A stretch of DNA of 64,000 bases from Dyella flava (GTDB lineage Bacteria > Pseudomonadota > Gammaproteobacteria > Xanthomonadales > Rhodanobacteraceae), in contig NZ_JADIKE010000036.1 of the NCBI RefSeq assembly GCF_016904955.1, positions 262,021 through 326,020 of the forward strand. Reading direction: 5' to 3'. Of this stretch, positions 1-64,000 are shown one piece after another. The first letter of the stretch is position 1, and the number at the start of each line of letters is the position of its first letter. The position numbers and the translations under genes were made by a program. The notes below the pieces were generated by a model. That model saw nothing but the letters and a program-made list of their open reading frames with translations. It ran no database searches and was not told where the DNA came from.

Positions 1-205
1 TGGCAACTGCAATTCACGTTATATCTGCACGCATAACACGCAAATTTTCACAGTAAATCGTCACTTTATACCTGTCCGGAGTTAATATCGCTTTCACGGA
101 TTGCGTACGCCCACACTACGCAAGACGGCGCCATGAGGCATCACCACACAAGCGTTAAGGAGTAAGTCCAAGTTGCAATCACGCAATTAATTGGGGAGTA
201 CTACC
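1..205 (+). promoter_or_regulatory. Leader of first TonB-dependent receptor gene
   Basis: No gene is seen here. The stretch is AT-richer than its surroundings and ends in a GGGGAG Shine-Dalgarno at 193-198 before the TTG start at 206. The block CACGGATTGCG near 97-107 reappears in the leaders of the fourth copy (near 10689) and, in degenerate form, the third and fifth copies. It is therefore probably part of a shared promoter or mRNA leader. The exact promoter cannot be fixed by eye. Confidence 0.45.
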
Positions 206-3200
206 TTGAACATACAGCATCATAAAATCGCTCTCGCGATCCGCACGGCGTTGATCCTGGGTAGCTGTGCATTAACGACGATCGCTGTGGCTCAAACATC
301 AACGCCCAATCAACCGAGCGGTGCCAGCCAAGCGACCGGCGCACAGACGCAAACCACTCCACCTCCACCACCCACCGGCACCCCGCCTCCGCCACCGCCG
401 CCATCCAATAAGACCATCACCCTGCAAGGTGTAACCGTCACCGGTTCGTTGATTCGCAGTGTGGACGTGGAAACGGCGCAACCCGTAACAGAACTTTCGC
501 ACGAAGCGCTGCAACAGCAAGGCTTCGTCACGGTTGGGCAGATTCTGAACAACGTCACTTCGGTAGGCTCGTCAGGCACGAGTACTCAGAGTGCCTTGGG
601 CAACATCGTCGGTCAGTACGCCAGCCTGCGCGGACTTGGCGCGCCTCGCACCCTGGTGCTTGTTGATGGCCAGCGCTACACCACTGACATCTTCGGCCAG
701 ACCGACCTCAGCACCATTCCCAGTTCGCTGATCGATCACGTCGAAATCCTGCAGGACGGCGCGTCGGCGATCTATGGTTCGGACGCCATCTCAGGCGTGA
801 TCAACATCATCACCAAGAAGGATTTTGATGGTGTACAGCTCGACACGTACAACAGCACATATCAACCGGACCATGACGGCAACATCGGCCAATTCAGCCT
901 GACCGGCGGCAAGAAGTTTTCACGCGGCTCGTTCATCGCCAACTTTACGGCGCAGAACCAGGGCGCGCTCAACGCGCCGGATCGCCCATACAGCAGGTAC
1001 GGCTTTTTCAGCTTTGGCCCGAACTATCCGCAGGCAGTAGGCCCTTCGCCTTATGGCCAGATCCTTGGCGCGATCAATCCTGCGACCGGGCAACCAGTCA
1101 GTGTTCCGGCGCTGAACAATTCCATGGTTAACGGCATCCCGGCGCCGTTGATCGTCAATGCCGGCGGCAACGGCATGAATCTCGCCGACTACCATCCGGA
1201 CACGTTCGGCCTCGAGTATCCATCACCCACCTTCAATAACGACTACACCAACGGCTCGTTCCTCAATACGCTGGTACCGAGCAGCCGGCTGCGTTCGTTT
1301 ACCTTGAAGGGCGATTACAAGATCACCGATCACATCACTGCCAATTTCACCGGCACGTACAACACCAACAATTCGTACGTGATGATCGGCGGTTATCCAT
1401 TAAGTTCGTCGACGCCGGTCAACGGCGCCAACCTGGCCAAGGCACTGGGACTGCCGGCAGGCACCTTCCCCGCCACGTATTTCCCGGTGCTCTCGTCGCA
1501 GAGTTACTACAACCCGCTGCCCGGCGATAACCTGCAGTTCTCGCTACCACTGCTCTATCCCAACCGTTCTGACGACAACAAGATCAAGCAGGCCGGCTTC
1601 CGCGTTGGCCTGGAAGGCGACTTCGAGATCGGCGAGAACGAGTTCAACTGGGATGCGGGCTACAGCGACTATCGCTATGACCAATCCAGTTTTGGCCCCG
1701 GCAACCTCAACCTGGTCAACGCCTATCTGGGACTGGGCCCGTCCTTCCTGGATTCGGCCGGCCAGGTCGTGTGCGGCACGCCGGGTCATGTGATCGCCGG
1801 TTGCGTACCAGTCAATCCGTTCTCAGGCTCAGGCGGCCTGACCCCGGCTCAAATCAATTACCTCAATATCATTGCCGGCACGCGCTCCTTCAGCGAAAAC
1901 CGTACGGTGGACGCCAACTTGAGCGGCGACATCTGGACCCTTCCCGAGTCCCTGGGTTCGGGTGACGCCACCTTTGCCTTCGGCGTCAGTCACCGCGATG
2001 TCAGCGGCGCCGCCACGCCGGACGAATACACGCAGGAAGGACTCAACACCAACCTGCAGCAGAACCCGGGCGAGGGTTCGTACGGTGTCGGCGAAGCGTA
2101 CGTCGAACTTAACGTGCCGCTATTGAAGGATATGGCCGGTGCGCAGCTATTGGATTTCGACGTTGCGCACCGCTTCTCGCACTACACCGACTTCGGCACC
2201 ACCAACAACAACCAGTACAAGATTTCGTGGAAGCCGATCAACGACCTGCTGATCCGCGGCAGCTATGGCACCGGCTTCCGCGCGCCGTCGATCGCCAACT
2301 TGTACGGCGGCAATATGCAGAGCTTCACGACGTACACCGATCCGTGCGACGTCAACTTCGGCCTCACCGGCAATCCAGTCGTTGAACAACGCTGCTTGGC
2401 CGGCATCGGCAGCCTTGCCGGCGTCGGCCCCGGCTTCACCCAGCTCACGTCTTCGGGCGTGCCGGTCTCCGGCCCCAATTCGATCAGCGCCACGCCGTAC
2501 TACACCGGCGCCAACTCGCAATTGAAGCCTGAAACGTCCACCAGCTGGACCGGCGGTATCGTGTACAGCCCGAGCTGGGCGACCGGCTTCAACGTCACCG
2601 CGGATTACTATCGCATCCGTGTCGACAACATCATCACCCTGCCGACCGCCACCAGCATTGCGGATAACTGCTACCTGCTGGGCATCCTGCAACAGTGCGA
2701 TCAGTTCCAGCGCAACGGTAGCGGTCAAATTGTCAACCTGCTGCAGGCGCTGATCAACGAAGGCTTCCTGGAAGAACGCGGCGAAGACGTCAGCATCAGC
2801 TATCTGTTCCCGGATACACCGGTGGGCAAATTCAAGGTCGACGCCAGCGGCACCTATATCCAGTCGCTGCGCGAACAGGCGGTGGCGGGCGGACCGGTGA
2901 TTTCCAACACCCTGGGCAGTTACGACACGGTGCTTGGCCCGATCTGGCGTACGCGTGTCACGACCAACCTCAACTGGAGCTATCGCGGTTTTGGCGCCAC
3001 CTGGACCGTCCGCTACTACTCCTCGCTGTCGGAGTCATGCCATCCCGACAACCCGCTGTTGAATGAAAACTTCCCCTGCAACAATCCGACCCTGGATCTG
3101 GTTAATTCACCCACCGGCATACAGCGTCAGGGCGCGCTGGCGTTCAACGACCTGCAGCTGAGCTGGGATGCACCCTGGCACGGCCGCATCGCCGTAGGCG

Positions 3201-3367
3201 CCACCGACATCTTCAATCGCACAGCACCACTGTCGTATACCGGCGTATACAGCATCGCCGGTCCGCTTGGTCCAACCGGTACCGACGGTTTCAGCCAATA
3301 TCCGTACAACCCGCTGTATGACATTGGCCGCGTGATCTATTTGAAATACTCGCAGAAGTTCTTCTGA
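206..3367 (+). CDS. TonB-dependent outer-membrane receptor, copy 1 of 5
   Basis: A 1053-residue TonB-dependent receptor, an outer-membrane beta-barrel that imports a ligand using TonB/ExbBD energy. The substrate is unknown. Seen: a signal peptide ending AVA|Q near residue 29, a Pro/Thr-rich linker (about 30-70), a TonB-box-like TLQGVTVTG at 72-80, a plug domain to about residue 205 with RGLG, LVDGQR, ILQDGASAIYGSDAI, then the barrel ending in Phe (KYSQKFF). Four Cys pairs lie in predicted extracellular loops. I chose the TTG at 206 over the in-frame TTG at 191 because GGGGAG lies 7 bases before it and all five paralogues align from this point (MNIQ/MKIQ/MNTQ). This copy has a central segment resembling copy 4 and a plug with CVT-type divergence (NNVTSVG where the others have NVPSVG). 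It heads an array of five paralogues. Confidence 0.95.
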   Translation: MNIQHHKIALAIRTALILGSCALTTIAVAQTSTPNQPSGASQATGAQTQTTPPPPPTGTPPPPPPPSNKTITLQGVTVTGSLIRSVDVETAQPVTELSHEALQQQGFVTVGQILNNVTSVGSSGTSTQSALGNIVGQYASLRGLGAPRTLVLVDGQRYTTDIFGQTDLSTIPSSLIDHVEILQDGASAIYGSDAISGVINIITKKDFDGVQLDTYNSTYQPDHDGNIGQFSLTGGKKFSRGSFIANFTAQNQGALNAPDRPYSRYGFFSFGPNYPQAVGPSPYGQILGAINPATGQPVSVPALNNSMVNGIPAPLIVNAGGNGMNLADYHPDTFGLEYPSPTFNNDYTNGSFLNTLVPSSRLRSFTLKGDYKITDHITANFTGTYNTNNSYVMIGGYPLSSSTPVNGANLAKALGLPAGTFPATYFPVLSSQSYYNPLPGDNLQFSLPLLYPNRSDDNKIKQAGFRVGLEGDFEIGENEFNWDAGYSDYRYDQSSFGPGNLNLVNAYLGLGPSFLDSAGQVVCGTPGHVIAGCVPVNPFSGSGGLTPAQINYLNIIAGTRSFSENRTVDANLSGDIWTLPESLGSGDATFAFGVSHRDVSGAATPDEYTQEGLNTNLQQNPGEGSYGVGEAYVELNVPLLKDMAGAQLLDFDVAHRFSHYTDFGTTNNNQYKISWKPINDLLIRGSYGTGFRAPSIANLYGGNMQSFTTYTDPCDVNFGLTGNPVVEQRCLAGIGSLAGVGPGFTQLTSSGVPVSGPNSISATPYYTGANSQLKPETSTSWTGGIVYSPSWATGFNVTADYYRIRVDNIITLPTATSIADNCYLLGILQQCDQFQRNGSGQIVNLLQALINEGFLEERGEDVSISYLFPDTPVGKFKVDASGTYIQSLREQAVAGGPVISNTLGSYDTVLGPIWRTRVTTNLNWSYRGFGATWTVRYYSSLSESCHPDNPLLNENFPCNNPTLDLVNSPTGIQRQGALAFNDLQLSWDAPWHGRIAVGATDIFNRTAPLSYTGVYSIAGPLGPTGTDGFSQYPYNPLYDIGRVIYLKYSQKFF

Positions 3368-3404
3368 TCTGCCGACAGGCTCTCGACTTCGCGATGCAAT
3401 TTAC

Positions 3405-3432
3405 TGTCCCTCTCCCTAGTGGGAGAGGGACA
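3405..3432. repeat. Palindromic repeat between receptor copies 1 and 2
   Basis: A perfect 12-bp inverted repeat (TGTCCCTCTCCC and its complement) with loop TAGT lies 37 bases after the copy 1 stop. About 110 bp around it, including GGCTGAGGAATCTTGCGACG, is repeated after copy 2 at 6683-6790. The unit that duplicated therefore included the 3' flank. It resembles dispersed CCCTCTCCC/GGGAGAGGG elements of Xanthomonadales. No T-run follows, so strong intrinsic termination is unlikely. Confidence 0.8.
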
Positions 3433-3568
3433 GGCTGAGGAATCTTGCGACGTATGCTGATCGGTGCGTCGCTTTGATGAAGCGCACGCAGACCAGGGGG
3501 AGTTTTAAAAAACGGGCAAGTCAGCCGTGGCGTGCATTGACCATCACGCAACCCTGGGGAGCACGACC

Positions 3569-6500
3569 TTGAACATTCAGCAACAAAAAATCGCTCACGC
3601 GATTCGCATGGCATTGGTATTAGGTAGCTGTGGATTTGCGACCATAGCCGCGGCGCAGACCGCAACCTCCAGCCAACAACCCCCTGCAACCACGCCGCAG
3701 TCGACCACGCAATCGTCGTCGGCACCACCGCAAAACGCCGCACCCGCGCAGCCCAACAAGACCGTGACCCTGCAGGGCGTCACCGTTACCGGCTCGCTGA
3801 TTCGCAGTGTGGATGTGGAAACGGCCCAGCCGGTTACCGAGCTTTCGCATGAAGCACTGCAGCAGCAGGGCTTCGTCAGCGTCGGCCAGATTCTGCAGAA
3901 CGTACCGTCGGTCGGTTCGTCCGGCACCAGTAACCAAAGTTCACTGGGCGACATCGTCGGCGAATACGCCAGCCTGCGTGGCCTGGGTGCGACGCGCACC
4001 TTGATCCTGGTGGACGGCCAGCGCTACACCACCGACATCTTCGGCCAGACCGATCTCAGCACGATTCCCAGTTCGCTGATCGACAGCGTGGAAATCCTGC
4101 AGGACGGCGCATCGTCCGTCTACGGCTCCGACGCGATCGCGGGCGTGATCAACATCCACACCAAGAATGTGAATGGCCTGTACCTGGATACCTACAACAG
4201 CACCTACTCGCCCGGTAACTATGGCAAGCAGAGCCAGTTCAGCCTGACCGGCGGCCACAAGTTCAAGCGCGGCGACATCACCTTCAACGTGACGGTGCAG
4301 AACATCGACCAGATCTATGCGAGCCAAGTCTGGTTCAGCAAGTATGGCTATGGCAGCGTGCCGCAATACCCACAGAGCGAGCAGGCTTCCGATTACGGCA
4401 CCATCCTGGGCATCAATGGCACGCCACTCGCCAACCCGTTGACGGTCAATGCCGGCCAGAACGGACTGAATATCGCCAACTACCACGTCAATACGTTTGG
4501 CGTGCAATATCCAAGCCCCTATTTCTCCAACGACTATGCCAATTCCGCGGCGCTGGAGACGCTCCAACCGGATAACAAGCTGCGTTCGTACTTTCTGAAG
4601 GGCGATTACGACCTGACGGATCACATCAAGGCGACCTTCACCGGCACCTACAATACCAACAACGCCACCGACTTCTACGGCGGCTATCCGTTGAGTTCAC
4701 TGACGCCAGCCAATGGCGTGAACCTGGCCAGGGCGCTGGGCCTGCCCGCCGGCAGCCTTGGCGGAGCCTGGTTCCCTGCCTTGTCGCCGAACAGCTTTTA
4801 CAACCCGCTGCCCGGTAACAGCCTGCAGTTCAGCCTGCCGCTGTACGAGCCCAACCGTTACACGATCAACAACATCAAGCAGTACGGTTTCCGTGTTGGC
4901 CTGGAAGGCGACTTCACGGTAGGCGAGAACGAGTTCAACTGGGATGCGGGCTATAGCGACTACCGCTACATCCAGGACATGGGTGGTCCCGGCAACCTGA
5001 ACCTGGTCCACCTTTACAACGCGATCGGCCCATCCTTCATGAACGCCTCGGGTCAAGTGGTGTGCGGTACGCCGGGTAATGTGATTGCCGGCTGCGTACC
5101 GCTCAATCCGTTCTCCGGCTCGGGCGGCCTGACTCCCGCCGAGATCAACTATCTCAACTACACCTTCTTCACCCACTCCTGGAGCGAGCAGCGCCAGGTC
5201 CAGGCCAACATCAGCGGCGACATGTTCACCTTGCCGCAAGCGCTTGGCGAAGGTGACACGACCTTCGCTTTCGGTGTCGATCACCGCGACGTGTCCGGCG
5301 CCGTCACGCCCGATCCCTACACGGAGCAAGGTCTCAACACCAACCTGCAGCAGAATCCGGGCGAAGGTTCGTATGGCATCAACGAAGCGTACGCGGAAGT
5401 CAACATGCCGCTGCTGAAGGATCTGCCCGGCGCGCAGCTGCTGGACTTCGACGTCTCGCATCGCTTATCGCACTACACCAACTTCGGTACCACCAACAAC
5501 AACTCCTACAAGCTGTCGTGGAAGCCGATCAATGATCTATTGGTCCGCGCCAGCTACGGCACCGGCTTCCGTGCGCCGTCGATTTCCAATCTGTACGGCG
5601 GCACGATGCAGAGCTTCACCAGCTACACCGATCCCTGCGACGTCGTGTACGGCTACACCAGCAATCCGGTTGTCGAGCAGCGTTGCCTGAGCGGTATCGG
5701 CAACCTGGCCGGCGTCGGCGCGAACTTCCACCAGCTCAATACCAATGGCGTGCCGGTCAGCAGTCCCAACAGCCCCAGCACTACTCCGTACTTCACGGGC
5801 GCCAATCCCAATCTGAAACCGGAAACGTCGAAGAACTATACCGCCGGTATCGTCTATAGCCCGAGCTGGCTGGACGGCTTCAATATCACGGCCGACTACT
5901 ACCGCATCCGCGTCGACAACATCATTACGCTGCCGTCGGCCAACAGCATCTTGAACAACTGCTACATCCTGGGCGAATTGCAGCAGTGCGGTCAGTTCCA
6001 GCGCTCGGCGACGAATGGCCAGGTCATCAATCTGCTGCAGGCAGTGACCAATGAAGGCTTCATCGACGAACGTGGCACCGACATCGGGCTGAGCTATATC
6101 TTCCCGGATACCCCGTTCGGCAAGTTCAAGATCGATACCACCGGCACCTACATCAATTCGTTGTATGAGCAGACCGCGGTGCCTGGTCCGGTGGTTTCCT
6201 ACAACCTGGGCACCTACGATCCGATCCTCGGCCCGGTGTGGCGATTCCGCGATACCACCAATATCAACTGGAGCTGGAGGAGCTTCAGCGCCACCTGGAC
6301 GGTCCGCTACTACTCCTCGCTGTCGGAGTCCTGCCGCCCGGATGCCCCGCAACTGGAAATGTATTTCCCGTGCGACAACATCAACGGCAACGTGCAGGGT
6401 GAGGGAGCCGGCCTGTATCGTCAGGGTGCGCTGGCGTTCAACGACCTGCAGATCAGCTGGAAGGCACCGTGGAAGGGTCAGATTTCGCTGGGTGCGACCG

Positions 6501-6661
6501 ACGTCTTCAACCGCCACGCACCGCTCACCTACACCGGTGCCGAAAGCGTGATCGGACCGTTGGGCCCAACTGGCACCGACGGTTTTACGTCGCAAGCCTA
6601 CAACCCGTCCTACGACATCGGCCGCGTGATCTACCTGAAGTACTCGCAGAAGTTGTTCTGA
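3569..6661 (+). CDS. TonB-dependent outer-membrane receptor, copy 2 of 5
   Basis: A 1030-residue paralogue of copy 1 with the same order: signal peptide (cleavage near AAA|Q), low-complexity Gln/Thr/Pro linker, TLQGVTVTG box, plug, barrel, terminal Phe (KYSQKLF). The TTG at 3569 is chosen because TGGGGAG lies just upstream, as in the other copies; the in-frame GTG at 3527 has no comparable site. Its plug (about 3940-4180) is almost identical at DNA level to copy 5 (16430-16670). Its central barrel segment (DYGTILGINGTPL, GQNG) instead follows the version seen in copy 3. No separate promoter is obvious in the 201-bp gap after copy 1, so co-transcription with copy 1 is possible. All eight loop cysteines are kept. 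The ligand is unknown. Confidence 0.95.
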   Translation: MNIQQQKIAHAIRMALVLGSCGFATIAAAQTATSSQQPPATTPQSTTQSSSAPPQNAAPAQPNKTVTLQGVTVTGSLIRSVDVETAQPVTELSHEALQQQGFVSVGQILQNVPSVGSSGTSNQSSLGDIVGEYASLRGLGATRTLILVDGQRYTTDIFGQTDLSTIPSSLIDSVEILQDGASSVYGSDAIAGVINIHTKNVNGLYLDTYNSTYSPGNYGKQSQFSLTGGHKFKRGDITFNVTVQNIDQIYASQVWFSKYGYGSVPQYPQSEQASDYGTILGINGTPLANPLTVNAGQNGLNIANYHVNTFGVQYPSPYFSNDYANSAALETLQPDNKLRSYFLKGDYDLTDHIKATFTGTYNTNNATDFYGGYPLSSLTPANGVNLARALGLPAGSLGGAWFPALSPNSFYNPLPGNSLQFSLPLYEPNRYTINNIKQYGFRVGLEGDFTVGENEFNWDAGYSDYRYIQDMGGPGNLNLVHLYNAIGPSFMNASGQVVCGTPGNVIAGCVPLNPFSGSGGLTPAEINYLNYTFFTHSWSEQRQVQANISGDMFTLPQALGEGDTTFAFGVDHRDVSGAVTPDPYTEQGLNTNLQQNPGEGSYGINEAYAEVNMPLLKDLPGAQLLDFDVSHRLSHYTNFGTTNNNSYKLSWKPINDLLVRASYGTGFRAPSISNLYGGTMQSFTSYTDPCDVVYGYTSNPVVEQRCLSGIGNLAGVGANFHQLNTNGVPVSSPNSPSTTPYFTGANPNLKPETSKNYTAGIVYSPSWLDGFNITADYYRIRVDNIITLPSANSILNNCYILGELQQCGQFQRSATNGQVINLLQAVTNEGFIDERGTDIGLSYIFPDTPFGKFKIDTTGTYINSLYEQTAVPGPVVSYNLGTYDPILGPVWRFRDTTNINWSWRSFSATWTVRYYSSLSESCRPDAPQLEMYFPCDNINGNVQGEGAGLYRQGALAFNDLQISWKAPWKGQISLGATDVFNRHAPLTYTGAESVIGPLGPTGTDGFTSQAYNPSYDIGRVIYLKYSQKLF

Positions 6662-6697
6662 TCTGCTGATCGGGATCGACACTTCGCGATGCAATGT

Positions 6698-6729
6698 CCT
6701 GCCCCTCTCCTTGATGGGAGAGGGGCAGG
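6698..6729. repeat. Palindromic repeat after receptor copy 2
   Basis: A 13-bp inverted repeat (CCTGCCCCTCTCC and complement) with a 6-base loop. It is the counterpart of the element at 3405-3432, in the same flanking sequence. Confidence 0.8.
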
Positions 6730-6783
6730 CTGAGGAATCTTGCGACGCATGCTGATCGCTGCGTCGCCTCAATGAAACGCACG

Positions 6784-6807
6784 AGCGCGGCCATGCCGCG
6801 CTTTTTT
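6784..6807 (+). terminator. Intrinsic terminator of receptor copies 1-2
   Basis: The stem AGCGCGGC/GCCGCGCT with loop CAT is followed by a run of six T. This is a standard Rho-independent terminator, and it makes copies 1 and 2 a plausible two-gene transcription unit. Confidence 0.85.
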
Positions 6808-7349
6808 ATTGCACATACCTGATGGGCCATGCATCACACACGTCGTGCCCGCTCATCTACCAAGTGGGAAAGCATGGTCAGTGCGCACTTGGTATGGACG
6901 GCTATATGCCGTTTTCACATAACCCGGGATACAACGTCGACCATCATTCATTTGAAACATGGCCAGCCGTTGCTCTGATCCTGTTATCCCTCCGGCGAGG
7001 TTACGAGGCCCCGTTGGCCAGTTTCGCGCTCAACGGGGGCGGCTCGGTTGTGACATTTTTCTTCGCCAGATTGTCTTTGGACGCCTTCTCGATTAGCAAA
7101 AAATTAGCTTTCGTGTGGCTTACGGCCATAAGTCATTAATTTTTAATATGTTATTTATTACGAATTGTCGTAATAACTTGCTTGTCGATTTTCTATGTAA
7201 TTTTCGTGTATGACTTTCGGCACGGCTTTGTGCATGACTTTCGGCACGGGTTGCGGCTAGCTGGGGACGCTAGCCGGGGGAGTTTTGAAAAAGCAGGCAG
7301 GGATCCGCTGACGTGTAATCACCATCACGTGACTCTGGGGAGTATCACT
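6808..7349 (+). promoter_or_regulatory. Leader of receptor copy 3 with TTACGA-N4-TCGTAA palindrome
   Basis: No convincing gene is seen. AT-rich DNA from about 7092 carries a perfect inverted repeat TTACGA-ATTG-TCGTAA at 7158-7173. About 60 bp around it, including TCGATTTTC and TATGTAATTTTCGTGTATGA, is nearly repeated before copy 4. This looks like a promoter plus operator. A 16-bp direct repeat (ATGACTTTCGGCACGG) sits at 7210-7225 and 7234-7249. The SD GGGGAG precedes the TTG at 7350. The regulator is not identifiable from sequence. Confidence 0.55.
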
Positions 7350-10300
7350 TTGAAAATTCAGCAGCAAAAAATCGCTCATGCGATTCGCATGGCGTTGGTT
7401 TGGGGTAGCTGTGGATTCGCGACCATAGCCGCGGCGCAGACCGCAACCTCCACCCAACAACCGCCAGCGAACACTTCGCAGCCGGGCGCGCAGGCTCAGT
7501 CGGCCACGCCGGCACCCGCGCCCGCCAACAACAAGACCGTGACCCTGCAGGGCATCACCGTCACCGGTTCGCTGATTCGCAGCGTGGACGTGGAAACCGC
7601 CCAGCCGGTTACCGAACTCTCGCATGAAGCACTGCAGCAGCAGGGCTTCGTCAGCGTCGGCTCGATTCTGCAGAACGTGCCGTCGGTGGGTTCTTCCGGC
7701 ACCAGCGATAACAGCTCGCTCGGCGGCATCGTCGGTCAGTACGCGAGCCTTCGCGGTCTGGGTGCTCCGCGCACACTGATCCTCGTCGACGGCGAACGCT
7801 ACACCACCGATATCTTCGGCCAGACCGACCTCAGCACCATTCCCAGCTCGTTGATTGACAGCGTGGACATCCTGCAGGACGGCGCATCGTCGATTTACGG
7901 TTCCGACGCTATTGCAGGCGTGATCAATATCCACACCAAGAGTGTGGAAGGTCTTTATCTCGACACGTACAACAGCACGTATTCACCGGGTAACTATGGC
8001 AAGCAAAGCCAGTTCAGCCTGACCGGTGGCCATAAGTTCTCGCGCGGCTCGTTCACCTTCAACGCGACCGTGCAGAACATCAATCAGATCCTGTCCAGCG
8101 AAGCCTGGTTCAGTAAAAACGGCTATTTCAGCTTCCCGAACATGCCGGCCACGGTGGGACCATCCGATTACGGCACCATCACCGGGGTAAACGGCACGCC
8201 GCTCTCCGCCCCGTTGACGGTCAACATGGGCCAGAACGGGCAGGATATCGCCAACTACCACGTCAACACGTTCGGCGTTCAATATCCGACGCCGTATTAC
8301 GCCAACGACTATTACAACTCGGCGGGACTGGAAACGTTGCAGCCGGATAACCGCCTGCGGTCGTACACGTTGAAAGGTGATTTCAAAGTCACCGACCACA
8401 TCACGGCGAAGTTCACCGGCACCTACAACACCAACGACGCTACCGACTATATTGGCGGCTATCCGGTGAGCTCGCTGACGCCGGCCAACGGCGCGAACCT
8501 GGCCAAGGCACTGGGCCTGCCTGCCGGCAGCCTCGGTACGGTCTGGTTCCCGTCACTGTCGCCGAACAGTTATTACAACCCGCTGGCCAGCGCAGGCGAC
8601 AGCGTGCAGTTCAGCCTGCCGCTGCAGGAGCCCAATCGCGTCGATAACAACAACCTCAAGCAGGAAGGCTTCCGCACCGGCCTCGAAGGCGACTTCACGC
8701 TGGGCGAGAATGAATTCAACTGGGACGCGAACTACAGCGATTATCGCTATATCCAGGACAGCGGTGGTCCCGGCAACTTGAACCTGGTGCATCTGTACGA
8801 CGCCGTGGGTCCGTCCTTCATGAACGCCTCCGGCCAGGTGGTGTGCGGTACGCCGGGCAATGTGATCGCCGGTTGCGTACCGCTCAATCCGTTCTCCGGC
8901 CAAGGCGGCCTGACTCCAGCCGAGATCAACTACCTCAACTACACCTTCTTCACCCACTCGTGGAGCCAGCAGCGTGAAGTCAAGACCGACTTGAGCGGCG
9001 ACATGTTCACCTTGCCGCAGTCGCTGGGCCAAGGTGATGCCACGTTCGCAATCGGCGCGGACCACCGCGATGTTTCCGGCGGTGTCACTCCCGATAGCTA
9101 TACGCAGCAGGGCTTGAACACCAACCTGCAGCAGAATCCGGGTGAGGGTTCGTACGGCATCAACGAAGCGTACGCCGAAGTCAACCTGCCGCTGCTGAAG
9201 GATCTGACCGGCGCGCAGTTGCTGGACTTCGACGTCTCGCACCGCCTTTCGCATTACACCAACTTCGGCACCACCAACAACAACTCCTACAAGTTGTCGT
9301 ACAAGCCGATCGATGACCTGCTGGTTCGCGCCAGCTACGGCACCGGCTTCCGTGCGGGTTCGATCTCCAACCTGTACGGCGGCACGATGCAGAGCTTCAC
9401 CAGCTACACCGACCCGTGCGACGTCAACTTCGGCTACACCAGCAACCCGGTCGTCGAGCAGCGCTGCTTGAACGGCTTCGCGAACCTGCCGGCCGTCGGT
9501 CCGGGCTTCACCCAGCTCAACACGAACGGCGTGCCGGTGACCAGCCCGAACAGCACCAGCACCACGCCTTTCTACACCGGCGCCAACCCCAACCTGAAAC
9601 CGGAAACGTCGAAGAACTTCACGGCGGGTATCGTGTATAGCCCGAGCTGGTTCACGGGCTTCAACATCACGGCGGACTACTACCGCATCCGCGTCGACAA
9701 CGTGATTACCTTGCCGTCCGCGAACAGCATCCTGGACAACTGCTACATCCTGGGCGAAGCCCAGGAGTGTGCGCAGTTCCAGCGCTCTGCGACCAACGGC
9801 CAGGTCATCAACCTGTTGCAGGCGGTGATCAACGAAGGCTTCATCGACGAGCACGGCGCCGACTTGACGATGAGCTACCTGTTCCCGGATACGCCGGTCG
9901 GCAAGTTCAAGATCGACACCAACGCCACCTACATCGCGGAACTGCGTGAGCAGGATGTCACCGGTGGCCCGGTGGTCGACTACAACATCGGCACCTACGA
10001 TCCGATCCTCGGTCCGGTGTGGCGCTTCCGCGACACTACCAACATCAACTGGAGCTGGAAGGACTTCAGCGCCACGTGGACGATCCGTTACTTCTCGCCG
10101 CTGTCGGAATCCTGCCGTCCGGATGTACCGGAACTCGACGAATACTTCCCGTGCACCAATCCCAATGGCAATGTGCAGGGGCAGGAATCGGGTCAGTATC
10201 GTCAAGGCGCGCTGGCCTTCAACGACCTGCAGCTCAGTTGGAAGGCGCCGTGGAAGGGTCAGATCTCGCTGGGTGCCACGGACATCTTCAACCGCCGCGC

Positions 10301-10442
10301 GCCCTTCACCTACATCGGTGCTGAAAGCGTGATCGGTCCGTTGGGCCCGACCGGTACGGATGGCTATACGCAGTTCCCGTACAACCCGCAGTACGACTTC
10401 GGCCGCGTGATCTACCTGAAGTACTCCCAGCAGTTGTTCTGA
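7350..10442 (+). CDS. TonB-dependent outer-membrane receptor, copy 3 of 5
   Basis: A 1030-residue receptor paralogue. It has a signal peptide (AAA|Q), a Pro/Ala/Gln linker, the TLQGITVTG box, a plug with VDGERYTTDIFGQTDLST and ILQDGASSIYGSDAIAG, and a barrel ending KYSQQLF. The start is TTG at 7350 with CTGGGGAG upstream; a much longer in-frame extension to 7182 runs through the conserved promoter element and is rejected. Its signal and linker region matches copies 2 and 4, and its central segment (VNGTPLSAPLTVN) matches copy 2. A small change, GFRAGSIS instead of GFRAPSIS, lies in the barrel. Loop cysteines are conserved (DNCYILGEAQEC, SESC...YFPC). It has its own promoter region and terminator, so it is probably transcribed alone. 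Confidence 0.95.
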   Translation: MKIQQQKIAHAIRMALVWGSCGFATIAAAQTATSTQQPPANTSQPGAQAQSATPAPAPANNKTVTLQGITVTGSLIRSVDVETAQPVTELSHEALQQQGFVSVGSILQNVPSVGSSGTSDNSSLGGIVGQYASLRGLGAPRTLILVDGERYTTDIFGQTDLSTIPSSLIDSVDILQDGASSIYGSDAIAGVINIHTKSVEGLYLDTYNSTYSPGNYGKQSQFSLTGGHKFSRGSFTFNATVQNINQILSSEAWFSKNGYFSFPNMPATVGPSDYGTITGVNGTPLSAPLTVNMGQNGQDIANYHVNTFGVQYPTPYYANDYYNSAGLETLQPDNRLRSYTLKGDFKVTDHITAKFTGTYNTNDATDYIGGYPVSSLTPANGANLAKALGLPAGSLGTVWFPSLSPNSYYNPLASAGDSVQFSLPLQEPNRVDNNNLKQEGFRTGLEGDFTLGENEFNWDANYSDYRYIQDSGGPGNLNLVHLYDAVGPSFMNASGQVVCGTPGNVIAGCVPLNPFSGQGGLTPAEINYLNYTFFTHSWSQQREVKTDLSGDMFTLPQSLGQGDATFAIGADHRDVSGGVTPDSYTQQGLNTNLQQNPGEGSYGINEAYAEVNLPLLKDLTGAQLLDFDVSHRLSHYTNFGTTNNNSYKLSYKPIDDLLVRASYGTGFRAGSISNLYGGTMQSFTSYTDPCDVNFGYTSNPVVEQRCLNGFANLPAVGPGFTQLNTNGVPVTSPNSTSTTPFYTGANPNLKPETSKNFTAGIVYSPSWFTGFNITADYYRIRVDNVITLPSANSILDNCYILGEAQECAQFQRSATNGQVINLLQAVINEGFIDEHGADLTMSYLFPDTPVGKFKIDTNATYIAELREQDVTGGPVVDYNIGTYDPILGPVWRFRDTTNINWSWKDFSATWTIRYFSPLSESCRPDVPELDEYFPCTNPNGNVQGQESGQYRQGALAFNDLQLSWKAPWKGQISLGATDIFNRRAPFTYIGAESVIGPLGPTGTDGYTQFPYNPQYDFGRVIYLKYSQQLF

Positions 10443-10502
10443 TTCTGCTGACGCTCCGGCGGGGTGTTGGACACCCTGCCCGGAGTCTTGGTCGCACCCC
10501 CA

Positions 10503-10530
10503 GGGCACGGCTTGGCCGTGCCCTTTTTTT
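10503..10530 (+). terminator. Intrinsic terminator of receptor copy 3
   Basis: The perfect stem GGGCACGGC/GCCGTGCCC with a 3-base loop is followed by seven T. Confidence 0.92.
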
Positions 10531-10788
10531 GTGACATCTAGTGCTTAGACACCTTTCGGGGCTAGCAAAAATTTAGCTTTCATTTTGCTGACGATTTCAA
10601 ATAGTTGATTTTGAAAGCATTATTTCTTACGAATCGTCGTAATTCCTTGCTGCTCGATTTTTTATGTAATTTTCGTGTATGAACTGCGTTACGGATTGCG
10701 GCTTTCCCACTGACGCAAACCACAGGGAGCTTGATCAAAAGGGGCAGGGACTAGCTGGCTAGTAATCACCACTTTGGGGAGTACGACC
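10531..10788 (+). promoter_or_regulatory. Leader of receptor copy 4 with TTACGA-N4-TCGTAA palindrome
   Basis: The stretch is AT-rich. It carries TTACGA-ATCG-TCGTAA at 10627-10642, then TGCTCGATTT and TATGTAATTTTCGTGTATGA, the same order and spacing as before copy 3. Sequence outside this block is less conserved, which argues for selection on the block itself. TACGGATTGCGG then recalls the copy 1 leader. TTGGGGAGTACGACC provides the SD before the TTG at 10789. Confidence 0.6.
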
Positions 10789-13700
10789 TTGAAAATTCAG
10801 CAGCAAAAGATCGCTCATGCGGTACGCATGGCGTTGGTATTAGGTAGCTATGGACTGGCGACCGTGGCTGCGGCGCAAACCGCAACCACCAGCCAGCAAC
10901 CTGCGACCCCGTCGCAGTCGACCGCGCAGACCCAGTCGGCCACGCCGGCACCCGCGCAGTCCAACAACAAGACCGTGACGCTGCAGGGCATCACCGTCAC
11001 CGGTTCGCTGATTCGCAGCGTAGACGTGGAAACCGCTCAGCCGGTTACCGAGCTTTCGCATGAAGCACTGCAGCAGCAGGGTTTCGTCAGCGTTGGCCAG
11101 ATTCTCGCCAACGTGCCGTCGGTGGGCTCCGCCGGTACCAGTAACCAGAGCTCGCTGGGCGACATCGTCGGTCAGTACGCCAGCCTTCGCGGCCTCGGTG
11201 CCACGCGCACCCTGATCCTGGTCGACGGTCAGCGCTACACCACCGACATCTTTGGCCAGACCGACCTCAGCACGCTGCCCAGCTCAGTGATCGACAGCGT
11301 TGAAATCCTGCAGGACGGCGCTTCGTCGATTTACGGCTCCGACGCTATCGCGGGCGTGATCAACATTCACACCAAGACCGTGAATGGCCTGTACCTCGAC
11401 ACGTACAACAGCACCTACTCGCCGGGCAACTACGGCAAGCAGAACCAGTTCAGCCTGACCGGTGGTCACAAGTGGTCGCGTGGCGACATCACCTTCAACA
11501 TCACCGCGCAGAACATCAACCAGATCATGGCCAACCAGGGCTGGTTCAGTAGGTACGGCTACGCCAGCCTGCCGGGTTACCCGCAGACGCAGGGTCCGTC
11601 GGATTACGGTCAGATCCTTGGCGCCACTGGGCCCAATGGTCAGCCGGTAAACGTCCCTGGGCTGGTCAACGGTGTTCCGTTGATCGTGAACGCGGGCGGC
11701 AACGGCATGAATATCGCCAACTACCATCCCGACACGTTTGGCGTGCAATACCCGTCGGCCACCTTTGCCAACGACTACGGCAACTCCGCGGGTCTGGAAA
11801 CCCTCACGCCTGACAACCGTCTGCGTTCGTACTTCCTGAAGGGTGACTACGACATCACGGATCACATCAAGGCGACCTTCACCGGCACCTACAACACCAA
11901 CAACGCCACCGACTACATCGGCGGCTATCCGCTTGGCTCGAACACGCCCGCCAACGGTGCGAATCTGGCCAACGCGCTCGGCCTGCCGGCCGGCAGCCTC
12001 GGCAGCGCCTGGTTCCCGACCCTGTCGCCGAACAGTTATTACAACCCGCTGCCCGGCAACAGCGTGAGCTTTGAACTGCCGTTGATGGAGCCTAACCGCG
12101 TCACCGTCAACAACATCAAGCAGTACGGTTTCCGCGCCGGCCTGGAAGGCGACTTCTCGCTGGGCGAAAACGAATTCAACTGGGATGCGGGCTACAGCGA
12201 CTACCGCTACATTCAAGACTTTGGCGGCGGCGGCAACCTGAACCTGGTGCATCTGTACGACGCGCTGGGTCCGTCCTTCATGGGTGCCAACGGCCAGGTG
12301 CAATGCGGCACGCCAGGCAACGTGATCGCCGGGTGCGTACCGCTCAATCCGTTCTCCGGCCAGGGTGGCCTGACCCCGGCTGAAGAAAACTACCTGAACT
12401 ACAACTTCTTCACGCACTCGTGGAGCGAGCAGCGCCAGGTTCAAGCCAACATCAGCGGCGACATGTTTACCTTGCCGCAGTTCCTGGGTGAAGGTGACGC
12501 GACCTTCGCGTTCGGTGTCGATCACCGCGACGTGTCCGGTGGCGTGACTCCCGACATTTACACGCAGGAAGGTCTCAACACCAACCTGCAGCAGAACCCG
12601 GGTGAAGGTTCGTACGGCATCAATGAGGCCTATGCCGAGTTGAACATCCCGCTGCTGAAGGATCTGCCGGGCGCGCAGCTGCTGGACTTCGACGTCTCGC
12701 ATCGCCTCTCGCACTACACCAACTTCGGCACCACCAACAACAACTCGTACAAGCTCTCCTGGAAGCCGATCGATGACCTGCTGGTTCGCGCCAGCTACGG
12801 CACTGGCTTCCGTGCACCGTCGATTTCCAATCTGTACGGCGGCACGATGCAGAGCTTCACCAACTACACCGATCCGTGCGACGTCAACTACGGCCTGACC
12901 GGTAATCCGGTGGTCGAACAGCGTTGCCTGGCCGGTATCGGCAGCCTGAAGGGTGTGGGTCCGGGCTTCACGCAGCTCACCGCAACCGGCATCCCGGTTA
13001 CCGGTCCCTTCGGTGAAAGCGCAACGCCGTTCTTTACCGGCGCCAACCCGAACCTGAAGCCGGAAACGTCCAAGAACTTCACCTACGGCTTCGTCTACAG
13101 CCCGAGCTACCTGACCGGCTTGAACGTGAATGTCGATTACTATCGCATTCGCATCGACAACGTCATCACTTTGCCGGCGGCCAACAGCATTCTCGACAAC
13201 TGCTATGTGCTGGGCGAGCTCAACGAGTGTGACCAGTTCCAGCGTTCGTCGACCGGCCAGGTCGTCAACCTGCTGCAGGCGGTGGTCAACCAGGGCTTTA
13301 TCGATGAACGCGGCGCCGACTTTGGTGCGAGCTACACCTTCCCGGATACCCCGGTCGGCAAGTTCAAGATCGACACCACGGCTACCTACATCACTTCGCT
13401 GGCTGAACAGGATGCACCTGGCGATCCGGTGGTCAGATACGACGTCGGCACCTACGATCCGGTCCTCGGCCCGGTATGGCGCTTCCGCGACACCACCAAC
13501 TTCAACTGGAGCTGGAAGGACTTCAGCGCCACGTGGACGACGCGCTTCTACTCCTCGCTGCGCGAGACCTGCCACCCCGATAACCCGAACCTGGCAATCT
13601 ACTTCCCGTGCACCGATCCCAACGGTATCGTGCAGGGCAACGTGGGCTCCGGTCTGTATCGTCAGGGCGGCCTGGCCTTCAACGACCTGCAGGTCAGCTG

Positions 13701-13902
13701 GAAGGCACCGTGGAAGGGCCAGATCTCGCTGGGCGCAACGGACATCTTCAACCGCCATGCTCCGCTCACCTACACCGGTGCAGAAAGCGTGATCGGTCCG
13801 TTGGGTCCGACCGGTACGGACGGTTTCACGGCGTTTGCCTACAACCCGTCCTACGACATCGGCCGCGTGATCTACCTGAAGTACTCGCAGCAGTTGTTCT
13901 AA
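10789..13902 (+). CDS. TonB-dependent outer-membrane receptor, copy 4 of 5
   Basis: A 1037-residue receptor paralogue. It has a signal peptide (AAA|Q), a linker, TLQGITVTG, a plug with GDIVGQYASLRGLGATRT, and a barrel ending KYSQQLF. TTG at 10789 has GGGGAG upstream. The N-terminal quarter tracks copies 2 and 3, while the segment around QILGA...GQPVNVPGLVNG...GGNGMN and the loop YGLTGNPVVEQRCLAGIGSL track copy 1. That is the clearest sign of mosaicism in the array. It has its own leader and a strong terminator. All four loop cysteine pairs are present. The ligand is unknown. Confidence 0.95.
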   Translation: MKIQQQKIAHAVRMALVLGSYGLATVAAAQTATTSQQPATPSQSTAQTQSATPAPAQSNNKTVTLQGITVTGSLIRSVDVETAQPVTELSHEALQQQGFVSVGQILANVPSVGSAGTSNQSSLGDIVGQYASLRGLGATRTLILVDGQRYTTDIFGQTDLSTLPSSVIDSVEILQDGASSIYGSDAIAGVINIHTKTVNGLYLDTYNSTYSPGNYGKQNQFSLTGGHKWSRGDITFNITAQNINQIMANQGWFSRYGYASLPGYPQTQGPSDYGQILGATGPNGQPVNVPGLVNGVPLIVNAGGNGMNIANYHPDTFGVQYPSATFANDYGNSAGLETLTPDNRLRSYFLKGDYDITDHIKATFTGTYNTNNATDYIGGYPLGSNTPANGANLANALGLPAGSLGSAWFPTLSPNSYYNPLPGNSVSFELPLMEPNRVTVNNIKQYGFRAGLEGDFSLGENEFNWDAGYSDYRYIQDFGGGGNLNLVHLYDALGPSFMGANGQVQCGTPGNVIAGCVPLNPFSGQGGLTPAEENYLNYNFFTHSWSEQRQVQANISGDMFTLPQFLGEGDATFAFGVDHRDVSGGVTPDIYTQEGLNTNLQQNPGEGSYGINEAYAELNIPLLKDLPGAQLLDFDVSHRLSHYTNFGTTNNNSYKLSWKPIDDLLVRASYGTGFRAPSISNLYGGTMQSFTNYTDPCDVNYGLTGNPVVEQRCLAGIGSLKGVGPGFTQLTATGIPVTGPFGESATPFFTGANPNLKPETSKNFTYGFVYSPSYLTGLNVNVDYYRIRIDNVITLPAANSILDNCYVLGELNECDQFQRSSTGQVVNLLQAVVNQGFIDERGADFGASYTFPDTPVGKFKIDTTATYITSLAEQDAPGDPVVRYDVGTYDPVLGPVWRFRDTTNFNWSWKDFSATWTTRFYSSLRETCHPDNPNLAIYFPCTDPNGIVQGNVGSGLYRQGGLAFNDLQVSWKAPWKGQISLGATDIFNRHAPLTYTGAESVIGPLGPTGTDGFTAFAYNPSYDIGRVIYLKYSQQLF

Positions 13903-13964
13903 GCGACACCCAGGAGGTGGTGAAAGCATCGGGTATCCCGGGCTTTCACCCTTCCCGGTCTACC

Positions 13965-14012
13965 AAGAACCCCAACACTCGCGTTTGCGAACCTGTTGGG
14001 GTTCTTTTTTTT
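13965..14012 (+). terminator. Intrinsic terminator of receptor copy 4
   Basis: The 13-bp stem AAGAACCCCAACA/TGTTGGGGTTCTT with a 16-base loop runs into a T-tract ending at 14012. A second hairpin, TGAAAGC...GGCTTTCA, lies just upstream at about 13921-13948. Confidence 0.9.
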
Positions 14013-14211
14013 GGCCATTGTGTTGTCAAAGCATGGGGATGCGCGGGTTGGGTTAGATAGGACGTGATAGGACTGCACGTGTTGCGTTCGAGATCTGCGG
14101 GTTCCCCACAGTGAATGCCGGAATGCAGTTTGGTAGACAGACGGTGGGTGTCACTATCAGATTTCCGAACGGCATAGGTGCACATTACCCACCTGGATTG
14201 ACGATGACCCC

Positions 14212-14853
14212 ATGATGATTCCCCTTACCCTTGGACTCTTTTTTCTATCTCCTAGCGCTTCCACGCCGTCGTGCGCGAACGCTGCGCAGACTGGCGCACA
14301 TTTGCAATGGAGTGAGCCCGCGACCATCGTTGCGCCAAGTCATGGCTGGGAGGTAGAGGTGCATCCAGTGCTGACTTCTGACGAGAACCAGACGCCGGTT
14401 TCTCTTCGTGGATGTCAGGGAGGTGGCCCCTGGCCCCTATTTACTCTCCAACGAAGCGCCGAAATGTATTGGAGCCCGGGCAGCACGAGTTTGTTAGTGG
14501 TGAACGAGCCGTTGAGCGGCAGCAATCAGCTCCTGATGTTCGACGTAAAGTCATTGTCCGAAGGCAAGCAATTGCAGTCGCCTGGCAGGATCGATGAAGC
14601 AGTTAAGCACGTCTTGTCCAAGCAGCTGGAAGGCAAAAGACACATCGTGTCCTACCTGCCTCGCTTCGTATCTTGGAAGGACAGCAGCTTGGTGTTGGCA
14701 GTAGGAGGTGCGACCTCACCCGAAGGTGATGGTCCAATGACGCCCTACTGCTTCGGCCTATTGGTGAATAACAGCACGCTACAGGTGCAGGGCATCTTGC
14801 CTGCAGGAGAGCTGAAAACGAGGTTTGGTGCAGATTGCCAAATATCTCCTTAG
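14212..14853 (+). CDS. Hypothetical secreted protein
   Basis: A 213-residue protein I do not recognise. The N-terminus (MMIPLTLGLFFLSPSAS...CANAAQ) is hydrophobic with small residues and looks like a signal peptide with cleavage near NAA|Q. The rest is soluble, with Trp-containing strands (FVSWKDSSLVLAVGG) and three cysteines after the signal, compatible with a periplasmic beta-rich domain. The start is uncertain: ATG at 14212 and 14215 are adjacent and no clear SD is seen. Codon choice is visibly less GC-biased than in the flanking receptors, which may mean later acquisition. It is isolated between the copy 4 terminator and a gene-poor stretch. Function unknown. Confidence 0.6.
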   Translation: MMIPLTLGLFFLSPSASTPSCANAAQTGAHLQWSEPATIVAPSHGWEVEVHPVLTSDENQTPVSLRGCQGGGPWPLFTLQRSAEMYWSPGSTSLLVVNEPLSGSNQLLMFDVKSLSEGKQLQSPGRIDEAVKHVLSKQLEGKRHIVSYLPRFVSWKDSSLVLAVGGATSPEGDGPMTPYCFGLLVNNSTLQVQGILPAGELKTRFGADCQISP

Positions 14854-15399
14854 CGTCCAAAACCGGACTGCTTCATTGATCATCCCAAATAAGGCAGTCT
14901 CTCTTCCCGGAGGGGGGAGAGTAAATGCGGTTCAACGCTTGGAGGGAGCGATTACGGCACGAAGGTGAGAGAAGGAAGAGTCAAAGTAGGGATTTTCCCG
15001 TCAACACCAATCAGCATCATCTGATACCGAAGCCCTTGCACTTCCGTAATCATGTGTATGTCGGACGTGCCCATCCACCGAGATGACCACGACACGTCCG
15101 ACAAGTAGTGGAGTAATCGCGGATCGCCTGGGCAGCCACCCAAACGATCCGCTGGCCACAATCAACTGACTTGGAGTCAATTATGGTTACGCTCGATCTT
15201 ACGGCACCCGCACGCCTTCGTGCCCCCGCCCTGGTGCATTCCCCCTACTCCACCGCTGCGCCGACGGCGCAATGTCGAGCCCCAAGTGGGTAATCGTCCT
15301 AGCGGAAGTGACAGATTCCGCTAAAAACGAGCAGGTTTTTCTTGCAGACCCTTCGCCCGCGCGCAATGCGCGGGCGACCTAAGCGCGTGGAGAACACCG
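14854..15399. other. Gene-poor stretch with an inverted repeat
   Basis: No supported gene is seen. A 10-bp inverted repeat GTCGGACGTG/CACGTCCGAC lies at 15060-15069 and 15093-15102 with a 23-base spacer. A possible hairpin GACTGC...GCAGTC lies at about 14868-14898 after the upstream gene, followed by CTCTC...GAGAG. A short minus-strand reading frame (14952-15161) has no SD or recognisable motif. Confidence 0.4.
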
Positions 15400-15672
15400 A
15401 TGGAAAGCACCTACATCGACCCGTTCGGGTTGAAGCACTACCTATTGTCCGAAGACGACTACATCGAACTGAAAAACCTTCAGCGCCTGCTGATGATCAT
15501 GGCGAACGTCGCCAGCGACGAGGCGTCGCCTACCGACGAAGATGGCACCGTGATGATTCCCCGCTGGGAAATGCAACTCACCTTTCAGCTGATCAGCAGG
15601 CTGATTGGTGAGGCGCTGGAGCAATTGGAGCAGAACAACCGCATCGAACATCGGGACCACAAGCGGCATTGA
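15400..15672 (+). CDS. XAC0095-like small protein
   Basis: A 90-residue acidic, probably helical protein. The pattern GLKHYLLSEDDYIELKNLQRLLMIM followed by a second helix (MQLTFQLISRLIGEALEQL) resembles the small XAC0095 family of Xanthomonadaceae, whose function is not established. The match is by pattern only. ATG at 15400 has GGAGAA five bases upstream (15389-15394), so translation is credible. There is no signal peptide or membrane segment, so it is likely cytoplasmic. It sits alone between receptor copies 4 and 5. Confidence 0.65.
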   Translation: MESTYIDPFGLKHYLLSEDDYIELKNLQRLLMIMANVASDEASPTDEDGTVMIPRWEMQLTFQLISRLIGEALEQLEQNNRIEHRDHKRH

Positions 15673-15707
15673 TCAAGCAAAGGCCAATGCAGGTCGGATA
15701 GGTTTGG

Positions 15708-15793
15708 GTAGGTTGGGTTAGCGCAGCGTAACCCAACGGATCTTCACCGAAGCGACAACCATCGTTGGGTTACGCGGAGCTAACCCAACCTAC
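15708..15793. repeat. Palindromic repeat doublet (REP/BIME-like)
   Basis: Two 31-bp arms (15708-15738 and 15763-15793) are inverted relative to each other with two mismatches. Each arm is itself palindromic (GGTTGGGTTA...TAACCCAAC). A further hairpin CCCGGA-TCAAG-TCCGGG lies at 15831-15847. This is typical of dispersed extragenic palindromes. No transposase is nearby. Confidence 0.8.
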
Positions 15794-15849
15794 GCACCAT
15801 GGCGCTTCGATATTGATTTGTCGGGTTACCCCCGGATCAAGTCCGGGTT

Positions 15850-16061
15850 AATCCTACCTACGTGAAGCTGACGCTCGCATCATCCTTAAATTGGCGCTAC
15901 GAAATCGCGACGAATTGGTGCTCGATTTCTCGTTCGGCTGACGTATATGAATTGCATAGGTTGCGGTTCCCCAACTTGCCGCAGCCACGGGAACGTGTGC
16001 CCGAAAAACACGTGGAGTTGGCGGACGAGCCATTACCCAATGACATCGGGGAGGTAGCGCT
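15850..16061 (+). promoter_or_regulatory. Leader of receptor copy 5
   Basis: The stretch carries a degenerate version of the block seen before copies 3 and 4: CTACGA near 15896, then GTGCTCGATTTCTCG and GGTTGCGGTTCCCC. The TTACGA/TCGTAA palindrome is no longer perfect. The SD GGGGAGG at 16048-16054 precedes the GTG at 16062. Confidence 0.45.
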
Positions 16062-19000
16062 GTGAACACTCAACAGCAAAAGATCGCGCTTGCGATACGT
16101 GCCGTCCTGGCGCTGGGCAGCGTAGCACTGACGGCAGCTGCATGGGCTCAGCAAACGAACGGAACCACGAGCGGACAAGCACCGGCACCTCAGACACAAC
16201 CGCCACCGACTACGCCACCGCCCGCCGCGTTAAACCAAAGCAACTCCAAGACCCTGCAAGCCATTACCGTTACCGGCTCGCTGATTCGCAGCGTGGATGT
16301 GGAAACCGCCCAGCCGGTCACCGAGCTTTCGCACGAAGCGTTGCAGCAGCAGGGCTTCGTCAGCGTCGGCCAGATTCTGCAGAACGTGCCGTCGGTCGGT
16401 TCATCCGGCACCAGTAACCAGAGTGCGCTAGGCGACATCGTCGGCGAGTACGCCAGCCTGCGTGGCCTGGGTGCGACACGCACCTTGATCCTGGTGGACG
16501 GCCAACGCTACACCACCGATATCTTCGGCCAGACCGATCTCAGCACCATTCCCAGTTCGCTGATCGACAGCGTGGAAATCCTGCAGGACGGCGCATCGTC
16601 CGTCTACGGCTCCGACGCGATCGCGGGTGTGATCAACATCCACACCAAGAATGTGGATGGCTTGTATCTGGACACGTACAACAGCACTTACTCGCCTGGT
16701 AACTACGGCAAGCAAGACCAGTTCAGCCTGACTGGCGGACACAAGTTCAAGCGTGGTTCGTTCACCTTCAACGTGACCGTGCAGAACATCGACCAGATCC
16801 TGGCCAGCCAAGCGTGGTTCAGTCACTACGGATTCGCCAGCGTGCCGCAGTATCCGCAAACCATGCAGCCGTCGGATTACGGCACCATCACCGGCGCGGT
16901 CAATCCGGTCACCGGCCTGCCGCCACCCGGCCTGACCTTCCCGCCCTCGCTGACGGTGAACGCGGGGCAGAACGGGATGAATATCGCCAACTACCATCCC
17001 AGCACGTTTCTCATCCAGTACCCGAGCCCCTATTTCAACAACGACTATGCCAATTCCGCGCCGCTCGAATCGCTGGTGCCGGATAACCGGCTGCGTTCGT
17101 ACACGCTGAAAGGCGATTACAAGATCACCGATCACATCACCGCGGTCTTTACCGGTACCTACAACACCAACAGCGCCACCAACCTCACCGGCGGCTATCC
17201 GCTGAGTTCGCAGACACCGGCCAATGGCGTGAATCTGGCCAACGCGCTCGGTTTGCCCGCGGGCAGCCTCGGTGGCGCCTGGTTCCCGGTGCTGTCGCCC
17301 AACAGCTACTACAACCCACTGCCGGGTTACGACACCTCGTTCACGCTGAACCTGCTGGATCCCAATCGCGTCACCTACAACAGCATCAAGCAGTATGGCT
17401 TTCGCACCGGGCTGGAAGGCGACTTCTCGATCGGCGAGAACGAATTCAACTGGGACGCCGGCTATAGCGATTACCGTTATATCGAGGACAGTGGCGGCCC
17501 CGGCAACTTGAACCTGGTGCACCTGTATTACGCCGTGGGCCCGTCCTTCATGGATGCTGCCGGTCAGGTCGTGTGCGGTACGCCGGGTCATGTGATTGCC
17601 GGTTGCGTGCCGCTCAATCCATTCTCCGGCGCTGGTGGACTTACGCCGGCCGAAATCAACTATCTCAACTACAGCTACTTCACCCACTCATGGAGCGAGC
17701 AACGCAATATCCAGGCGAATTTAAGCGGTGACATGTTCACCCTGCCCCAGTCCCTGGGCGAGGGTGACGCCACTTTCGCGGTCGGCGCCGATCATCGCGA
17801 TGTCTCCGGCGCGGTCACGCCCGATCTCTACACGCAGGAAGGTCTCAATACCAACCTGCAGCAGAATCCCGGTGAGGGCTCGTACGGCATCAACGAAGCC
17901 TATGCGGAAATCAATGTGCCGCTGCTGAAGGATATGCCTGGCGCGCAGTTGCTGGACTTCGACGTCTCGCACCGCCTTTCGCACTACAGCAACTTCGGCA
18001 CCACCAACAACAACTCCTACAAGCTTTCTTGGAAGCCGATCGATGACCTGCTGATCCGCGCCAGTTACGGCACCGGCTTCCGTGCACCGTCGATTTCCAA
18101 TTTGTACGGCGGCACGATGCAGAGCTTTACCGCCTATACCGATCCCTGCGACGTCAATTTCGGTCTGACCGGCAATCCGGTGGTCGCACAGCGTTGCCTG
18201 CAAGGTTTTGGCGGGCTGCCGGGCGTCGGCCCCGGCTTCACCCAGCTTACCGTCACCGGCTCGCCGATCGCCGCGCCGAACAGCCCCAGCACCACGCCGT
18301 ATTTCACCGGGGCCAATCCCAACCTGCGGCCGGAAACCTCCAAGAATTACACCGCGGGCATCGTCTACAGCCCGAGCTGGTTCAGCGGCTTCAACATCAC
18401 GCTGGATGCGTATCGCATTCGCGTCGACAACATCATTACCCTGCCCACGGCCGACAGCATCCTGGATAACTGCTACCTGCTAGGCGAGCTACAGCAGTGC
18501 ACGCAATTCCAGCGCTCCGCGACCAACGGCCAGGTCATCAACCTGTTGCAGGCGGTGGTCAACGAAGGTTTTGTGGATGAACGCGGCACCGACCTGACCG
18601 TCAGCTATCTGTTCCCGGAGACACGGGTCGGCAAGTTCAAGATCGACACCAATGGCACCTATATCAATTCGCTCAACGAGCAGGCCGTCGCCGGTGGTCC
18701 GGTGGTGTCCTACAACCTGGGTGCCTACGATCCGGTGCTTGGCCCGGTATGGCGCTTCCGCGACACCACCAATATCAACTGGAGCTACGGCAACTTCGGT
18801 GCGACCTGGACGATTCGCTACTACTCCTCGCTGCAGGAGCCTTGCCGCGAGGATCAGCCGGCGCTGTCCGAATACTTCCCCTGCACCAACATCAACGGCA
18901 ACGTGCAGGGCACGCAAGCGGGCCTGTATCGCCAAGGGGCACTGGCCTTCAACGATCTGCAGCTGAACTGGAAGGCGCCATGGAAGGGCCAGATTGCGAT

Positions 19001-19172
19001 CGGCGCCACCAATATTTTCAATCGCCGCGCGCCGCTCAGCTATGACGGTGTGCAAAACGTGTCCGGTCCGTTGGGCCCGACCGGCACCGACGGCTATACG
19101 GCCTTTTCCTATAACCCGCAGTACGACTTCGGTCGCGTGATCTATCTGAAGTACACGCAGCAGTTGTTCTAA
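16062..19172 (+). CDS. TonB-dependent outer-membrane receptor, copy 5 of 5
   Basis: A 1036-residue receptor paralogue with a GTG start and a strong SD. It has a signal peptide (AWA|Q), a Pro/Thr/Gln linker, TLQAITVTG (where the others have TLQG), a plug nearly identical to copy 2, and a barrel ending KYTQQLF. The central loop has its own form (VNPVTGLPPPGLTFPPSLTVN). Loop cysteines are conserved. It is separated from the tandem block by about 2.2 kb, and its leader is more diverged. It converges with mdtC. Confidence 0.95.
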   Translation: MNTQQQKIALAIRAVLALGSVALTAAAWAQQTNGTTSGQAPAPQTQPPPTTPPPAALNQSNSKTLQAITVTGSLIRSVDVETAQPVTELSHEALQQQGFVSVGQILQNVPSVGSSGTSNQSALGDIVGEYASLRGLGATRTLILVDGQRYTTDIFGQTDLSTIPSSLIDSVEILQDGASSVYGSDAIAGVINIHTKNVDGLYLDTYNSTYSPGNYGKQDQFSLTGGHKFKRGSFTFNVTVQNIDQILASQAWFSHYGFASVPQYPQTMQPSDYGTITGAVNPVTGLPPPGLTFPPSLTVNAGQNGMNIANYHPSTFLIQYPSPYFNNDYANSAPLESLVPDNRLRSYTLKGDYKITDHITAVFTGTYNTNSATNLTGGYPLSSQTPANGVNLANALGLPAGSLGGAWFPVLSPNSYYNPLPGYDTSFTLNLLDPNRVTYNSIKQYGFRTGLEGDFSIGENEFNWDAGYSDYRYIEDSGGPGNLNLVHLYYAVGPSFMDAAGQVVCGTPGHVIAGCVPLNPFSGAGGLTPAEINYLNYSYFTHSWSEQRNIQANLSGDMFTLPQSLGEGDATFAVGADHRDVSGAVTPDLYTQEGLNTNLQQNPGEGSYGINEAYAEINVPLLKDMPGAQLLDFDVSHRLSHYSNFGTTNNNSYKLSWKPIDDLLIRASYGTGFRAPSISNLYGGTMQSFTAYTDPCDVNFGLTGNPVVAQRCLQGFGGLPGVGPGFTQLTVTGSPIAAPNSPSTTPYFTGANPNLRPETSKNYTAGIVYSPSWFSGFNITLDAYRIRVDNIITLPTADSILDNCYLLGELQQCTQFQRSATNGQVINLLQAVVNEGFVDERGTDLTVSYLFPETRVGKFKIDTNGTYINSLNEQAVAGGPVVSYNLGAYDPVLGPVWRFRDTTNINWSYGNFGATWTIRYYSSLQEPCREDQPALSEYFPCTNINGNVQGTQAGLYRQGALAFNDLQLNWKAPWKGQIAIGATNIFNRRAPLSYDGVQNVSGPLGPTGTDGYTAFSYNPQYDFGRVIYLKYTQQLF

Positions 19173-19192
19173 TGGAGCGTTTGCACTGCGTA

Positions 19193-19245
19193 ACGCAGGT
19201 TGGTGTTGCGACCGGAGATTGATCCGGTAGCACGCCAACCTGCGT
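19193..19245. terminator. Convergent hairpin between receptor 5 and mdtC
   Basis: An 11-bp inverted repeat (ACGCAGGTTGG at 19193-19203 and its complement at 19235-19245) encloses a second hairpin ACCGGA/TCCGGT (19211-19228). It fills the gap between two convergent genes and its right arm touches the mdtC stop codon. It is likely a bidirectional 3'-end structure, though no T-run is present. Confidence 0.6.
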
Positions 19246-22200
19246 CAGGATTCGCGTGCCAGCACGCGCTGCCGCGCCGCCTTGCGCTCGCGTTGCCGCG
19301 CACGCATCGCCGCCCAGCGCTCGGCCAGGCAGGAGAAGATCACATACAGCGCAGGTGTGCTGAGCAGGGTCAGGCTCTGCGAAATCAGCAGGCCGCCGAT
19401 CAGTGCGATACCGAGCGGACGACGCAAGTCCGAGCCCTCGCCCAGACCGATGGCGATCGGCAGCGCGGCCAGAATCGCCACCATGGTCGTCATCATGATC
19501 GGACGGAAGCGCACCAGGCTGGCCTCACGCGCGGCTTCCAGCGGCGTCTTGCCGTGTTCGCGCTGCGCCACCAGGGCGAAGTCGATCATCATGATCGCGT
19601 TCTTCTTCACGATGCCGATCAACAGCACCAGCGCGATCTGCGCAATCACCGAAAGCTCGGTATTGGTGAACCACAAGGCCAGCAAGGCGCCCACGCCTGC
19701 CGCGGGCAAGGTGGAGAGAATGGTGACCGGGTGGATCAGGCTTTCGTACAGAATGCCGAGTACGATGTAGACCGTCACGATCGCCCCGAACACCAGCCAC
19801 AGCATGCCGCTCTGCGATTGCTGGAAGCGGCGGAAATCGCCGCCCACGTCGAGCTTGATATCGCCGGGCATGCGCATGTTGGTGGCCGTCTCCTGCACGA
19901 TCTGCAGCGCCTCGCCCATGCTGATGCCGGGCGCCAGATTGAAGCTGAGATCCATGGTCGTGTACTGATTCATGTGCGACACCTGGGTCGGCGCCAGGCC
20001 CGGCACCTGATGCGCAAACGCGGACAGGCGCACCATCGTGCCGTTGGAGGCGGGCACCAGCACATCGTCGATGGATCGCGGCGTCGCCGTCTGTCCGGGC
20101 AGCGCGTTGACCACGACCTTGTACTGATTGAGATCGGAATAGATCGTGCTGACCTGCCGCTGGCCGAAGGCGTCGTAGATCACCGAATCGATGCTGCCGA
20201 CATTGACTTGCAGGCGCGACGCCTTGTCGCGGTCAATCACGATGTTCTGCTGCAGGCCGGCGTCGTCCAGGTCGCTGCCGACGTCGCGCAGTTTCGGATT
20301 CTTGCGCAGCTCATCGACTAGCTTGGGCAGCCACTCCTGCAACTCGACCGTGTCGTTGCCCTGCAGGGAGATCTGGTACTGCGCACCCTGGTTGGTGCCG
20401 CCACCGCCAAAGCTGGGCAGGTCCTGGATCGCGCGCAGGCGCACATTGAGATCGGGGTATTTCGCCGCCTTGGCGCTCAGCCGGGCCAGTGCGGTGAACG
20501 TATCGTCCTTGCGTCCTTCGGCATGGGTCTTCAGCTGGATATCGAAGGTACCGGCAGCGCCCTGGCGCGTGCTGCCCAGACGCGATCCCACCACGGCGAC
20601 GTCGCGATCACGCAGCAGCATGTCGATCAGACGTTGCTGGCGCGCGGCCGAATCCTGGAACGACACGGTCGCGCCCGAGGTCGCGCGACCACGCAGCAGG
20701 CCGGTGTCCTGGGTCGGGAACAAGCTCGTCTTGATCTGGCCGGACAGCGCGATCATGACCGTGAGGCCGATCAACAGCAGCGGCGTCAACGACAACAGCA
20801 AGGCATGGCGCAGGGAGAAATCCAACGAGACTTCGTACATCCTGAGCATGCCCGTGTGGAAACGATCCAGCATCTGCCCAAGCTTCGAGGTTTTTTCCGG
20901 CTCGTTATGGCCACTGAGGAAGTGCCCGCACAACGACGAGGTCAGCGTCAGCGAGACCACCGCCGACACCACGATCGCCGCCACCAGGGTCAGGGTGAAT
21001 TCCTTGAAGAACATGCCGGTGATGCCGCCCATGAACAGCAGCGGGATGAACACCGCCACCAGCGAGGCGGTAATCGACACGATGGTGAAGCCGATCTCGC
21101 GTGCGCCGGTCAGTGCCGCCTCGAAGCGCGTCATGCCTTGGTCGATATGGCGAATGATGTTTTCGATCACCACGATCGCATCGTCCACCACGAAGCCGAT
21201 CGCAATCACCAGCGCCAGCAGGGTGAGGTTGTTGAGCGTGAAGCCCCACGCATACATGATCACCGCCGCGCCGGCCAGCGACAGCGGTACCGCCACGGCA
21301 GCGATGAGAGTCGGCGCCAGGCGGCGCAGGAACAGCGCCATCACCAGCACCACCATCGCCAGGCTGATCAGCAGTGTCACCTGCACTTCCCGCAGCGAAG
21401 CGCGAATGGTCGGCGTGTCATCGAAATACGGAGTCAGCGTGGTACCCGGCTGCAGGAAGCTGCGCAACAGCGGCACTTCCGCCTTCACGCGGTCGACGGT
21501 GCCGATGATGTTGGCATTGGATTGCTTGTAGACATACATCAGGATCGCCGGCTTGCCCTGGAACCAGGCCGCCTGATACGCATCCTGCTGGCCATCGTAG
21601 ACGTTGGCGACGTCCTTCAGGCGCACCGGCACGCCCTTGTCGTTGGTCGAGATCACCAGGTTGGCGAAGTCGGCCGCGGTATGCAGCGCATCGTTGGCCT
21701 CCACCGCCATGGTGGTCTTGCCGTCCGAAAGAAAACCCTGCGGCTCGAACACATTGGCTGCTGTGAGCGCATTGCGCAGCTGGTCCGGCGAAATGCCCAT
21801 CGCATTGAGCGCGCGCACATTCACGTCGACACGCACTGCCGGCGTGGCCGCGCCGAGGATGTCCACTTCCGACACGCCGGTGAGCTGGCGCAGGCGCTGT
21901 GCCAGCAGTGAATCGGCCACGTCGTAGAGATCACGCGCGGACTGCGTATCGGAGGTCAATGCAAACGCGATGATCGGGTCGTCGTTGGGATTGGCTTTCT
22001 CGTAACTCGGCGGACTGTTCAAGCCGGTGGGCAGGTCCGACTGGGCGGCATTGATCGCGGCCTGCACGTCGCGCGCAGCGTCATCGACATTCCGGCCGCT
22101 ATTGAACATCAGCAGGATCTGCGTGCTGCCCAACGAACTGGACGAGCGCATGGTATCGATGCCTGGCACCTGGCCCAGATGGCGCTCCAGTGGCGCGGCC

Positions 22201-22388
22201 ACGGTGGCGGCCATATTGTCCGCGCTGGCGCCGGCCTCGCTGGCGGTCACGAAGATCGCCGGGAACTGCATGTCCGGCAGAGCCGAGACGCCTAGCAGCG
22301 CGTAGCAGATCACGCCGACCGCGAAGACCCCCATCGCCAGTAGAGAGGTGCCGATCGGGCGACGGATGAAAGGGCCGGAGATATTCAT
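19245..22388 (-). CDS. mdtC: RND efflux pump inner-membrane subunit, MdtC type
   Basis: A 1047-residue proton-driven RND transporter that exports drugs or bile-salt-like compounds from the periplasm through a TolC-type channel. Seen: an N-terminal MNISGPFIRRPIGTSLLAMG membrane helix, periplasmic porter domains, TM4 with the proton-relay pair in GFVVDDAIVVIENI, and GIVKKNAIMMIDFAL in the C-terminal membrane half. Length and motifs fit MdtC, which works as a heterotrimer with MdtB. It is the last gene of mdtA-mdtB-mdtC on the minus strand. The 314-bp gap after mdtB is unusually long and filled with palindromic repeats, which may lower mdtC expression relative to mdtB. Confidence 0.93.
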   Translation of the reverse strand: MNISGPFIRRPIGTSLLAMGVFAVGVICYALLGVSALPDMQFPAIFVTASEAGASADNMAATVAAPLERHLGQVPGIDTMRSSSSLGSTQILLMFNSGRNVDDAARDVQAAINAAQSDLPTGLNSPPSYEKANPNDDPIIAFALTSDTQSARDLYDVADSLLAQRLRQLTGVSEVDILGAATPAVRVDVNVRALNAMGISPDQLRNALTAANVFEPQGFLSDGKTTMAVEANDALHTAADFANLVISTNDKGVPVRLKDVANVYDGQQDAYQAAWFQGKPAILMYVYKQSNANIIGTVDRVKAEVPLLRSFLQPGTTLTPYFDDTPTIRASLREVQVTLLISLAMVVLVMALFLRRLAPTLIAAVAVPLSLAGAAVIMYAWGFTLNNLTLLALVIAIGFVVDDAIVVIENIIRHIDQGMTRFEAALTGAREIGFTIVSITASLVAVFIPLLFMGGITGMFFKEFTLTLVAAIVVSAVVSLTLTSSLCGHFLSGHNEPEKTSKLGQMLDRFHTGMLRMYEVSLDFSLRHALLLSLTPLLLIGLTVMIALSGQIKTSLFPTQDTGLLRGRATSGATVSFQDSAARQQRLIDMLLRDRDVAVVGSRLGSTRQGAAGTFDIQLKTHAEGRKDDTFTALARLSAKAAKYPDLNVRLRAIQDLPSFGGGGTNQGAQYQISLQGNDTVELQEWLPKLVDELRKNPKLRDVGSDLDDAGLQQNIVIDRDKASRLQVNVGSIDSVIYDAFGQRQVSTIYSDLNQYKVVVNALPGQTATPRSIDDVLVPASNGTMVRLSAFAHQVPGLAPTQVSHMNQYTTMDLSFNLAPGISMGEALQIVQETATNMRMPGDIKLDVGGDFRRFQQSQSGMLWLVFGAIVTVYIVLGILYESLIHPVTILSTLPAAGVGALLALWFTNTELSVIAQIALVLLIGIVKKNAIMMIDFALVAQREHGKTPLEAAREASLVRFRPIMMTTMVAILAALPIAIGLGEGSDLRRPLGIALIGGLLISQSLTLLSTPALYVIFSCLAERWAAMRARQRERKAARQRVLARES

Positions 22389-22702
22389 GCTTGAATCAAC
22401 GTGCGAGAAGCGGATTGGTTGAAGCTTTTATCCCTTCTCCCCTTCGGGGAGAAGGTGGCCCGAAGGGTCGGATGAGGGGCCAGTCTTGCGATCGGACCCA
22501 TTCGAAGCATGCCTCGATGCAGGCCGCCGCGAGGTTGGCCCCTCACCTCAGTCCTCTCCCCGGAGGGGAGAGGAAGCCAAGGCGAAAAGCGGAGCACTTC
22601 AGGCTGCGCCGCGTTACGCGGTGAAGTCTTTCGCAAGAGTATCCCCTCACCTCAATCCTCTCCCCGGAGGGGAGAGGAGGCCAAGGCAAAAAGCGGGGCA
22701 CT
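22389..22702. repeat. Repeat tract between mdtB and mdtC
   Basis: The tract holds a hairpin around CTTCTCCCCTTCGGGGAGAAG at about 22435-22456. It also holds two near-identical 82-bp direct repeats, 22539-22620 and 22643-22724 (offset 104). Each contains the palindrome CCTCTCCCCGGAGGGGAGAGG. The right repeat overlaps the last codons of mdtB, so the left repeat carries a remnant of the mdtB 3' end. No gene lies inside. Confidence 0.85.
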
Positions 22703-25700
22703 TCAGGCTGCGCCGCGCTGCGCGTGGCGCAGCACGCGCTGCCTCTTGCGCTCCCGCAGCCAGTCGGAGAACCGTTCCATGTACAAGTAGATCACCGGCG
22801 TGGTGTACAGCGTCACCAGCTGCGAGAGCAGCAGGCCGCCGACGATCGATACACCCAGCGGACGCCGCAGTTCGGCGCCGATGCCGGTGCCGAGCGCCAG
22901 CGGCAAGGCGCCGAGCATGGCCGCGGCGGTGGTCATCATGATCGGACGAAAGCGCAGCAGACAGGCGCGATGGATCGCCTCGCGCGGCTTCATGCCGGTA
23001 CGCTGCGCTTCAATCGCGAAGTCGATCATCATGATCGCGTTCTTCTTCACGATGCCGATCAGCAACACGATGCCGACAATGCCATCCACCGACAGGCTCA
23101 TGTTGCACAGGATCAGCGCCAGCAACGCACCCACGCCGGCAGGCGGCAAGGTGGAAATGATGGTGATCGGGTGGATGTAGCTTTCATACAGCACGCCCAG
23201 CACGATGTAGATCACGATCACCGATGCCAGCAGCAACAGCGCTTCGTTGCTCAGCGAGGAGGAGAATTCCGCTGCCTTGCCGATGAACTGCGAGCGCACC
23301 TGCGGCGGGAAGTTGAGCTTTTTCTCCACCTGATGAATCGCATCGACCGCCTGCGACAGCGAATAACCCGGCGCGAGGTTGAAGGAGATGGTCACTGCCG
23401 GCAGCTGCTGCTGATGGCTGATCACCAGCGGCGCAGTCGTCATCTGCGCGTTGACCAGCGATGCCAGCGGAATCGTGCTACCCGCGCCGATGGTGATGCC
23501 GATATTCGCTACGCCGATACCGGTGGTGGTCGAGGAGTTGCTCGACGTCGGCTGGCCGAAGGTCGTGGCATTGCTGCCGGTGAGCACGCCACTGCCGTTG
23601 CTCTTCACCGTCAGCTGATTGAGCAGCGACGTGCTGTTGCGGAACTGCGGCTCCACTTCCAGCACCACGCGATACTGGTTCAACTGCGTGAAGATGGTGG
23701 AGATCTGGCGCTGGCCGAACGAGTCGTACAGTGTGTCGTCGATGGTCTGCACCGGCACGCCCAGCGTACTGGCCTTGTCGCGATCGATGGTGAGCTTGAG
23801 CGCGTTGCCCTGGTCGGCCAGGTTGTTGTCGACGTCAGCCAGTTCCGGCAGGTCACGCAGGGCCTGGGTCATCTGGGTGGCGTACTGGGCCAGCTCGTCC
23901 GAATTCACATCGGACATCGAGTACTGGTATTCGGTGGCGGCGACGCGCGTATCCAGTGTCACGTCCTGCACCGGCTTCAGGTACAGCGCCACGCCGGGAA
24001 TGTTTGCGGCATCGTTCTGCAGGCTGGCGACCACGTCCTCCAGGCTGCCGCGCTTGCTGCGGTCTTTCAGCACGATGCTGAGCTGGCCCTGATTGAGCGT
24101 GGGATTGATCGAGCCGGCGCCGATAAATGCCGCGACGCCCGCCACGTTGGGATCTTTCTGCAACGCATCGGCCACCGCCTTGGTGCGCTGCTCCATCTGC
24201 GGGAAGGCCACGTTCTGGTCCGCCTGCACCACGCCGGTAATCAGGCCCGTGTCCTGCTCGGGCAACAAGCCCTTCGGAATCACGATGTACAGGAAGATCG
24301 TCACCGCAATGGCGGTGAAGGCGACCAGGATCATCAACCGCTGATGATCGAGCACCCAATCCAGCGAGCCTTCGTACAGCGCCACCGTGCGTCCCCACAC
24401 GGTGCGCTTGCCGGCGGCCGCGTGCCGCTCGTGCGCATCGTCGCCTTCCGGCAGCGCATCGGGCCGCAGCAAATAGGCGCACATCATCGGCGTGAGGGTC
24501 AGCGACACCAGCATCGAGATGACGACGGCGGTGGCGAGTACCCAGGCGAATTCATGGAACAGGCGGCCGGTAACGCCCGGCATCAGCAGCAACGGCAGGA
24601 ACACCGCAATCAGCGAGACGGTCAGCGACAGCACGGTGAAGCCGATTTCCTTCGCACCGATCTCGGCCGCCTCCGGACCGGTCTTGCCCTGTTCGATGTA
24701 GCGCACGATGTTTTCGATCATCACGATCGCATCGTCCACCACGAAACCGGTCGCGACGGTCAGCGCCATCAGCGAGAGGTTGTCCAGCGACATGTTGGCG
24801 AACGACATCACGCCGAACGTGCCAAGCAAGGACAACGGCACCGCCACCGAAGGAATGATCGTGGCCCACAGCCGGCGCAGGAACACGAAGATCACCGCCA
24901 CCACCAGGGCGATGGTCAGCAGCAGCGTGAACTGCACATCTTCCACCGAGGCGCGGATGGTAATCGTGCGGTCGGCGAAGACATCCAGATGCACGTCGGC
25001 TGGCAGCACACTGCGCAGCTGCGGCAGGATCTGGCGGATCTGCGCCACCGTCTGCACGATGTTCGCACCCGGCTGACGACGGATATCCAGCAACACCGCC
25101 GGTTTGCCGTTGGCCCAGGCCGCGAGCTGGTCGTTTTCGACCCCATCGACCACCTTGGCCACGTCGGACAGACGCACTGGCGCATTGGTGGTGCTGTTGT
25201 AGGAAATGATGGTGTCTTTGTATTCGGCCGCGGTCGCCAGCTGGTCGTTGGTGGAAATGGTATACGACTGCGTGGCGCCGTTGAGCGTGCCCTTGGGTGC
25301 GTTGACGTTGGCTTCGGTCAGCGCATTGCGCACGTCTTCCATGGTCAGGCCAAGATTGGCCAGCTGCGCCGGATTCACCTGGATGCGCACGGCCGGACGC
25401 ACGTTGCCCGCGATCGACACCAGGCCCACGCCCTGCACCTGCGACAGCTTCTGCGCCAGGATCGAGTCGGCCAGGTCGTTCACATCACGCAGCTGGCGGC
25501 TGCCGGAGGTGAGCATCAAGGTCATGATCGGCGCGTCGGCCGGATTCACGCGGTTGTATACCGGCGGATACGGCAAGGTGCTCGGCAAGGTGCCGCGCGC
25601 CTGATTGATGGCCGCCTGCACATCCTGCGCCGCGATATCGATATCGCGGTCCATGTTGAACTGCAGCACGATGGTGGACAGACCCGCGGAGGAATCCGAG

Positions 25701-25942
25701 GTCATCATGTCGAGACCGGAAATCTGGCCCAGATTGCGTTCCAGCGGCGTGGTGACCAGCGACGCCATGGTCGAGGCGCTGGCACCCGGATACTGCGTCG
25801 TCACCACCAGGCTGGGCGCTTCGATCTCGGGCAGCGCCGATACCGGCAATTCGCGATAACCGAGCACGCCAAGCAGCATCACCGCCACCATCAACAGCGC
25901 GGTAGCGATCGGGCGGCGGATAAAGAGTGTGGAAAATCCCAT
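22703..25942 (-). CDS. mdtB: RND efflux pump inner-membrane subunit, MdtB type
   Basis: A 1079-residue RND transporter and partner of MdtC. The start is set at the ATG at 25942 (MGFSTLFIRRPIATALLMVA), where the family normally begins; the extension to 25996 adds residues without homology. Seen: porter domains, TM4 GFVVDDAIVMIENIVRYIEQG with the Asp pair, ARG-type C-terminal TRP segment LRFRPIMMTTAAAMLGALPLALGTG, and GIVKKNAIMMIDFAIEAQR. An insertion of Ser/Thr/Asn-rich sequence (about TTFGQPTSSNSSTTTGIG) in the second porter half is longer than in E. coli MdtB. The 87-bp gap to mdtA fits an operon. Confidence 0.93.
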   Translation of the reverse strand: MGFSTLFIRRPIATALLMVAVMLLGVLGYRELPVSALPEIEAPSLVVTTQYPGASASTMASLVTTPLERNLGQISGLDMMTSDSSAGLSTIVLQFNMDRDIDIAAQDVQAAINQARGTLPSTLPYPPVYNRVNPADAPIMTLMLTSGSRQLRDVNDLADSILAQKLSQVQGVGLVSIAGNVRPAVRIQVNPAQLANLGLTMEDVRNALTEANVNAPKGTLNGATQSYTISTNDQLATAAEYKDTIISYNSTTNAPVRLSDVAKVVDGVENDQLAAWANGKPAVLLDIRRQPGANIVQTVAQIRQILPQLRSVLPADVHLDVFADRTITIRASVEDVQFTLLLTIALVVAVIFVFLRRLWATIIPSVAVPLSLLGTFGVMSFANMSLDNLSLMALTVATGFVVDDAIVMIENIVRYIEQGKTGPEAAEIGAKEIGFTVLSLTVSLIAVFLPLLLMPGVTGRLFHEFAWVLATAVVISMLVSLTLTPMMCAYLLRPDALPEGDDAHERHAAAGKRTVWGRTVALYEGSLDWVLDHQRLMILVAFTAIAVTIFLYIVIPKGLLPEQDTGLITGVVQADQNVAFPQMEQRTKAVADALQKDPNVAGVAAFIGAGSINPTLNQGQLSIVLKDRSKRGSLEDVVASLQNDAANIPGVALYLKPVQDVTLDTRVAATEYQYSMSDVNSDELAQYATQMTQALRDLPELADVDNNLADQGNALKLTIDRDKASTLGVPVQTIDDTLYDSFGQRQISTIFTQLNQYRVVLEVEPQFRNSTSLLNQLTVKSNGSGVLTGSNATTFGQPTSSNSSTTTGIGVANIGITIGAGSTIPLASLVNAQMTTAPLVISHQQQLPAVTISFNLAPGYSLSQAVDAIHQVEKKLNFPPQVRSQFIGKAAEFSSSLSNEALLLLASVIVIYIVLGVLYESYIHPITIISTLPPAGVGALLALILCNMSLSVDGIVGIVLLIGIVKKNAIMMIDFAIEAQRTGMKPREAIHRACLLRFRPIMMTTAAAMLGALPLALGTGIGAELRRPLGVSIVGGLLLSQLVTLYTTPVIYLYMERFSDWLRERKRQRVLRHAQRGAA

Positions 25943-26029
25943 GAGGAATACCGTCTGAATATCAGGCCCCTCTCCTACGGGCGGCGCGCAGGCCATCCCG
26001 TGGGAGAGACAAGGGAGGCGTCGGTTACA

Positions 26030-27340
26030 TCAACCGCCGCCACCACCGCCGCCGCCATTACCGCGGCGACCGCCACCCTGCTTTTTCCATTTCTTCTTGT
26101 CGGCATCCGAAGGTGCCGCCGCAACCGGCACCTCACCGGGCTTGAGCGCCTGCACCTTGCTGCCCGGCTTGAGGCGGAACTGGCCTTCGGTGACCACTTG
26201 ATCACCTTCATCCAGCCCCTTGCTGATCATGACGTGGCTGTCGCCTACTTCGCCGGCTACCGTCACCGGCTGCATCGCCACGGTCTGATCCGGCTGCAGC
26301 TTGTAGACAAAGTCGCCATCCGGACCCCGCTGCACCGCCTGCGCCGGCACCACCAGGCCGCCGTTCACGACTTGCACGCGCAGCTTCACATTGACGAACT
26401 GACCCTGCCACAGCTTCCTGTCGGGGTTGGTGAACAGTCCACGCAGCTTGAAGGTGCCGGTGGTGGTGTCGATCTGGTTGTCGACCACCTGCAGGTAACC
26501 GCTGGTATCGAGCGGATGTGCATCGGTGCGATCCAGCGCAACCACCTCCAGCTTGTTCGCGCCGTTCTGGAAGGCGTCGCGTACTGCTTCCAGGTTCTGC
26601 TCGGGCAAGTTGAAGATCACGTAGATCGGCTGGATCTGCGTCAGCGTAACGATCGAGGTCGTGGTGGTGACCACGTTGCCCGGGTCCACATTGCGAATGC
26701 CGGCCACGCCGTTGATCGGCGAGATGATCTTGGTGAAATCCAGCTGCACCTGGGCCGAGCGCGCGGCCGCCTGGTCGGCAATCACCGTGGCCTTGAGCTG
26801 CGCCACGTTGTTGCGATAGGTATCCATGTCGAGCGCGGCCACATAACCCTTGGCCACCAGTTGCTGGTTGCGGTCCAGCGTGCTGATGGCCGTAGCCAGC
26901 GTGGCTTCGTCCTGCTTCTGCTTGGCGACGGCCTGATCGTACGCAGCCTGATAGGTGCGCGGGTCGATCTGGGCGATCACATCGCCCTTCTTCACATCCT
27001 GGCCTTCCTTGAAGTTGATGGTCCACAACTGGCCGCCAATCTCCGGGTTGACCGCGACGTTGTTCAGCGCCGTCACCGTACCGAGTGCGGTCAGATAGAC
27101 CGGCACGTTCTGCTTGACCGTGGGCTCCACCGTGACCGGCACCGGCGCATTGTCCTGACCGCTGCCACCCGGCTGGCCCGATCCGCCGCCGCTCTGGCTG
27201 GCATGCTGGCCTTGACCGCCGCCACGATGATGGCCATAGCCACCACCGGCTGCTTCAGGTTTGTGCAGCAAACGGAAGGCCACTCCCCCGACTACGAGCA
27301 CGGCGATCACGATCAACGCGATCTTCCAAAAACGCGACAT
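26030..27340 (-). CDS. mdtA: RND periplasmic adaptor (membrane fusion protein), MdtA type
   Basis: A 436-residue adaptor linking MdtBC to the outer-membrane channel. The start is ATG at 27340 with AGGAG ten bases upstream (MSRFWKIALIVIAVLVVGG, a membrane anchor). Then follow a Gly/His/Ser-rich linker (about 30-65), a lipoyl/hairpin region (ALGTVTALNNVAVNPEIGGQL...EGQDVKKGDVIAQIDP), a coiled hairpin (TLDRNQQLVAKGYVAALD), a second lipoyl half (ISPINGVAGIRNVDPGNVV), and a beta-barrel domain. The C-terminus is Lys then almost pure Gly (GGGRRGNGGGGGGGG), which is unusual. It is the first gene of the operon. No outer-membrane channel gene is in the window. Confidence 0.93.
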   Translation of the reverse strand: MSRFWKIALIVIAVLVVGGVAFRLLHKPEAAGGGYGHHRGGGQGQHASQSGGGSGQPGGSGQDNAPVPVTVEPTVKQNVPVYLTALGTVTALNNVAVNPEIGGQLWTINFKEGQDVKKGDVIAQIDPRTYQAAYDQAVAKQKQDEATLATAISTLDRNQQLVAKGYVAALDMDTYRNNVAQLKATVIADQAAARSAQVQLDFTKIISPINGVAGIRNVDPGNVVTTTTSIVTLTQIQPIYVIFNLPEQNLEAVRDAFQNGANKLEVVALDRTDAHPLDTSGYLQVVDNQIDTTTGTFKLRGLFTNPDRKLWQGQFVNVKLRVQVVNGGLVVPAQAVQRGPDGDFVYKLQPDQTVAMQPVTVAGEVGDSHVMISKGLDEGDQVVTEGQFRLKPGSKVQALKPGEVPVAAAPSDADKKKWKKQGGGRRGNGGGGGGGG

Positions 27341-27980
27341 GTGAAACTCCTGGATTAAACGGGGGCCCACCCGACCCACCGGCGCGTACAACGCACTAGC
27401 CCTTCAACTTGCTTACAAGCACTTGCACGCAAGCATAGGGGTAGCTCAACGAGATTGGACAATGCCGGTTGACACAGGTGCCTTGTGACCGATGGCAGGG
27501 TCCAACGAGCCTGCTTTTATAACCTGCAACGCCCGCGCTGGTTATCTGACCGGCGATTCGTACCATCCGGCACGGCACTGGGCTGGCCGCCTGGTCAAGC
27601 CATACGGCGCCCGTGGTCGGTTATCAATGCAGCAACGCGGATGCGGGCTTCGAAGACGAGCTCGAAGCCCAAGCGTAGCAGCCACTTATGACAACGTGGG
27701 TGGCTTTTTTGCGCTGCCGCGAAACACAGCATCGCGAAGGTACACAAGCAGCGATGCCCGACATACCGGCATGCAGCTCGCCCTCGGCCCGCGACTCTTC
27801 GTCCCATGTACATCGCGCCGGCTGGGCTTAACTTGTCTCGAGCTTCGTCTATACTCGGAACCTTAATTGTCCGCGGGGGCTCAATGGACCGCGGCGCATG
27901 GTCGCCAAGGGGTGGCGGCAAGGCACGGCACGGGGACGTGGCGGCTTTCCAGACTAATCATTTGATGACTGGAGTATTGC
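27341..27980. other. Long divergent intergenic region, possible sRNA terminator
   Basis: 640 bp between mdtA (-) and cytochrome c5 (+) with no supported gene. It must carry promoters for both sides. A perfect 9-bp hairpin GGGCTTCGA/TCGAAGCCC lies at 27645-27670. It is followed by AGCCAC...GTGGCT (27680-27705) and a T-run to 27710, a terminator-like structure on the + strand with no upstream + strand gene. This could end a small RNA. The idea is not proven by sequence. Confidence 0.4.
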
Positions 27981-28514
27981 GTGAGCGGTTCCATGAGCAA
28001 GTCCGATCGGAGTTTCCTGCATCAATTCTCATTGCTTATCGCTGGTCTTGCTGTACTGACCCTGGTCCTTATCTTCACCGCCTGGACCATCTACGAGCAC
28101 GAGCCGCAGGAAACCAATCCGAACGCCGCGCAACAACTTTCCTCCAGTCTTGCTCCGAACGGCGCCGTGTATGCCGGCAACACCGGCCGCGCCGCCATGG
28201 AAGCCGCGCAGGAAGCCGCCGCCAAGGCCGCTGCCGCCCAGGTCGCCTACGGTGGCACCACGGACGGCAAGACCATCTACGACAACCTCTGCCACAGCTG
28301 CCACACCGCCGGCGTCGCCGGTGCGCCGGTGCTGGGCAACAAGACGATGTGGGGTCCGCGCATCGCCGAAGGCCTCGATACGCTGATCAAACACGCCACC
28401 GACGGCTACCACGGTCCGGACGGCAACTTCATGCCACCGAAGGGCGGCAATCCGTCCTTGACGGACGCGCAGGTGAAAGCCGCGGTGACCTGGATCGTTA
28501 GCCAAGCGAAGTAG
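27981..28514 (+). CDS. Cytochrome c5-type membrane-anchored c-type cytochrome
   Basis: A 177-residue electron carrier. Seen: an N-terminal anchor helix (FSLLIAGLAVLTLVLIFTAWTIY), an Ala-rich spacer (about 70-89), haem-binding CHSCH at 104-108, and a likely axial Met at 151 in NFMPPKGG. This is the cytochrome c5/CycB pattern, with the haem domain in the periplasm. The GTG at 27981 is favoured because GGAG lies 6 bases before it; ATG at 27993 is an alternative. A degraded copy of its C-terminus lies at 28665-28733. Confidence 0.9.
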   Translation: MSGSMSKSDRSFLHQFSLLIAGLAVLTLVLIFTAWTIYEHEPQETNPNAAQQLSSSLAPNGAVYAGNTGRAAMEAAQEAAAKAAAAQVAYGGTTDGKTIYDNLCHSCHTAGVAGAPVLGNKTMWGPRIAEGLDTLIKHATDGYHGPDGNFMPPKGGNPSLTDAQVKAAVTWIVSQAK

Positions 28515-28520
28515 TTTTAA

Positions 28521-28605
28521 GAGAGAGTGGCGAGGAGTGAGAAGTAAGAGAGAGCGGGAAGCCGCATGCCTTCTCTCACTCCGCACTACTCTTCACTCAC
28601 TCCTG
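28521..28605. repeat. Purine/pyrimidine inverted repeat, member A
   Basis: The left arm is almost all G and A (GAGAGAGTGGCGAGGAGTGA and onward). The right arm is its imperfect complement, rich in C and T (TTCTCTCACTCC...CACTCACTCC). It starts 6 bases after the cytochrome c5 stop codon. Related elements lie at 28735, 29536, 47667 and 48597. Confidence 0.8.
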
Positions 28606-28664
28606 CCTTGAGTGGGGCCTCAATTTGGCTCCCGCAACTTCCGCATCCGATTCCCGACCGGCTC

Positions 28665-28733
28665 GTCGCAACTTCCTGCTGCCCAGGGCGGTAGCCCGGC
28701 CTTGACGGATGCACGGGTGAAAGAAGCGTTTTA
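28665..28733 (+). pseudogene. Remnant of a cytochrome c5 3' end
   Basis: The DNA from AACTTC at about 28668 through CTTGACGGATGCACGGGTGAAAG to the TAA at 28732-28734 matches the end of the cytochrome c5 gene (coding NPSLTDAQVKAAV), reading SPALTDARVKEAF then stop. A small frame shift separates the first part, and no haem motif remains. Repeat member B follows directly, as member A follows the intact gene. A gene-end plus repeat unit appears to have been duplicated and then decayed. Confidence 0.6.
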
Positions 28734-28734
28734 A

Positions 28735-28820
28735 GAGAGAGTGGAGAGGAGTGAGGAGTAAGAGAGAGCCAAGAGCCGGCACGCCTTCTCTCACTCCTCA
28801 CTCCTCTCCACTCTCTCCTG
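28735..28820. repeat. Purine/pyrimidine inverted repeat, member B
   Basis: This is the best-preserved member. The arms at 28735-28765 and about 28787-28820 are complementary with one mismatch over about 31 bases. The left arm is purine-only apart from T of GTGG and GAGTG. It directly follows the stop of the cytochrome remnant. Confidence 0.85.
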
Positions 28821-28850
28821 CTCTTCACATGGCGGCTATCATTAGCCCCC

Positions 28851-29531
28851 ATGACTCCCCCCACCCCAGACCCGACCCAATTTCCGGACCAGCTCACCGA
28901 GTTCTTCCTGCAAGGCCCGGCAGGTCCGCTTGAAGCCATCAGCGATGTCGCTGAGCCTCCCTGCGCGCGCCGCGGCACGGCGATCATCTGCCACCCCAAC
29001 TCCAAGGATGGCGGCACCATGCGCAACAAGGTGGTGACCATGCTGGAGCGCAGTCTGCGCGAATCCGGACTGGATACCTTGCGCTTCAATTTCCGCTGCG
29101 CGGGCGAATCCGCCGGCGAGTACGACAACGGCATCGGTGAAAGCGAAGATCTGGCTGCCGCGGTGGCCTGGGTGCGCAAGATGCGCCCGGACGATGCGTT
29201 GTGGTTGGCCGGATTTTCGTTCGGCAGCTACGTCACGCTGCGCAACGCCGTGCGCTTCAAGGCCGATGCGCTGATCAGCATCGCGCCGCCGGTCGGCCGC
29301 TGGTCGTATGAAACCCTCGCGCTGCCGGCCTGTCCCTGGCTGGTGGTGATGGGGGAGGAAGACGAGATCGTGGAGCCACAGGCCGTGTTCGACTGGATCG
29401 ATAGCCTCGAACAGCCGCCGGAACTGATCCGCATGCCTGAAACCGGCCATTTCTTCCACCGGCGCCTGATGGATCTGCGTGGCGCGGTCAAGCATGCGAT
29501 CCGCGATTGGCTGCCGGCGCCGAGAGCTTAA
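28851..29531 (+). CDS. Alpha/beta hydrolase (COG2945-like)
   Basis: A 226-residue cytoplasmic serine hydrolase of unknown substrate. Seen: ICHPNSKDGG near residue 47, RFNFRCAGESAGEYDNG (about 78-93), nucleophile elbow GFSFGS with Ser123, probable Asp171 in MGEEDEIVE, and His200 in PETGHFFHRRL. The layout fits the COG2945 predicted hydrolases. No signal peptide is present. A start with three Pro/Thr residues at 28851 is accepted because no better start exists. Repeat member C follows its stop codon within 5 bases. Confidence 0.88.
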   Translation: MTPPTPDPTQFPDQLTEFFLQGPAGPLEAISDVAEPPCARRGTAIICHPNSKDGGTMRNKVVTMLERSLRESGLDTLRFNFRCAGESAGEYDNGIGESEDLAAAVAWVRKMRPDDALWLAGFSFGSYVTLRNAVRFKADALISIAPPVGRWSYETLALPACPWLVVMGEEDEIVEPQAVFDWIDSLEQPPELIRMPETGHFFHRRLMDLRGAVKHAIRDWLPAPRA

Positions 29532-29535
29532 AAGC

Positions 29536-29650
29536 AGGAGAGAGTGGAGAGGAGTGAGAAGTGAGAGAAGAGCGAACAGCTCCCCTCCTTTACCGCCCTC
29601 CGCTTAACCCACGCTTTTCTCTCACTTCTCACTCTTCTCCACTCACTCCT
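29536..29650. repeat. Purine/pyrimidine inverted repeat, member C
   Basis: The arms at 29536-29572 and 29614-29650 are complementary with about three mismatches over 37 bases. The 41-base centre is unrelated to that of other members. It starts 5 bases after one stop codon and ends 13 bases before the next start (zapE). Confidence 0.85.
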
Positions 29651-29663
29651 TAGCTTTACCCGT

Positions 29664-30773
29664 ATGACGGATCTCTCCCCCAGCACTCGTTATCAGGAAG
29701 GCGTCGCCGCGCATCGTTGGACGTCCGATCCGGCGCAACAGGCCGTGTTACCTGAATTCGATCGCATTCAAGCGGCGCTCTGCGCGAGCAACGGAAACGG
29801 CAACAGCCTGTTTGGCCGCCTGAAATCGCTGCTGGGCGCGGAAGAACGCGCAGCGGTGCCCGGCCTTTACCTCTGGGGCAGCGTGGGCCGCGGCAAAACC
29901 TTCCTGATGGATTTGTTTGCTGCCAGCCTGCCGCATGGCGTGGCGTTGCGCCGTCACTTCCACCGTTTCATGGGTGAAGTGCACGAAAGCTTGCGCGAGC
30001 TGGGCGACCGGCAGAATCCGCTGGTCGAGGTTGCCGCCGGCATTGCGGCGCGTTGCCGCGTGCTGTGCCTGGACGAGTTTCTGGTCAACGACATCGGCGA
30101 TGCGATGATTCTGGCCAATCTGTTCGATGCGCTGTTTGCGCGCGGCGTCACGCTGATCACCACCTCGAATACGGCACCGGCGAATCTCTACAAGGACGGC
30201 CTGCAACGCGCGCGGTTTCTGCCCGCCATCGCGGCGATTGAAGCGCACTGTCACGTGGTCGAGATGATCTCCGCGCACGACTGGCGTCTGCGCGCATTGA
30301 CGCACGCACCGGTGTACCACACACCACCCGGCGCCGAAGCGGAGCGCGAATTGGCGCGCATCTTTGCCAGCCAGGCACAAGGCGACATCATCGATGGCGG
30401 CGAGTTGATGATCAACGATCGCCCGATCCCGGTGCGCAAACGCGCCGCCAACATCCTGTGGTTCGATTTTGCGGCGCTATGCGATGGCCCGCGCGCGGTG
30501 GCCGATTACATCACCCTCGCCAAGGCGGGTCCGGCCGTGATCATTTCCAACGTGCCGCAGTTCACCATCTATAGCGAGGATCCGGCCAAGCGCTTCATCC
30601 AGCTGGTCGACGAGTTTTACGACCGTCATGTGAAGCTGATCCTTTCCGCCGCAGCTCCGATCACCGAGCTGTATGACGGCGAGCGCCTGCGTGCGGAATT
30701 TGGCCGCACCGAATCCCGCCTGATCGAAATGCAGAGCGAGGAATACCTGGGCTTGCCGCATCGCGCGGAATAA
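29664..30773 (+). CDS. zapE: Cell division protein ZapE (AFG1-like ATPase)
   Basis: A 369-residue P-loop ATPase. Seen: Walker A GSVGRGKT at 72-79, Walker B VLCLDE at 133-138, sensor-like TLITTSNTAP, and the family signature RHFHRFMGEVH. ZapE destabilises FtsZ polymers and is needed for division under low oxygen or high temperature in E. coli. Length is normal. No good SD is seen before ATG at 29664, and the repeat element ends only 13 bases upstream, so translation may depend on the upstream gene or local structure. Confidence 0.93.
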   Translation: MTDLSPSTRYQEGVAAHRWTSDPAQQAVLPEFDRIQAALCASNGNGNSLFGRLKSLLGAEERAAVPGLYLWGSVGRGKTFLMDLFAASLPHGVALRRHFHRFMGEVHESLRELGDRQNPLVEVAAGIAARCRVLCLDEFLVNDIGDAMILANLFDALFARGVTLITTSNTAPANLYKDGLQRARFLPAIAAIEAHCHVVEMISAHDWRLRALTHAPVYHTPPGAEAERELARIFASQAQGDIIDGGELMINDRPIPVRKRAANILWFDFAALCDGPRAVADYITLAKAGPAVIISNVPQFTIYSEDPAKRFIQLVDEFYDRHVKLILSAAAPITELYDGERLRAEFGRTESRLIEMQSEEYLGLPHRAE

Positions 30774-30819
30774 GCGCTACTTCGTCTTGCTTCGGCATCG
30801 ACGCAAGATCGACGTGTGT

Positions 30820-32139
30820 CTACGAAGGAAGCAAATCCGCATCAACGTCCCGGGCCGCCAATAGCTTATCGATGCGACGCCCGTCCGTATCGACCACTTC
30901 CAGCCGCCAGCCCTCGTAAACAACGTACTCACCCACTTGCGGTATGTGCGCCAACTGGGCAAGCACGAAACCAGCCGCGGTGTGATACGCACTGCGTTCG
31001 GCGGGCTGGCGCAATTGGAGCCGTTCGAACATCTGGAATACCGGGCAAGCGCCATCGATCAGCAGGCTGCCATCTTCGCGCTCGACGATATCGGGCATGT
31101 CGCCTTCGGTTTCCGGCATGTGCCCCACCATGGCTTCGAGCAGATCGGCCTGCGTGACGATGCCTTCCAGTCCACCGTATTCATTGCGCACCAGCACCAT
31201 GCGTACCGGGGCGGCGCGGAAGCGTTCCAGCACCTTGAAGATCGGTGTCGATTCCTGAATCGACAGCGGCGCATGTAACGCCGCCTGCAGATCCGGTTCA
31301 CGACCATCCAACAGCTGATCGAGCAGATCGCGCTTGGCGACGATGCCGAGCAGTTCGTCGACATCGCCCCGCCCTACCGGAATATGTTCATGCCGACATT
31401 CACGCAGCGTGCGCAGGATGTCCCTGCGATCGTTGTCCAGATCGATCCAGGTTATGTCGGTGCGCGGCGTCATGATGTCACCGATGCGGCGATCACCGAT
31501 ATTGAACACGCGCTCCACCACTTCCTGCTGGGTGCGCAGCAGCAGTCCGGCTTCCTGGCTGGCCGACACCAGCAGCTTGAGCTCTTCGGCCGAATGCAGC
31601 ATCTCCTCGCTGACACCGGGACGCAGCCCGCACGCGCGCAACACCAGATTGCCCAGGCCGTTGAGCAGCACGATCACCGGACGGAATACAAACAGAAACA
31701 GATTCAACGGCCGCACCACCCACAACGCCGTGCCTTCGCTGCGCTGCAGGGCGAGGCTTTTCGGCGCCAGTTCGCCCAGCACGATATGCAAGGCGGTGAT
31801 GATGCTGAAAGCGATCGCCACCGCGATCACCTCCGCGCCCAGGCCCGCATACTTGCCGGCCACACCTTCCAGCAGCGGCGCAATCAAATGCGCCAGGGCC
31901 GGTTCACCGACCCAGCCAAGCGCCAGCGACGACAGCGTGATACCCAGTTGGGTCGCCGCGAGGCTGGCGTCGAGGCGATCCACCGTGCGCAACAGCGGCT
32001 TGGCGTTTGCGCGGCCTTGCGCGACGAGTTCGGCCACCCGGCTGCGGCGCACCGCCACCAGCGAAAATTCCGCCGCGACGAAGAAACCGTTGGCGGCGAC
32101 CAGCAGAAATACCGTAAAGACGCCTATCCATTCGTTCAT
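30820..32139 (-). CDS. CNNM/CorC-type membrane protein (HlyC/CorC family)
   Basis: A 439-residue protein with an N-terminal DUF21 membrane domain (about 1-190; NEWIGVFTVFLLVAANGFFVAAEFSLVAVRRSR), a pair of CBS domains (about 205-325; MTPRTDITWIDLD) and a C-terminal CorC_HlyC domain. The family is linked to Mg2+/Co2+ homeostasis and polyamine or cation export. The ATG at 32139 is chosen over the TTG at 32145 because AAGGA lies upstream at suitable distance. It converges with zapE across a 46-bp gap. Confidence 0.9.
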   Translation of the reverse strand: MNEWIGVFTVFLLVAANGFFVAAEFSLVAVRRSRVAELVAQGRANAKPLLRTVDRLDASLAATQLGITLSSLALGWVGEPALAHLIAPLLEGVAGKYAGLGAEVIAVAIAFSIITALHIVLGELAPKSLALQRSEGTALWVVRPLNLFLFVFRPVIVLLNGLGNLVLRACGLRPGVSEEMLHSAEELKLLVSASQEAGLLLRTQQEVVERVFNIGDRRIGDIMTPRTDITWIDLDNDRRDILRTLRECRHEHIPVGRGDVDELLGIVAKRDLLDQLLDGREPDLQAALHAPLSIQESTPIFKVLERFRAAPVRMVLVRNEYGGLEGIVTQADLLEAMVGHMPETEGDMPDIVEREDGSLLIDGACPVFQMFERLQLRQPAERSAYHTAAGFVLAQLAHIPQVGEYVVYEGWRLEVVDTDGRRIDKLLAARDVDADLLPS

Positions 32140-32291
32140 CGCCAAGCATCCTTTGCAGATCAGTTCGCCATGTGCAGAGCCATCTACCCGCAGCTTACTT
32201 TGCCTCTGCCCGTGTTAAATGTTCGATCCGCTTCACGCGGTGCTACCACTGCTGCTACGGTGACGCCCTTCTCCTACGATCCGGAGTCGCC

Positions 32292-32678
32292 ATGCTGACC
32301 GTCATCGCCTTTGCGCTTCTGGCCGGCGCTCAGCCAGCCGCCTCCACCGATACGTTCACCGCGCGTGTGCAGCGCGCCAAGATGCTGGAGGCGAACGCCA
32401 CCGGGCCGGCTTACCAAAAGCAATTCTGGGACAAGACCAAGCAGCCGATGACCGAGGCACTGCGCGGCTGCATCGCCAGCAATATGCCTGCGGACAAATC
32501 GCCCTTTACCCTGGTCGCCGACATTTCCCCGGACGGCCACCCGCTCAACGTCGAAGTGCGCGCGCCCACGCCGGTCGCCCGCTGCCTCGCCGGACAGTTC
32601 TCCGTCTGGAGCTTTCCGGCACCACCCAAGGCGCCCGGTTCGACCAACTATCCTGTCGAAATCGACGTAAGCATGTAA
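32292..32678 (+). CDS. Hypothetical secreted protein
   Basis: A 128-residue protein. ATG at 32292 with GGAG 5 bases upstream gives a signal peptide MLTVIAFALLAGAQPAAS; the frame can be extended upstream but without an SD. The mature part has two cysteines (RGCIAS, ARCLAG) that may pair, and the pattern FTLVADISPDGHPLNVEVRAPTPVARCL...WSFPAPP resembles TonB/energy-transducer-like C-terminal or AgmX-like repeats only loosely. Function unknown. It lies just before the PfpI-like gene (9-bp gap), so they may be co-transcribed. Confidence 0.7.
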   Translation: MLTVIAFALLAGAQPAASTDTFTARVQRAKMLEANATGPAYQKQFWDKTKQPMTEALRGCIASNMPADKSPFTLVADISPDGHPLNVEVRAPTPVARCLAGQFSVWSFPAPPKAPGSTNYPVEIDVSM

Positions 32679-32687
32679 GCGACCGCC

Positions 32688-33551
32688 ATGGCCACCGTGC
32701 TGATTCCGCTCCCGCATATGGACTACGACCCCAGCGAGGTCGCCGTGCCATGGCGTGTGCTGACGCAGGCCGGACATCACGTCATATTCGCCACACCGGA
32801 CGGGCAGATCGCCAGCGCCGATCCGATCATGCTGAGCGGCATGGGGCTCGACCCGTGGGGCTGGTTGCCCGGTGTGCGTCGCCTGCCCGTGTTCGGCCTG
32901 CTCCTGCGTGCCAACCGCGATGCGCGCCGCGATCATGCGCGGCTGGTCCAGGACGTCGCCTTTCGCTCGCCCCTGCGCTGGGATGCCATCGACGACAACT
33001 CGTATGACGCGCTGTTGCTACCGGGTGGCCATTGCGCTCGCGGCATGCGCAGCTACCTGGAAAGCGAACGGCTCAAGGCCGTGATTGCCGCCAGCTTCGC
33101 GGCCGACAAGCCGGTCGCTGCGATCTGCCACGGCGTCCTGCTGGTCGCGCGTACGCTGGGTGCCGATGGTCGCTCGGTACTCCATCGGCGGCGCACTACC
33201 GGCCTGACCTGGGCGCTGGAAAAATCCGCATGGTCGCTCACCCGCATCACACGCTTCTGGGATCCGCATTACTACCGCACTTACCGCGAAGAACCCGGAC
33301 AGCCCGCCGGCTATATGTCGGTGCAACAGGAAGTGACACGCGCACTCGCCGATCCCGCCGATTTTCTCGACGTACCCAAACATGCGCCGCACTACTGGCG
33401 CAAAACGTCCGGCATGGTGCGCGATAGTGATGGCGACGACACGCCGGCCTTCGTGGTGCGCGACGGCAATTATCTCTCCGCCCGCTGGCCTGGCGATGTG
33501 CATCGCTTTGCGCAGGTATTTGCCGACATGCTGAGCGCTGGCCGGAAGTAA
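32688..33551 (+). CDS. DJ-1/PfpI (type 1 glutamine amidotransferase-like) protein
   Basis: A 287-residue member of the DJ-1/PfpI superfamily. Seen: [21 protein letters not shown] at the N-terminus, [14 protein letters not shown] near 107-120, and the nucleophile elbow AAICHGV with Cys147-His148. The family includes chaperones, glyoxalases and peptidases; the exact reaction here is not predictable. It is longer than typical (about 190-230), with an insertion after the first strand and a C-terminal extension. Cytoplasmic. Confidence 0.85.
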
Positions 33552-33639
33552 TGGTGTATTCCCATGTCTGCTTTCGCATGATCGATCTCGCCGGCGATTT
33601 CATCCGTCGCGCCGGGGCAACGGGCTGAGGAAAGCACGG

Positions 33640-34929
33640 ATGACGCACAGCGCAATCAATCGCTCACGCCGCGACAGCTTCAAAGCGATCATCCGCGTCG
33701 TCAGCGGCAATTTCCTGGAAATGTATGACTTCATGGTCTACGGCTATTACGCCCCGGCCATTGCCAGAACGTATTTTCCTAGTCATAGCGCCTACGCCTC
33801 GTTGCTGCTCACCTTGCTGGCGTTTGCGGCGGGCTTTGTGATGCGCCCGGTCGGCGCCATCGTGCTCGGTGCTTATATCGATCACTACGGCCGTCGCCGC
33901 GGCCTGATCCTTACCCTGGGCCTGATGGCGATCGGCACCTTGCTGGTGGCAGCGGTGCCCGGTTACGCAACGATCGGCGTGTTTGCTCCGCTGCTGGTAG
34001 TGGGCGGCCGCTTGCTGCAAGGTTTTTCTGCAGGAGTGGAATTGGGCGGTGTATCGGTCTACCTGGCGGAAATCGCCACGCCAGGGCATCGCGGCTTTTA
34101 CTGCTCATGGCAATCGGCCAGCCAGCAGGTGGCAGTGGTGTTCGCCGCGCTGCTCGGTTTGCTGCTGCAGTACTGGCTGCCGCCGGAAGCCATTACAGCG
34201 TGGGGTTGGCGTGCGCCCTTCGTGATCGGCTGCCTGATCGTGCCGTTCCTGTTTCTGATCCGCCGTTCACTGGAAGAAACCGAAGCGTTTCTTGCGCGGC
34301 ACCGCCCCGGCATCGGCGAGATCTATCGCTCCATGCTCGCCAACGGACGCATCGTGCTGGTCGGTGTCGCACTGGTGATGATGACCACCGTGTCGTTCTA
34401 TCTGATTACCGCGTACACGCCCACGTTCGGCGTTGAAGTGCTCAAACTCTCGCAGTTCGATGTGTTCGTGGTGACGCTGTGCGTGGGTGTGTCGAACTTT
34501 GTCTGGCTGCCAGTGATGGGCGCGTTGTCCGATCGCATCGGCCGCCGTCCGCTGTTGCTGGGATGCACCGCATTGGCACTGCTCAGCGCCTATCCCGTGC
34601 TGCACTGGCTGGTCGCCGCACCCGATTTCGGCAAATTGCTCGGCGTGGAGCTGTGGCTGTCCTTCATCTATGCCAGCTACAACGGTGCGCTGGTGGTGAC
34701 GCTGACCGAAATCATGCCGGTCGACGTGCGCACGACGGGCTTTTCGCTGGCCTACAGCCTGGCCACCACGCTGGGCGGTTCCAGCCTGGCGATATCGCAA
34801 TGGCTGATCCACGTCACCGGCAATAAAGCCGCGCCGGGGCTGTGGCTGTCTTTTGCGGCGCTGTGCGGCCTGATCGCCACCTTGATCGCCTTCCGCAGCA
34901 GCGATAGCCGGCAATCGCATCGAGCGTAA
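33640..34929 (+). CDS. MFS transporter, citrate/tricarballylate-type (MHS family)
   Basis: A 429-residue, 12-helix major facilitator. Seen: the N-terminal [25 protein letters not shown] signature of metabolite:H+ symporters, motif A-like [12 protein letters not shown], and [20 protein letters not shown]. This fits citrate or tricarballylate:proton symport (CitA/TcuC-like); the actual substrate is inferred. GAGGAAAG lies upstream of ATG 33640. A hairpin follows the stop at 34938-34958. Confidence 0.88.
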
Positions 34930-34937
34930 GTTGGGTA

Positions 34938-34958
34938 GCTCCGGATCAAGTCCGGAGC
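34938..34958. repeat. CCGGATCAAGTCCGG-type hairpin
   Basis: The perfect stem GCTCCGGA/TCCGGAGC with loop TCAAG sits 9 bases after the MFS stop. The same loop and core occur at 15831-15847, and a related one (CCCCGGA/TCCGGGG) lies between nrdA and nrdB at 38421-38439. Confidence 0.7.
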
Positions 34959-35056
34959 AGCCCCATGCACGGCGGCATGGCGCGAGCCTACCGGCCGCAT
35001 CCGGGTCGCCACCATGCGCTACCCTACGGTTCGCCTCCTCCCGTTCGGAGCCAGCG

Positions 35057-35353
35057 ATGCGCGCACCCACCGGTTCGGTTGTCGGACTTTGCTCCGCCTC
35101 CGCCACGATGTCGGCGATGGGCATGGCCTTCCTGGGCTATTGGGGCATCCACGAACCGATACCCTGGAAGGTGGGCGACATCCTGGTGGCATGCCTGGCT
35201 TTTCTGAGCTTCGGCGCCCTGGGTTCGACGATCTGGCTGATCACCACGCCGGTGCCGGAAGACGGCCACGAACGGATCGTCCCGGCCCGCCGGGCCTTCG
35301 CCACGGGCATGATCCTGATGTGGTTGGCGATCGTGATTGCCGTGCTCCCGTAG
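35057..35353 (+). CDS. Small two-helix membrane protein
   Basis: A 98-residue protein with two hydrophobic segments, about DILVACLAFLSFGALGSTIWLI and FATGMILMWLAIVIAVLP. ATG at 35057 is preferred because GGAG lies 6 bases upstream; the longer frame from 34931 covers the MFS 3' hairpin. I do not recognise a family. It precedes the cobalamin riboswitch by about 120 bp. Confidence 0.6.
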   Translation: MRAPTGSVVGLCSASATMSAMGMAFLGYWGIHEPIPWKVGDILVACLAFLSFGALGSTIWLITTPVPEDGHERIVPARRAFATGMILMWLAIVIAVLP

Positions 35354-35471
35354 CGACGGTCGTGCCGCAAAATCATGAAATTCCCGCAGCCCGCACCCGG
35401 TCGGGCTTCGCGCCGCTTATCCACTGGCTTATCCACAAATTATTGGGTTGACCGATGGCAGCTACCCCGAT

Positions 35472-35670
35472 ATGTTGTGTCTCGTCGGTCGCTTCTCTCG
35501 GATTAGTCCGAGGGCGGCTTGAGGGAATCCTGGTGTAAATCCGGAACTGCCCCGCAGCGGTAAGCGGAAACGAACGCCCATCATGCACTGGCTCTGGGGC
35601 CGGGAAGCGGGGCAACTAGGCGGGTCGCAAGACCCACGTCCGCAAGTCCGAAGACCTGCCGACACGACAT
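35472..35670 (+). promoter_or_regulatory. Cobalamin (B12) riboswitch
   Basis: The sequence shows the conserved adenosylcobalamin riboswitch order: GGGAATCCTGGTGTAAATCC (35523-35542), ACTGCCCCGCAGCGGTAAG (the B12 box region), CACTGG with GGGAAG, and GCAAGTCCGAAGACCTGCC near 35642-35660. The closing P1 helix can be drawn between 35472-35480 and 35662-35670 with one G-U pair. Binding of cobalamin normally turns expression down. Downstream is nrdAB. Confidence 0.95.
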
Positions 35671-35677
35671 GACCGGA

Positions 35678-35727
35678 GCGTCATGCCGAAAGTGACGGCC
35701 TCCGCGGGGAGGCGAGTCGCATGACGC
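35678..35727 (+). promoter_or_regulatory. Probable riboswitch expression platform
   Basis: A nested hairpin directly follows the aptamer: outer GCGTCATGC/GCATGACGC (35678-35686 and 35719-35727), inner GCCTCC/GGAGGC (35698-35713). No T-run follows, so control may be by Rho, attenuation through the leader, or another structure. The nrdA SD (GGAG at 35870) is far downstream. Confidence 0.5.
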
Positions 35728-35881
35728 GGCGCAGTATCTGTGTCATGCGAAAGCGGCCGCGGCAACCGCCACATCAGCCCTGCGCGCGGGAGCAGGCGGT
35801 TGAAATCTGGAAGCCCGTCCTGACCGAACCGGACCCGAGAAGTCCGGCCATGGGCAGGTTCCACAGCCCGGAGCGTCCGAC

Positions 35882-38389
35882 ATGCAGCCTATTGATACCG
35901 AATCGCGCGAGCGCACTGACGCGCGCGATGAGTCGTCCGTCTTTTCCGCCGACGCAACCACGTCAGCCACTGCCAACCACGTAACGATGTCCGCTACCGC
36001 CGAAGCACCCTTTGCCCTCACCCCACCTCACAACCCCGGCCAGATGCGCGTCACCAAGCGCAACGGCGGCCAGGAAATTGTCGACGTCAACAAGATCGTC
36101 CGCGCGGTCACGCGCAGCGCCGAAGGCCTGCACGCGGTCGATCCGCTGCGCGTCGCGCTGAAGACCATCGGCGGCTTGTACGACGGCGCGACCACGCTGG
36201 AGCTGGACCAGCTATCCATCCGCACCTCCGCCGCGCTCACCGCTGAAGAACCGGAATACGGCCAGCTTGCCGCGCGCCTGCTCGGCGCCTTTATCGACAA
36301 GGAAGTAAGCGGGCAGGAAATCCAGAGCTTCTCGCAATCCATCGCACGCGGTGCCGAGCTGGGCATCGTCAATGCGCGTCTGCGTGATTTCGTCAGCGCC
36401 AACGCGCGCAAGCTCAACGATGCGATCGATCTGCTCGCCACCCGTCGCTTCGAATACTTCGGCCTGCGCACGGTGTACGACCGCTACCTGCTGCGTCATC
36501 CGCAGCTGCGCAAGGTGATCGAAACGCCGCAGTACTTCTTCATGCGCATCGCCTGCGCGCTGGGCGGCAGCGAGATCGCCGAAACGCTTGAACTGTATCG
36601 CCTGCTTTCTTCGCTGGAATACATCGCCAGCTCGCCGACCCTGTTCAACTCCGGCACGGCGCACGAGCAGCTCAGCTCCTGCTTCCTGCTCGACTCGCCC
36701 ACCGATTCGCTGGAGTCGATCTACGAGAAATACGGCGACGTCGCCAAGCTCAGCAAGTTCGCCGGCGGTATCGGCCTGGCCTATTCGCGCGTGCGTTCGC
36801 GCGGTTCGCTGATCAAGGGCACCAACGGTCATTCCAACGGCCTGGTGCCATGGCTGAAGACGCTGGATGCATCCGTCGCGGCCGTGAACCAGGGCGGCAA
36901 GCGCAAGGGCGCGGCCTGCGTGTACCTGGAACCGTGGCACGCGGATATCGAGGAATTCCTCGAACTGCGCGACAACACCGGCGACGAAGCGCGCCGCACG
37001 CACAACCTCAACCTGGCCAACTGGATTCCCGACGAATTCATGCGCCGCGTCGAGCACGACGGCAACTGGTCGCTGTTCGATCCGAAGACCGTGCCGCACT
37101 TCGTGGATAGCTGGGGCGAGACGTTCGAGCGCGCCTATCACAAGGCCGAGGCCGAAGGCCTGGCGGTCAAGACGGTCAAGGCGCGCGAACTGTATGCGCG
37201 CATGCTGCGCACGCTGGCGCAGACCGGCAACGGCTGGATGACGTTCAAGGATCGCAGCAACGCGACCAGCAACCAGACGGCCAAAGCCGAAAACGTCATC
37301 CATCTTTCGAACCTGTGCACCGAGATCCTGGAAGTCACCAACGCCGGCGAAACGGCGGTGTGCAACCTGGGTTCGGTCAACCTTTCCCGGCATGTGGTGG
37401 ATGGCGCCTTCGATTTCGCCAAGCTCGCTGCGACGGTGCGTACGGCGGTGCGTCAGCTCGATCGCGTGATCGACCTCAACTTCTACCCGATCGACACCGC
37501 GGCGGTGGCCAATCGCAAGTGGCGTCCGGTGGGACTGGGCGTGATGGGCTTGCAGGATGTGTTCTTCAAGCTGCGTCTGCCGTTCGACTCGGCTGAAGCA
37601 CAGGAACTGTCCACGCGCATCGCCGAAGAGATCTACTTCAACGCCTTGTCGCAATCGAATGCACTGGCCGAACAGCACGGTGCGCACCCGGGCTTTGCGG
37701 AAAGCCGCGCCGCCAACGGTGAGCTGCAGTTCGACTACTGGAGCAACGCCAAGCCGAACGACCGCGCACGCTGGGATGCCCTGCGCGAAGCGATCAAGGC
37801 CAAGGGTCTGCGCAATTCGCTGCTGATCGCCATCGCACCGACGGCAACCATTGCCTCGATCGCCGGCTGCTACGAATGCATCGAACCGCAGGTCAGCAAC
37901 CTGTTCAAGCGTGAAACGCTGTCCGGCGACTTCCTGGTGGTGAACCGCTACCTGGTGGACGAGCTGAAGACGCTGGGCTTGTGGACGCCGGAAATCCGCG
38001 ACGCGATCAAGCTGGCGGAAGGCTCGATCCAGGGCATCAACGCCATTCCCGAGCGCCTGCGCACCATCTACCGCACCGTGTGGGAGCTGCCTCAGAAAGC
38101 ACTGATCGACCTGGCTGCAGCGCGCGGCGCCTATATCGACCAGAGCCAGTCGCTGAACCTGTTCATGGAAAATCCGAACATCGGCCAGCTCAGCTCGATG
38201 TACATGTATGCGTGGAAGGCAGGAGTGAAGACGACGTATTACCTGCGCTCGCGGCCGGCAACGAAGATTGCGAAGACGACGGTGACGGCTGCCGCTGTTG
38301 TGGCGCCGGCTCCCGATGCGCAGGAAGCGGCGACTGCTGCAGTGTTCTGTTCGCTGGAGAATCCGGAGTATTGCGAGGCTTGCCAGTAG
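35882..38389 (+). CDS. nrdA: Class Ia ribonucleotide reductase, alpha (large) subunit
   Basis: An 835-residue subunit that reduces ribonucleoside diphosphates to deoxyribonucleotides. Seen: a Ser/Thr/Ala-rich N-terminal extension (1-50), an ATP-cone (about 55-145; MRVTKRNGGQEIVDVNKIVRAV), Cys267 in LSSCFLLD, active-site Cys479 and Glu481 in SNLCTEI, Cys494 in AVCNLG, and a C-terminal redox pair YCEACQ (Cys831, Cys834). All needed residues are present. GGAG at 35870 precedes ATG 35882. A cobalamin riboswitch upstream implies expression falls when B12 is plentiful. nrdB follows after 93 bp. Confidence 0.95.
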   Translation: MQPIDTESRERTDARDESSVFSADATTSATANHVTMSATAEAPFALTPPHNPGQMRVTKRNGGQEIVDVNKIVRAVTRSAEGLHAVDPLRVALKTIGGLYDGATTLELDQLSIRTSAALTAEEPEYGQLAARLLGAFIDKEVSGQEIQSFSQSIARGAELGIVNARLRDFVSANARKLNDAIDLLATRRFEYFGLRTVYDRYLLRHPQLRKVIETPQYFFMRIACALGGSEIAETLELYRLLSSLEYIASSPTLFNSGTAHEQLSSCFLLDSPTDSLESIYEKYGDVAKLSKFAGGIGLAYSRVRSRGSLIKGTNGHSNGLVPWLKTLDASVAAVNQGGKRKGAACVYLEPWHADIEEFLELRDNTGDEARRTHNLNLANWIPDEFMRRVEHDGNWSLFDPKTVPHFVDSWGETFERAYHKAEAEGLAVKTVKARELYARMLRTLAQTGNGWMTFKDRSNATSNQTAKAENVIHLSNLCTEILEVTNAGETAVCNLGSVNLSRHVVDGAFDFAKLAATVRTAVRQLDRVIDLNFYPIDTAAVANRKWRPVGLGVMGLQDVFFKLRLPFDSAEAQELSTRIAEEIYFNALSQSNALAEQHGAHPGFAESRAANGELQFDYWSNAKPNDRARWDALREAIKAKGLRNSLLIAIAPTATIASIAGCYECIEPQVSNLFKRETLSGDFLVVNRYLVDELKTLGLWTPEIRDAIKLAEGSIQGINAIPERLRTIYRTVWELPQKALIDLAAARGAYIDQSQSLNLFMENPNIGQLSSMYMYAWKAGVKTTYYLRSRPATKIAKTTVTAAAVVAPAPDAQEAATAAVFCSLENPEYCEACQ

Positions 38390-38482
38390 TCACATTCCCG
38401 TCGCCCCGGCGCAGAGCCTGCCCCGGACTGGATCCGGGGCCGGGACCCAGCGACTTCCTACACGCTATAAATCGAGGACTCC

Positions 38483-39505
38483 ATGTCAATCACAGCAAAA
38501 GCCCAACACATCCTCGAACCGGGTTTCGAACTCACCTTGCGTCCCATGCGCTACCCTGAGTTCTACGAGATGTACCGCAACGCCATCAAGAACACCTGGA
38601 CGGTGGAGGAAGTGGATTTCTCGCTCGACGTCACCGACCTGAAGTCGAAGATGACCGATGCGGATCGCCACCTGATCCATCGCCTGGTTGCGTTCTTCGC
38701 CACCGGCGACACCATCGTTGCGAACAATCTGGTGCTGAATCTGTACCAGCACATCAACGCGCCGGAAGCGCGCATGTATCTCTCGCGCCAGCTGTACGAG
38801 GAATCGCTGCATGTGCAGTTTTACCTCACCCTGCTGGACACCTATATTCCTGATCCGAACGAACGCAACAAGGCCTTCTCCGCGATCGAGAACATCCCTT
38901 CGATCAAGCAAAAGGGTGCGTTCTGCTTCAAGTGGATCGATTCCATCCAGAACCTGCAGCGCCTGGAAACGCGTGAGCAGCGCCGGCAGTTCCTGCTCAA
39001 CCTGATCTGCTTTGCTGCCTGCATCGAGGGTCTGTTCTTCTTCGCCGCGTTTGCCTACGTGTATTTCCTGCGCTCGCGTGGCTTGTTGCATGGATTGGCC
39101 TCGGGCACCAACTGGGTGTTCCGCGACGAATCCGGGCACATGGCCTTTGCCTTCGAAGTGGTGCGTACGGTGCGTGCGCAGGAGCCGGATCTGTTTGACG
39201 AGGAGATGCGCACCCAGGTCGAGGCCATGCTGGAAGAGGCCATCGCCTGTGAGACGCAGTTTGCCGAGGACGTGCTTTCCGGCGGCGTGGCGGGTCTGTC
39301 GGTCAAGGACATGCGCCAGTACCTGGAATACTGCGCAGACCAGCGCCTGACCCAGCTCGACCTGCCGAAGAAATACGGCGCGAAGAATCCGTTCGATTTC
39401 ATGGATCTGCAGGATGTACAGGAAGTCACTAACTTCTTCGAACGCCGCGTCTCGGCCTATCAGGTCGGCGTGGAAGGCGAAGTTGCCTTTGACATGACGT
39501 TCTGA
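38483..39505 (+). CDS. nrdB: Class Ia ribonucleotide reductase, beta (small) subunit
   Basis: A 340-residue di-iron subunit that makes the tyrosyl radical used by NrdA. Seen by spacing against E. coli: Asp76 (GDTIVANN), Glu107 and His110 (EESLHVQFY), Tyr114 in the position of radical Tyr122, then IEGLFFFAAF with Glu and DESGHMAFA with Glu/His. The radical Tyr is present, so it belongs to the tyrosyl-radical class rather than the Phe-bearing class Ic. The C-terminus VEGEVAFDMTF is the usual NrdA-binding tail. Likely co-transcribed with nrdA and under the same riboswitch. Confidence 0.95.
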   Translation: MSITAKAQHILEPGFELTLRPMRYPEFYEMYRNAIKNTWTVEEVDFSLDVTDLKSKMTDADRHLIHRLVAFFATGDTIVANNLVLNLYQHINAPEARMYLSRQLYEESLHVQFYLTLLDTYIPDPNERNKAFSAIENIPSIKQKGAFCFKWIDSIQNLQRLETREQRRQFLLNLICFAACIEGLFFFAAFAYVYFLRSRGLLHGLASGTNWVFRDESGHMAFAFEVVRTVRAQEPDLFDEEMRTQVEAMLEEAIACETQFAEDVLSGGVAGLSVKDMRQYLEYCADQRLTQLDLPKKYGAKNPFDFMDLQDVQEVTNFFERRVSAYQVGVEGEVAFDMTF

Positions 39506-39519
39506 TCACCAGCGCTTGC

Positions 39520-39957
39520 ATGGATTCGCCGCAGATCGTTCTTACCGATACGCCGGATGCCAGCGAACTGCTGGCAATCCGGCGTGGGCTCGATGCCTTC
39601 AACCGCGCGGCGAGCGGTATCGACGACCAGCGTCCGATCGCGTTGCTGGTCAAGGATCCCGCGACACACGACGTGCTGGGCGGCCTGAATGGACGCACCT
39701 CGCGCGGGGTGCTGTTTGTCGATGTGTTTTTCCTGCCCGAGTCGATGCGCGGCAACGGCCTGGGCAGCCGGCTGTTGCAGATGGCGGAAGACGAAGGCCG
39801 CCGTCGCGGCTGCCGTATCGGCCTGCTGCACACCAACTCCTTTCAAGCGCCCGAGTTCTACAAAAAACACGGCTGGCGCGAATACGGCAATTTCCCCAGC
39901 GATCCACCTGGCAACCGCCGCATTTTCTTTACCAAGGATCTGATGCCGGCGACGTGA
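39520..39957 (+). CDS. GNAT family N-acetyltransferase
   Basis: A 145-residue acetyltransferase of unknown substrate. Seen: a beta-strand GVLFVDVFFLPESMRGNGLGSRLLQMAEDEGRRRG with the acetyl-CoA pyrophosphate loop (MRGNGLGS), and a C-terminal FYKKHGWREYG. It lies 14 bp after nrdB with no clear terminator between, so it may be read from the same transcript. SD is weak. Confidence 0.8.
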   Translation: MDSPQIVLTDTPDASELLAIRRGLDAFNRAASGIDDQRPIALLVKDPATHDVLGGLNGRTSRGVLFVDVFFLPESMRGNGLGSRLLQMAEDEGRRRGCRIGLLHTNSFQAPEFYKKHGWREYGNFPSDPPGNRRIFFTKDLMPAT

Positions 39958-39967
39958 GCGGCGTGGA

Positions 39968-40888
39968 TTGGGTATGCTGCGGGCATCACCGCCTGGCATG
40001 CCACGCATGACACCACGCAGATTTCTGGCCAAGGTTTTCCGCCGCATCGCCTACGAAATCGATCGCTCCCTGTTCGATCAGGCTAATGCACCGGCCACAC
40101 CGGCATCGACCGCATCAAACGCAACGCTCACGCTCACGCAGGATTTTGATCCGCTGGCCGTTCCGCTACGTGATAACAAGCTCGCCGGCTGGTTCAACGA
40201 AGAACGCCGTGAGTTGTATACCGGCTTTGCGCTTGGCCCCGATGATGTCGTCGCAGATATCGGATGCGGCACCGGCATGCATGCGCGCTTCTGCGCAGAT
40301 CAGGGCGCGCACGTCATTCTGGTGGAGGCCAACGAGGCCAAGTTGAATGTAACTCGCGCGCGCTGGGCGGCCGACAATTCGAAGGTCGAATCCCATCTGC
40401 ATAGTGCAATCCCCTTTCCGATTGCAGATGGCCGCTGCACGCGCATTGTCTGCAATGAAGTGCTTGAGCGCGTCGAAGATACTTCGGCCTTCCTGGCCGA
40501 GTTGAAGCGTATCGGCGCACCAGGTGCGCGCTACCTGATCTGCGTGCCGGCGCCTTTCAGCGAACGCGTATTGAAAAACATTGCGCACCCTTCCTACTTC
40601 GAACCGCCGAATCATATTCGCATCATTGAACCGGACGATTTCCGGCAGATGGTGACGGACGCCGGCTTGATCGTCGAATCCGAATCCAGCTACGGCGCGT
40701 ATTGGGCAATCTGGTGGTGGCTATGGTGGTGCGACCCGCAGCCGAGCACTGCACCGCGTCATCCGGTGCTCGATCACCTGGCGTTCGCCTGGAACAGCCT
40801 GCTGGATAGCGCGAGCGGCCCGCATATCAAGAAAGCACTGGACCGTTGCGTGCCCAAGAGCCAGGTGATCGTGGCGCGCAAGCCATGA
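39968..40888 (+). CDS. Class I SAM-dependent methyltransferase
   Basis: A protein of 306 residues (293 if ATG at 40007 is used). Motif I VVADIGCGTGMHARF, an acidic residue after strand 2 (ILVEAN), and a motif-IV-like IVCNEVLERVEDTSAFL support a Rossmann methyltransferase of the Methyltransf_11 type. A Trp-rich stretch (YWAIWWWLWWC) near residue 240 is hydrophobic and unusual, possibly a membrane-surface contact. Substrate unknown. The start is uncertain, as no SD separates TTG 39968, ATG 39974 and ATG 40007. Confidence 0.8.
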   Translation: MGMLRASPPGMPRMTPRRFLAKVFRRIAYEIDRSLFDQANAPATPASTASNATLTLTQDFDPLAVPLRDNKLAGWFNEERRELYTGFALGPDDVVADIGCGTGMHARFCADQGAHVILVEANEAKLNVTRARWAADNSKVESHLHSAIPFPIADGRCTRIVCNEVLERVEDTSAFLAELKRIGAPGARYLICVPAPFSERVLKNIAHPSYFEPPNHIRIIEPDDFRQMVTDAGLIVESESSYGAYWAIWWWLWWCDPQPSTAPRHPVLDHLAFAWNSLLDSASGPHIKKALDRCVPKSQVIVARKP

Positions 40889-40940
40889 TCGAAGCTGCTT
40901 TCGATACTTATCCCGCAGCCGTCTTTTCCTGATCACACAC

Positions 40941-40968
40941 AAAAACACCCGGGACCGAACACCCCGGG
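40941..40968 (-). terminator. Intrinsic terminator of the DUF2076 gene
   Basis: On the minus strand CCCGGG...CCCGGG (self-complementary stem, 40968-40963 and 40953-40948) is followed by TGTTTTT. The position, 29 bases beyond the stop codon, is right for the gene at 40997-41638. Confidence 0.8.
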
Positions 40969-40996
40969 CGTTGTCGTTGCGACTTGAAGCCGGGAA

Positions 40997-41638
40997 TTAT
41001 GTCCAGCTGTTATCGTCGTCGAAATTACCACCGTCAAAATTGGCGTCGTCGAAACCGGTGGACGAGAAATCCTGGCCGCCGCCGTTCGACAGGTTGCCGT
41101 CATCGAAGAAATTGTTTTCGGTGACGTTTTCGATGATCTCCGGCTGGCCGCCAAAGCCGCCACCGAAAAAGCCACCGCCACGGTGGCCACCGAGCAGATC
41201 CTCGATACCGTTGAACAGGAACATGCCACCGGCCACACCGGCCGCCGTGGTGGCTGCGCTGGCCAGGAAGCTCGGCGCGGCGCTCTGCGGCGCGGCGGGC
41301 GCGCCACCAAACAGGCGCTCGCGCCACGTCGGCGCCGGGGCCTGCTGTTGCGGCGGATAAGGCGGCGGGTTAGCGCCCCAGCCGGACGGCTGCCCGCCGA
41401 GGAAGCTGCCGCCTTGCTGGCCGGCCAGCTGGGCCTGCAACTGGGCGATCTGCGCCTTGGCCGCATCCAGCGCGTGCTGCTGCAACAGGCTGCGCTGCAC
41501 CAGCAGATAGAGCGCATCGGGCTGACCGGCCAGGCGTTGGCGGATCAAGGCGTCGGCCTGGGCATCCTTGCCGACGCCATTGACGGCGGCCAGGCGCTGA
41601 AGAAAGTCGTCGAGAAGGAGCTGTTCCTGGGGAGTCAT
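40997..41638 (-). CDS. DUF2076 family protein
   Basis: A 213-residue protein starting MTPQEQLLLDDFLQRLA, the hallmark opening of DUF2076. ATG at 41638 has GGAGAA upstream. The N-terminal half is helical with a coiled stretch (HALDAAKAQIAQLQAQLAGQQ), then Pro/Gln-rich, a hydrophobic GASFLASAATTAAGVAGGMFLF-like segment, and a Gly/Asn/Asp-rich tail (FDDANFDGGNFDDDN). The family is uncharacterised; some members are called periplasmic ligand-binding sensor proteins, without clear proof. Confidence 0.85.
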   Translation of the reverse strand: MTPQEQLLLDDFLQRLAAVNGVGKDAQADALIRQRLAGQPDALYLLVQRSLLQQHALDAAKAQIAQLQAQLAGQQGGSFLGGQPSGWGANPPPYPPQQQAPAPTWRERLFGGAPAAPQSAAPSFLASAATTAAGVAGGMFLFNGIEDLLGGHRGGGFFGGGFGGQPEIIENVTENNFFDDGNLSNGGGQDFSSTGFDDANFDGGNFDDDNSWT

Positions 41639-41853
41639 GGGGTTCTCCGTTGCGCTGTAGATGAATGCCGGCGCAGTGCTGGCAGTACATGGAAATATGC
41701 ACGAGATATGTGACCTCAAGAGGCGCGTCGAGTGCAGAGCGATTTCCGTGCTGCTGATATTCAGTTCATTTTGGGGCCGGCGTCTGCCGCACGCGCCGCA
41801 GTGGATACGGCCCTACTGAGCCGTTCCAGCGTAACCATTTTTCGGCGTTCAGG

Positions 41854-41894
41854 CTGCCATGTGCGCCAGGCTATGGCTATGGCGCACATGGCAG
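41854..41894. repeat. Perfect 15-bp inverted repeat
   Basis: CTGCCATGTGCGCCA and its exact complement flank an 11-base loop between DPP4 and the DUF2076 gene. No T-run adjoins it on either strand. It could protect the dpp4 mRNA 3' end or slow transcription. Confidence 0.75.
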
Positions 41895-41950
41895 ATCAGT
41901 TGCTAGCCCACCCGGTAAACCGCGCCATGCAGCGCACGCGTGCTTCCCGT

Positions 41951-44284
41951 TCAGCGCCAGGGCCAGGGCTTGAGTTCGTACTCCTGCGGCGGCGTGTCGC
42001 CGGCAAGGTTATGCACGAAGTAATCCCAGCGGCGGCGCGTGATATACGGCGTGTCCGGGCCATAGGCGTGATGCTGGTTGGGCAAGAACAACATGTCGAA
42101 ATCCTTGTTGGCCTTGATCAGCGCATCCACCACCAACAGGGTGTTGTAGGGCGGCACGTTATCGTCGATGGAACCGTGCACCAGCATCAGCTTGCCCTTG
42201 AGATTCTTGGCGATCAGCTGATTGGCCTGGCTGTCGTAATTGGTGCTGCCGTCCTTGTTGGTGACCAGCAGCCCCTGCCATTTCTCGGCCCAATCGTCTT
42301 CATAGTCGCGGTTATCGTGGTTGCCGCTTTCCGACCAGCCGACCTTGAAGAAGTCGGGATAGCGGAACATCGCATCGGCCGTGGCATCGCCGCCGCCGGA
42401 ATGGCCCCAGATGCCGACCCGGTCAAGATCGATCCAAGGATAACGCTGGGCAAGCTGCTTGATTGCCGTCACCTGATCCGGCAGCGTGTTGTCGCCCATG
42501 TTGCCGTACCACGTGTCGTGGAACGACTTGGAGCGCCACGGCGTGCCCATGCCGTCGATCGCCACCACGATAAAGCCGAGTTCGGCCAGCGACTGGTTGT
42601 CGTAGTGCGAAGGCGTGAAGCCGAAGGTTTCAACCGAGCCGGTCTGCGGACCGGGATAGATGTAATCGACGATCGGGTACTTCTTCTGCGGATCGAAATG
42701 GGTGGGCTTGAACATCAAGCCGTACAGATCCGTCTTGCCGTCGCGCGCCTTCACCGTGAACGGCACCGGCGGCTGCCAGCCGGTCGCCAGCAGGCGCTTG
42801 ATGTCGGCCTTGGCGACGGTGGCGATGATGTGTCCGTCATTGGCATCGCGCAGCACGGTGACCGGCGGCGTGGTAGTGGTCGAATAGCTGTCGACGAAAT
42901 ACTTGCCATCGTCCGACATGGTGATCTCGTGATCGGCCGGTTCCGGGGTCAGCAGCACCGGCTCGCCGCCGTCCAGGCTCACCTTCCAGAACTGCTGGTA
43001 ATACGGATTGACGCCGGCAGTGCGGCCCACTCCGCGGAACCACACCGTGCGGGTTGCCGCGTCCACTTTCAGCACTTCGGTCACATTGCCGTCGCCGCTG
43101 GTGATGGCGTGCTTGAGCTGGCCGTTGCCGAGGTCGTAGAGGTACAGGTTGCCCCAGTCGTTGCGTTCGCTAAACCAGATGGCCTCGTGTGTGCCGGGCA
43201 GGTAACGCCAGTTCACTGCGCCGTTGCCGCTCTCGTAATAGGTGGGCACATCCTCGTGGAACACGGTGCGCACTGCGCCGGTTTTCGTATCGGCGATGCG
43301 GAAGGTTTCGTGCTTGTGATCGCGCGAGGTGGATACAAAGGCGAGCGTCTTGCCATCCGGCGCCCACTTCACATCATCCCAGCCGCCATTGTCGCCGCAA
43401 CTGACGTCGTCGCAGAGAGTGGAGCGATGCTGATCGGCCGGCATGTTCAGGCGCACGACCTTGTGGGCAGGCACGTCGATGACCACGCGTTCGATCATCG
43501 TGATATTCGCATCGCCCGGCAGTGGGTATTTCCAGGCCTGCAGTTCGGGATGGCCCACCTTGGTGGTGACCAGGTACATGTCGCCATCGCGGCGCTGATC
43601 CTGCTGGAAGGTCGCGATCTGCTTCGAATCGGGCGACCATTCCAGAATGGCGTTATCGGTGTGCTTCCAGCCCGCGTTGTCGGTGGCGTAGCCGAAGTTT
43701 TCCACGCCGTCGGTGGTGAGCTGGGTTTCCTTGCCGGTGGCGACATCGCGCACCCACAGGTTCCAGTTGCGGATAAAGGCTTCCTGCTTGCGATCCGGCG
43801 ACAGCACGCCCGGCTCCTTGCCTTCCTTCACCGGCGCGCATTCGCCGGCGCCCTGCAGATTGCAAAGGTATTTTTTGCCCGCCGCCTCGATTTCGTCGCG
43901 CCCGTCGGCGGCGACCCGGAAATCGGTGATGCCAAGTTTGTCGGCCTTGACTGTCTTATCGCCGGCCTTGGTCAACGCTCCCGCCAGCTTGACGTGGTCG
44001 AACAGCGGCGAAGCGCTGCCGTTGGTTGCATCCATTTGCAGATAGTGGTCGCCGCCGGCGTCGTGATCGACGTACCAGAAATGCGTGCCATCCATCCAAT
44101 GCACCGTGCGCACCGCGTGATCCACCAGCGGCGCGGTGTTGTACATCATGAAGCGCTCGGCCTGCGCGTAGTCCTGCGCAGTCAGCGTCCGGCCCTCGGC
44201 CATCGCGCTGCCGGCACTCGATGCCGCCAGCAGCCCACACAACAGAGCGCCGTAAAGACGCGACATGCCGATTGTCGAACGCAT
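41951..44284 (-). CDS. Dipeptidyl peptidase IV (S9B family)
   Basis: A 777-residue exopeptidase that removes X-Pro or X-Ala dipeptides, periplasmic or surface-exposed. Seen: start ATG 44284 with GGGAG upstream, signal peptide ending SAMA|EG, a beta-propeller domain (about 60-520), and a C-terminal hydrolase domain with Ser629 in GHSGGG, Asp707/708 in HGSIDDN and His738/739 in HHAYG. The elbow is GHSGGG rather than the GWSYGG of animal DPP4. It may feed peptides to importers; no transporter is adjacent. Confidence 0.92.
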   Translation of the reverse strand: MRSTIGMSRLYGALLCGLLAASSAGSAMAEGRTLTAQDYAQAERFMMYNTAPLVDHAVRTVHWMDGTHFWYVDHDAGGDHYLQMDATNGSASPLFDHVKLAGALTKAGDKTVKADKLGITDFRVAADGRDEIEAAGKKYLCNLQGAGECAPVKEGKEPGVLSPDRKQEAFIRNWNLWVRDVATGKETQLTTDGVENFGYATDNAGWKHTDNAILEWSPDSKQIATFQQDQRRDGDMYLVTTKVGHPELQAWKYPLPGDANITMIERVVIDVPAHKVVRLNMPADQHRSTLCDDVSCGDNGGWDDVKWAPDGKTLAFVSTSRDHKHETFRIADTKTGAVRTVFHEDVPTYYESGNGAVNWRYLPGTHEAIWFSERNDWGNLYLYDLGNGQLKHAITSGDGNVTEVLKVDAATRTVWFRGVGRTAGVNPYYQQFWKVSLDGGEPVLLTPEPADHEITMSDDGKYFVDSYSTTTTPPVTVLRDANDGHIIATVAKADIKRLLATGWQPPVPFTVKARDGKTDLYGLMFKPTHFDPQKKYPIVDYIYPGPQTGSVETFGFTPSHYDNQSLAELGFIVVAIDGMGTPWRSKSFHDTWYGNMGDNTLPDQVTAIKQLAQRYPWIDLDRVGIWGHSGGGDATADAMFRYPDFFKVGWSESGNHDNRDYEDDWAEKWQGLLVTNKDGSTNYDSQANQLIAKNLKGKLMLVHGSIDDNVPPYNTLLVVDALIKANKDFDMLFLPNQHHAYGPDTPYITRRRWDYFVHNLAGDTPPQEYELKPWPWR

Positions 44285-44480
44285 GCTTGCTCCCAATGAA
44301 CTTGCCGAAGAACTCGAAACAGCCACCGCCGGCGCTGTCCCCAACCAGGCATCCTAACCCGGACACCGTCTGCTCACCCCTGCCAAAGGTACTCAAGAAC
44401 CCGGCTACCGGCACGCCCCGCATGGCGCCGTGGCCGGCGTGGCTTTATTGTGTACGGCCCTTTCTCACCGCTGATCCGCC

Positions 44481-44867
44481 ATGACCTCCACCCTGCCCGA
44501 AGCCCACCTGCTGGAAATGGTCTTTCCGGACCACACCAACCACCTGGGCACGTTGTTCGGTGGACAGGCCCTGGCCTGGATGGACAAGGCCGCCTTTATC
44601 GTCGCCTCGCGTCATGCGCGGCGCACCGTGGTCACCGCGCGCTCGGAGGAAGTGAACTTCCGCGTCCCGGTACGCAAAGGACAACTGGTGGAGTTGGTCG
44701 CGCGCATCGTCGGCACCGGGCGTAGCTCGATGCAGGTGGAAGTGGAGATGACCGCGGAAGACCCGCTCACCGGCGACCGCCGCATCTGCACCACCGGGCG
44801 CTTTGTGATGATCGCGCTCGATTCCAACGGCTCGCCCACGGCTGTACCGCAGTTGCACTCCGCCTGA
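44481..44867 (+). CDS. Acyl-CoA thioesterase (YciA/hotdog type)
   Basis: A 128-residue hotdog-fold thioesterase that hydrolyses acyl-CoA. Seen: VFPDHTNHLGTLFGGQALAWMDKAAFIVASRHARRTVVTAR, with the HLGTLFGG loop and Asp of the active site. The length is normal for the single-domain YciA group. It is divergent from DPP4 with a 196-bp gap and is followed by a GST gene after 17 bp, probably co-transcribed. Confidence 0.9.
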   Translation: MTSTLPEAHLLEMVFPDHTNHLGTLFGGQALAWMDKAAFIVASRHARRTVVTARSEEVNFRVPVRKGQLVELVARIVGTGRSSMQVEVEMTAEDPLTGDRRICTTGRFVMIALDSNGSPTAVPQLHSA

Positions 44868-44884
44868 TACCCGGATAACTGACC

Positions 44885-45634
44885 ATGTCCCAGCCATTGA
44901 CCGTCATCGGCAACTACATCTCGCCCTTCGTGCGCAAGGTGCTGGCATGTCTGGAGCTCAAGGGCATCGACTACGTGATCGATCCGATCACGCCCTTCCT
45001 CGGCAACGAGGACTTCAGCCGATTGAGCCCGCTGCGCCGTGTGCCGGTGCTGATCGATGACGACCTGGTACTCAACGATTCCTCGGTGATCTGTCAGTAC
45101 CTGGAAGACAAATATCCCACCCCATCGCTCTACCCTGCCGATATCGGCCAGCGCGCCAAAGCGCGCTGGCTGGAGGAATTTGCCGATACGCGACTGGCCG
45201 ACGTGCTGGTGTGGCGGCTGTTCTATCAACTGGCGGTCCTGCGCTATGTGTTCGGGCAGGCCACCGATGAAAGCGTGGTGCAGAAAGCGCGCGAGGTGGA
45301 TATTCCCTCCGCGCTCGATTATCTGGAAACACAGCTTCCCGCGGATGGTTTCGTCTTCGGCGAGCTGTCGATTGCCGACATCAGCATCGCCTGTTATTTC
45401 CGCACGGCATCGTTCGTACGCTACACGGTGGATGCGCAGAAGTGGCCACGCGTTGCGGCACTGGTGCAGCAGGTGCAGGCCTTGCCGTCGTTTCAGAAAC
45501 TGGCGCGGCTGGAAGACAGCATGCTGCGCATTCCGGTTACGCAACAACGCGAAGTGCTGGCCGCGGCGGGAGCGCCGCTCACGCGTGCGACGTTGGCAAC
45601 GGATACGCCGCGGCATGGGTTTCCGCGCAGCTGA
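44885..45634 (+). CDS. Glutathione S-transferase family protein
   Basis: A 249-residue protein with an N-terminal thioredoxin-like domain (about 5-80; GNYISPFVRKVLACLELKGIDY, RRVPVLIDDDLVLNDSSVICQYLEDKYP) and a C-terminal helical domain. The SPFVRKV motif puts a Ser where the GST active residue is expected. The specific substrate is unknown. Gap of 17 bp to the thioesterase. Confidence 0.88.
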   Translation: MSQPLTVIGNYISPFVRKVLACLELKGIDYVIDPITPFLGNEDFSRLSPLRRVPVLIDDDLVLNDSSVICQYLEDKYPTPSLYPADIGQRAKARWLEEFADTRLADVLVWRLFYQLAVLRYVFGQATDESVVQKAREVDIPSALDYLETQLPADGFVFGELSIADISIACYFRTASFVRYTVDAQKWPRVAALVQQVQALPSFQKLARLEDSMLRIPVTQQREVLAAAGAPLTRATLATDTPRHGFPRS

Positions 45635-45674
45635 TTTGCCGTCACCGCTTCGTAATGCGCTACCAGGCGCAACG

Positions 45675-46574
45675 TCAAAGCTGTTTGCTCATCTGCTCCA
45701 CCAGCCAGTCCACAAACACGCGCAACCTGGCCGGCATCTGCCGGTGCGGTGCATACAGCACGGTAACCGGCAATGACGGTGGCGGCGTGGCGGGAAGAAG
45801 CTCTCGCAAGGTGCCGTTGGCAATGCCTTCCGCGACGCGATAGCGCGGAAACTGCGCGATGCCCAGTCCCGCTTCGCAACAGGCAAGATAGGCTTCCACA
45901 CTGCTGACCGTGACCTGCCCGGGCAGGATCACTTCGCGCCGCTTGCGTCCCACCATGAACTCCAGCGGCTCGCTGCGATGCGTGGTGGGCGAGGCCCAGT
46001 TCACGGCGCAATGCCTGTTCTGCAAATCGGCCAGCGATTGCGGCACGCCATGTTTGCGCACGTAGGCGGCGCTGGCCACGGTCAATTGTTCGAGGACGCC
46101 GACGCGACGACCGACCAGGTTCGAGTCGGGCAATTTGCCGACGCGCAAGACGCAATCCACGCCTTCACGCAGCAGATCGACAAAATGATCACCGGTGCCG
46201 ATATCCAGCTCGAGCAAGGGATAACGTGCGAAGAACGCAGGCAGCGCGGGAATCAGCCAGAGGCGGGCCATCAGCGCAGGTACATCGATGCGCAGATGTC
46301 CGCGCGGCTGTACCGTGGCTTCGCGAAAATCCGCTTCGACGGCATCCATCTCAGCCAGCAGGCGCACGCAATGGCTGTAATAGGCCTCGCCATCGCGCGT
46401 GGCGTGTACCCGCCGGGTCGTTCGCTGCAATAGCTGTGTGCCCAGCCGTGTCTCAAGCCGCTTGATGGTATGCGTGACGGTGGCGCGCGGCAGGTTCAGA
46501 TCATCGGCCGCCGCAGTGAAGCTGCCCAGTTCAATGATGCGGGTGAACAGACGCATGGCATCGAGGCGATCCAT
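45675..46574 (-). CDS. LysR-type transcriptional regulator (DmlR-like)
   Basis: A 299-residue regulator. The start is ATG 46574 ([20 protein letters not shown]); the TTG 15 bases upstream is less likely. A winged HTH occupies residues 1-60 ([21 protein letters not shown]), then the effector domain. It is divergent from the aldo-keto reductase across 101 bp, the usual layout for LysR control of a neighbour. The effector is unknown. Confidence 0.9.
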
Positions 46575-46675
46575 GGATTGTTGATCCAAATGAAATGGTG
46601 ATGGCCATTATTGAGCATTTATCGCATCACCGTACAAGCCGAAGATGTGCTGTCCCCCCAACCACGAGATGCATC

Positions 46676-47668
46676 ATGCAAACACGCACACTCGGCAAAA
46701 ACGGACCTGTCGTTTCCGCCCTCGGCCTCGGCTGCATGGGCATGAGCGATTTCTACGGCGCACGCGACGACGCCGAATCGGTCGCCACCATCCAGCATGC
46801 GCTCGACCGCGGCCTGACCCTGCTCGACACCGCCGACATGTACGGCCCATTCATCAATGAGGAACTGGTCGGCAAGGCGATCAAGGGCCGCCGCGACCAG
46901 GTTTTCCTGGCCACCAAGTTCGGCATCGTGCGCGACGCCTCCGATCCGACCAAGCGCGGAATCAGCGGCCGGCCGGAATATGTGCGCGCCAGCTGCGATA
47001 ACAGCCTCAAGCGGCTGGGTGTGGATCACATCGATCTGTATTACCAGCATCGCGTGGATCCGAATGTGCCGATCGAGGAAACCGTTGGCGCGATGGCCGA
47101 GCTGGTGGCCGCGGGCAAGGTGCGTTATCTCGGATTATCCGAAGCCTCGGTGCAGAGCATCGAGCGCGCCAGCAAGGTGCATACGATTACCGCACTGCAA
47201 AGCGAACTGTCGCTGTGGACCCGCGACCTGCTGGACAACGGCACGCTCGCGCGATGCCGCCAACTGGGCATCGCGCTGGTGGCCTATTCGCCATTGGGAC
47301 GCGGCTTCCTGACCGGCGCGATCACCCGGCCGGAAGATTTTGACCCGGACGATTTCCGTCGCACTAATCCACGTTTCGTCGGCGAAAACTTTGTGCACAA
47401 CCTGCAGCTGGTGAAGCGGGTGGAGGCACTGGCCCAGGAAAAAGGCTGCACCCCGGCACAACTGGCACTCGCCTGGGTATTGGCGCTGGGCCAGGACATC
47501 GTGCCGATCCCCGGCACCAGGCGCCGTTCGCGTCTGGACGAAAACCTGGGCGCACTGAATGTCCATCTGAGCGAAGGCGACCTGGCCTCGATCGAGCAGA
47601 TTTTCCCCATCGAGGCCGTAGCCGGCGAGCGTTATACCGCGGCGGGAATGGTTCATGTGAATCGGTAA
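46676..47668 (+). CDS. Aldo/keto reductase
   Basis: A 330-residue NADPH-dependent (alpha/beta)8 oxidoreductase. The catalytic tetrad is in place: Asp51, Tyr56, Lys81, His125 (DTADMYG, LATKFG, YYQHRVD). The cofactor loop [17 protein letters not shown] is near the C-terminus. It resembles the YakC/AKR13-type reductases that act on aldehydes. ATG 46676 is chosen because family members begin [10 protein letters not shown]. Probably controlled by the divergent LysR. A purine-rich repeat begins at its stop codon. Confidence 0.92.
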
Positions 47669-47757
47669 GAGAGAGAAATAAGGAGTGAGGAGTAAGAGAA
47701 AAACCGGCCTTTCAGCGCTCTTCTCTCACCTCTCACTCCTCTCCACTCTCTCCTATA
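47667..47757. repeat. Purine/pyrimidine inverted repeat, member D
   Basis: The left arm (47667-47703) begins inside the reductase stop codon. The right arm (about 47718-47757) is complementary with several mismatches, and the AT-rich TATAAAAT after it lies 7 bases before the queF start. Confidence 0.75.
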
Positions 47758-47767
47758 AAATAGGGAA

Positions 47768-48592
47768 ATGACTTCCCCCGAATACTCCCCCCTCGGCAAG
47801 CACACCGTCTACGCCGACCGTTACGATCCCAGCCTGCTCTTCCCGATTCCGCGCCAAGCAAAGCGCGATGAGATCGGGGTGGATGAGCCACTGCCTTTCC
47901 AGGGCGTGGATATCTGGAATGCGTATGAGCTGTCCTGGTTGGACATGCGTCGCAAGCCGGTGGCGGCAGTGGCGGAGTTTCATGTGCCGGCGACCTCGCC
48001 AAACATCATCGAGTCCAAGTCCTTCAAGCTGTATCTCAATGGTTTCGCACAGGAGCCGGTTGCCAACGCGGCGGCACTGAGTGCATTGCTGCAGCAGGAT
48101 CTGTCGCGTGCGGCGGGCGCGCCGGTGATGGTGTATATCCGTGAGCCGCGCGCGGCAAAGCATCTTTTTGCCGATCTCGAAGGCGAGTCGATCGACGGTC
48201 TGCCGGTGAAGATCGATGATTACGGCCCGCCCAAGGCCGACTATCTGCGTGTCAGCGCGGCTGGCGATGTCGTCGAGGAAGTCCTGGTATCGGACCTGCT
48301 GCGCTCTAATTGCCCGGTGACCGGCCAGCCGGACTGGGGCAGCGTGCAGATCAAGTACCGTGGCCCGGCCATCGACCGCGAAGGATTGCTGCGCTACCTG
48401 GTTTCGTTCCGCACGCATAACGAATTCCACGAACAATGCGTGGAACGCATTTTCATCGACGTGATGAAGCGCTGCGCGCCCGAGCAACTCAGCGTGTACG
48501 CGCGCTACACCCGCCGCGGCGGACTGGACATCAATCCCTTCCGCAGCACCGGCAAGGCGCTGCCGGACAATGTTCGCGGCGCAAGGCAGTAA
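47768..48592 (+). CDS. queF: NADPH-dependent 7-cyano-7-deazaguanine reductase
   Basis: A 274-residue enzyme that reduces preQ0 to preQ1 in queuosine (tRNA) synthesis. It is the long, two-domain form. Seen: substrate-binding [10 protein letters not shown] at 82-91, the catalytic Cys182 in [12 protein letters not shown] with Asp189, and [10 protein letters not shown]. All key residues are intact. No SD is clear before ATG 47768, and the repeat ends about 10 bases before it. Confidence 0.95.
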
Positions 48593-48596
48593 AGGC

Positions 48597-48678
48597 AGTG
48601 AGTGGAGAGGAGTGAGAGGGGTGACAGGCAGGTTTCGCTGGCCTTTCTCTAACTCCTCACTCCTCTCCACTCACTCCT
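48597..48678. repeat. Purine/pyrimidine inverted repeat, member E
   Basis: The arms at 48597-48627 and 48644-48678 are imperfect complements (GTGAGTGGAGAGGAGTGAG and CTCACTCCTCTCCACTCAC). It starts 4 bases after the queF stop. Confidence 0.8.
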
Positions 48679-48802
48679 AGCCTTACCGGTTACACTCGCC
48701 GCCCTGGTCATCGGCACTTCAGATCGGCGGCGCTAGCCTTGTCCACCGGTCCGAAGTCGTCAGCCTCCGGTTCTCTTGCTCCCTTATTTCGGAATCCCGC
48801 CC

Positions 48803-49402
48803 ATGAAACTCTCCGCACGTTCCGCCGCCCTATACAGCGTCACGTTTGCCGGCCTGCTGGCGCTCAGCGCCTGCGGCAAGAACGAGCAGCAGCCTGCGAA
48901 CCAGCCCGCTTCCCCGAGCACGGCGCCGGCAGCACCGAGCACCGCCGCCAAACCCGCTCCGGCCAGCACGGCGCCGGCTCCGGCCAGCACGGCCGCCAAG
49001 CCTGCCGCAGCCAGCACCGCGCCGGCTGCCGCCACGGCCGCTCCCGCTGCGGCGGACAACACCTTCCAGGTCGCCGACATCACGCTGGGCGATGCCGTCA
49101 CCCCCGATCACAAGGTGCGCAAGGAAGTCGACACGTTCGCGCCGAACCAGAAGACCATCTATGTCAGCGTTGACACCAGCGGCAGCACCACTGGCGCCAC
49201 GCTCAATGCCAAGTGGAGCTACCTGGAAGGCAACGGTGAACTGGTGAATAGCGTCAGCCAGTCGATCGTTGCCGATGGTCCGGCCACCACCACCTTCCGC
49301 GTGCAGAACCCGGACCTGTGGCCGGTGGGCAAGTACAAGGTGGACATCCTGCTTGATGGCAAGCAGGTCGCGAGCAAGACCTTCGAAATCAAGAAGAGCT
49401 GA
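48803..49402 (+). CDS. Hypothetical lipoprotein with Ala/Pro/Ser linker
   Basis: A 199-residue protein. ATG 48803 gives MKLSARSAALYSVTFAGLLALSACGKN with lipobox LSAC, so it is a lipoprotein. The longer TTG start at 48776 would spoil the signal peptide. An Ala/Pro/Ser/Thr linker with imperfect repeats (APAPASTAAKPAAASTAPAAAT) spans about 30-90. It is followed by a beta-rich domain (TFQVADITLGDAVTPDHKVRKEV...LLDGKQVASKTFEIKKS). I do not recognise its function. A strong terminator follows. Confidence 0.8.
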   Translation: MKLSARSAALYSVTFAGLLALSACGKNEQQPANQPASPSTAPAAPSTAAKPAPASTAPAPASTAAKPAAASTAPAAATAAPAAADNTFQVADITLGDAVTPDHKVRKEVDTFAPNQKTIYVSVDTSGSTTGATLNAKWSYLEGNGELVNSVSQSIVADGPATTTFRVQNPDLWPVGKYKVDILLDGKQVASKTFEIKKS

Positions 49403-49424
49403 GCCTCGCCGACATGATGTAGAT

Positions 49425-49450
49425 GGGGCGCCCCACGGGCGCCCCTTTTT
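49425..49450 (+). terminator. Intrinsic terminator of the lipoprotein gene
   Basis: The perfect stem GGGGCGCCC/GGGCGCCCC with a 3-base loop is followed by five T. Confidence 0.92.
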
Positions 49451-49609
49451 CGTTGAACATGTTCCATCGAGCACGTCCCGTTGAAATGTCCTCGTCACGC
49501 GCACCGTTGCGGATGCGCCCTTGAGCGGACCTTTGGCGTCGGACATGTCGTCGCGCATGGCATCGCAAGTTATTACCTGCAATGTCTGATGTGGCACCAT
49601 CGCAGTGTG
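49451..49609. other. Intergenic DNA, nothing recognised
   Basis: No gene or clear motif is seen between the terminator and the palindromic element. Confidence 0.5.
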
Positions 49610-49898
49610 AGGGATGCTCTAATCCATTCCCCGCAGATGGCATGATGCCCAGAAGGCTCTCAGGGTGTGTCGCGCGGCGCAGGGAAGACTGGCCGTCTTT
49701 TCAAGCCGGGCGGCGCAGGCTGAGAGCCTTCTGGGCATCACCCCATTAGTAAATCCAAAACGCAGTGCTGGCCCTGTCTGTCCGCATGCCTTCGGTCCAT
49801 CGTCTCGACAGACGGCCAGTCTGCCTTCGCCGATGACCCGGTGGCCTGCGAACAGACAGGGCCAGTGCCACCTGTGGCGAATGGATTAGAGCATCCCT
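49610..49898. mobile_element. Nested palindromic element (MITE-like or structured RNA)
   Basis: A 289-bp block is bounded by 33-bp terminal inverted repeats (49610-49642 and 49866-49898, three mismatches). Inside are two further stems. A 21-bp perfect stem lies at 49643-49663/49720-49740, and a 23-bp stem with two mismatches lies at 49768-49790/49843-49865. The two stem interiors carry a 13-bp sequence, AGACTGGCCGTCT (49686-49698), whose exact complement is at 49810-49822. No coding frame with an SD is seen and no target-site duplication is evident. It ends 22 bases before the mprF start. Confidence 0.8.
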
Positions 49899-49920
49899 AA
49901 GGAATCGAGAGAGTCGTAGC

Positions 49921-52524
49921 GTGGAGCAACAAGGCGGGGCCGAAGTCCTTAGCCAAGAAGATGCCTTGAGCCGGCAGGGCCCGGTCTGGTTGCGTCGATT
50001 CGGTGGTCCGGCATTGTCGGTGCTGATGCTGTGCCTGGCGCTGTGGGCGCTGTACCGGCTGGCCGGCGAGGTGAGCTATCACCAGGTCGGCGAGTACATG
50101 CATCGCCTGCGCCGCGGACGTATCGGCCAGGCTATCGTGCTGACCGCGCTCGGCTATGCGGTGATGCCGTTCTACGATCTGTTCGCGCTGAATTCGATTG
50201 GCCGCAAACTGCCGCGTCCGCGCGTCGCACTGATTTCTTTTATCAGCTACGCCTTCAGCAATACGCTGGGCATGGCGATGCTGGTGTCCGGCTCGATCCG
50301 TTATCGCTTCTATATCCAGGCCGGCTTGTCGACGATGGAAGTGGCCAGGGTCGTGTTGTTCTGCACGATCAGCTTCTGGCTCGGCCTGTTCACGATCACC
50401 GGCGTCACGCTGATATTGGTGCCATTGCCGACCGGTTTGCCGCTGGCGTCCGCACGTGTGCTGCTCGGCGTGACACTTTGCGTGATTCCTTCGCTGTGGT
50501 TGCTTGGCGGCGCCTTGATGCGCCGGCCGATTCGTCTGTGGCGCTGGCATTTTCGATTGCCGCCGGTGACGGTCGGCCTGCGCCAGGTGCTCGTCGGGGC
50601 GGTGGACTGGGGGCTGGCCGCCGCCGTGCTGTATGCGCTGATGCCCGATGCGATGGTGCTGCATTTCGGCTCGTTCCTGGCGATTTTTGCGCTGGCGCAG
50701 ATCGCGGGCCTGATCAGCCATGTGCCGGGCGGTCTGGGCGTGTTCGAAGCGGTGATGCTGGCCGGCTTTGGCGCCACCGGCAATCAGGCGCTTTCGGCAC
50801 CGATTCTCGGCGCATTGGCAGCGTATCGCGGCGTCTACTATTTGCTGCCGTTGTGCGCCGCGACGGTCGCCGTGGTGATCCGCGAAGCGCGCGGATTGCG
50901 CCAGGCTGCGCTGCTCACACCGTGGTTCAACGGCATCCTGCCGCCGTTCTTTGCTGGTCTTACCCTGGTCTCCGGCGCCGTGCTGCTGTTCTCTGGCGCC
51001 ACCGCGGCACTGCCCGGGCGCATGGAATTGCTCAGCGATCTACTGCCGCTACCGGTGCTGGAGGTTTCGCATTTTCTCAGTAGCGTCATCGGCATGTCGC
51101 TGCTGATTCTTGCGCGCGGACTGCAGCGACGGCTTGATGCCGCGTATTGGCTGACCCTGGTGCTGCTGATCGCCGGTGCGGTCGCCTCACTGCTCAAGGG
51201 CATCGATTACGAAGAAGCCGGCCTGCTGATCCTGCTCGCCGTTGCCCTCGCGCCTGCGCATCGCCTGTTCTACCGGCGCGCGTCAATGTTCGAAGTGACC
51301 TTCTCGTTTGGCTGGGTGCTGGCATGCGCGACCGTGCTGGGTTGCACGGTATGGCTGGTGTTCTTCAGCTACCAGCACGTGGAATACAGCCGCGACCTGT
51401 GGTGGCAATTCAGTTTCTATCACGGCAATGCGCCGCGCGCACTGCGTGCGCTGGTCGGCGCCACCGGCGTCGCATTGCTGTTTGCACTCACCACGCTGAT
51501 CCGCTCGGCGCGGCCACGCCCCACCCTGCCGGATGAGACCGAACTGGCGCGCGCATTGCCACTGATCAAGCGATTCCATTCCGCACAAGCGCACCTCGCC
51601 TTGATGGGCGACAAGAGCCTGCTGTTCGATCCGGAGGACAAGGCGTTCATCATGTACGGCATCGAAGGCCGCAGCTGGGTCGCCATGGGCGATCCGGTCG
51701 GCCACGATGATCGTGCACGACAGGAGCTGGTCTGGACCTTCCACGAACACTGCGAACGCGGCGGCGGCTGGCCGGTGTTCTATCAGGTCGCACCGGACGA
51801 TCTGGATCTGTATCTCGAAGTCGGCATGAGCCTGCTGAAAATCGGCGAAGAAGCGCGCGTCAGGCTGGAACACTTCAATCTCGACGGTAAATCGAAGAAA
51901 ACCTTGCGCGGCACGGTCAACAAGCTGACTCGCGATGGTCTGCGCCTGGAAATCGTGCCGGCCGCCAATGTCCCGGCCTTGCTGCCGCAACTACGGCCGG
52001 TCTCGGAGGCCTGGCTGCGCGACAAGCGCGTGCGTGAAAAAGGCTTCTCGCTCGGCGCATTCAATGAGCACTACCTCTCGCGCATGCCGATGGCGGTGGT
52101 GTGGCAAGACGACAAACCCATCGCCTTCGCCAATATGTTCCTGTGCGAAAACATGGAAGAAGCATCGGTGGACCTGATGCGCCAGCTACCCGACGGTCCT
52201 ACCGGACTCATGGATTATCTGTTCGTGGAACTGATGCTGTGGGCCAGGGCCGAGGGCTATCGCTGGTTCAACCTCGGCATGGCCCCGCTTTCGGGCCTGC
52301 AGAGCCGGCGCCAAGCACCGTTGTGGAACCGGTTCGGTGCGCTCATCTTCGGCCGCGGCGAGCGCTTCTATAATTTCCAGGGTCTGCACCGCTACAAAGA
52401 CAAGTTCGACCCCGAGTGGGAGCCGCGCTATATGGCAGTGCCGGGCGGCATTGCCCTGCCGGTGGTGCTCACCAATGTCGCCAGCCTGATTTCGGGCGGC
52501 CTTACTGGAGTTGTGCGTCGATGA
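49921..52524 (+). CDS. mprF: Phosphatidylglycerol lysyltransferase/flippase MprF
   Basis: An 867-residue integral membrane protein that transfers an amino acid from aminoacyl-tRNA to phosphatidylglycerol and flips the product outward, lowering surface charge and sensitivity to cationic peptides. Seen: a many-helix N-terminal half (about 25-530; UPF0104-like FISYAFSNTLGMAMLVSGSIRYRFY, GLISHVPGGLGVFEAVML) and a soluble DUF2156 domain (about 560-850; KAFIMYGIEGRSWVAMGDPVG, FNLGMAPLSG). The length matches the family. The start is GTG 49921 with GAGAGAG upstream. The amino acid attached (Lys, Ala or Arg) cannot be told from sequence. The stop overlaps the next start (ATGA). Confidence 0.93.
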   Translation: MEQQGGAEVLSQEDALSRQGPVWLRRFGGPALSVLMLCLALWALYRLAGEVSYHQVGEYMHRLRRGRIGQAIVLTALGYAVMPFYDLFALNSIGRKLPRPRVALISFISYAFSNTLGMAMLVSGSIRYRFYIQAGLSTMEVARVVLFCTISFWLGLFTITGVTLILVPLPTGLPLASARVLLGVTLCVIPSLWLLGGALMRRPIRLWRWHFRLPPVTVGLRQVLVGAVDWGLAAAVLYALMPDAMVLHFGSFLAIFALAQIAGLISHVPGGLGVFEAVMLAGFGATGNQALSAPILGALAAYRGVYYLLPLCAATVAVVIREARGLRQAALLTPWFNGILPPFFAGLTLVSGAVLLFSGATAALPGRMELLSDLLPLPVLEVSHFLSSVIGMSLLILARGLQRRLDAAYWLTLVLLIAGAVASLLKGIDYEEAGLLILLAVALAPAHRLFYRRASMFEVTFSFGWVLACATVLGCTVWLVFFSYQHVEYSRDLWWQFSFYHGNAPRALRALVGATGVALLFALTTLIRSARPRPTLPDETELARALPLIKRFHSAQAHLALMGDKSLLFDPEDKAFIMYGIEGRSWVAMGDPVGHDDRARQELVWTFHEHCERGGGWPVFYQVAPDDLDLYLEVGMSLLKIGEEARVRLEHFNLDGKSKKTLRGTVNKLTRDGLRLEIVPAANVPALLPQLRPVSEAWLRDKRVREKGFSLGAFNEHYLSRMPMAVVWQDDKPIAFANMFLCENMEEASVDLMRQLPDGPTGLMDYLFVELMLWARAEGYRWFNLGMAPLSGLQSRRQAPLWNRFGALIFGRGERFYNFQGLHRYKDKFDPEWEPRYMAVPGGIALPVVLTNVASLISGGLTGVVRR

Positions 52525-53330
52525 AATTCCGCATCATCGCAATCGTTGTCTGCCTGGCGATTGCTGCATCTCTGATCATTTGGAAACCCTTTCCCCGCCC
52601 CAGCCTGGAAGAAGCCACCGTCGCGCTGACGCCTAAAGTGCAGGCTCCGGCGGGTCACGATGATGTGCTGGCGGTGTTCTACTCCGGTGACGGCGGCTGG
52701 CGCGATCTGGACAAGGAAGTAGGTGCGCGCCTGGCCAATCGTGGCATACCGGTGCTCGGCGTCAGTTGCCTGGCCTATTACTGGCGCAACCGCTCGCCGG
52801 AGGATTCCGCGCAAGATCTGGATGCACTGATCACCAAATACGCCACGCAGTGGCACAAGCAGAAAGTGTGGCTGATCGGCTTCTCGTTCGGGGCAGACGT
52901 GCTGCCGACGATCGTCGACAAGCTCAGCCCCGCCAATCGCGCCCGCATCTCTCAGCTGGTGCTGCTATCACCGAGCCAGGACGTGAACTTCGAAGTCGAG
53001 CTGGAAGGCTATATGCGCGAGAACTGGCTCAAGACGCACACCAAGGCGCTGATGGAATGGATCAATCCGGTAGCGCACTATCCCGCGCTACCGCCGATCA
53101 CCGCACTGCAAAACAAACCGCCGATGATCTGCTATTACGGCCGCGAAGACGGCGACGACACGGTGTGCGACGACCCGAAACTGCCGACCTGGGTAAAAGT
53201 TTACGAAATGCCGGGCGACCATCATTTCAATTACGACTATGACGGCCTTGCCACGCGCATGATCGGCGACTTGCCGGCTGACTCCGCAACCGTGCAAAAC
53301 ACGGCACAAAATTCCATGACAGTGCACTGA
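52521..53330 (+). CDS. VirJ/AcvB-like hydrolase, predicted aminoacyl-PG hydrolase
   Basis: A 269-residue protein with an N-terminal anchor or signal (MKFRIIAIVVCLAIAASLIIWKP) and one VirJ domain. Seen: VFYSGDGGWRDLDKEVG, nucleophile elbow GFSFGAD, and a late GDHHFNYDY. Agrobacterium AcvB, a relative, hydrolyses lysyl-phosphatidylglycerol. The ATG at 52521 overlaps the mprF stop, so the two are translationally coupled. The longer frame upstream lies inside mprF and is rejected. This fits a synthase-hydrolase pair tuning lipid charge. Confidence 0.88.
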   Translation: MKFRIIAIVVCLAIAASLIIWKPFPRPSLEEATVALTPKVQAPAGHDDVLAVFYSGDGGWRDLDKEVGARLANRGIPVLGVSCLAYYWRNRSPEDSAQDLDALITKYATQWHKQKVWLIGFSFGADVLPTIVDKLSPANRARISQLVLLSPSQDVNFEVELEGYMRENWLKTHTKALMEWINPVAHYPALPPITALQNKPPMICYYGREDGDDTVCDDPKLPTWVKVYEMPGDHHFNYDYDGLATRMIGDLPADSATVQNTAQNSMTVH

Positions 53331-53550
53331 TTACCTGGCGCACGGCCTGATAATAAAAACCACACAATCCAATCACGCTCATGCCGTTGACGCGCATGAC
53401 GCGGTGAGCATGCACGCCTTTACCAAGGTGAATGCCGGCAACCTCTTTATACAAACCAGGCACGAATGATTCACGTGCGCGGTGATCGAATCGACAACCG
53501 CACTCGGTGCATGTGCCTTGTGCATCCTTTCAAGCTGAAGAGGTAACGTC

Positions 53551-53766
53551 ATGAACCAAGACATGCTCAGGGGTCAATGGAAACAGCTCACCCCCAATAT
53601 CAAGCAGCACTGGGGCAAGCTCACTGATGCCGACCTGAAGGTCAGCGAAGGAAGCGTGGAATACCTGACCGACAAGGTAGAGAAACGTTACGGCATCAGC
53701 CACTCTGAAGCCGAAAAACAGGTTCGCGAGTTCGAGACTCAGATCAGCAAGCATACGCATCACTGA
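53551..53766 (+). CDS. CsbD family stress protein, copy 1
   Basis: A 71-residue hydrophilic protein of the CsbD (YjbJ) family: MNQDMLRGQWKQLTPNIKQHWGKLTDADLKVSEG, with helical Glu/Lys-rich C-terminus. Such proteins accumulate under general stress and their function is unknown. AGAGGTAACGTC before ATG 53551 gives a good SD. A related gene follows at 54317. Confidence 0.92.
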   Translation: MNQDMLRGQWKQLTPNIKQHWGKLTDADLKVSEGSVEYLTDKVEKRYGISHSEAEKQVREFETQISKHTHH

Positions 53767-54316
53767 ACCTTTCATCCGCGGCCCCGCACCAGCATACGTA
53801 CCCGAGCAGCTCGCAAGATGGCTGGTGCGGGGGCACAGGGCACCCTCATCATCGCCGCGGCGCGCTTAGAGCGTGAGACCGCGCGACATAAAGACGTAGA
53901 GATCGCACCGCAGGCAGCAGCGTGATGCGCCTCACTGCATGCGCCCGCCGACCGGCTGATGCATGACATGCTGGCCGCTGTACAGTTCACGCCCATCGGC
54001 AACACGTCTTCAGGCATACCGCGAACCTCCCATTGCTGAATTCGTGCCGGACACGTCGCCCGTCCTGGCTGCGACCACGCTTCTGCGCGCGGGCGGACAA
54101 CCCTTCTGGAATTCGCCTGAGTTCAGTAACGCGAGACGATCACGCGTATATCCCCACGTGATCTGCACACCACGCAAACAAATCGTGCGCACGGCATTCA
54201 TGTGACTTAACCGTTCCAGCGCACTCCCACACATTGTTTACAGCGGGGCTGTTCGAATCGATCGCGTCAGATGCGTGGCGTCTGGCTTATCCATCGAAGC
54301 GCACGAGGTGACTGTA
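53767..54316. other. Intergenic region with 12-bp inverted repeat
   Basis: 550 bp between the two CsbD genes without a supported gene. An inverted repeat CCCCGCACCAGC/GCTGGTGCGGGG (53782-53793 and 53821-53832) with an internal CGAGC/GCTCG hairpin lies after the first gene and may end its transcript. The rest shows nothing recognisable. Confidence 0.45.
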
Positions 54317-54550
54317 ATGAATCACGACACGATCAGTGGCCAATGGAAACAACTCGGCGGCCAGATCAAAAAGCAATGGGGCAAATTGACCGACGATGAT
54401 CTGAAAGTCGTCGAAGGCAACGCCCAGATGCTCGCCGGCCGGTTGCAGGAACGCTACGGCATCGCCCGCGAGGAAGCCGAACGGCAAGTCCGTGACTTTC
54501 AGAAGGATCTGGACGTCAGTAGGCAGAAAGACAAGCCACTGAGCCACTGA
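54317..54550 (+). CDS. CsbD family stress protein, copy 2
   Basis: A 77-residue paralogue of the gene at 53551: [35 protein letters not shown], ending in a charged tail ([12 protein letters not shown]). ATG 54317 has GAGGTG upstream (54305-54310); the longer frame to 54275 is not needed. Likely a duplicate of the first with a diverged C-terminus. Confidence 0.92.
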
Positions 54551-54626
54551 CCCGGATGGCGCGCCACACCCCGAGGCGCGTGCATCCAGATCAAGCACGC
54601 ATGCCATCATTGATTAGGAGATCGCC

Positions 54627-54800
54627 ATGCTTTATTGGGCTGCCGTATTTTTTATCATCGCGATCATCGCTGCCGTATTTGGTTTTGGCGGCATTGCCGC
54701 CGGTGCCGCGAGCATCGCCAAGATACTCTTTATCGTGTTTATCGTTCTGTTTGTGCTATCGCTGATCTTTGGTGGCATACGGCGAGGACCTCGTCTCTAA
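54627..54800 (+). CDS. DUF1328 small membrane protein (YtjA-like)
   Basis: A 57-residue protein: [20 protein letters not shown] then [18 protein letters not shown] and [10 protein letters not shown]. Two hydrophobic helices with the [17 protein letters not shown] signature mark DUF1328. AGGAG at 54616-54620 lies 6 bases before ATG 54627. It sits 76 bp after the second CsbD gene, in what looks like a stress cluster. Function unknown. Confidence 0.93.
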
Positions 54801-54819
54801 CAGTCCGCTGATCTAGATG

Positions 54820-54846
54820 GACGTCACGGTGACGAGCCGTGGCGTC
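54820..54846 (+). terminator. Probable terminator of the DUF1328 gene
   Basis: The stem GACGTCACGG/CCGTGGCGTC (one mismatch) is followed by TCTTTC, a weak pyrimidine tail. Confidence 0.6.
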
Positions 54847-54917
54847 TCTTTCGCTGCGAGGGCGCGATTGTTTATCGCGAAAGTGCATAAACAAGACCTA
54901 AAAAAGCTATAAACAAT

Positions 54918-55784
54918 TCAAGCCGCGTAGTTGCTGCTGAATACGGAAATCCTGTCGACATGCACGCTGCCGATCGGTGTCAGCCAGGTTTCGTTCGCCA
55001 CCACGGATGTACATGGCCCTAGGGTGCACAGGCGGATAGGACGCTGCGCCACCTCTTTCGCCAAGCGCTGCAATACGCTCCGCAACATCATGCCGATGAA
55101 TGGCGTATAGAGATAGAACACCGTACCGCTAGAGAAGTCGGCTGAACGCACGTCCTGGTGGATAAAGCTCGCATTGGCAAGATTCAATGCCTGGGCGCAC
55201 TGCCGTGCACACGCGACGTAAGCCGTTTCCAGCTCGATGCCAACGCAATACGCCTTGGCGCAGATCGCCGCCAGCAGGGGAACATGTCCAAGCCCCGAAC
55301 CGAGATCCATCAGCACATCGCTGCCGCTTAGCGACAGGCGGCGGACGGCATCAAAGATATGGCGCGCCGGCGTCGGCTGGTAGAAGACCATTTCCGGCGC
55401 CAGTGCGGCGATACCTTCAGCCGGCGCCTCGAATGCGAGCACGCCGCTTAGCAAGGCGTCCAGGTAATCGTAGCCTTGCCCGCTTTGTTGGTCGCATGAT
55501 GCGCTGCCACCTGACGCCCACTTCAATAGTTCATCTGCACCACGGCCTTGCTGGATCTCGCGCCGGATCTGCTGATAGATCCGGCGATTGATCGCATCCA
55601 GCCCGTCATAGATCGCCTTGGCGCGGCACCGGACTTGCCCATCCTCGGCCCGGTCGTGCGCGTCGAGCAGTGCGTCATCCAGACGATCGAGCATCTCGAT
55701 CCGCTGGCGCAGCCGAGCCGGCTCATGCAAGGAACGATCGCGTTCGCACGCGTCGAGCAGGCGTTGCATGGTGCTGCTATTCAT
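54918..55784 (-). CDS. SAM-dependent methyltransferase-like protein
   Basis: A 288-residue protein. The C-terminal half has a Rossmann motif I, VLMDLGSGLGHVPLL, a strand-2 acidic IELETAYV, and a post-motif NASFIHQDVRSADF, with YLYTPFIGMML late, which fits a methyltransferase. The N-terminal half (residues 1-110) is helical, Arg/Asp/Leu-rich and unassigned (LRQRIEMLDRLDDALLDAHDRAEDG). Substrate unknown. It is on the minus strand and converges with the stress cluster. Confidence 0.75.
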   Translation of the reverse strand: MNSSTMQRLLDACERDRSLHEPARLRQRIEMLDRLDDALLDAHDRAEDGQVRCRAKAIYDGLDAINRRIYQQIRREIQQGRGADELLKWASGGSASCDQQSGQGYDYLDALLSGVLAFEAPAEGIAALAPEMVFYQPTPARHIFDAVRRLSLSGSDVLMDLGSGLGHVPLLAAICAKAYCVGIELETAYVACARQCAQALNLANASFIHQDVRSADFSSGTVFYLYTPFIGMMLRSVLQRLAKEVAQRPIRLCTLGPCTSVVANETWLTPIGSVHVDRISVFSSNYAA

Positions 55785-55950
55785 CGGCCCGGAACGCCTC
55801 CGTTATCGGCACACCAGGCATGGCGCCTTTACGCCGCATTTGAACATCACCGAAGGATGGCATCCTGCGTGATATCGCCAGCGAAGGCTAAGCGAAAGCT
55901 CGCTCGTGAAAGCTGCATAGCGTAACGACCACCTTTCATTCGAGGCAGGC

Positions 55951-56412
55951 ATGCATCCTCCGGTTACGGTACGACCTGTTGCAAAGGATGACTTTGACGC
56001 ATGGAAGCCGCTATGGAACGGCTACAACGCTTTCTACGGCAGAAGCGGCGCCACCGCACTCCCGGATGACGTATCGCGCACGACCTGGTCGCGCTTTTTT
56101 GATGCTTACGAACCGGTGCATGCCCTGGTCGCGGAATGCGAAGGACGCTTGCTGGGGCTCGCGCGCTATCTTTTTCATCGCAGCACGACCCAGATCCAGC
56201 CGGTCTGTTACCTGCAGGATCTTTTCACCACCGAAGCGGCGCGAGGCCGGGGTGTAGGGCGTGCCCTGATTCATGCCGTGCATCAGCGTGCGGTGGAGAT
56301 GGGTTGTCTGCGCCTCTACTGGCATACCCACGAAACGAACACCAAAGCCATGGCGCTTTACGACCAGCTCGCCGATAAATCGGGCTTCGTGGTCTATCGC
56401 AAAGCGCTATAG
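55951..56412 (+). CDS. GNAT family N-acetyltransferase
   Basis: A 153-residue acetyltransferase. Seen: VRPVAKDDFDAWKPLWNGYNAFYG at the start, FTTEAARGRGVGRALIHAVHQRAVEMG with the acetyl-CoA loop RGRGVGRA, and LYWHTHETNTKAMALYDQLADKSGFVVY, typical of GNATs acting on small amines. ATG 55951 is reached from a long gap after the divergent methyltransferase. It converges with the hydrolase at 56426. Confidence 0.88.
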   Translation: MHPPVTVRPVAKDDFDAWKPLWNGYNAFYGRSGATALPDDVSRTTWSRFFDAYEPVHALVAECEGRLLGLARYLFHRSTTQIQPVCYLQDLFTTEAARGRGVGRALIHAVHQRAVEMGCLRLYWHTHETNTKAMALYDQLADKSGFVVYRKAL

Positions 56413-56425
56413 GCCGGGCTGGCGA

Positions 56426-57313
56426 TCAGGCCGCCGCGCTGCGGCGCAACCAGTCGGCCAACTGCGCCAGCACCTGGTGACGTCCGGTCTCGGTCTCATT
56501 GAACAGTTCGTGGAACAAGGTATCGAAAAAGCGGCTGGTAAGCTGCTTGGTCGCCCATGCGCCATCAGCGAAAGCACGGCTGCCGGACGGATCAACCAAT
56601 CGATCGCTGCCCGCTACCAAGAGCAAGGTGGGCACCTTCAGGCGCCAGGCGTCGGCGATGCTCGACGCACCGGCACGGAAAATGAAGTCCGCCATGCGCG
56701 GCGTAACGGCGCCGCTGCACAGCGGGTCGTTGCGATAGTCTTCAATCACCTTGGGATCGTGCGACAGGCCCTCCAGCGACAGGCCATTACGCAAGGGAAG
56801 GTTCGGCAGTACGCGCGTCAGTAGCGCGGCGAGGCGGCGCAACCAGGGGGCTTCGTAGGTGCGCAGCGCTGGCGAGGAAAGAATCAGCAGCGGCGGCTGG
56901 ATCCAGTCGTCGAGGACGGTCCGCAACGCCACCGCGCCACCCATGCTATGACCGAGCAGCAAGGGTGGCCTGCCGAAGCCGGCGGCGTAATCCCGGTAAA
57001 CCACCGCCAGGTCCCGCAGCAAGTCATCGCTCCGTTTGATCGCGGCCCGTTGCCCAGGGGTATGCCCGTGTCCACGCTGATCGTAGCTGCGGACCGCATA
57101 GCCCCGCGCAAGAAACCACTGCGCAAGCTGTTCATAGCGTCCGCTATGCTCGCCCAGCCCATGCACGATCAGCACGGCCTGATGCGCCGTCGGATTCGGC
57201 CAGTCGCGCAGATATAAAGCCTGGCCGTCCGGCATGGCCAACCACCTTGCCTCTGCCGGATCCGTTACGTGACGGTCATTCGCCATCGAGTGCGCTTGCT
57301 CTTGCTGTTCCAT
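56426..57313 (-). CDS. Alpha/beta hydrolase (monoacylglycerol lipase-like)
   Basis: A 295-residue serine hydrolase of the Hydrolase_4 (serine aminopeptidase S33) group. Seen: VLIVHGLGEHSGRYEQLAQWF, SYDQRGHGHTPG, nucleophile GHSMGG with Ser113, VAGSDRLVD for the acid, and FHELFNE for the His. These motifs match monoacylglycerol lipases and lysophospholipases. No signal peptide. AGGG lies near ATG 57313; ATG 57286 is an alternative. Confidence 0.88.
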   Translation of the reverse strand: MEQQEQAHSMANDRHVTDPAEARWLAMPDGQALYLRDWPNPTAHQAVLIVHGLGEHSGRYEQLAQWFLARGYAVRSYDQRGHGHTPGQRAAIKRSDDLLRDLAVVYRDYAAGFGRPPLLLGHSMGGAVALRTVLDDWIQPPLLILSSPALRTYEAPWLRRLAALLTRVLPNLPLRNGLSLEGLSHDPKVIEDYRNDPLCSGAVTPRMADFIFRAGASSIADAWRLKVPTLLLVAGSDRLVDPSGSRAFADGAWATKQLTSRFFDTLFHELFNETETGRHQVLAQLADWLRRSAAA

Positions 57314-58098
57314 AGATCACCCTGCCCCTCAGCCTGCGTACCTTACCTCTGCGGCCCTATGCCGGGGAACTGTGCGGGCGCACGTGCCGCATATCGTGGC
57401 GTGCGATAGGGACGATATCGGTCTGGCAGGGTGCCTGGAAAAGCACTCACGCTGCGAAGAACAGGCATCCGGATGCAGCAAAGCTGCGCCTATCCATTCG
57501 CGGGTGACAACGACGCCCGCGCGCTATCGTCGCACTCGCCACCTCGTGGCAAATCGGGCGCGATGCAAAGTAAATGGGGGCATAGCCAAGCAATAAATGC
57601 GCCGAATATTCCGACGCATTATTCGCATCTAAATATCCCGTAAGCCTAAATACAGCCAGTACTCCATTACACCTCAAGTGATTATGCCAAGCCATTGCGG
57701 CGCATCACCGCGGATGGGTCTATATTAATGACCAGGCCCATGTGTTGTCGGCAAATTAACATAACTAGGCAGGCAATCTTCCGCTTTGACAACGATCTGT
57801 GAAGGGGATTTTCACACTTTCGAGACATGTCCCAGACGCCACGCGTTCACAATAAATACCGCGTTAAAAGTATTATCTCCCCCAGCTCGGGCGACATAGC
57901 TGGAGCTAACAGCGATTTTCGCTTCAGTTCAGAAGGAGAAGGAAAACTAAACCTACACGAAAGGCGGAGGGATTCGCAGGACCTTGGTGGAACTTGCCAA
58001 GCTGCTGGTGTTAAACAGGCCGCATCGGCTGCATGAAGCTGGCGGCGTTTCATCCTCCCCCGGATAAACGTCGATATCACATAAAGAGGAGACACCTC
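57314..58098 (+). promoter_or_regulatory. Long leader of the OmpA-family gene
   Basis: 785 bp with no convincing gene. The right part is AT-richer and includes TTGACA at 57786-57791, a small GTGAA/TTCAC hairpin at about 57799-57815, and AGAGGAG at 58085-58091 as SD. A -10 at ideal spacing is not evident. A long untranslated leader is plausible, as found for other major porin genes. Confidence 0.4.
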
Positions 58099-59235
58099 AT
58101 GATGAAGCGTAGGAGTCTGTATTTTTTAGTTGCACTTGCTCTGGGCGGCGCCGGTGTCGTGCATGCGCAAGACAATACGTCTACTGCCGCGGGCAGTTCG
58201 ACCAGTAATGACGTCACCAACACCAACTACGACGATCGCTGGTATATCGGCCCAATGGTTGGCTGGTATCACAACGACGCCAAGCGCTACACCAACCGCA
58301 ATCAGATCTACTACGGTCTTGATGTCGGCAAGTTCATTAACCCGAACGTGTCGATCGATATCTTCGCGGACCGCACGGACCGCCGCTTCCGTAGCTCGGT
58401 CGATCCCGGTGGCCGCTGGGCAAGCAACAACATTGGCGTTGACGCGCGTTACTTCTTCCTCGATTGGGACGCATGGCGCCCCTACCTGGTCGGCGGCATC
58501 ATGGCCAGCCAGCACATCAACTCCTTCGATCACAAGGTTGAGCCCGCCGCTGAAGGCGGTGTAGGCCTGTCGAAGACAGTCACTCCGAACATCGACGTCC
58601 GCGCCGAAGTCAAATACCGCTACGACTGGGACGACAAGACCTTCCCGCAGCGCAACGGCTATGGCGACGCCGTGGTCGACTTCGCAGTGCTGTTCCGTAT
58701 CGGCCCGCCGCCGGCTCCTGCCGCGCCGCCTCCGCCGCCCCCGCCGCCGCAACCTGACTGCTCCAAGCAGTTCCGCAACGGCGTGAACCTGTGCGACAAC
58801 AAGTGCCCGGATCTGCCGGAAGGCACGATCGTGGGTCCGGATGGTTGCCCGCAGAAGGTCGTTATCGATCTGAAGGGCGTGAACTTCAAGTTCGATCGTC
58901 CGAAGAAGGGCGAGACCAACATCGAACCGACGCTGGCCGTGCCGGCTTCCGATTCGATGGCGATCCTGGATCAGGCGGTGGACACGCTCAAGCGCTATCC
59001 GCAGGTGCACGTGACGGTCGCCGGCTACACCGACAGCGTGGGTACCCCGCAGTACAACCAGGGTCTGTCGGAACGTCGTGCGAAGATCGTGTACGACTAC
59101 CTGACCGCGCATGGCATCGACCCGAGCCGCCTGGAAGGCCCGATCGGGCATGGCGAGAACGATCCGATCGACACCAACAAGACGGCAGCCGGTCGTGCGC
59201 GCAACCGTCGTACGGAATTGCAGGTCCAGCAGTAA
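58099..59235 (+). CDS. OmpA-family outer-membrane porin
   Basis: A 378-residue protein. Signal peptide cleaved near HA|QD (residue 23), an eight-strand-like barrel (about 40-200; RWYIGPMVGWYHNDAKRY), a Pro-rich hinge (about 203-221), a Cys-containing NLCDNKCPDLPEGTIVGPDGCP thrombospondin-type calcium repeat, and a C-terminal OmpA/MotB peptidoglycan-binding domain (VTVAGYTDSVGTPQYNQGLSERRAKIVYDYL). The start is ATG 58099 with AGAGGAG. It anchors the outer membrane to peptidoglycan. Followed by a perfect terminator. Confidence 0.93.
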   Translation: MMKRRSLYFLVALALGGAGVVHAQDNTSTAAGSSTSNDVTNTNYDDRWYIGPMVGWYHNDAKRYTNRNQIYYGLDVGKFINPNVSIDIFADRTDRRFRSSVDPGGRWASNNIGVDARYFFLDWDAWRPYLVGGIMASQHINSFDHKVEPAAEGGVGLSKTVTPNIDVRAEVKYRYDWDDKTFPQRNGYGDAVVDFAVLFRIGPPPAPAAPPPPPPPPQPDCSKQFRNGVNLCDNKCPDLPEGTIVGPDGCPQKVVIDLKGVNFKFDRPKKGETNIEPTLAVPASDSMAILDQAVDTLKRYPQVHVTVAGYTDSVGTPQYNQGLSERRAKIVYDYLTAHGIDPSRLEGPIGHGENDPIDTNKTAAGRARNRRTELQVQQ

Positions 59236-59258
59236 TTGGACAGTTGCAAAGCGTCACG

Positions 59259-59286
59259 AAAAAGCCCGGCTCCGGCCGGGCTTTTT
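59259..59286. terminator. Bidirectional terminator
   Basis: The stem AAAAAGCCCGGC/GCCGGGCTTTTT with loop TCCG can end transcription from both the OmpA-family gene and the reductase at 59364. Confidence 0.92.
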
Positions 59287-59363
59287 CTTTGCCTACCGTG
59301 GCGACAACGACACCTATCCGACGCATCCTTGCGCTGACCATCGACCATCAGCTCACGAACAGT

Positions 59364-60278
59364 TCAAGCGCGTTGGCTGAGTGCGCCATGCTCGGAATGC
59401 TCTGCCGTCGGTTGCGTCGCAATGCCGTCCAGCATGGCCATCACTTCATCGGGCACGTTCAGATTGGCCGCGGCAAGGTTTTCGTTGAGATGCGCGAGGG
59501 AAGATGTGCCGGGAATAAGCAGCACGTTCGGCGCGCGGCGAAGCAGCCATGCAATGGCCACCTGCATCGGCGTCGCATCCAGGCGCCGTGCAACGTCCGA
59601 CAGCACCGACGATTGCAGCGGAGTGAATCCGCCCAGCGGAAAGTACGGCACATAGGCGATACCATCGCGCGCCAGGCTGTCGATCAATGCATCGTCGTGT
59701 CGATGCACCAGGTTGTAGTGATTTTGCACGCATACGATCGGACAGATTTTTCGCCCCTGCTCGACCTGTGCGGCCGTCACGTTGCTTAGCCCGATGTGAC
59801 GAACCAGACCTTGCCGCTGAAGATCGGCAAGGATCGAGAGCGGCGCCTCGATGGACCCCTCAGCCGGGCCATGTGGATTGATCATGATGCGCAGGTTCAC
59901 GACCTCGAGCACATCCACGCCGAGGTTGCGCAGGTTGTCGTGGACGGCCTGCGTGAGCTCTTCGCGCGAGAAAGCCGGGATCCACGATTTGTCTTCGCCG
60001 CGGCGCGCACCGATTTTGGTAACGATCACCAGCTCATCCGGATAAGGCGCAAGCGCTTCCCGGATCAACTTGTTGGTGACGTGTGGACCGTAAAAATCGC
60101 TGGTGTCGATATGGTCTACGCCGGACTCCACCGCGGCGCGCAGGACGGCCAGTGCGGCAGCGTGGTCCTTGGGCGGTCCGAATACGCCGGGTCCGGCCAA
60201 TTGCATGGCGCCATAGCCGAGCCGCTTAACAGCGCGGTCGCCCAGCACAAACACCTCGGATTTACGGGTCATGGACAT
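59364..60278 (-). CDS. Aldo/keto reductase, YdbC/PdxI type (pyridoxine 4-dehydrogenase-like)
   Basis: A 304-residue oxidoreductase. RLGYGAMQLAGPGVFGPP, HIDTSDFYGPHVTNKLIREAL, TKIGARRGED and DVLEVVNLR match E. coli YdbC/PdxI closely, which reduces pyridoxal to pyridoxine. Asp58, Tyr63 and Lys88 of the tetrad are present; the usual His position is Asn128 (VVNLR), as in that subgroup. ATG 60278 has GGAGG upstream, so it is chosen. Divergent from a LysR gene across 97 bp. Confidence 0.9.
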   Translation of the reverse strand: MSMTRKSEVFVLGDRAVKRLGYGAMQLAGPGVFGPPKDHAAALAVLRAAVESGVDHIDTSDFYGPHVTNKLIREALAPYPDELVIVTKIGARRGEDKSWIPAFSREELTQAVHDNLRNLGVDVLEVVNLRIMINPHGPAEGSIEAPLSILADLQRQGLVRHIGLSNVTAAQVEQGRKICPIVCVQNHYNLVHRHDDALIDSLARDGIAYVPYFPLGGFTPLQSSVLSDVARRLDATPMQVAIAWLLRRAPNVLLIPGTSSLAHLNENLAAANLNVPDEVMAMLDGIATQPTAEHSEHGALSQRA

Positions 60279-60375
60279 CGTCAACCTCCTCTCATGGATA
60301 GCTGCAAAGCCTAAGCGTTGTTTGATCGCGCGATAAGAGCGCACAATCTGCACGACCCGTGCGGATTAGCGAACA

Positions 60376-61284
60376 ATGAACGTCGATCTCAGCGACTTGA
60401 ACGCCTTTATGTCGGTGGCCAGGGCCGGCGGCTTTCGCGACGCCGCACGGTCTGGGGGCATGAGCCCTTCCGGGCTGAGCGAAGCGGTGCGACGACTCGA
60501 AACCCAGTTGGGCGTCAGGCTGCTGAACCGCACCACGCGCAGCGTCGTGCCGACCGAAGCAGGCAGGCGCTTGCTCGATCGCCTGGGTCCTGCATTGGCC
60601 GAAGTGGAATCGGCGCTCGACGTCGTCAACAGTGCCCGCGACAAACCGATCGGCACCTTGCGGCTCAATGTGCCAGTGAGTGCAGCGCGACTGGTGCTGC
60701 CGGCGCTCCTCCCCGCCTTCCTCGCCGCGTATCCGGAAGTGCAGGTGGAGATCATTGCCGAAGACAGTTTTGTTGATCTCCTGACCTCCGGATGCGATGC
60801 AGGCATCCGCTACGACGAACGGCTCGAACAGGACATGATCGCAATACCGATCGGGCCCCGCGTACAACGCTTCGCTGTCGCGGCATCACCAGCATATCTC
60901 GACCGCCACGGACGCCCGCAACATCCGCAGGACTTGTTGTCACATGCATGTATCCGCGGCCGCTTCAGCAGCGGGATGATCAACGCATGGGAGTTCGAGC
61001 GCGCAGGCCAGCTGGTCAAGCTGGAGCCTTCCGGCCCCTTGATCGTCCGCATTGGCACGGCCACTGATCTTGGCGTCGACGCAGCGGTGGCCGGGGCCGG
61101 CATCATTTATCTGTTCGAGGATTGGCTGCGCCCTTATTTTGATCGCGGCCAGCTCGAACCTATTCTTGAGTCATGGTGGCAACGCTTCAGCGGGCCGTTC
61201 CTTTACTTCCCAAGCCGCCACCTGATGCCTGCGCCGCTGCGCGCATTCGTCGATTTCGTCAAGGCGACGAATCGGGATGAATGA
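60376..61284 (+). CDS. LysR-type transcriptional regulator
   Basis: A 302-residue regulator with an N-terminal winged HTH (MNVDLSDLNAFMSVARAGGFRDAARSGGMSPSGLSEAVRRLE) and an effector domain. ATG at 60376 is well placed. It is divergent from the PdxI-like gene, so it probably controls that gene. The effector is not predictable. Confidence 0.9.
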   Translation: MNVDLSDLNAFMSVARAGGFRDAARSGGMSPSGLSEAVRRLETQLGVRLLNRTTRSVVPTEAGRRLLDRLGPALAEVESALDVVNSARDKPIGTLRLNVPVSAARLVLPALLPAFLAAYPEVQVEIIAEDSFVDLLTSGCDAGIRYDERLEQDMIAIPIGPRVQRFAVAASPAYLDRHGRPQHPQDLLSHACIRGRFSSGMINAWEFERAGQLVKLEPSGPLIVRIGTATDLGVDAAVAGAGIIYLFEDWLRPYFDRGQLEPILESWWQRFSGPFLYFPSRHLMPAPLRAFVDFVKATNRDE

Positions 61285-61414
61285 GCTTGCTTGAAAAGCA
61301 GCGATAGCCAAATCGGATCGCCGAGCAAGATGTCTCAACCCCAGATGCTCAATGCGGAACAAGGACCAAGGCTCATCCGGCCGCGCAGGAAAGCGTTTCC
61401 GGACCTCTCACTGG

Positions 61415-61924
61415 TCAGGGGCCATCCGCCAGCTTTCGCTCCATGTGGATGACACTGTCACTTCGCTCGGTGACTTCGAACCGAAGACTTTCATAAAGCT
61501 GATACGCACGACTGTTGGACGCCTTGACCTCCAACCGAAGCCGATGGAGTCCGAGACTCGTTGCAGCAAGCAGAGAAAGCGCCTCAATGGCGGCGCGCAT
61601 CAGTCCCCTGCCGGCGAATTCGGGAGCAACGATAAACCGACCTACTTCGGCATCGGCGTGCGCCAGGTTAACGTCGTACAGGGAAACCTGGCCGATACGC
61701 TGCCCGGATTCCAGCTCTTCGGCGATGAAGACGAAGTCATCGTTTTTATCCGCATAGCGGGTGAACCAAGCCACGTGATGGTCCCAGCTGATCAGCTCAC
61801 CGGAAAAGAACTGTTGACGCGCCCCATCCCGGTTTCGCCACTCAAGCGTCGCTGGCAGATCGTCTTCCTGCAGAAGGCGTAGCCTGATCGGACCATGTGA
61901 AAATGGCGGGATCGGCTGCTTCAT
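61415..61924 (-). CDS. GNAT N-acetyltransferase, likely sugar-modifying
   Basis: A 169-residue acetyltransferase. Seen: LRLLQEDDLPATLEWRNRDGARQQFF, VGRFIVAPEFAGRGLMRAAIEALSLLA with a GRGLMRAA loop, and EVKASNSRAYQLYESLRFE. Its ATG overlaps the aminotransferase stop (61921-61924), so it is translationally coupled. With an upstream sugar aminotransferase this suggests N-acetylation of an amino sugar nucleotide, as with other sugar GNATs. The exact sugar is unknown. Confidence 0.88.
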   Translation of the reverse strand: MKQPIPPFSHGPIRLRLLQEDDLPATLEWRNRDGARQQFFSGELISWDHHVAWFTRYADKNDDFVFIAEELESGQRIGQVSLYDVNLAHADAEVGRFIVAPEFAGRGLMRAAIEALSLLAATSLGLHRLRLEVKASNSRAYQLYESLRFEVTERSDSVIHMERKLADGP

Positions 61925-63051
61925 GCCTTGGCGTATTGCAGGATGATGTCGCTGATGGTGTGCACATCCTTGCGCGTGACGCCCATGTGCATCGGCAGCG
62001 ACAGGATTTCACTGCTCGCGGCATGCGCCTGAGGACAAAGACCGCTGAACTCTCTGTACATGCGGTATTCGGTGTTGTCCCGGTAATGCACGCCGGGGAA
62101 GATGTCGTGCTTGTTGAGGATCAGGATCATCTCGTCCCGGTTCGCGATGCGGATCTGAAAGAGATGGCGCGAGGATTCGCAACCTTCCGCCATGGGAATC
62201 AGGCCAATGTGCTGGTGGCCGCCAAGCCTGGCTTCATACCATTTGGCCAACTGGTGTCGATAGGCATTGTCCGCGTCCAGGTATTTGAGCTGCACCAGGC
62301 CGATCGCGGCCATGATGGAGTTTCCATGGTACTTGAAGCCGACGTCTTCCACGTCGTACATCCATTTGTAGGCGCCATGGGACATGGTGCGGGCGAAGGT
62401 GTCCTTGCTGATGCCAAGCCAGCTCAATTTACGCGCTTGTACATCATCTTCCTCGTGCTTGAAGCAGACCATGCCGGAATCCGCGGTCGGCAAATTCTTG
62501 ACGGCCTGGAAACTGAAAACGGTCGCGTCGGCGTCGCCGCATACGTGCCTGCCGTGAAGACGCGTTCCCGCCATGTGGGCGGCATCCAGAATCACCTTGA
62601 TGCCGCGCCCGTCGCACAGCTGGCGCACCCGTTCATACTGGCCGACGTTACCGCCGATGCCGACAAAGACCACGGCACGCGTGCGCTCGGTGATGTTTGA
62701 CAGAATGCTCTCAGGATCGAGGCAGAGTGAATCGTCGACATCGGCGAATACCGGCTTGAGCCCGGTGTGCACGATGGCGTGATTGGTCGATACGAAGGTC
62801 AGCGGCGTGGTAATCACCTCATCGCCGTCACGCCACTGATGGCGGTCCTTGAGAATCTTGAAGGCGAGATGCAACCCCACCGTGTTCGAGCTTACGAAAT
62901 GCGCATTCGGCAAGCCGGTGTATTCCTTCCACGCATCCTCGAACTGCAAGGTCTTGAAGCCGCTGCCGGTCCAGCCCTTTTCAAGGCATTCCCTGATTTC
63001 AAGCAGGCATTCGTCCACGCGAAAACTCGGCACAAAAAGCTGAACTGACAT
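61921..63051 (-). CDS. DegT/DnrJ/EryC1-family sugar aminotransferase
   Basis: A 376-residue PLP-dependent aminotransferase for keto-sugar nucleotides. Seen: FVSSNTVGLHLAFKIL near 52-67, EVITTPLTFVSTNHAIVHTG, VILDAAHMAG with the Asp that binds PLP, and Lys185 in FSFQAVKNLPTADSG as the Schiff-base residue. It is the first of a minus-strand pair with the GNAT. It most likely makes an amino sugar for a surface polysaccharide. Divergent from the glycosyltransferase at 63266. Confidence 0.92.
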   Translation of the reverse strand: MSVQLFVPSFRVDECLLEIRECLEKGWTGSGFKTLQFEDAWKEYTGLPNAHFVSSNTVGLHLAFKILKDRHQWRDGDEVITTPLTFVSTNHAIVHTGLKPVFADVDDSLCLDPESILSNITERTRAVVFVGIGGNVGQYERVRQLCDGRGIKVILDAAHMAGTRLHGRHVCGDADATVFSFQAVKNLPTADSGMVCFKHEEDDVQARKLSWLGISKDTFARTMSHGAYKWMYDVEDVGFKYHGNSIMAAIGLVQLKYLDADNAYRHQLAKWYEARLGGHQHIGLIPMAEGCESSRHLFQIRIANRDEMILILNKHDIFPGVHYRDNTEYRMYREFSGLCPQAHAASSEILSLPMHMGVTRKDVHTISDIILQYAKA

Positions 63052-63265
63052 CTGCCACTCCGACCATTCGATTCAAAGGCGGTAGCAAACCCGCCACACG
63101 CCATTAAATTGACGTCCGGGTAGCTAGCAGCAATTAACATGCCAAGCTTCAACTCTGGCTTTAGTTCGATGTAGAGTGGCCGAAACAGGGCTACCGATGA
63201 ATCAGCATGCTATCGATGGGTTCTGGATAGCGGGCATTGACTTGGCTTGGACGGAGTAACTCCAC

Positions 63266-64000
63266 ATGGCGACGGGAACAGTGGGCACCGATCCACTGGT
63301 GAGCATTTTGATTCCTACCTATAACCGACCGCGCTATTTTGAAAAGGCGCTGAAGTCGGCTTTGGTACAGAGCTACAAAAACATCGAAATCATTGTCGGT
63401 GACGACAGCACCAACGACGAAACGGAAAAGCTGGTGCTCGCGTATCGAAAGGTCGCCAAGAACATCAAGTACGTGCGCAACAAACCCCGTCTTGGCGGCA
63501 TCGGCAATTTCCGTAAATGCATGGATCTGGCGCGCGGCCAGTTCATCAATTACCTGATGGACGATGATCTTTTCCATCCCCAGAAAATCGAGGTGATGAT
63601 GAAGGTCATGCGCAGTGACAAGGATGTTGCGCTGGTCACATCATCCCGCGTGTGCATTGATGAAAACGACGTCGCGGGGGAGGAAGTCGGCGGCCTTAAC
63701 CTGTATCTGAACGAAAGCAAGTCCTTTAATGGCGCCGAGGTTGCCAACCTGTGTCTTCGGACAGCCCACAACCTGATCGGCGAACCAACCACGGTCCTAT
63801 TCCGGCTGTCGATGCTGACAGAGCCTTTCGGGGTGTGCGCCGGTCGCCAGTATGGGTGCAACTCGGATATGGCCTCGTGGGTCGTGCTGATGAGCAAGGG
63901 CAAGATCGCTTATATAAAGACTCCCTTGAGCTTTCTAAGAGTTCATCAAGCACAGATGTCCAATACATTCCACATGTATTGCCATGGTGTATCGGACATG
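63266..64000 (+). CDS. Family 2 glycosyltransferase (partial)
   Basis: At least 245 residues, open to the window end; the stop is beyond 64000. Seen: VSILIPTYNRPRYFEKALKSA at the N-terminus, IIVGDDSTNDET, and NYLMDDDLFHP with the DxD metal and nucleotide-sugar site. This is the GT-A fold of family 2. GGAG at 63253-63256 precedes ATG 63266. It probably adds a sugar to a surface glycan with the aminotransferase and GNAT nearby. Confidence 0.92.
   Translation, partial: MATGTVGTDPLVSILIPTYNRPRYFEKALKSALVQSYKNIEIIVGDDSTNDETEKLVLAYRKVAKNIKYVRNKPRLGGIGNFRKCMDLARGQFINYLMDDDLFHPQKIEVMMKVMRSDKDVALVTSSRVCIDENDVAGEEVGGLNLYLNESKSFNGAEVANLCLRTAHNLIGEPTTVLFRLSMLTEPFGVCAGRQYGCNSDMASWVVLMSKGKIAYIKTPLSFLRVHQAQMSNTFHMYCHGVSDM

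Follow-up and report, generated by a model that had tools for sequence, protein, structure and literature searches.

The window, a stretch of 64,000 nucleotides from a contig of Dyella flava, carries on its plus strand at positions 49921–52524 a gene whose product matches the LPG_synthase_C and LPG_synthase_TM domains and which is, by these domains, the lysylphosphatidylglycerol synthase gene mprF. A 289-bp element lies at 49610–49898, described here on the mprF sense (plus) strand, and ends 22 bases before the GTG start codon at 49921; the distance given in an earlier sequence-only reading of this locus and the identity of the gene are thus both confirmed. The element is delimited by its repeats, by family members in its own genome and by empty sites in relatives. 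An inverted-repeat search places its terminal inverted repeats at 49610–49642 and 49866–49898; these are 33 nt long and 91% complementary, form the 5' and 3' arms of the closing stem, and are of an end type also borne by an IS5-family insertion sequence (IS). Between them stand two long stems. Stem I (49637–49746, arms 49637–49678 and 49705–49746, 42 nt, 83% complementary) is indicated by repeats, predicted fold and covariation, and at its base it extends into the left terminal repeat, overlapping that repeat's inner end. Stem II (49768–49865, arms 49768–49802 and 49831–49865, 35 nt, 83%) is indicated by repeats and covariation. The spacer that separates the two stems, defined from aligned copies, occupies 49747–49767, and its CCCC/GGGG pairing is degraded in the mprF copy. 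Apex I, AGACTGGCCGTCT, is located at 49686–49698 of the plus strand (converted from contig coordinates), and its reverse complement, apex II, at 49810–49822 on the minus strand, within a stretch that is highly conserved in the family; in the mprF copy the two apices are complementary over 16 nt (49683–49698 and 49810–49825, 94%). The terminal repeats, the two inner stems and the mutually complementary loops had been noticed by the sequence-only reading, and all of them are present in the mprF copy. The predicted RNA fold of the element has an energy of −196.3 kcal/mol (z = −14.6), which none of 200 shuffled sequences equalled. The element contains one mechanical open reading frame (ORF) of 74 amino acids and is judged to be non-coding from the absence of a long ORF in the mprF copy. 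Upstream of it, TGTGGCACCATCG (49590–49602, plus strand) is kept with small changes upstream of mprF in relatives and may be part of a promoter, and a hairpin resembling an intrinsic terminator lies on the plus strand at 49425–49445, 3' of the preceding gene. A search for a sigma-70-like site in 49380–49960 found none, and the Rfam 15 covariance models gave no match at E ≤ 5 in 49400–50100.

The element is not the single-copy sequence that the sequence-only reading had allowed for. Its own genome, searched with the 289-bp sequence, has 38 matches that merge into at least 19 places, and the element bounds were worked out for 18 of these. Together with 100 copies from among the matches listed in relatives, mostly the best-scoring ones with a number of partial matches skipped, they make up a set of 118 copies. 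Matches occur in 24 of 61 genomes (its own and 60 relatives), namely in all 16 genomes of the genus, one of which (G007) has a single weak match, and in 8 of 21 genomes from other genera of the same family; none of the 24 genomes from other families of the order has a family match. The genus is Dyella by named records. Among named stretches with the terminal pattern, 25 of 60 are from Dyella and about half are from unrelated bacteria, where the matches are probably due to chance, and among those with two facing matches, eight of nine are from Dyella and one is from a Lysobacterales assembly. Plasmid and phage collections, searched in distant mode, yielded no family match. In 115 of 119 rows of a comparison of terminal arms, at least 22 of 26 positions match between the best pair of arms; in a few rows (for example L011) an inner stem had been picked.

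IS5 elements follow a YTAR target rule, and the 4-mers flanking the copies are YTAR-like, with CTAG (49), TTAA (28) and TTAG (21) prominent among 236. Between the left and the right 4-mer, 2.33 of 4 positions are the same, compared with 1.89 when shuffled; matching them as reverse complements raises the figure to 2.73 (2.00 when shuffled), which is what a repeat continuing into the target would produce. Where the left and right 4-mers are identical (28 pairs), 25 are palindromes. Because the target is palindromic and the reverse-complement agreement is higher, a 4-bp target duplication is hard to prove from the copies alone. The mprF leader is readable in 15 of the 16 genus genomes and lacks the element in 13 of them, and the joined flanks of the mprF copies in genomes G000 and G015 align with the element-free leaders. 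The G015 leader holds a member of another subfamily, with ends GGCGACGCTTATCACG, which has TTAA on both sides and stands 6–8 nt upstream of the G000 site. Since the subfamilies differ and the sites are 6–8 nt apart, the insertions in these two species are independent. Empty sites are found both at mprF and at a thyA-like gene.

Candidate partners come from relatives. In G003, a piece of an IS5-family transposase lies between the ends TTAGGGATGCTCTGA and CTAGGGATGCTCTGA; this piece, the one that was scanned, matches NF033581 with an E value of 2.7e-92 and is interrupted by a stop. G003 and G005 have DDE_Tnp_1 genes between ends that share at least 13 bases with the element ends, G011 has such a gene beside one matching end, and the element end L314 and the IS end L129, both in G003, are identical over their first 24 bases and have GGCATG in common as well. 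PF01609, the sole model used in the element's own genome, revealed no IS5-type partner there; the only DDE_Tnp_1 gene of that genome, next to L015, is ruled out as a partner by its unrelated ends, CAAAGGGGTCAGA. An IS with the second end type, GGCAACGCTGAATAAGT, was also looked for; G003 has many matches to it, and the loci inspected are mostly single ends or element copies, with no IS. The end GGCAACGCTGAATAAGTATCG occurs at L322, L327, L332 and L347 of G003 without a clear second end within the locus, and a decayed family copy at G000:C34:200500-204000 (L112) has beside it a transposon-like gene whose 34-bp ends are perfect and begin with CAAAGGGGTCAGAACC. The terminal repeats of the element correspond to an end of one IS5-family IS present in Dyella, and its ends and target are of the IS5 type. 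The element is a miniature inverted-repeat transposable element (MITE), a conclusion that is well supported, and copy number, IS5-type ends, target preference and empty sites all speak for the proposal that a MITE lies in the mprF leader.

Covariation was analysed in 40 copies chosen from 74 long-spacer copies of 284–297 nt, a set that leaves out most members of the two divergent subfamilies. In seven helices with 107 pairs, 97.9% of the cells are paired, compared with 89.3% when shuffled and 33–40% when slid. Compensatory changes, on both sides of a pair, are seen in 76 of the 107 pairs against 27.6 when shuffled, and in 366 cells against 77.4, and no measure reached these values in any of 500 shuffles. 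The same helices appear in a consensus fold built from 102 copies with the subfamilies among them. The closing repeat, stem I, a CCCC/GGGG mini-hairpin and stem II come together in a four-way junction that leaves almost no bases unpaired. Among 104 aligned copies, 79 have this mini-hairpin, with a longer loop, as their spacer; the other 25, which are all of the short-spacer copies, have a C(TNCG)G hairpin whose N is T in 21, C in 3 and A in 1. Loops of the UNCG class are very stable in RNA, and C(GNA)G, which complements the TNCG loop, forms a stable hairpin in DNA, so the loop alone does not decide for RNA. Sequence conservation in the family is high at the junction and in the region around apex II, and stem II can diverge strongly in sequence and still pair, as in L012. 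Strong covariation, the check on pairing that the sequence-only reading had proposed, supports a structured fold.

Changes were counted on a tree of 102 copies, with L308 and L292 left out, and these counts depend on one alignment and one tree. On the plus strand, Watson–Crick pairs in the inner half of stem I changed to G-U 105 times and to A-C 12 times, and on internal branches 25 times and never, respectively. A simple C-to-T strand bias is ruled out as the cause of this excess, because U-A changed to U-G 22 times and never to C-A; in unpaired columns C-to-U and G-to-A changes are similarly frequent (105 and 94). At four stem I columns U-G or G-U is the commonest pair. The outer half of stem I has 13 G-U against 7 A-C changes, stem II leans the opposite way (30 against 46), and the closing stem, with 209 double and 100 single changes, is balanced (44 against 36), as expected from arm copying or matched ends. 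Therefore, the fold does not behave as a plus-strand RNA throughout, and for the closing stem selection on RNA and arm copying in DNA are indistinguishable. In RNAfold predictions the plus strand is the more stable one in 72 of 114 copies and the minus strand in 41 (p = 0.0035), a count that, like all those made elsewhere than on the tree, treats related copies as independent. Copies with a start codon within 30 nt of the right end average 3.26 broken pairs, if anything more than the remaining groups (1.83–3.12; p = 0.16), and copies in antisense contexts show a comparable G-U bias in stem I. The comparison by gene context gave no sign of host-level selection in place. Since pairing is no better near starts and the antisense bias is similar, selection, if any, would act on the element lineage at insertion and not on each resident copy.

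Gene calls for the neighbours come from a codon model for which the window served as training sequence, and 4 of the 118 copies have no call on one side. Read in the orientation of the element, the left and right neighbours are ++ in 51 copies, −+ in 36, −− in 19 and +− in 8, and among the tandem contexts the excess of ++ over −− has p = 1.7e-4. The median distance to the start codon is 25 nt at the right end (n = 87) and 74 nt at the left end (n = 55; p = 1e-6). Where the nearest start codon is within 30 nt (n = 54), it is on the right in 46 copies and on the left in 8 (p = 1.4e-7), and in divergent regions the right gene is the nearer one in 25 of 36 (p = 0.03). The 46 right-end copies come from 15 genomes and face an ATG in 36 cases; by eye, from the first residues, some of their genes resemble thyA, dnaX, folK, folB, aroQ, rph and zwf. 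The bias persists where a co-directional neighbour ends within 10 nt (17 right, 2 left) and in start-proximal copies with a TNCG spacer (9 right, 2 left). An internal promoter in the AT-rich spacer is unlikely, since 25 of 104 copies replace the spacer by the TNCG hairpin and keep the orientation. At the thyA-like gene, a TANNNT box lies 6–7 nt before the ATG in 14 of 16 genomes, and in G001 and G009 the element stands 3 nt after the box (TAAACT) and 5 nt before the ATG, indicating that copies can stand between a promoter-like box and a start codon. Start-proximal copies outside operons have a TANNNT box just to their left in 7 of 25 cases against 10 of 68, which is not significant. An arrangement with the ribosome-binding site to the left and the start codon to the right is rejected as a general rule, the joined flanks being stronger in 13 of 31 cases and the actual sequence in 14 of 31; L266 and L277 do look like this. 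At the shared sites L219/L241 (the thyA-like gene) and L225/L232 the copies are not each other's nearest relatives. Gene neighbourhoods also recur across species (L016/L247, L249/L292, L263/L283, L272/L312 and L003/L231/L315), struck repeatedly and several times with opposite orientation.

The sequence-only reading had further raised the idea of a regulatory RNA able to switch between folds through its complementary loops. The apex loops of the mprF copy are indeed complementary, but across the family this is not significantly above the level with shuffled partners: among 96 copies, fully complementary 11-nt apices occur in 37 against 31.5 expected (p = 0.056) and complementary 5-nt loops in 41 against 35.4 (p = 0.077), a slight excess in each case. 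A fold switch through the apex loops is therefore rejected as unsupported, and a regulatory switch for mprF, with which neither the lack of an Rfam match nor the absence of the element from most readable mprF leaders fits, is most improbable. What stands of that idea is the structured fold, with its covariation and the plus-strand signs of G-U bias, TNCG loops and orientation. Of the 96 copies, 90 retain an intact 3-bp inner stem in apex I. L308 has its apex II segment in reverse orientation to the aligned-copy consensus, as if flipped within its stem.

Taken as a whole, the likely reading is that of a MITE mobilised by IS5 and residing in the mprF leader. An IS5-family transposase would mobilise the non-autonomous element in trans, with insertion at YTAR-like sites such as CTAG and TTAA. 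The mprF copy landed in a leader that is short, downstream of the conserved motif and ahead of the presumed ribosome-binding region, in the orientation favoured by the family before genes. Transcription from upstream would then yield a plus strand that folds into a single compact body within the mRNA, keeping the sequences on either side of the element close together and mprF translatable, and copies that fold badly or are reversed close to a start codon would spoil the downstream gene and be lost. The G-U bias, the loops and the orientation find a common explanation if the plus strand folds as RNA in leaders. By itself, the step in which this RNA folds out of the leader is tentative and falls short of being likely. 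Its extension to a "self-insulating" transposon, whose four-way RNA closes at its own ends so that a copy in a leader is folded out and the gene stays on, is a doubtful one; such an element might land between a promoter or ribosome-binding site and the start codon even of essential-looking genes, and selection for harmless insertion, not host benefit, would keep its RNA fold and orientation.

The element may instead be a plain MITE, whose arms match through the needs of transposition and through template-switching correction of quasi-palindromes, in which one arm is copied to the other, its RNA having no role and its orientation coming from chance events of insertion or loss. The excess of double changes without a G-U excess in the closing stem, a 1-base insertion present in both arms of L312 and L316, the inverted apex II of L308 and a pairing on which gene context has no effect all point this way, but the plus-strand G-U bias of stem I, the four columns where U-G or G-U is the commonest pair and the 46:8 orientation at start codons are left unexplained, so that this account is quite possible without being probable. 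Orientation without any RNA folding is what an outward promoter at the right end would give, if GTGACR and GAGCAT, separated by 18 nt, drive the next gene, partly as leaderless mRNA, and if minus-oriented copies fire into the gene's own promoter. GTGACR is present near the right end in all 31 copies with a start codon within 12 nt and in 77 of 83 others, and the left-end consensus, read outward, lacks it. However, the −10-like box GAGCAT is intact in 20 of the 31 start-proximal copies and 57 of the 83 others and thus not enriched, the search around the mprF copy found no sigma-70-like site, GGTGAC has another explanation as a piece of the junction, at the thyA-like gene the TAAACT box persists to the left of the element, and the stem I bias is not accounted for; such a promoter is rather unlikely.

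The plus strand might instead be selected as single-stranded DNA, in a folded intermediate recognised in transposition, with insertion preferring one strand near active promoters. Toleration of G-T pairs on one strand independently of context, and the stable DNA hairpin formed by the complement of the TNCG loop, would agree with this, whereas IS5-type ends and a YTAR target point to an ordinary DDE transposase acting on double-stranded DNA, and the orientation bias persists even where a co-directional neighbour ends close by; this explanation is improbable. MITEs are commonly regarded as passive debris. The Dyella family has very strong covariation and lies mostly one way round, a few bases from start codons, including those of essential-looking genes. 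If the plus-strand fold makes its insertions tolerable, the family would illustrate how a transposon can evolve an RNA structure for safe life in mRNA leaders, and its copies would offer natural experiments, already in place, on how genes behind very stable leaders are translated; if arm copying alone is at work, the family would be a fine record of how palindromes stay perfect.

Among known systems, IS5-family IS and their MITEs share with the Dyella family the ends AGGGATGCTCTGA and variants and the YTAR target, but the similarity was noticed at the ends only and the interior of the element is built of hairpins. The bcr1 repeat of Bacillus cereus also has a conserved RNA fold. ERIC, CIR and NEMIS are the nearest kinds. 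In the available parts of the published accounts, ERIC/IRU/RU-1 of enterobacteria are small palindromic intergenic MITEs like the Dyella family; they are co-transcribed with their neighbours and have an effect on mRNA that depends on orientation (PMC2229807, PMC10969869). As described there, ERIC is 127 bp long with TA termini and a reported effect on the upstream transcript (PMC2229807, PMC10969869), in contrast to the 289 bp, four-way fold, YTAR-like target, IS5-type ends and position before start codons of the Dyella element. CIR of Caulobacter and Brucella resembles the family in its two long inverted repeats with a linker and a structure kept across copies, but the part of the account available lists no terminal inverted repeat for it and places a GANTC site at a loop (PMC2229807), where the Dyella element has 33-bp terminal repeats with IS5-type ends. 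The Correia/NEMIS elements of Neisseria are also terminal-repeat MITEs near genes, and their hairpin RNA is cut by RNase III; in the parts of the accounts seen they have 24-bp ends with TA termini, and inner covarying arms are not described (PMC2229807, PMC10969869). The ERIC, CIR and NEMIS accounts in these two papers do not, in the parts available, describe the combination of features of the Dyella element, a keyword look-up in the available part of PMC2267715 gave no match, and no description of the family was found among the matches listed from the open-access literature. In the element's own genome, the copies L007, L008, L009, L010, L015, L024 and L025 have additional hairpins nested inside them, each about 50 bp long (GAGGGTACATGGATGTACCCGGC...GAGGAGCGAGGAAGGCA and variant forms) and up to two per copy, as an element inside an element, and a 49-bp stretch at G000:C24:27932-27980 holds only two facing terminal repeats, a REP-like remnant.
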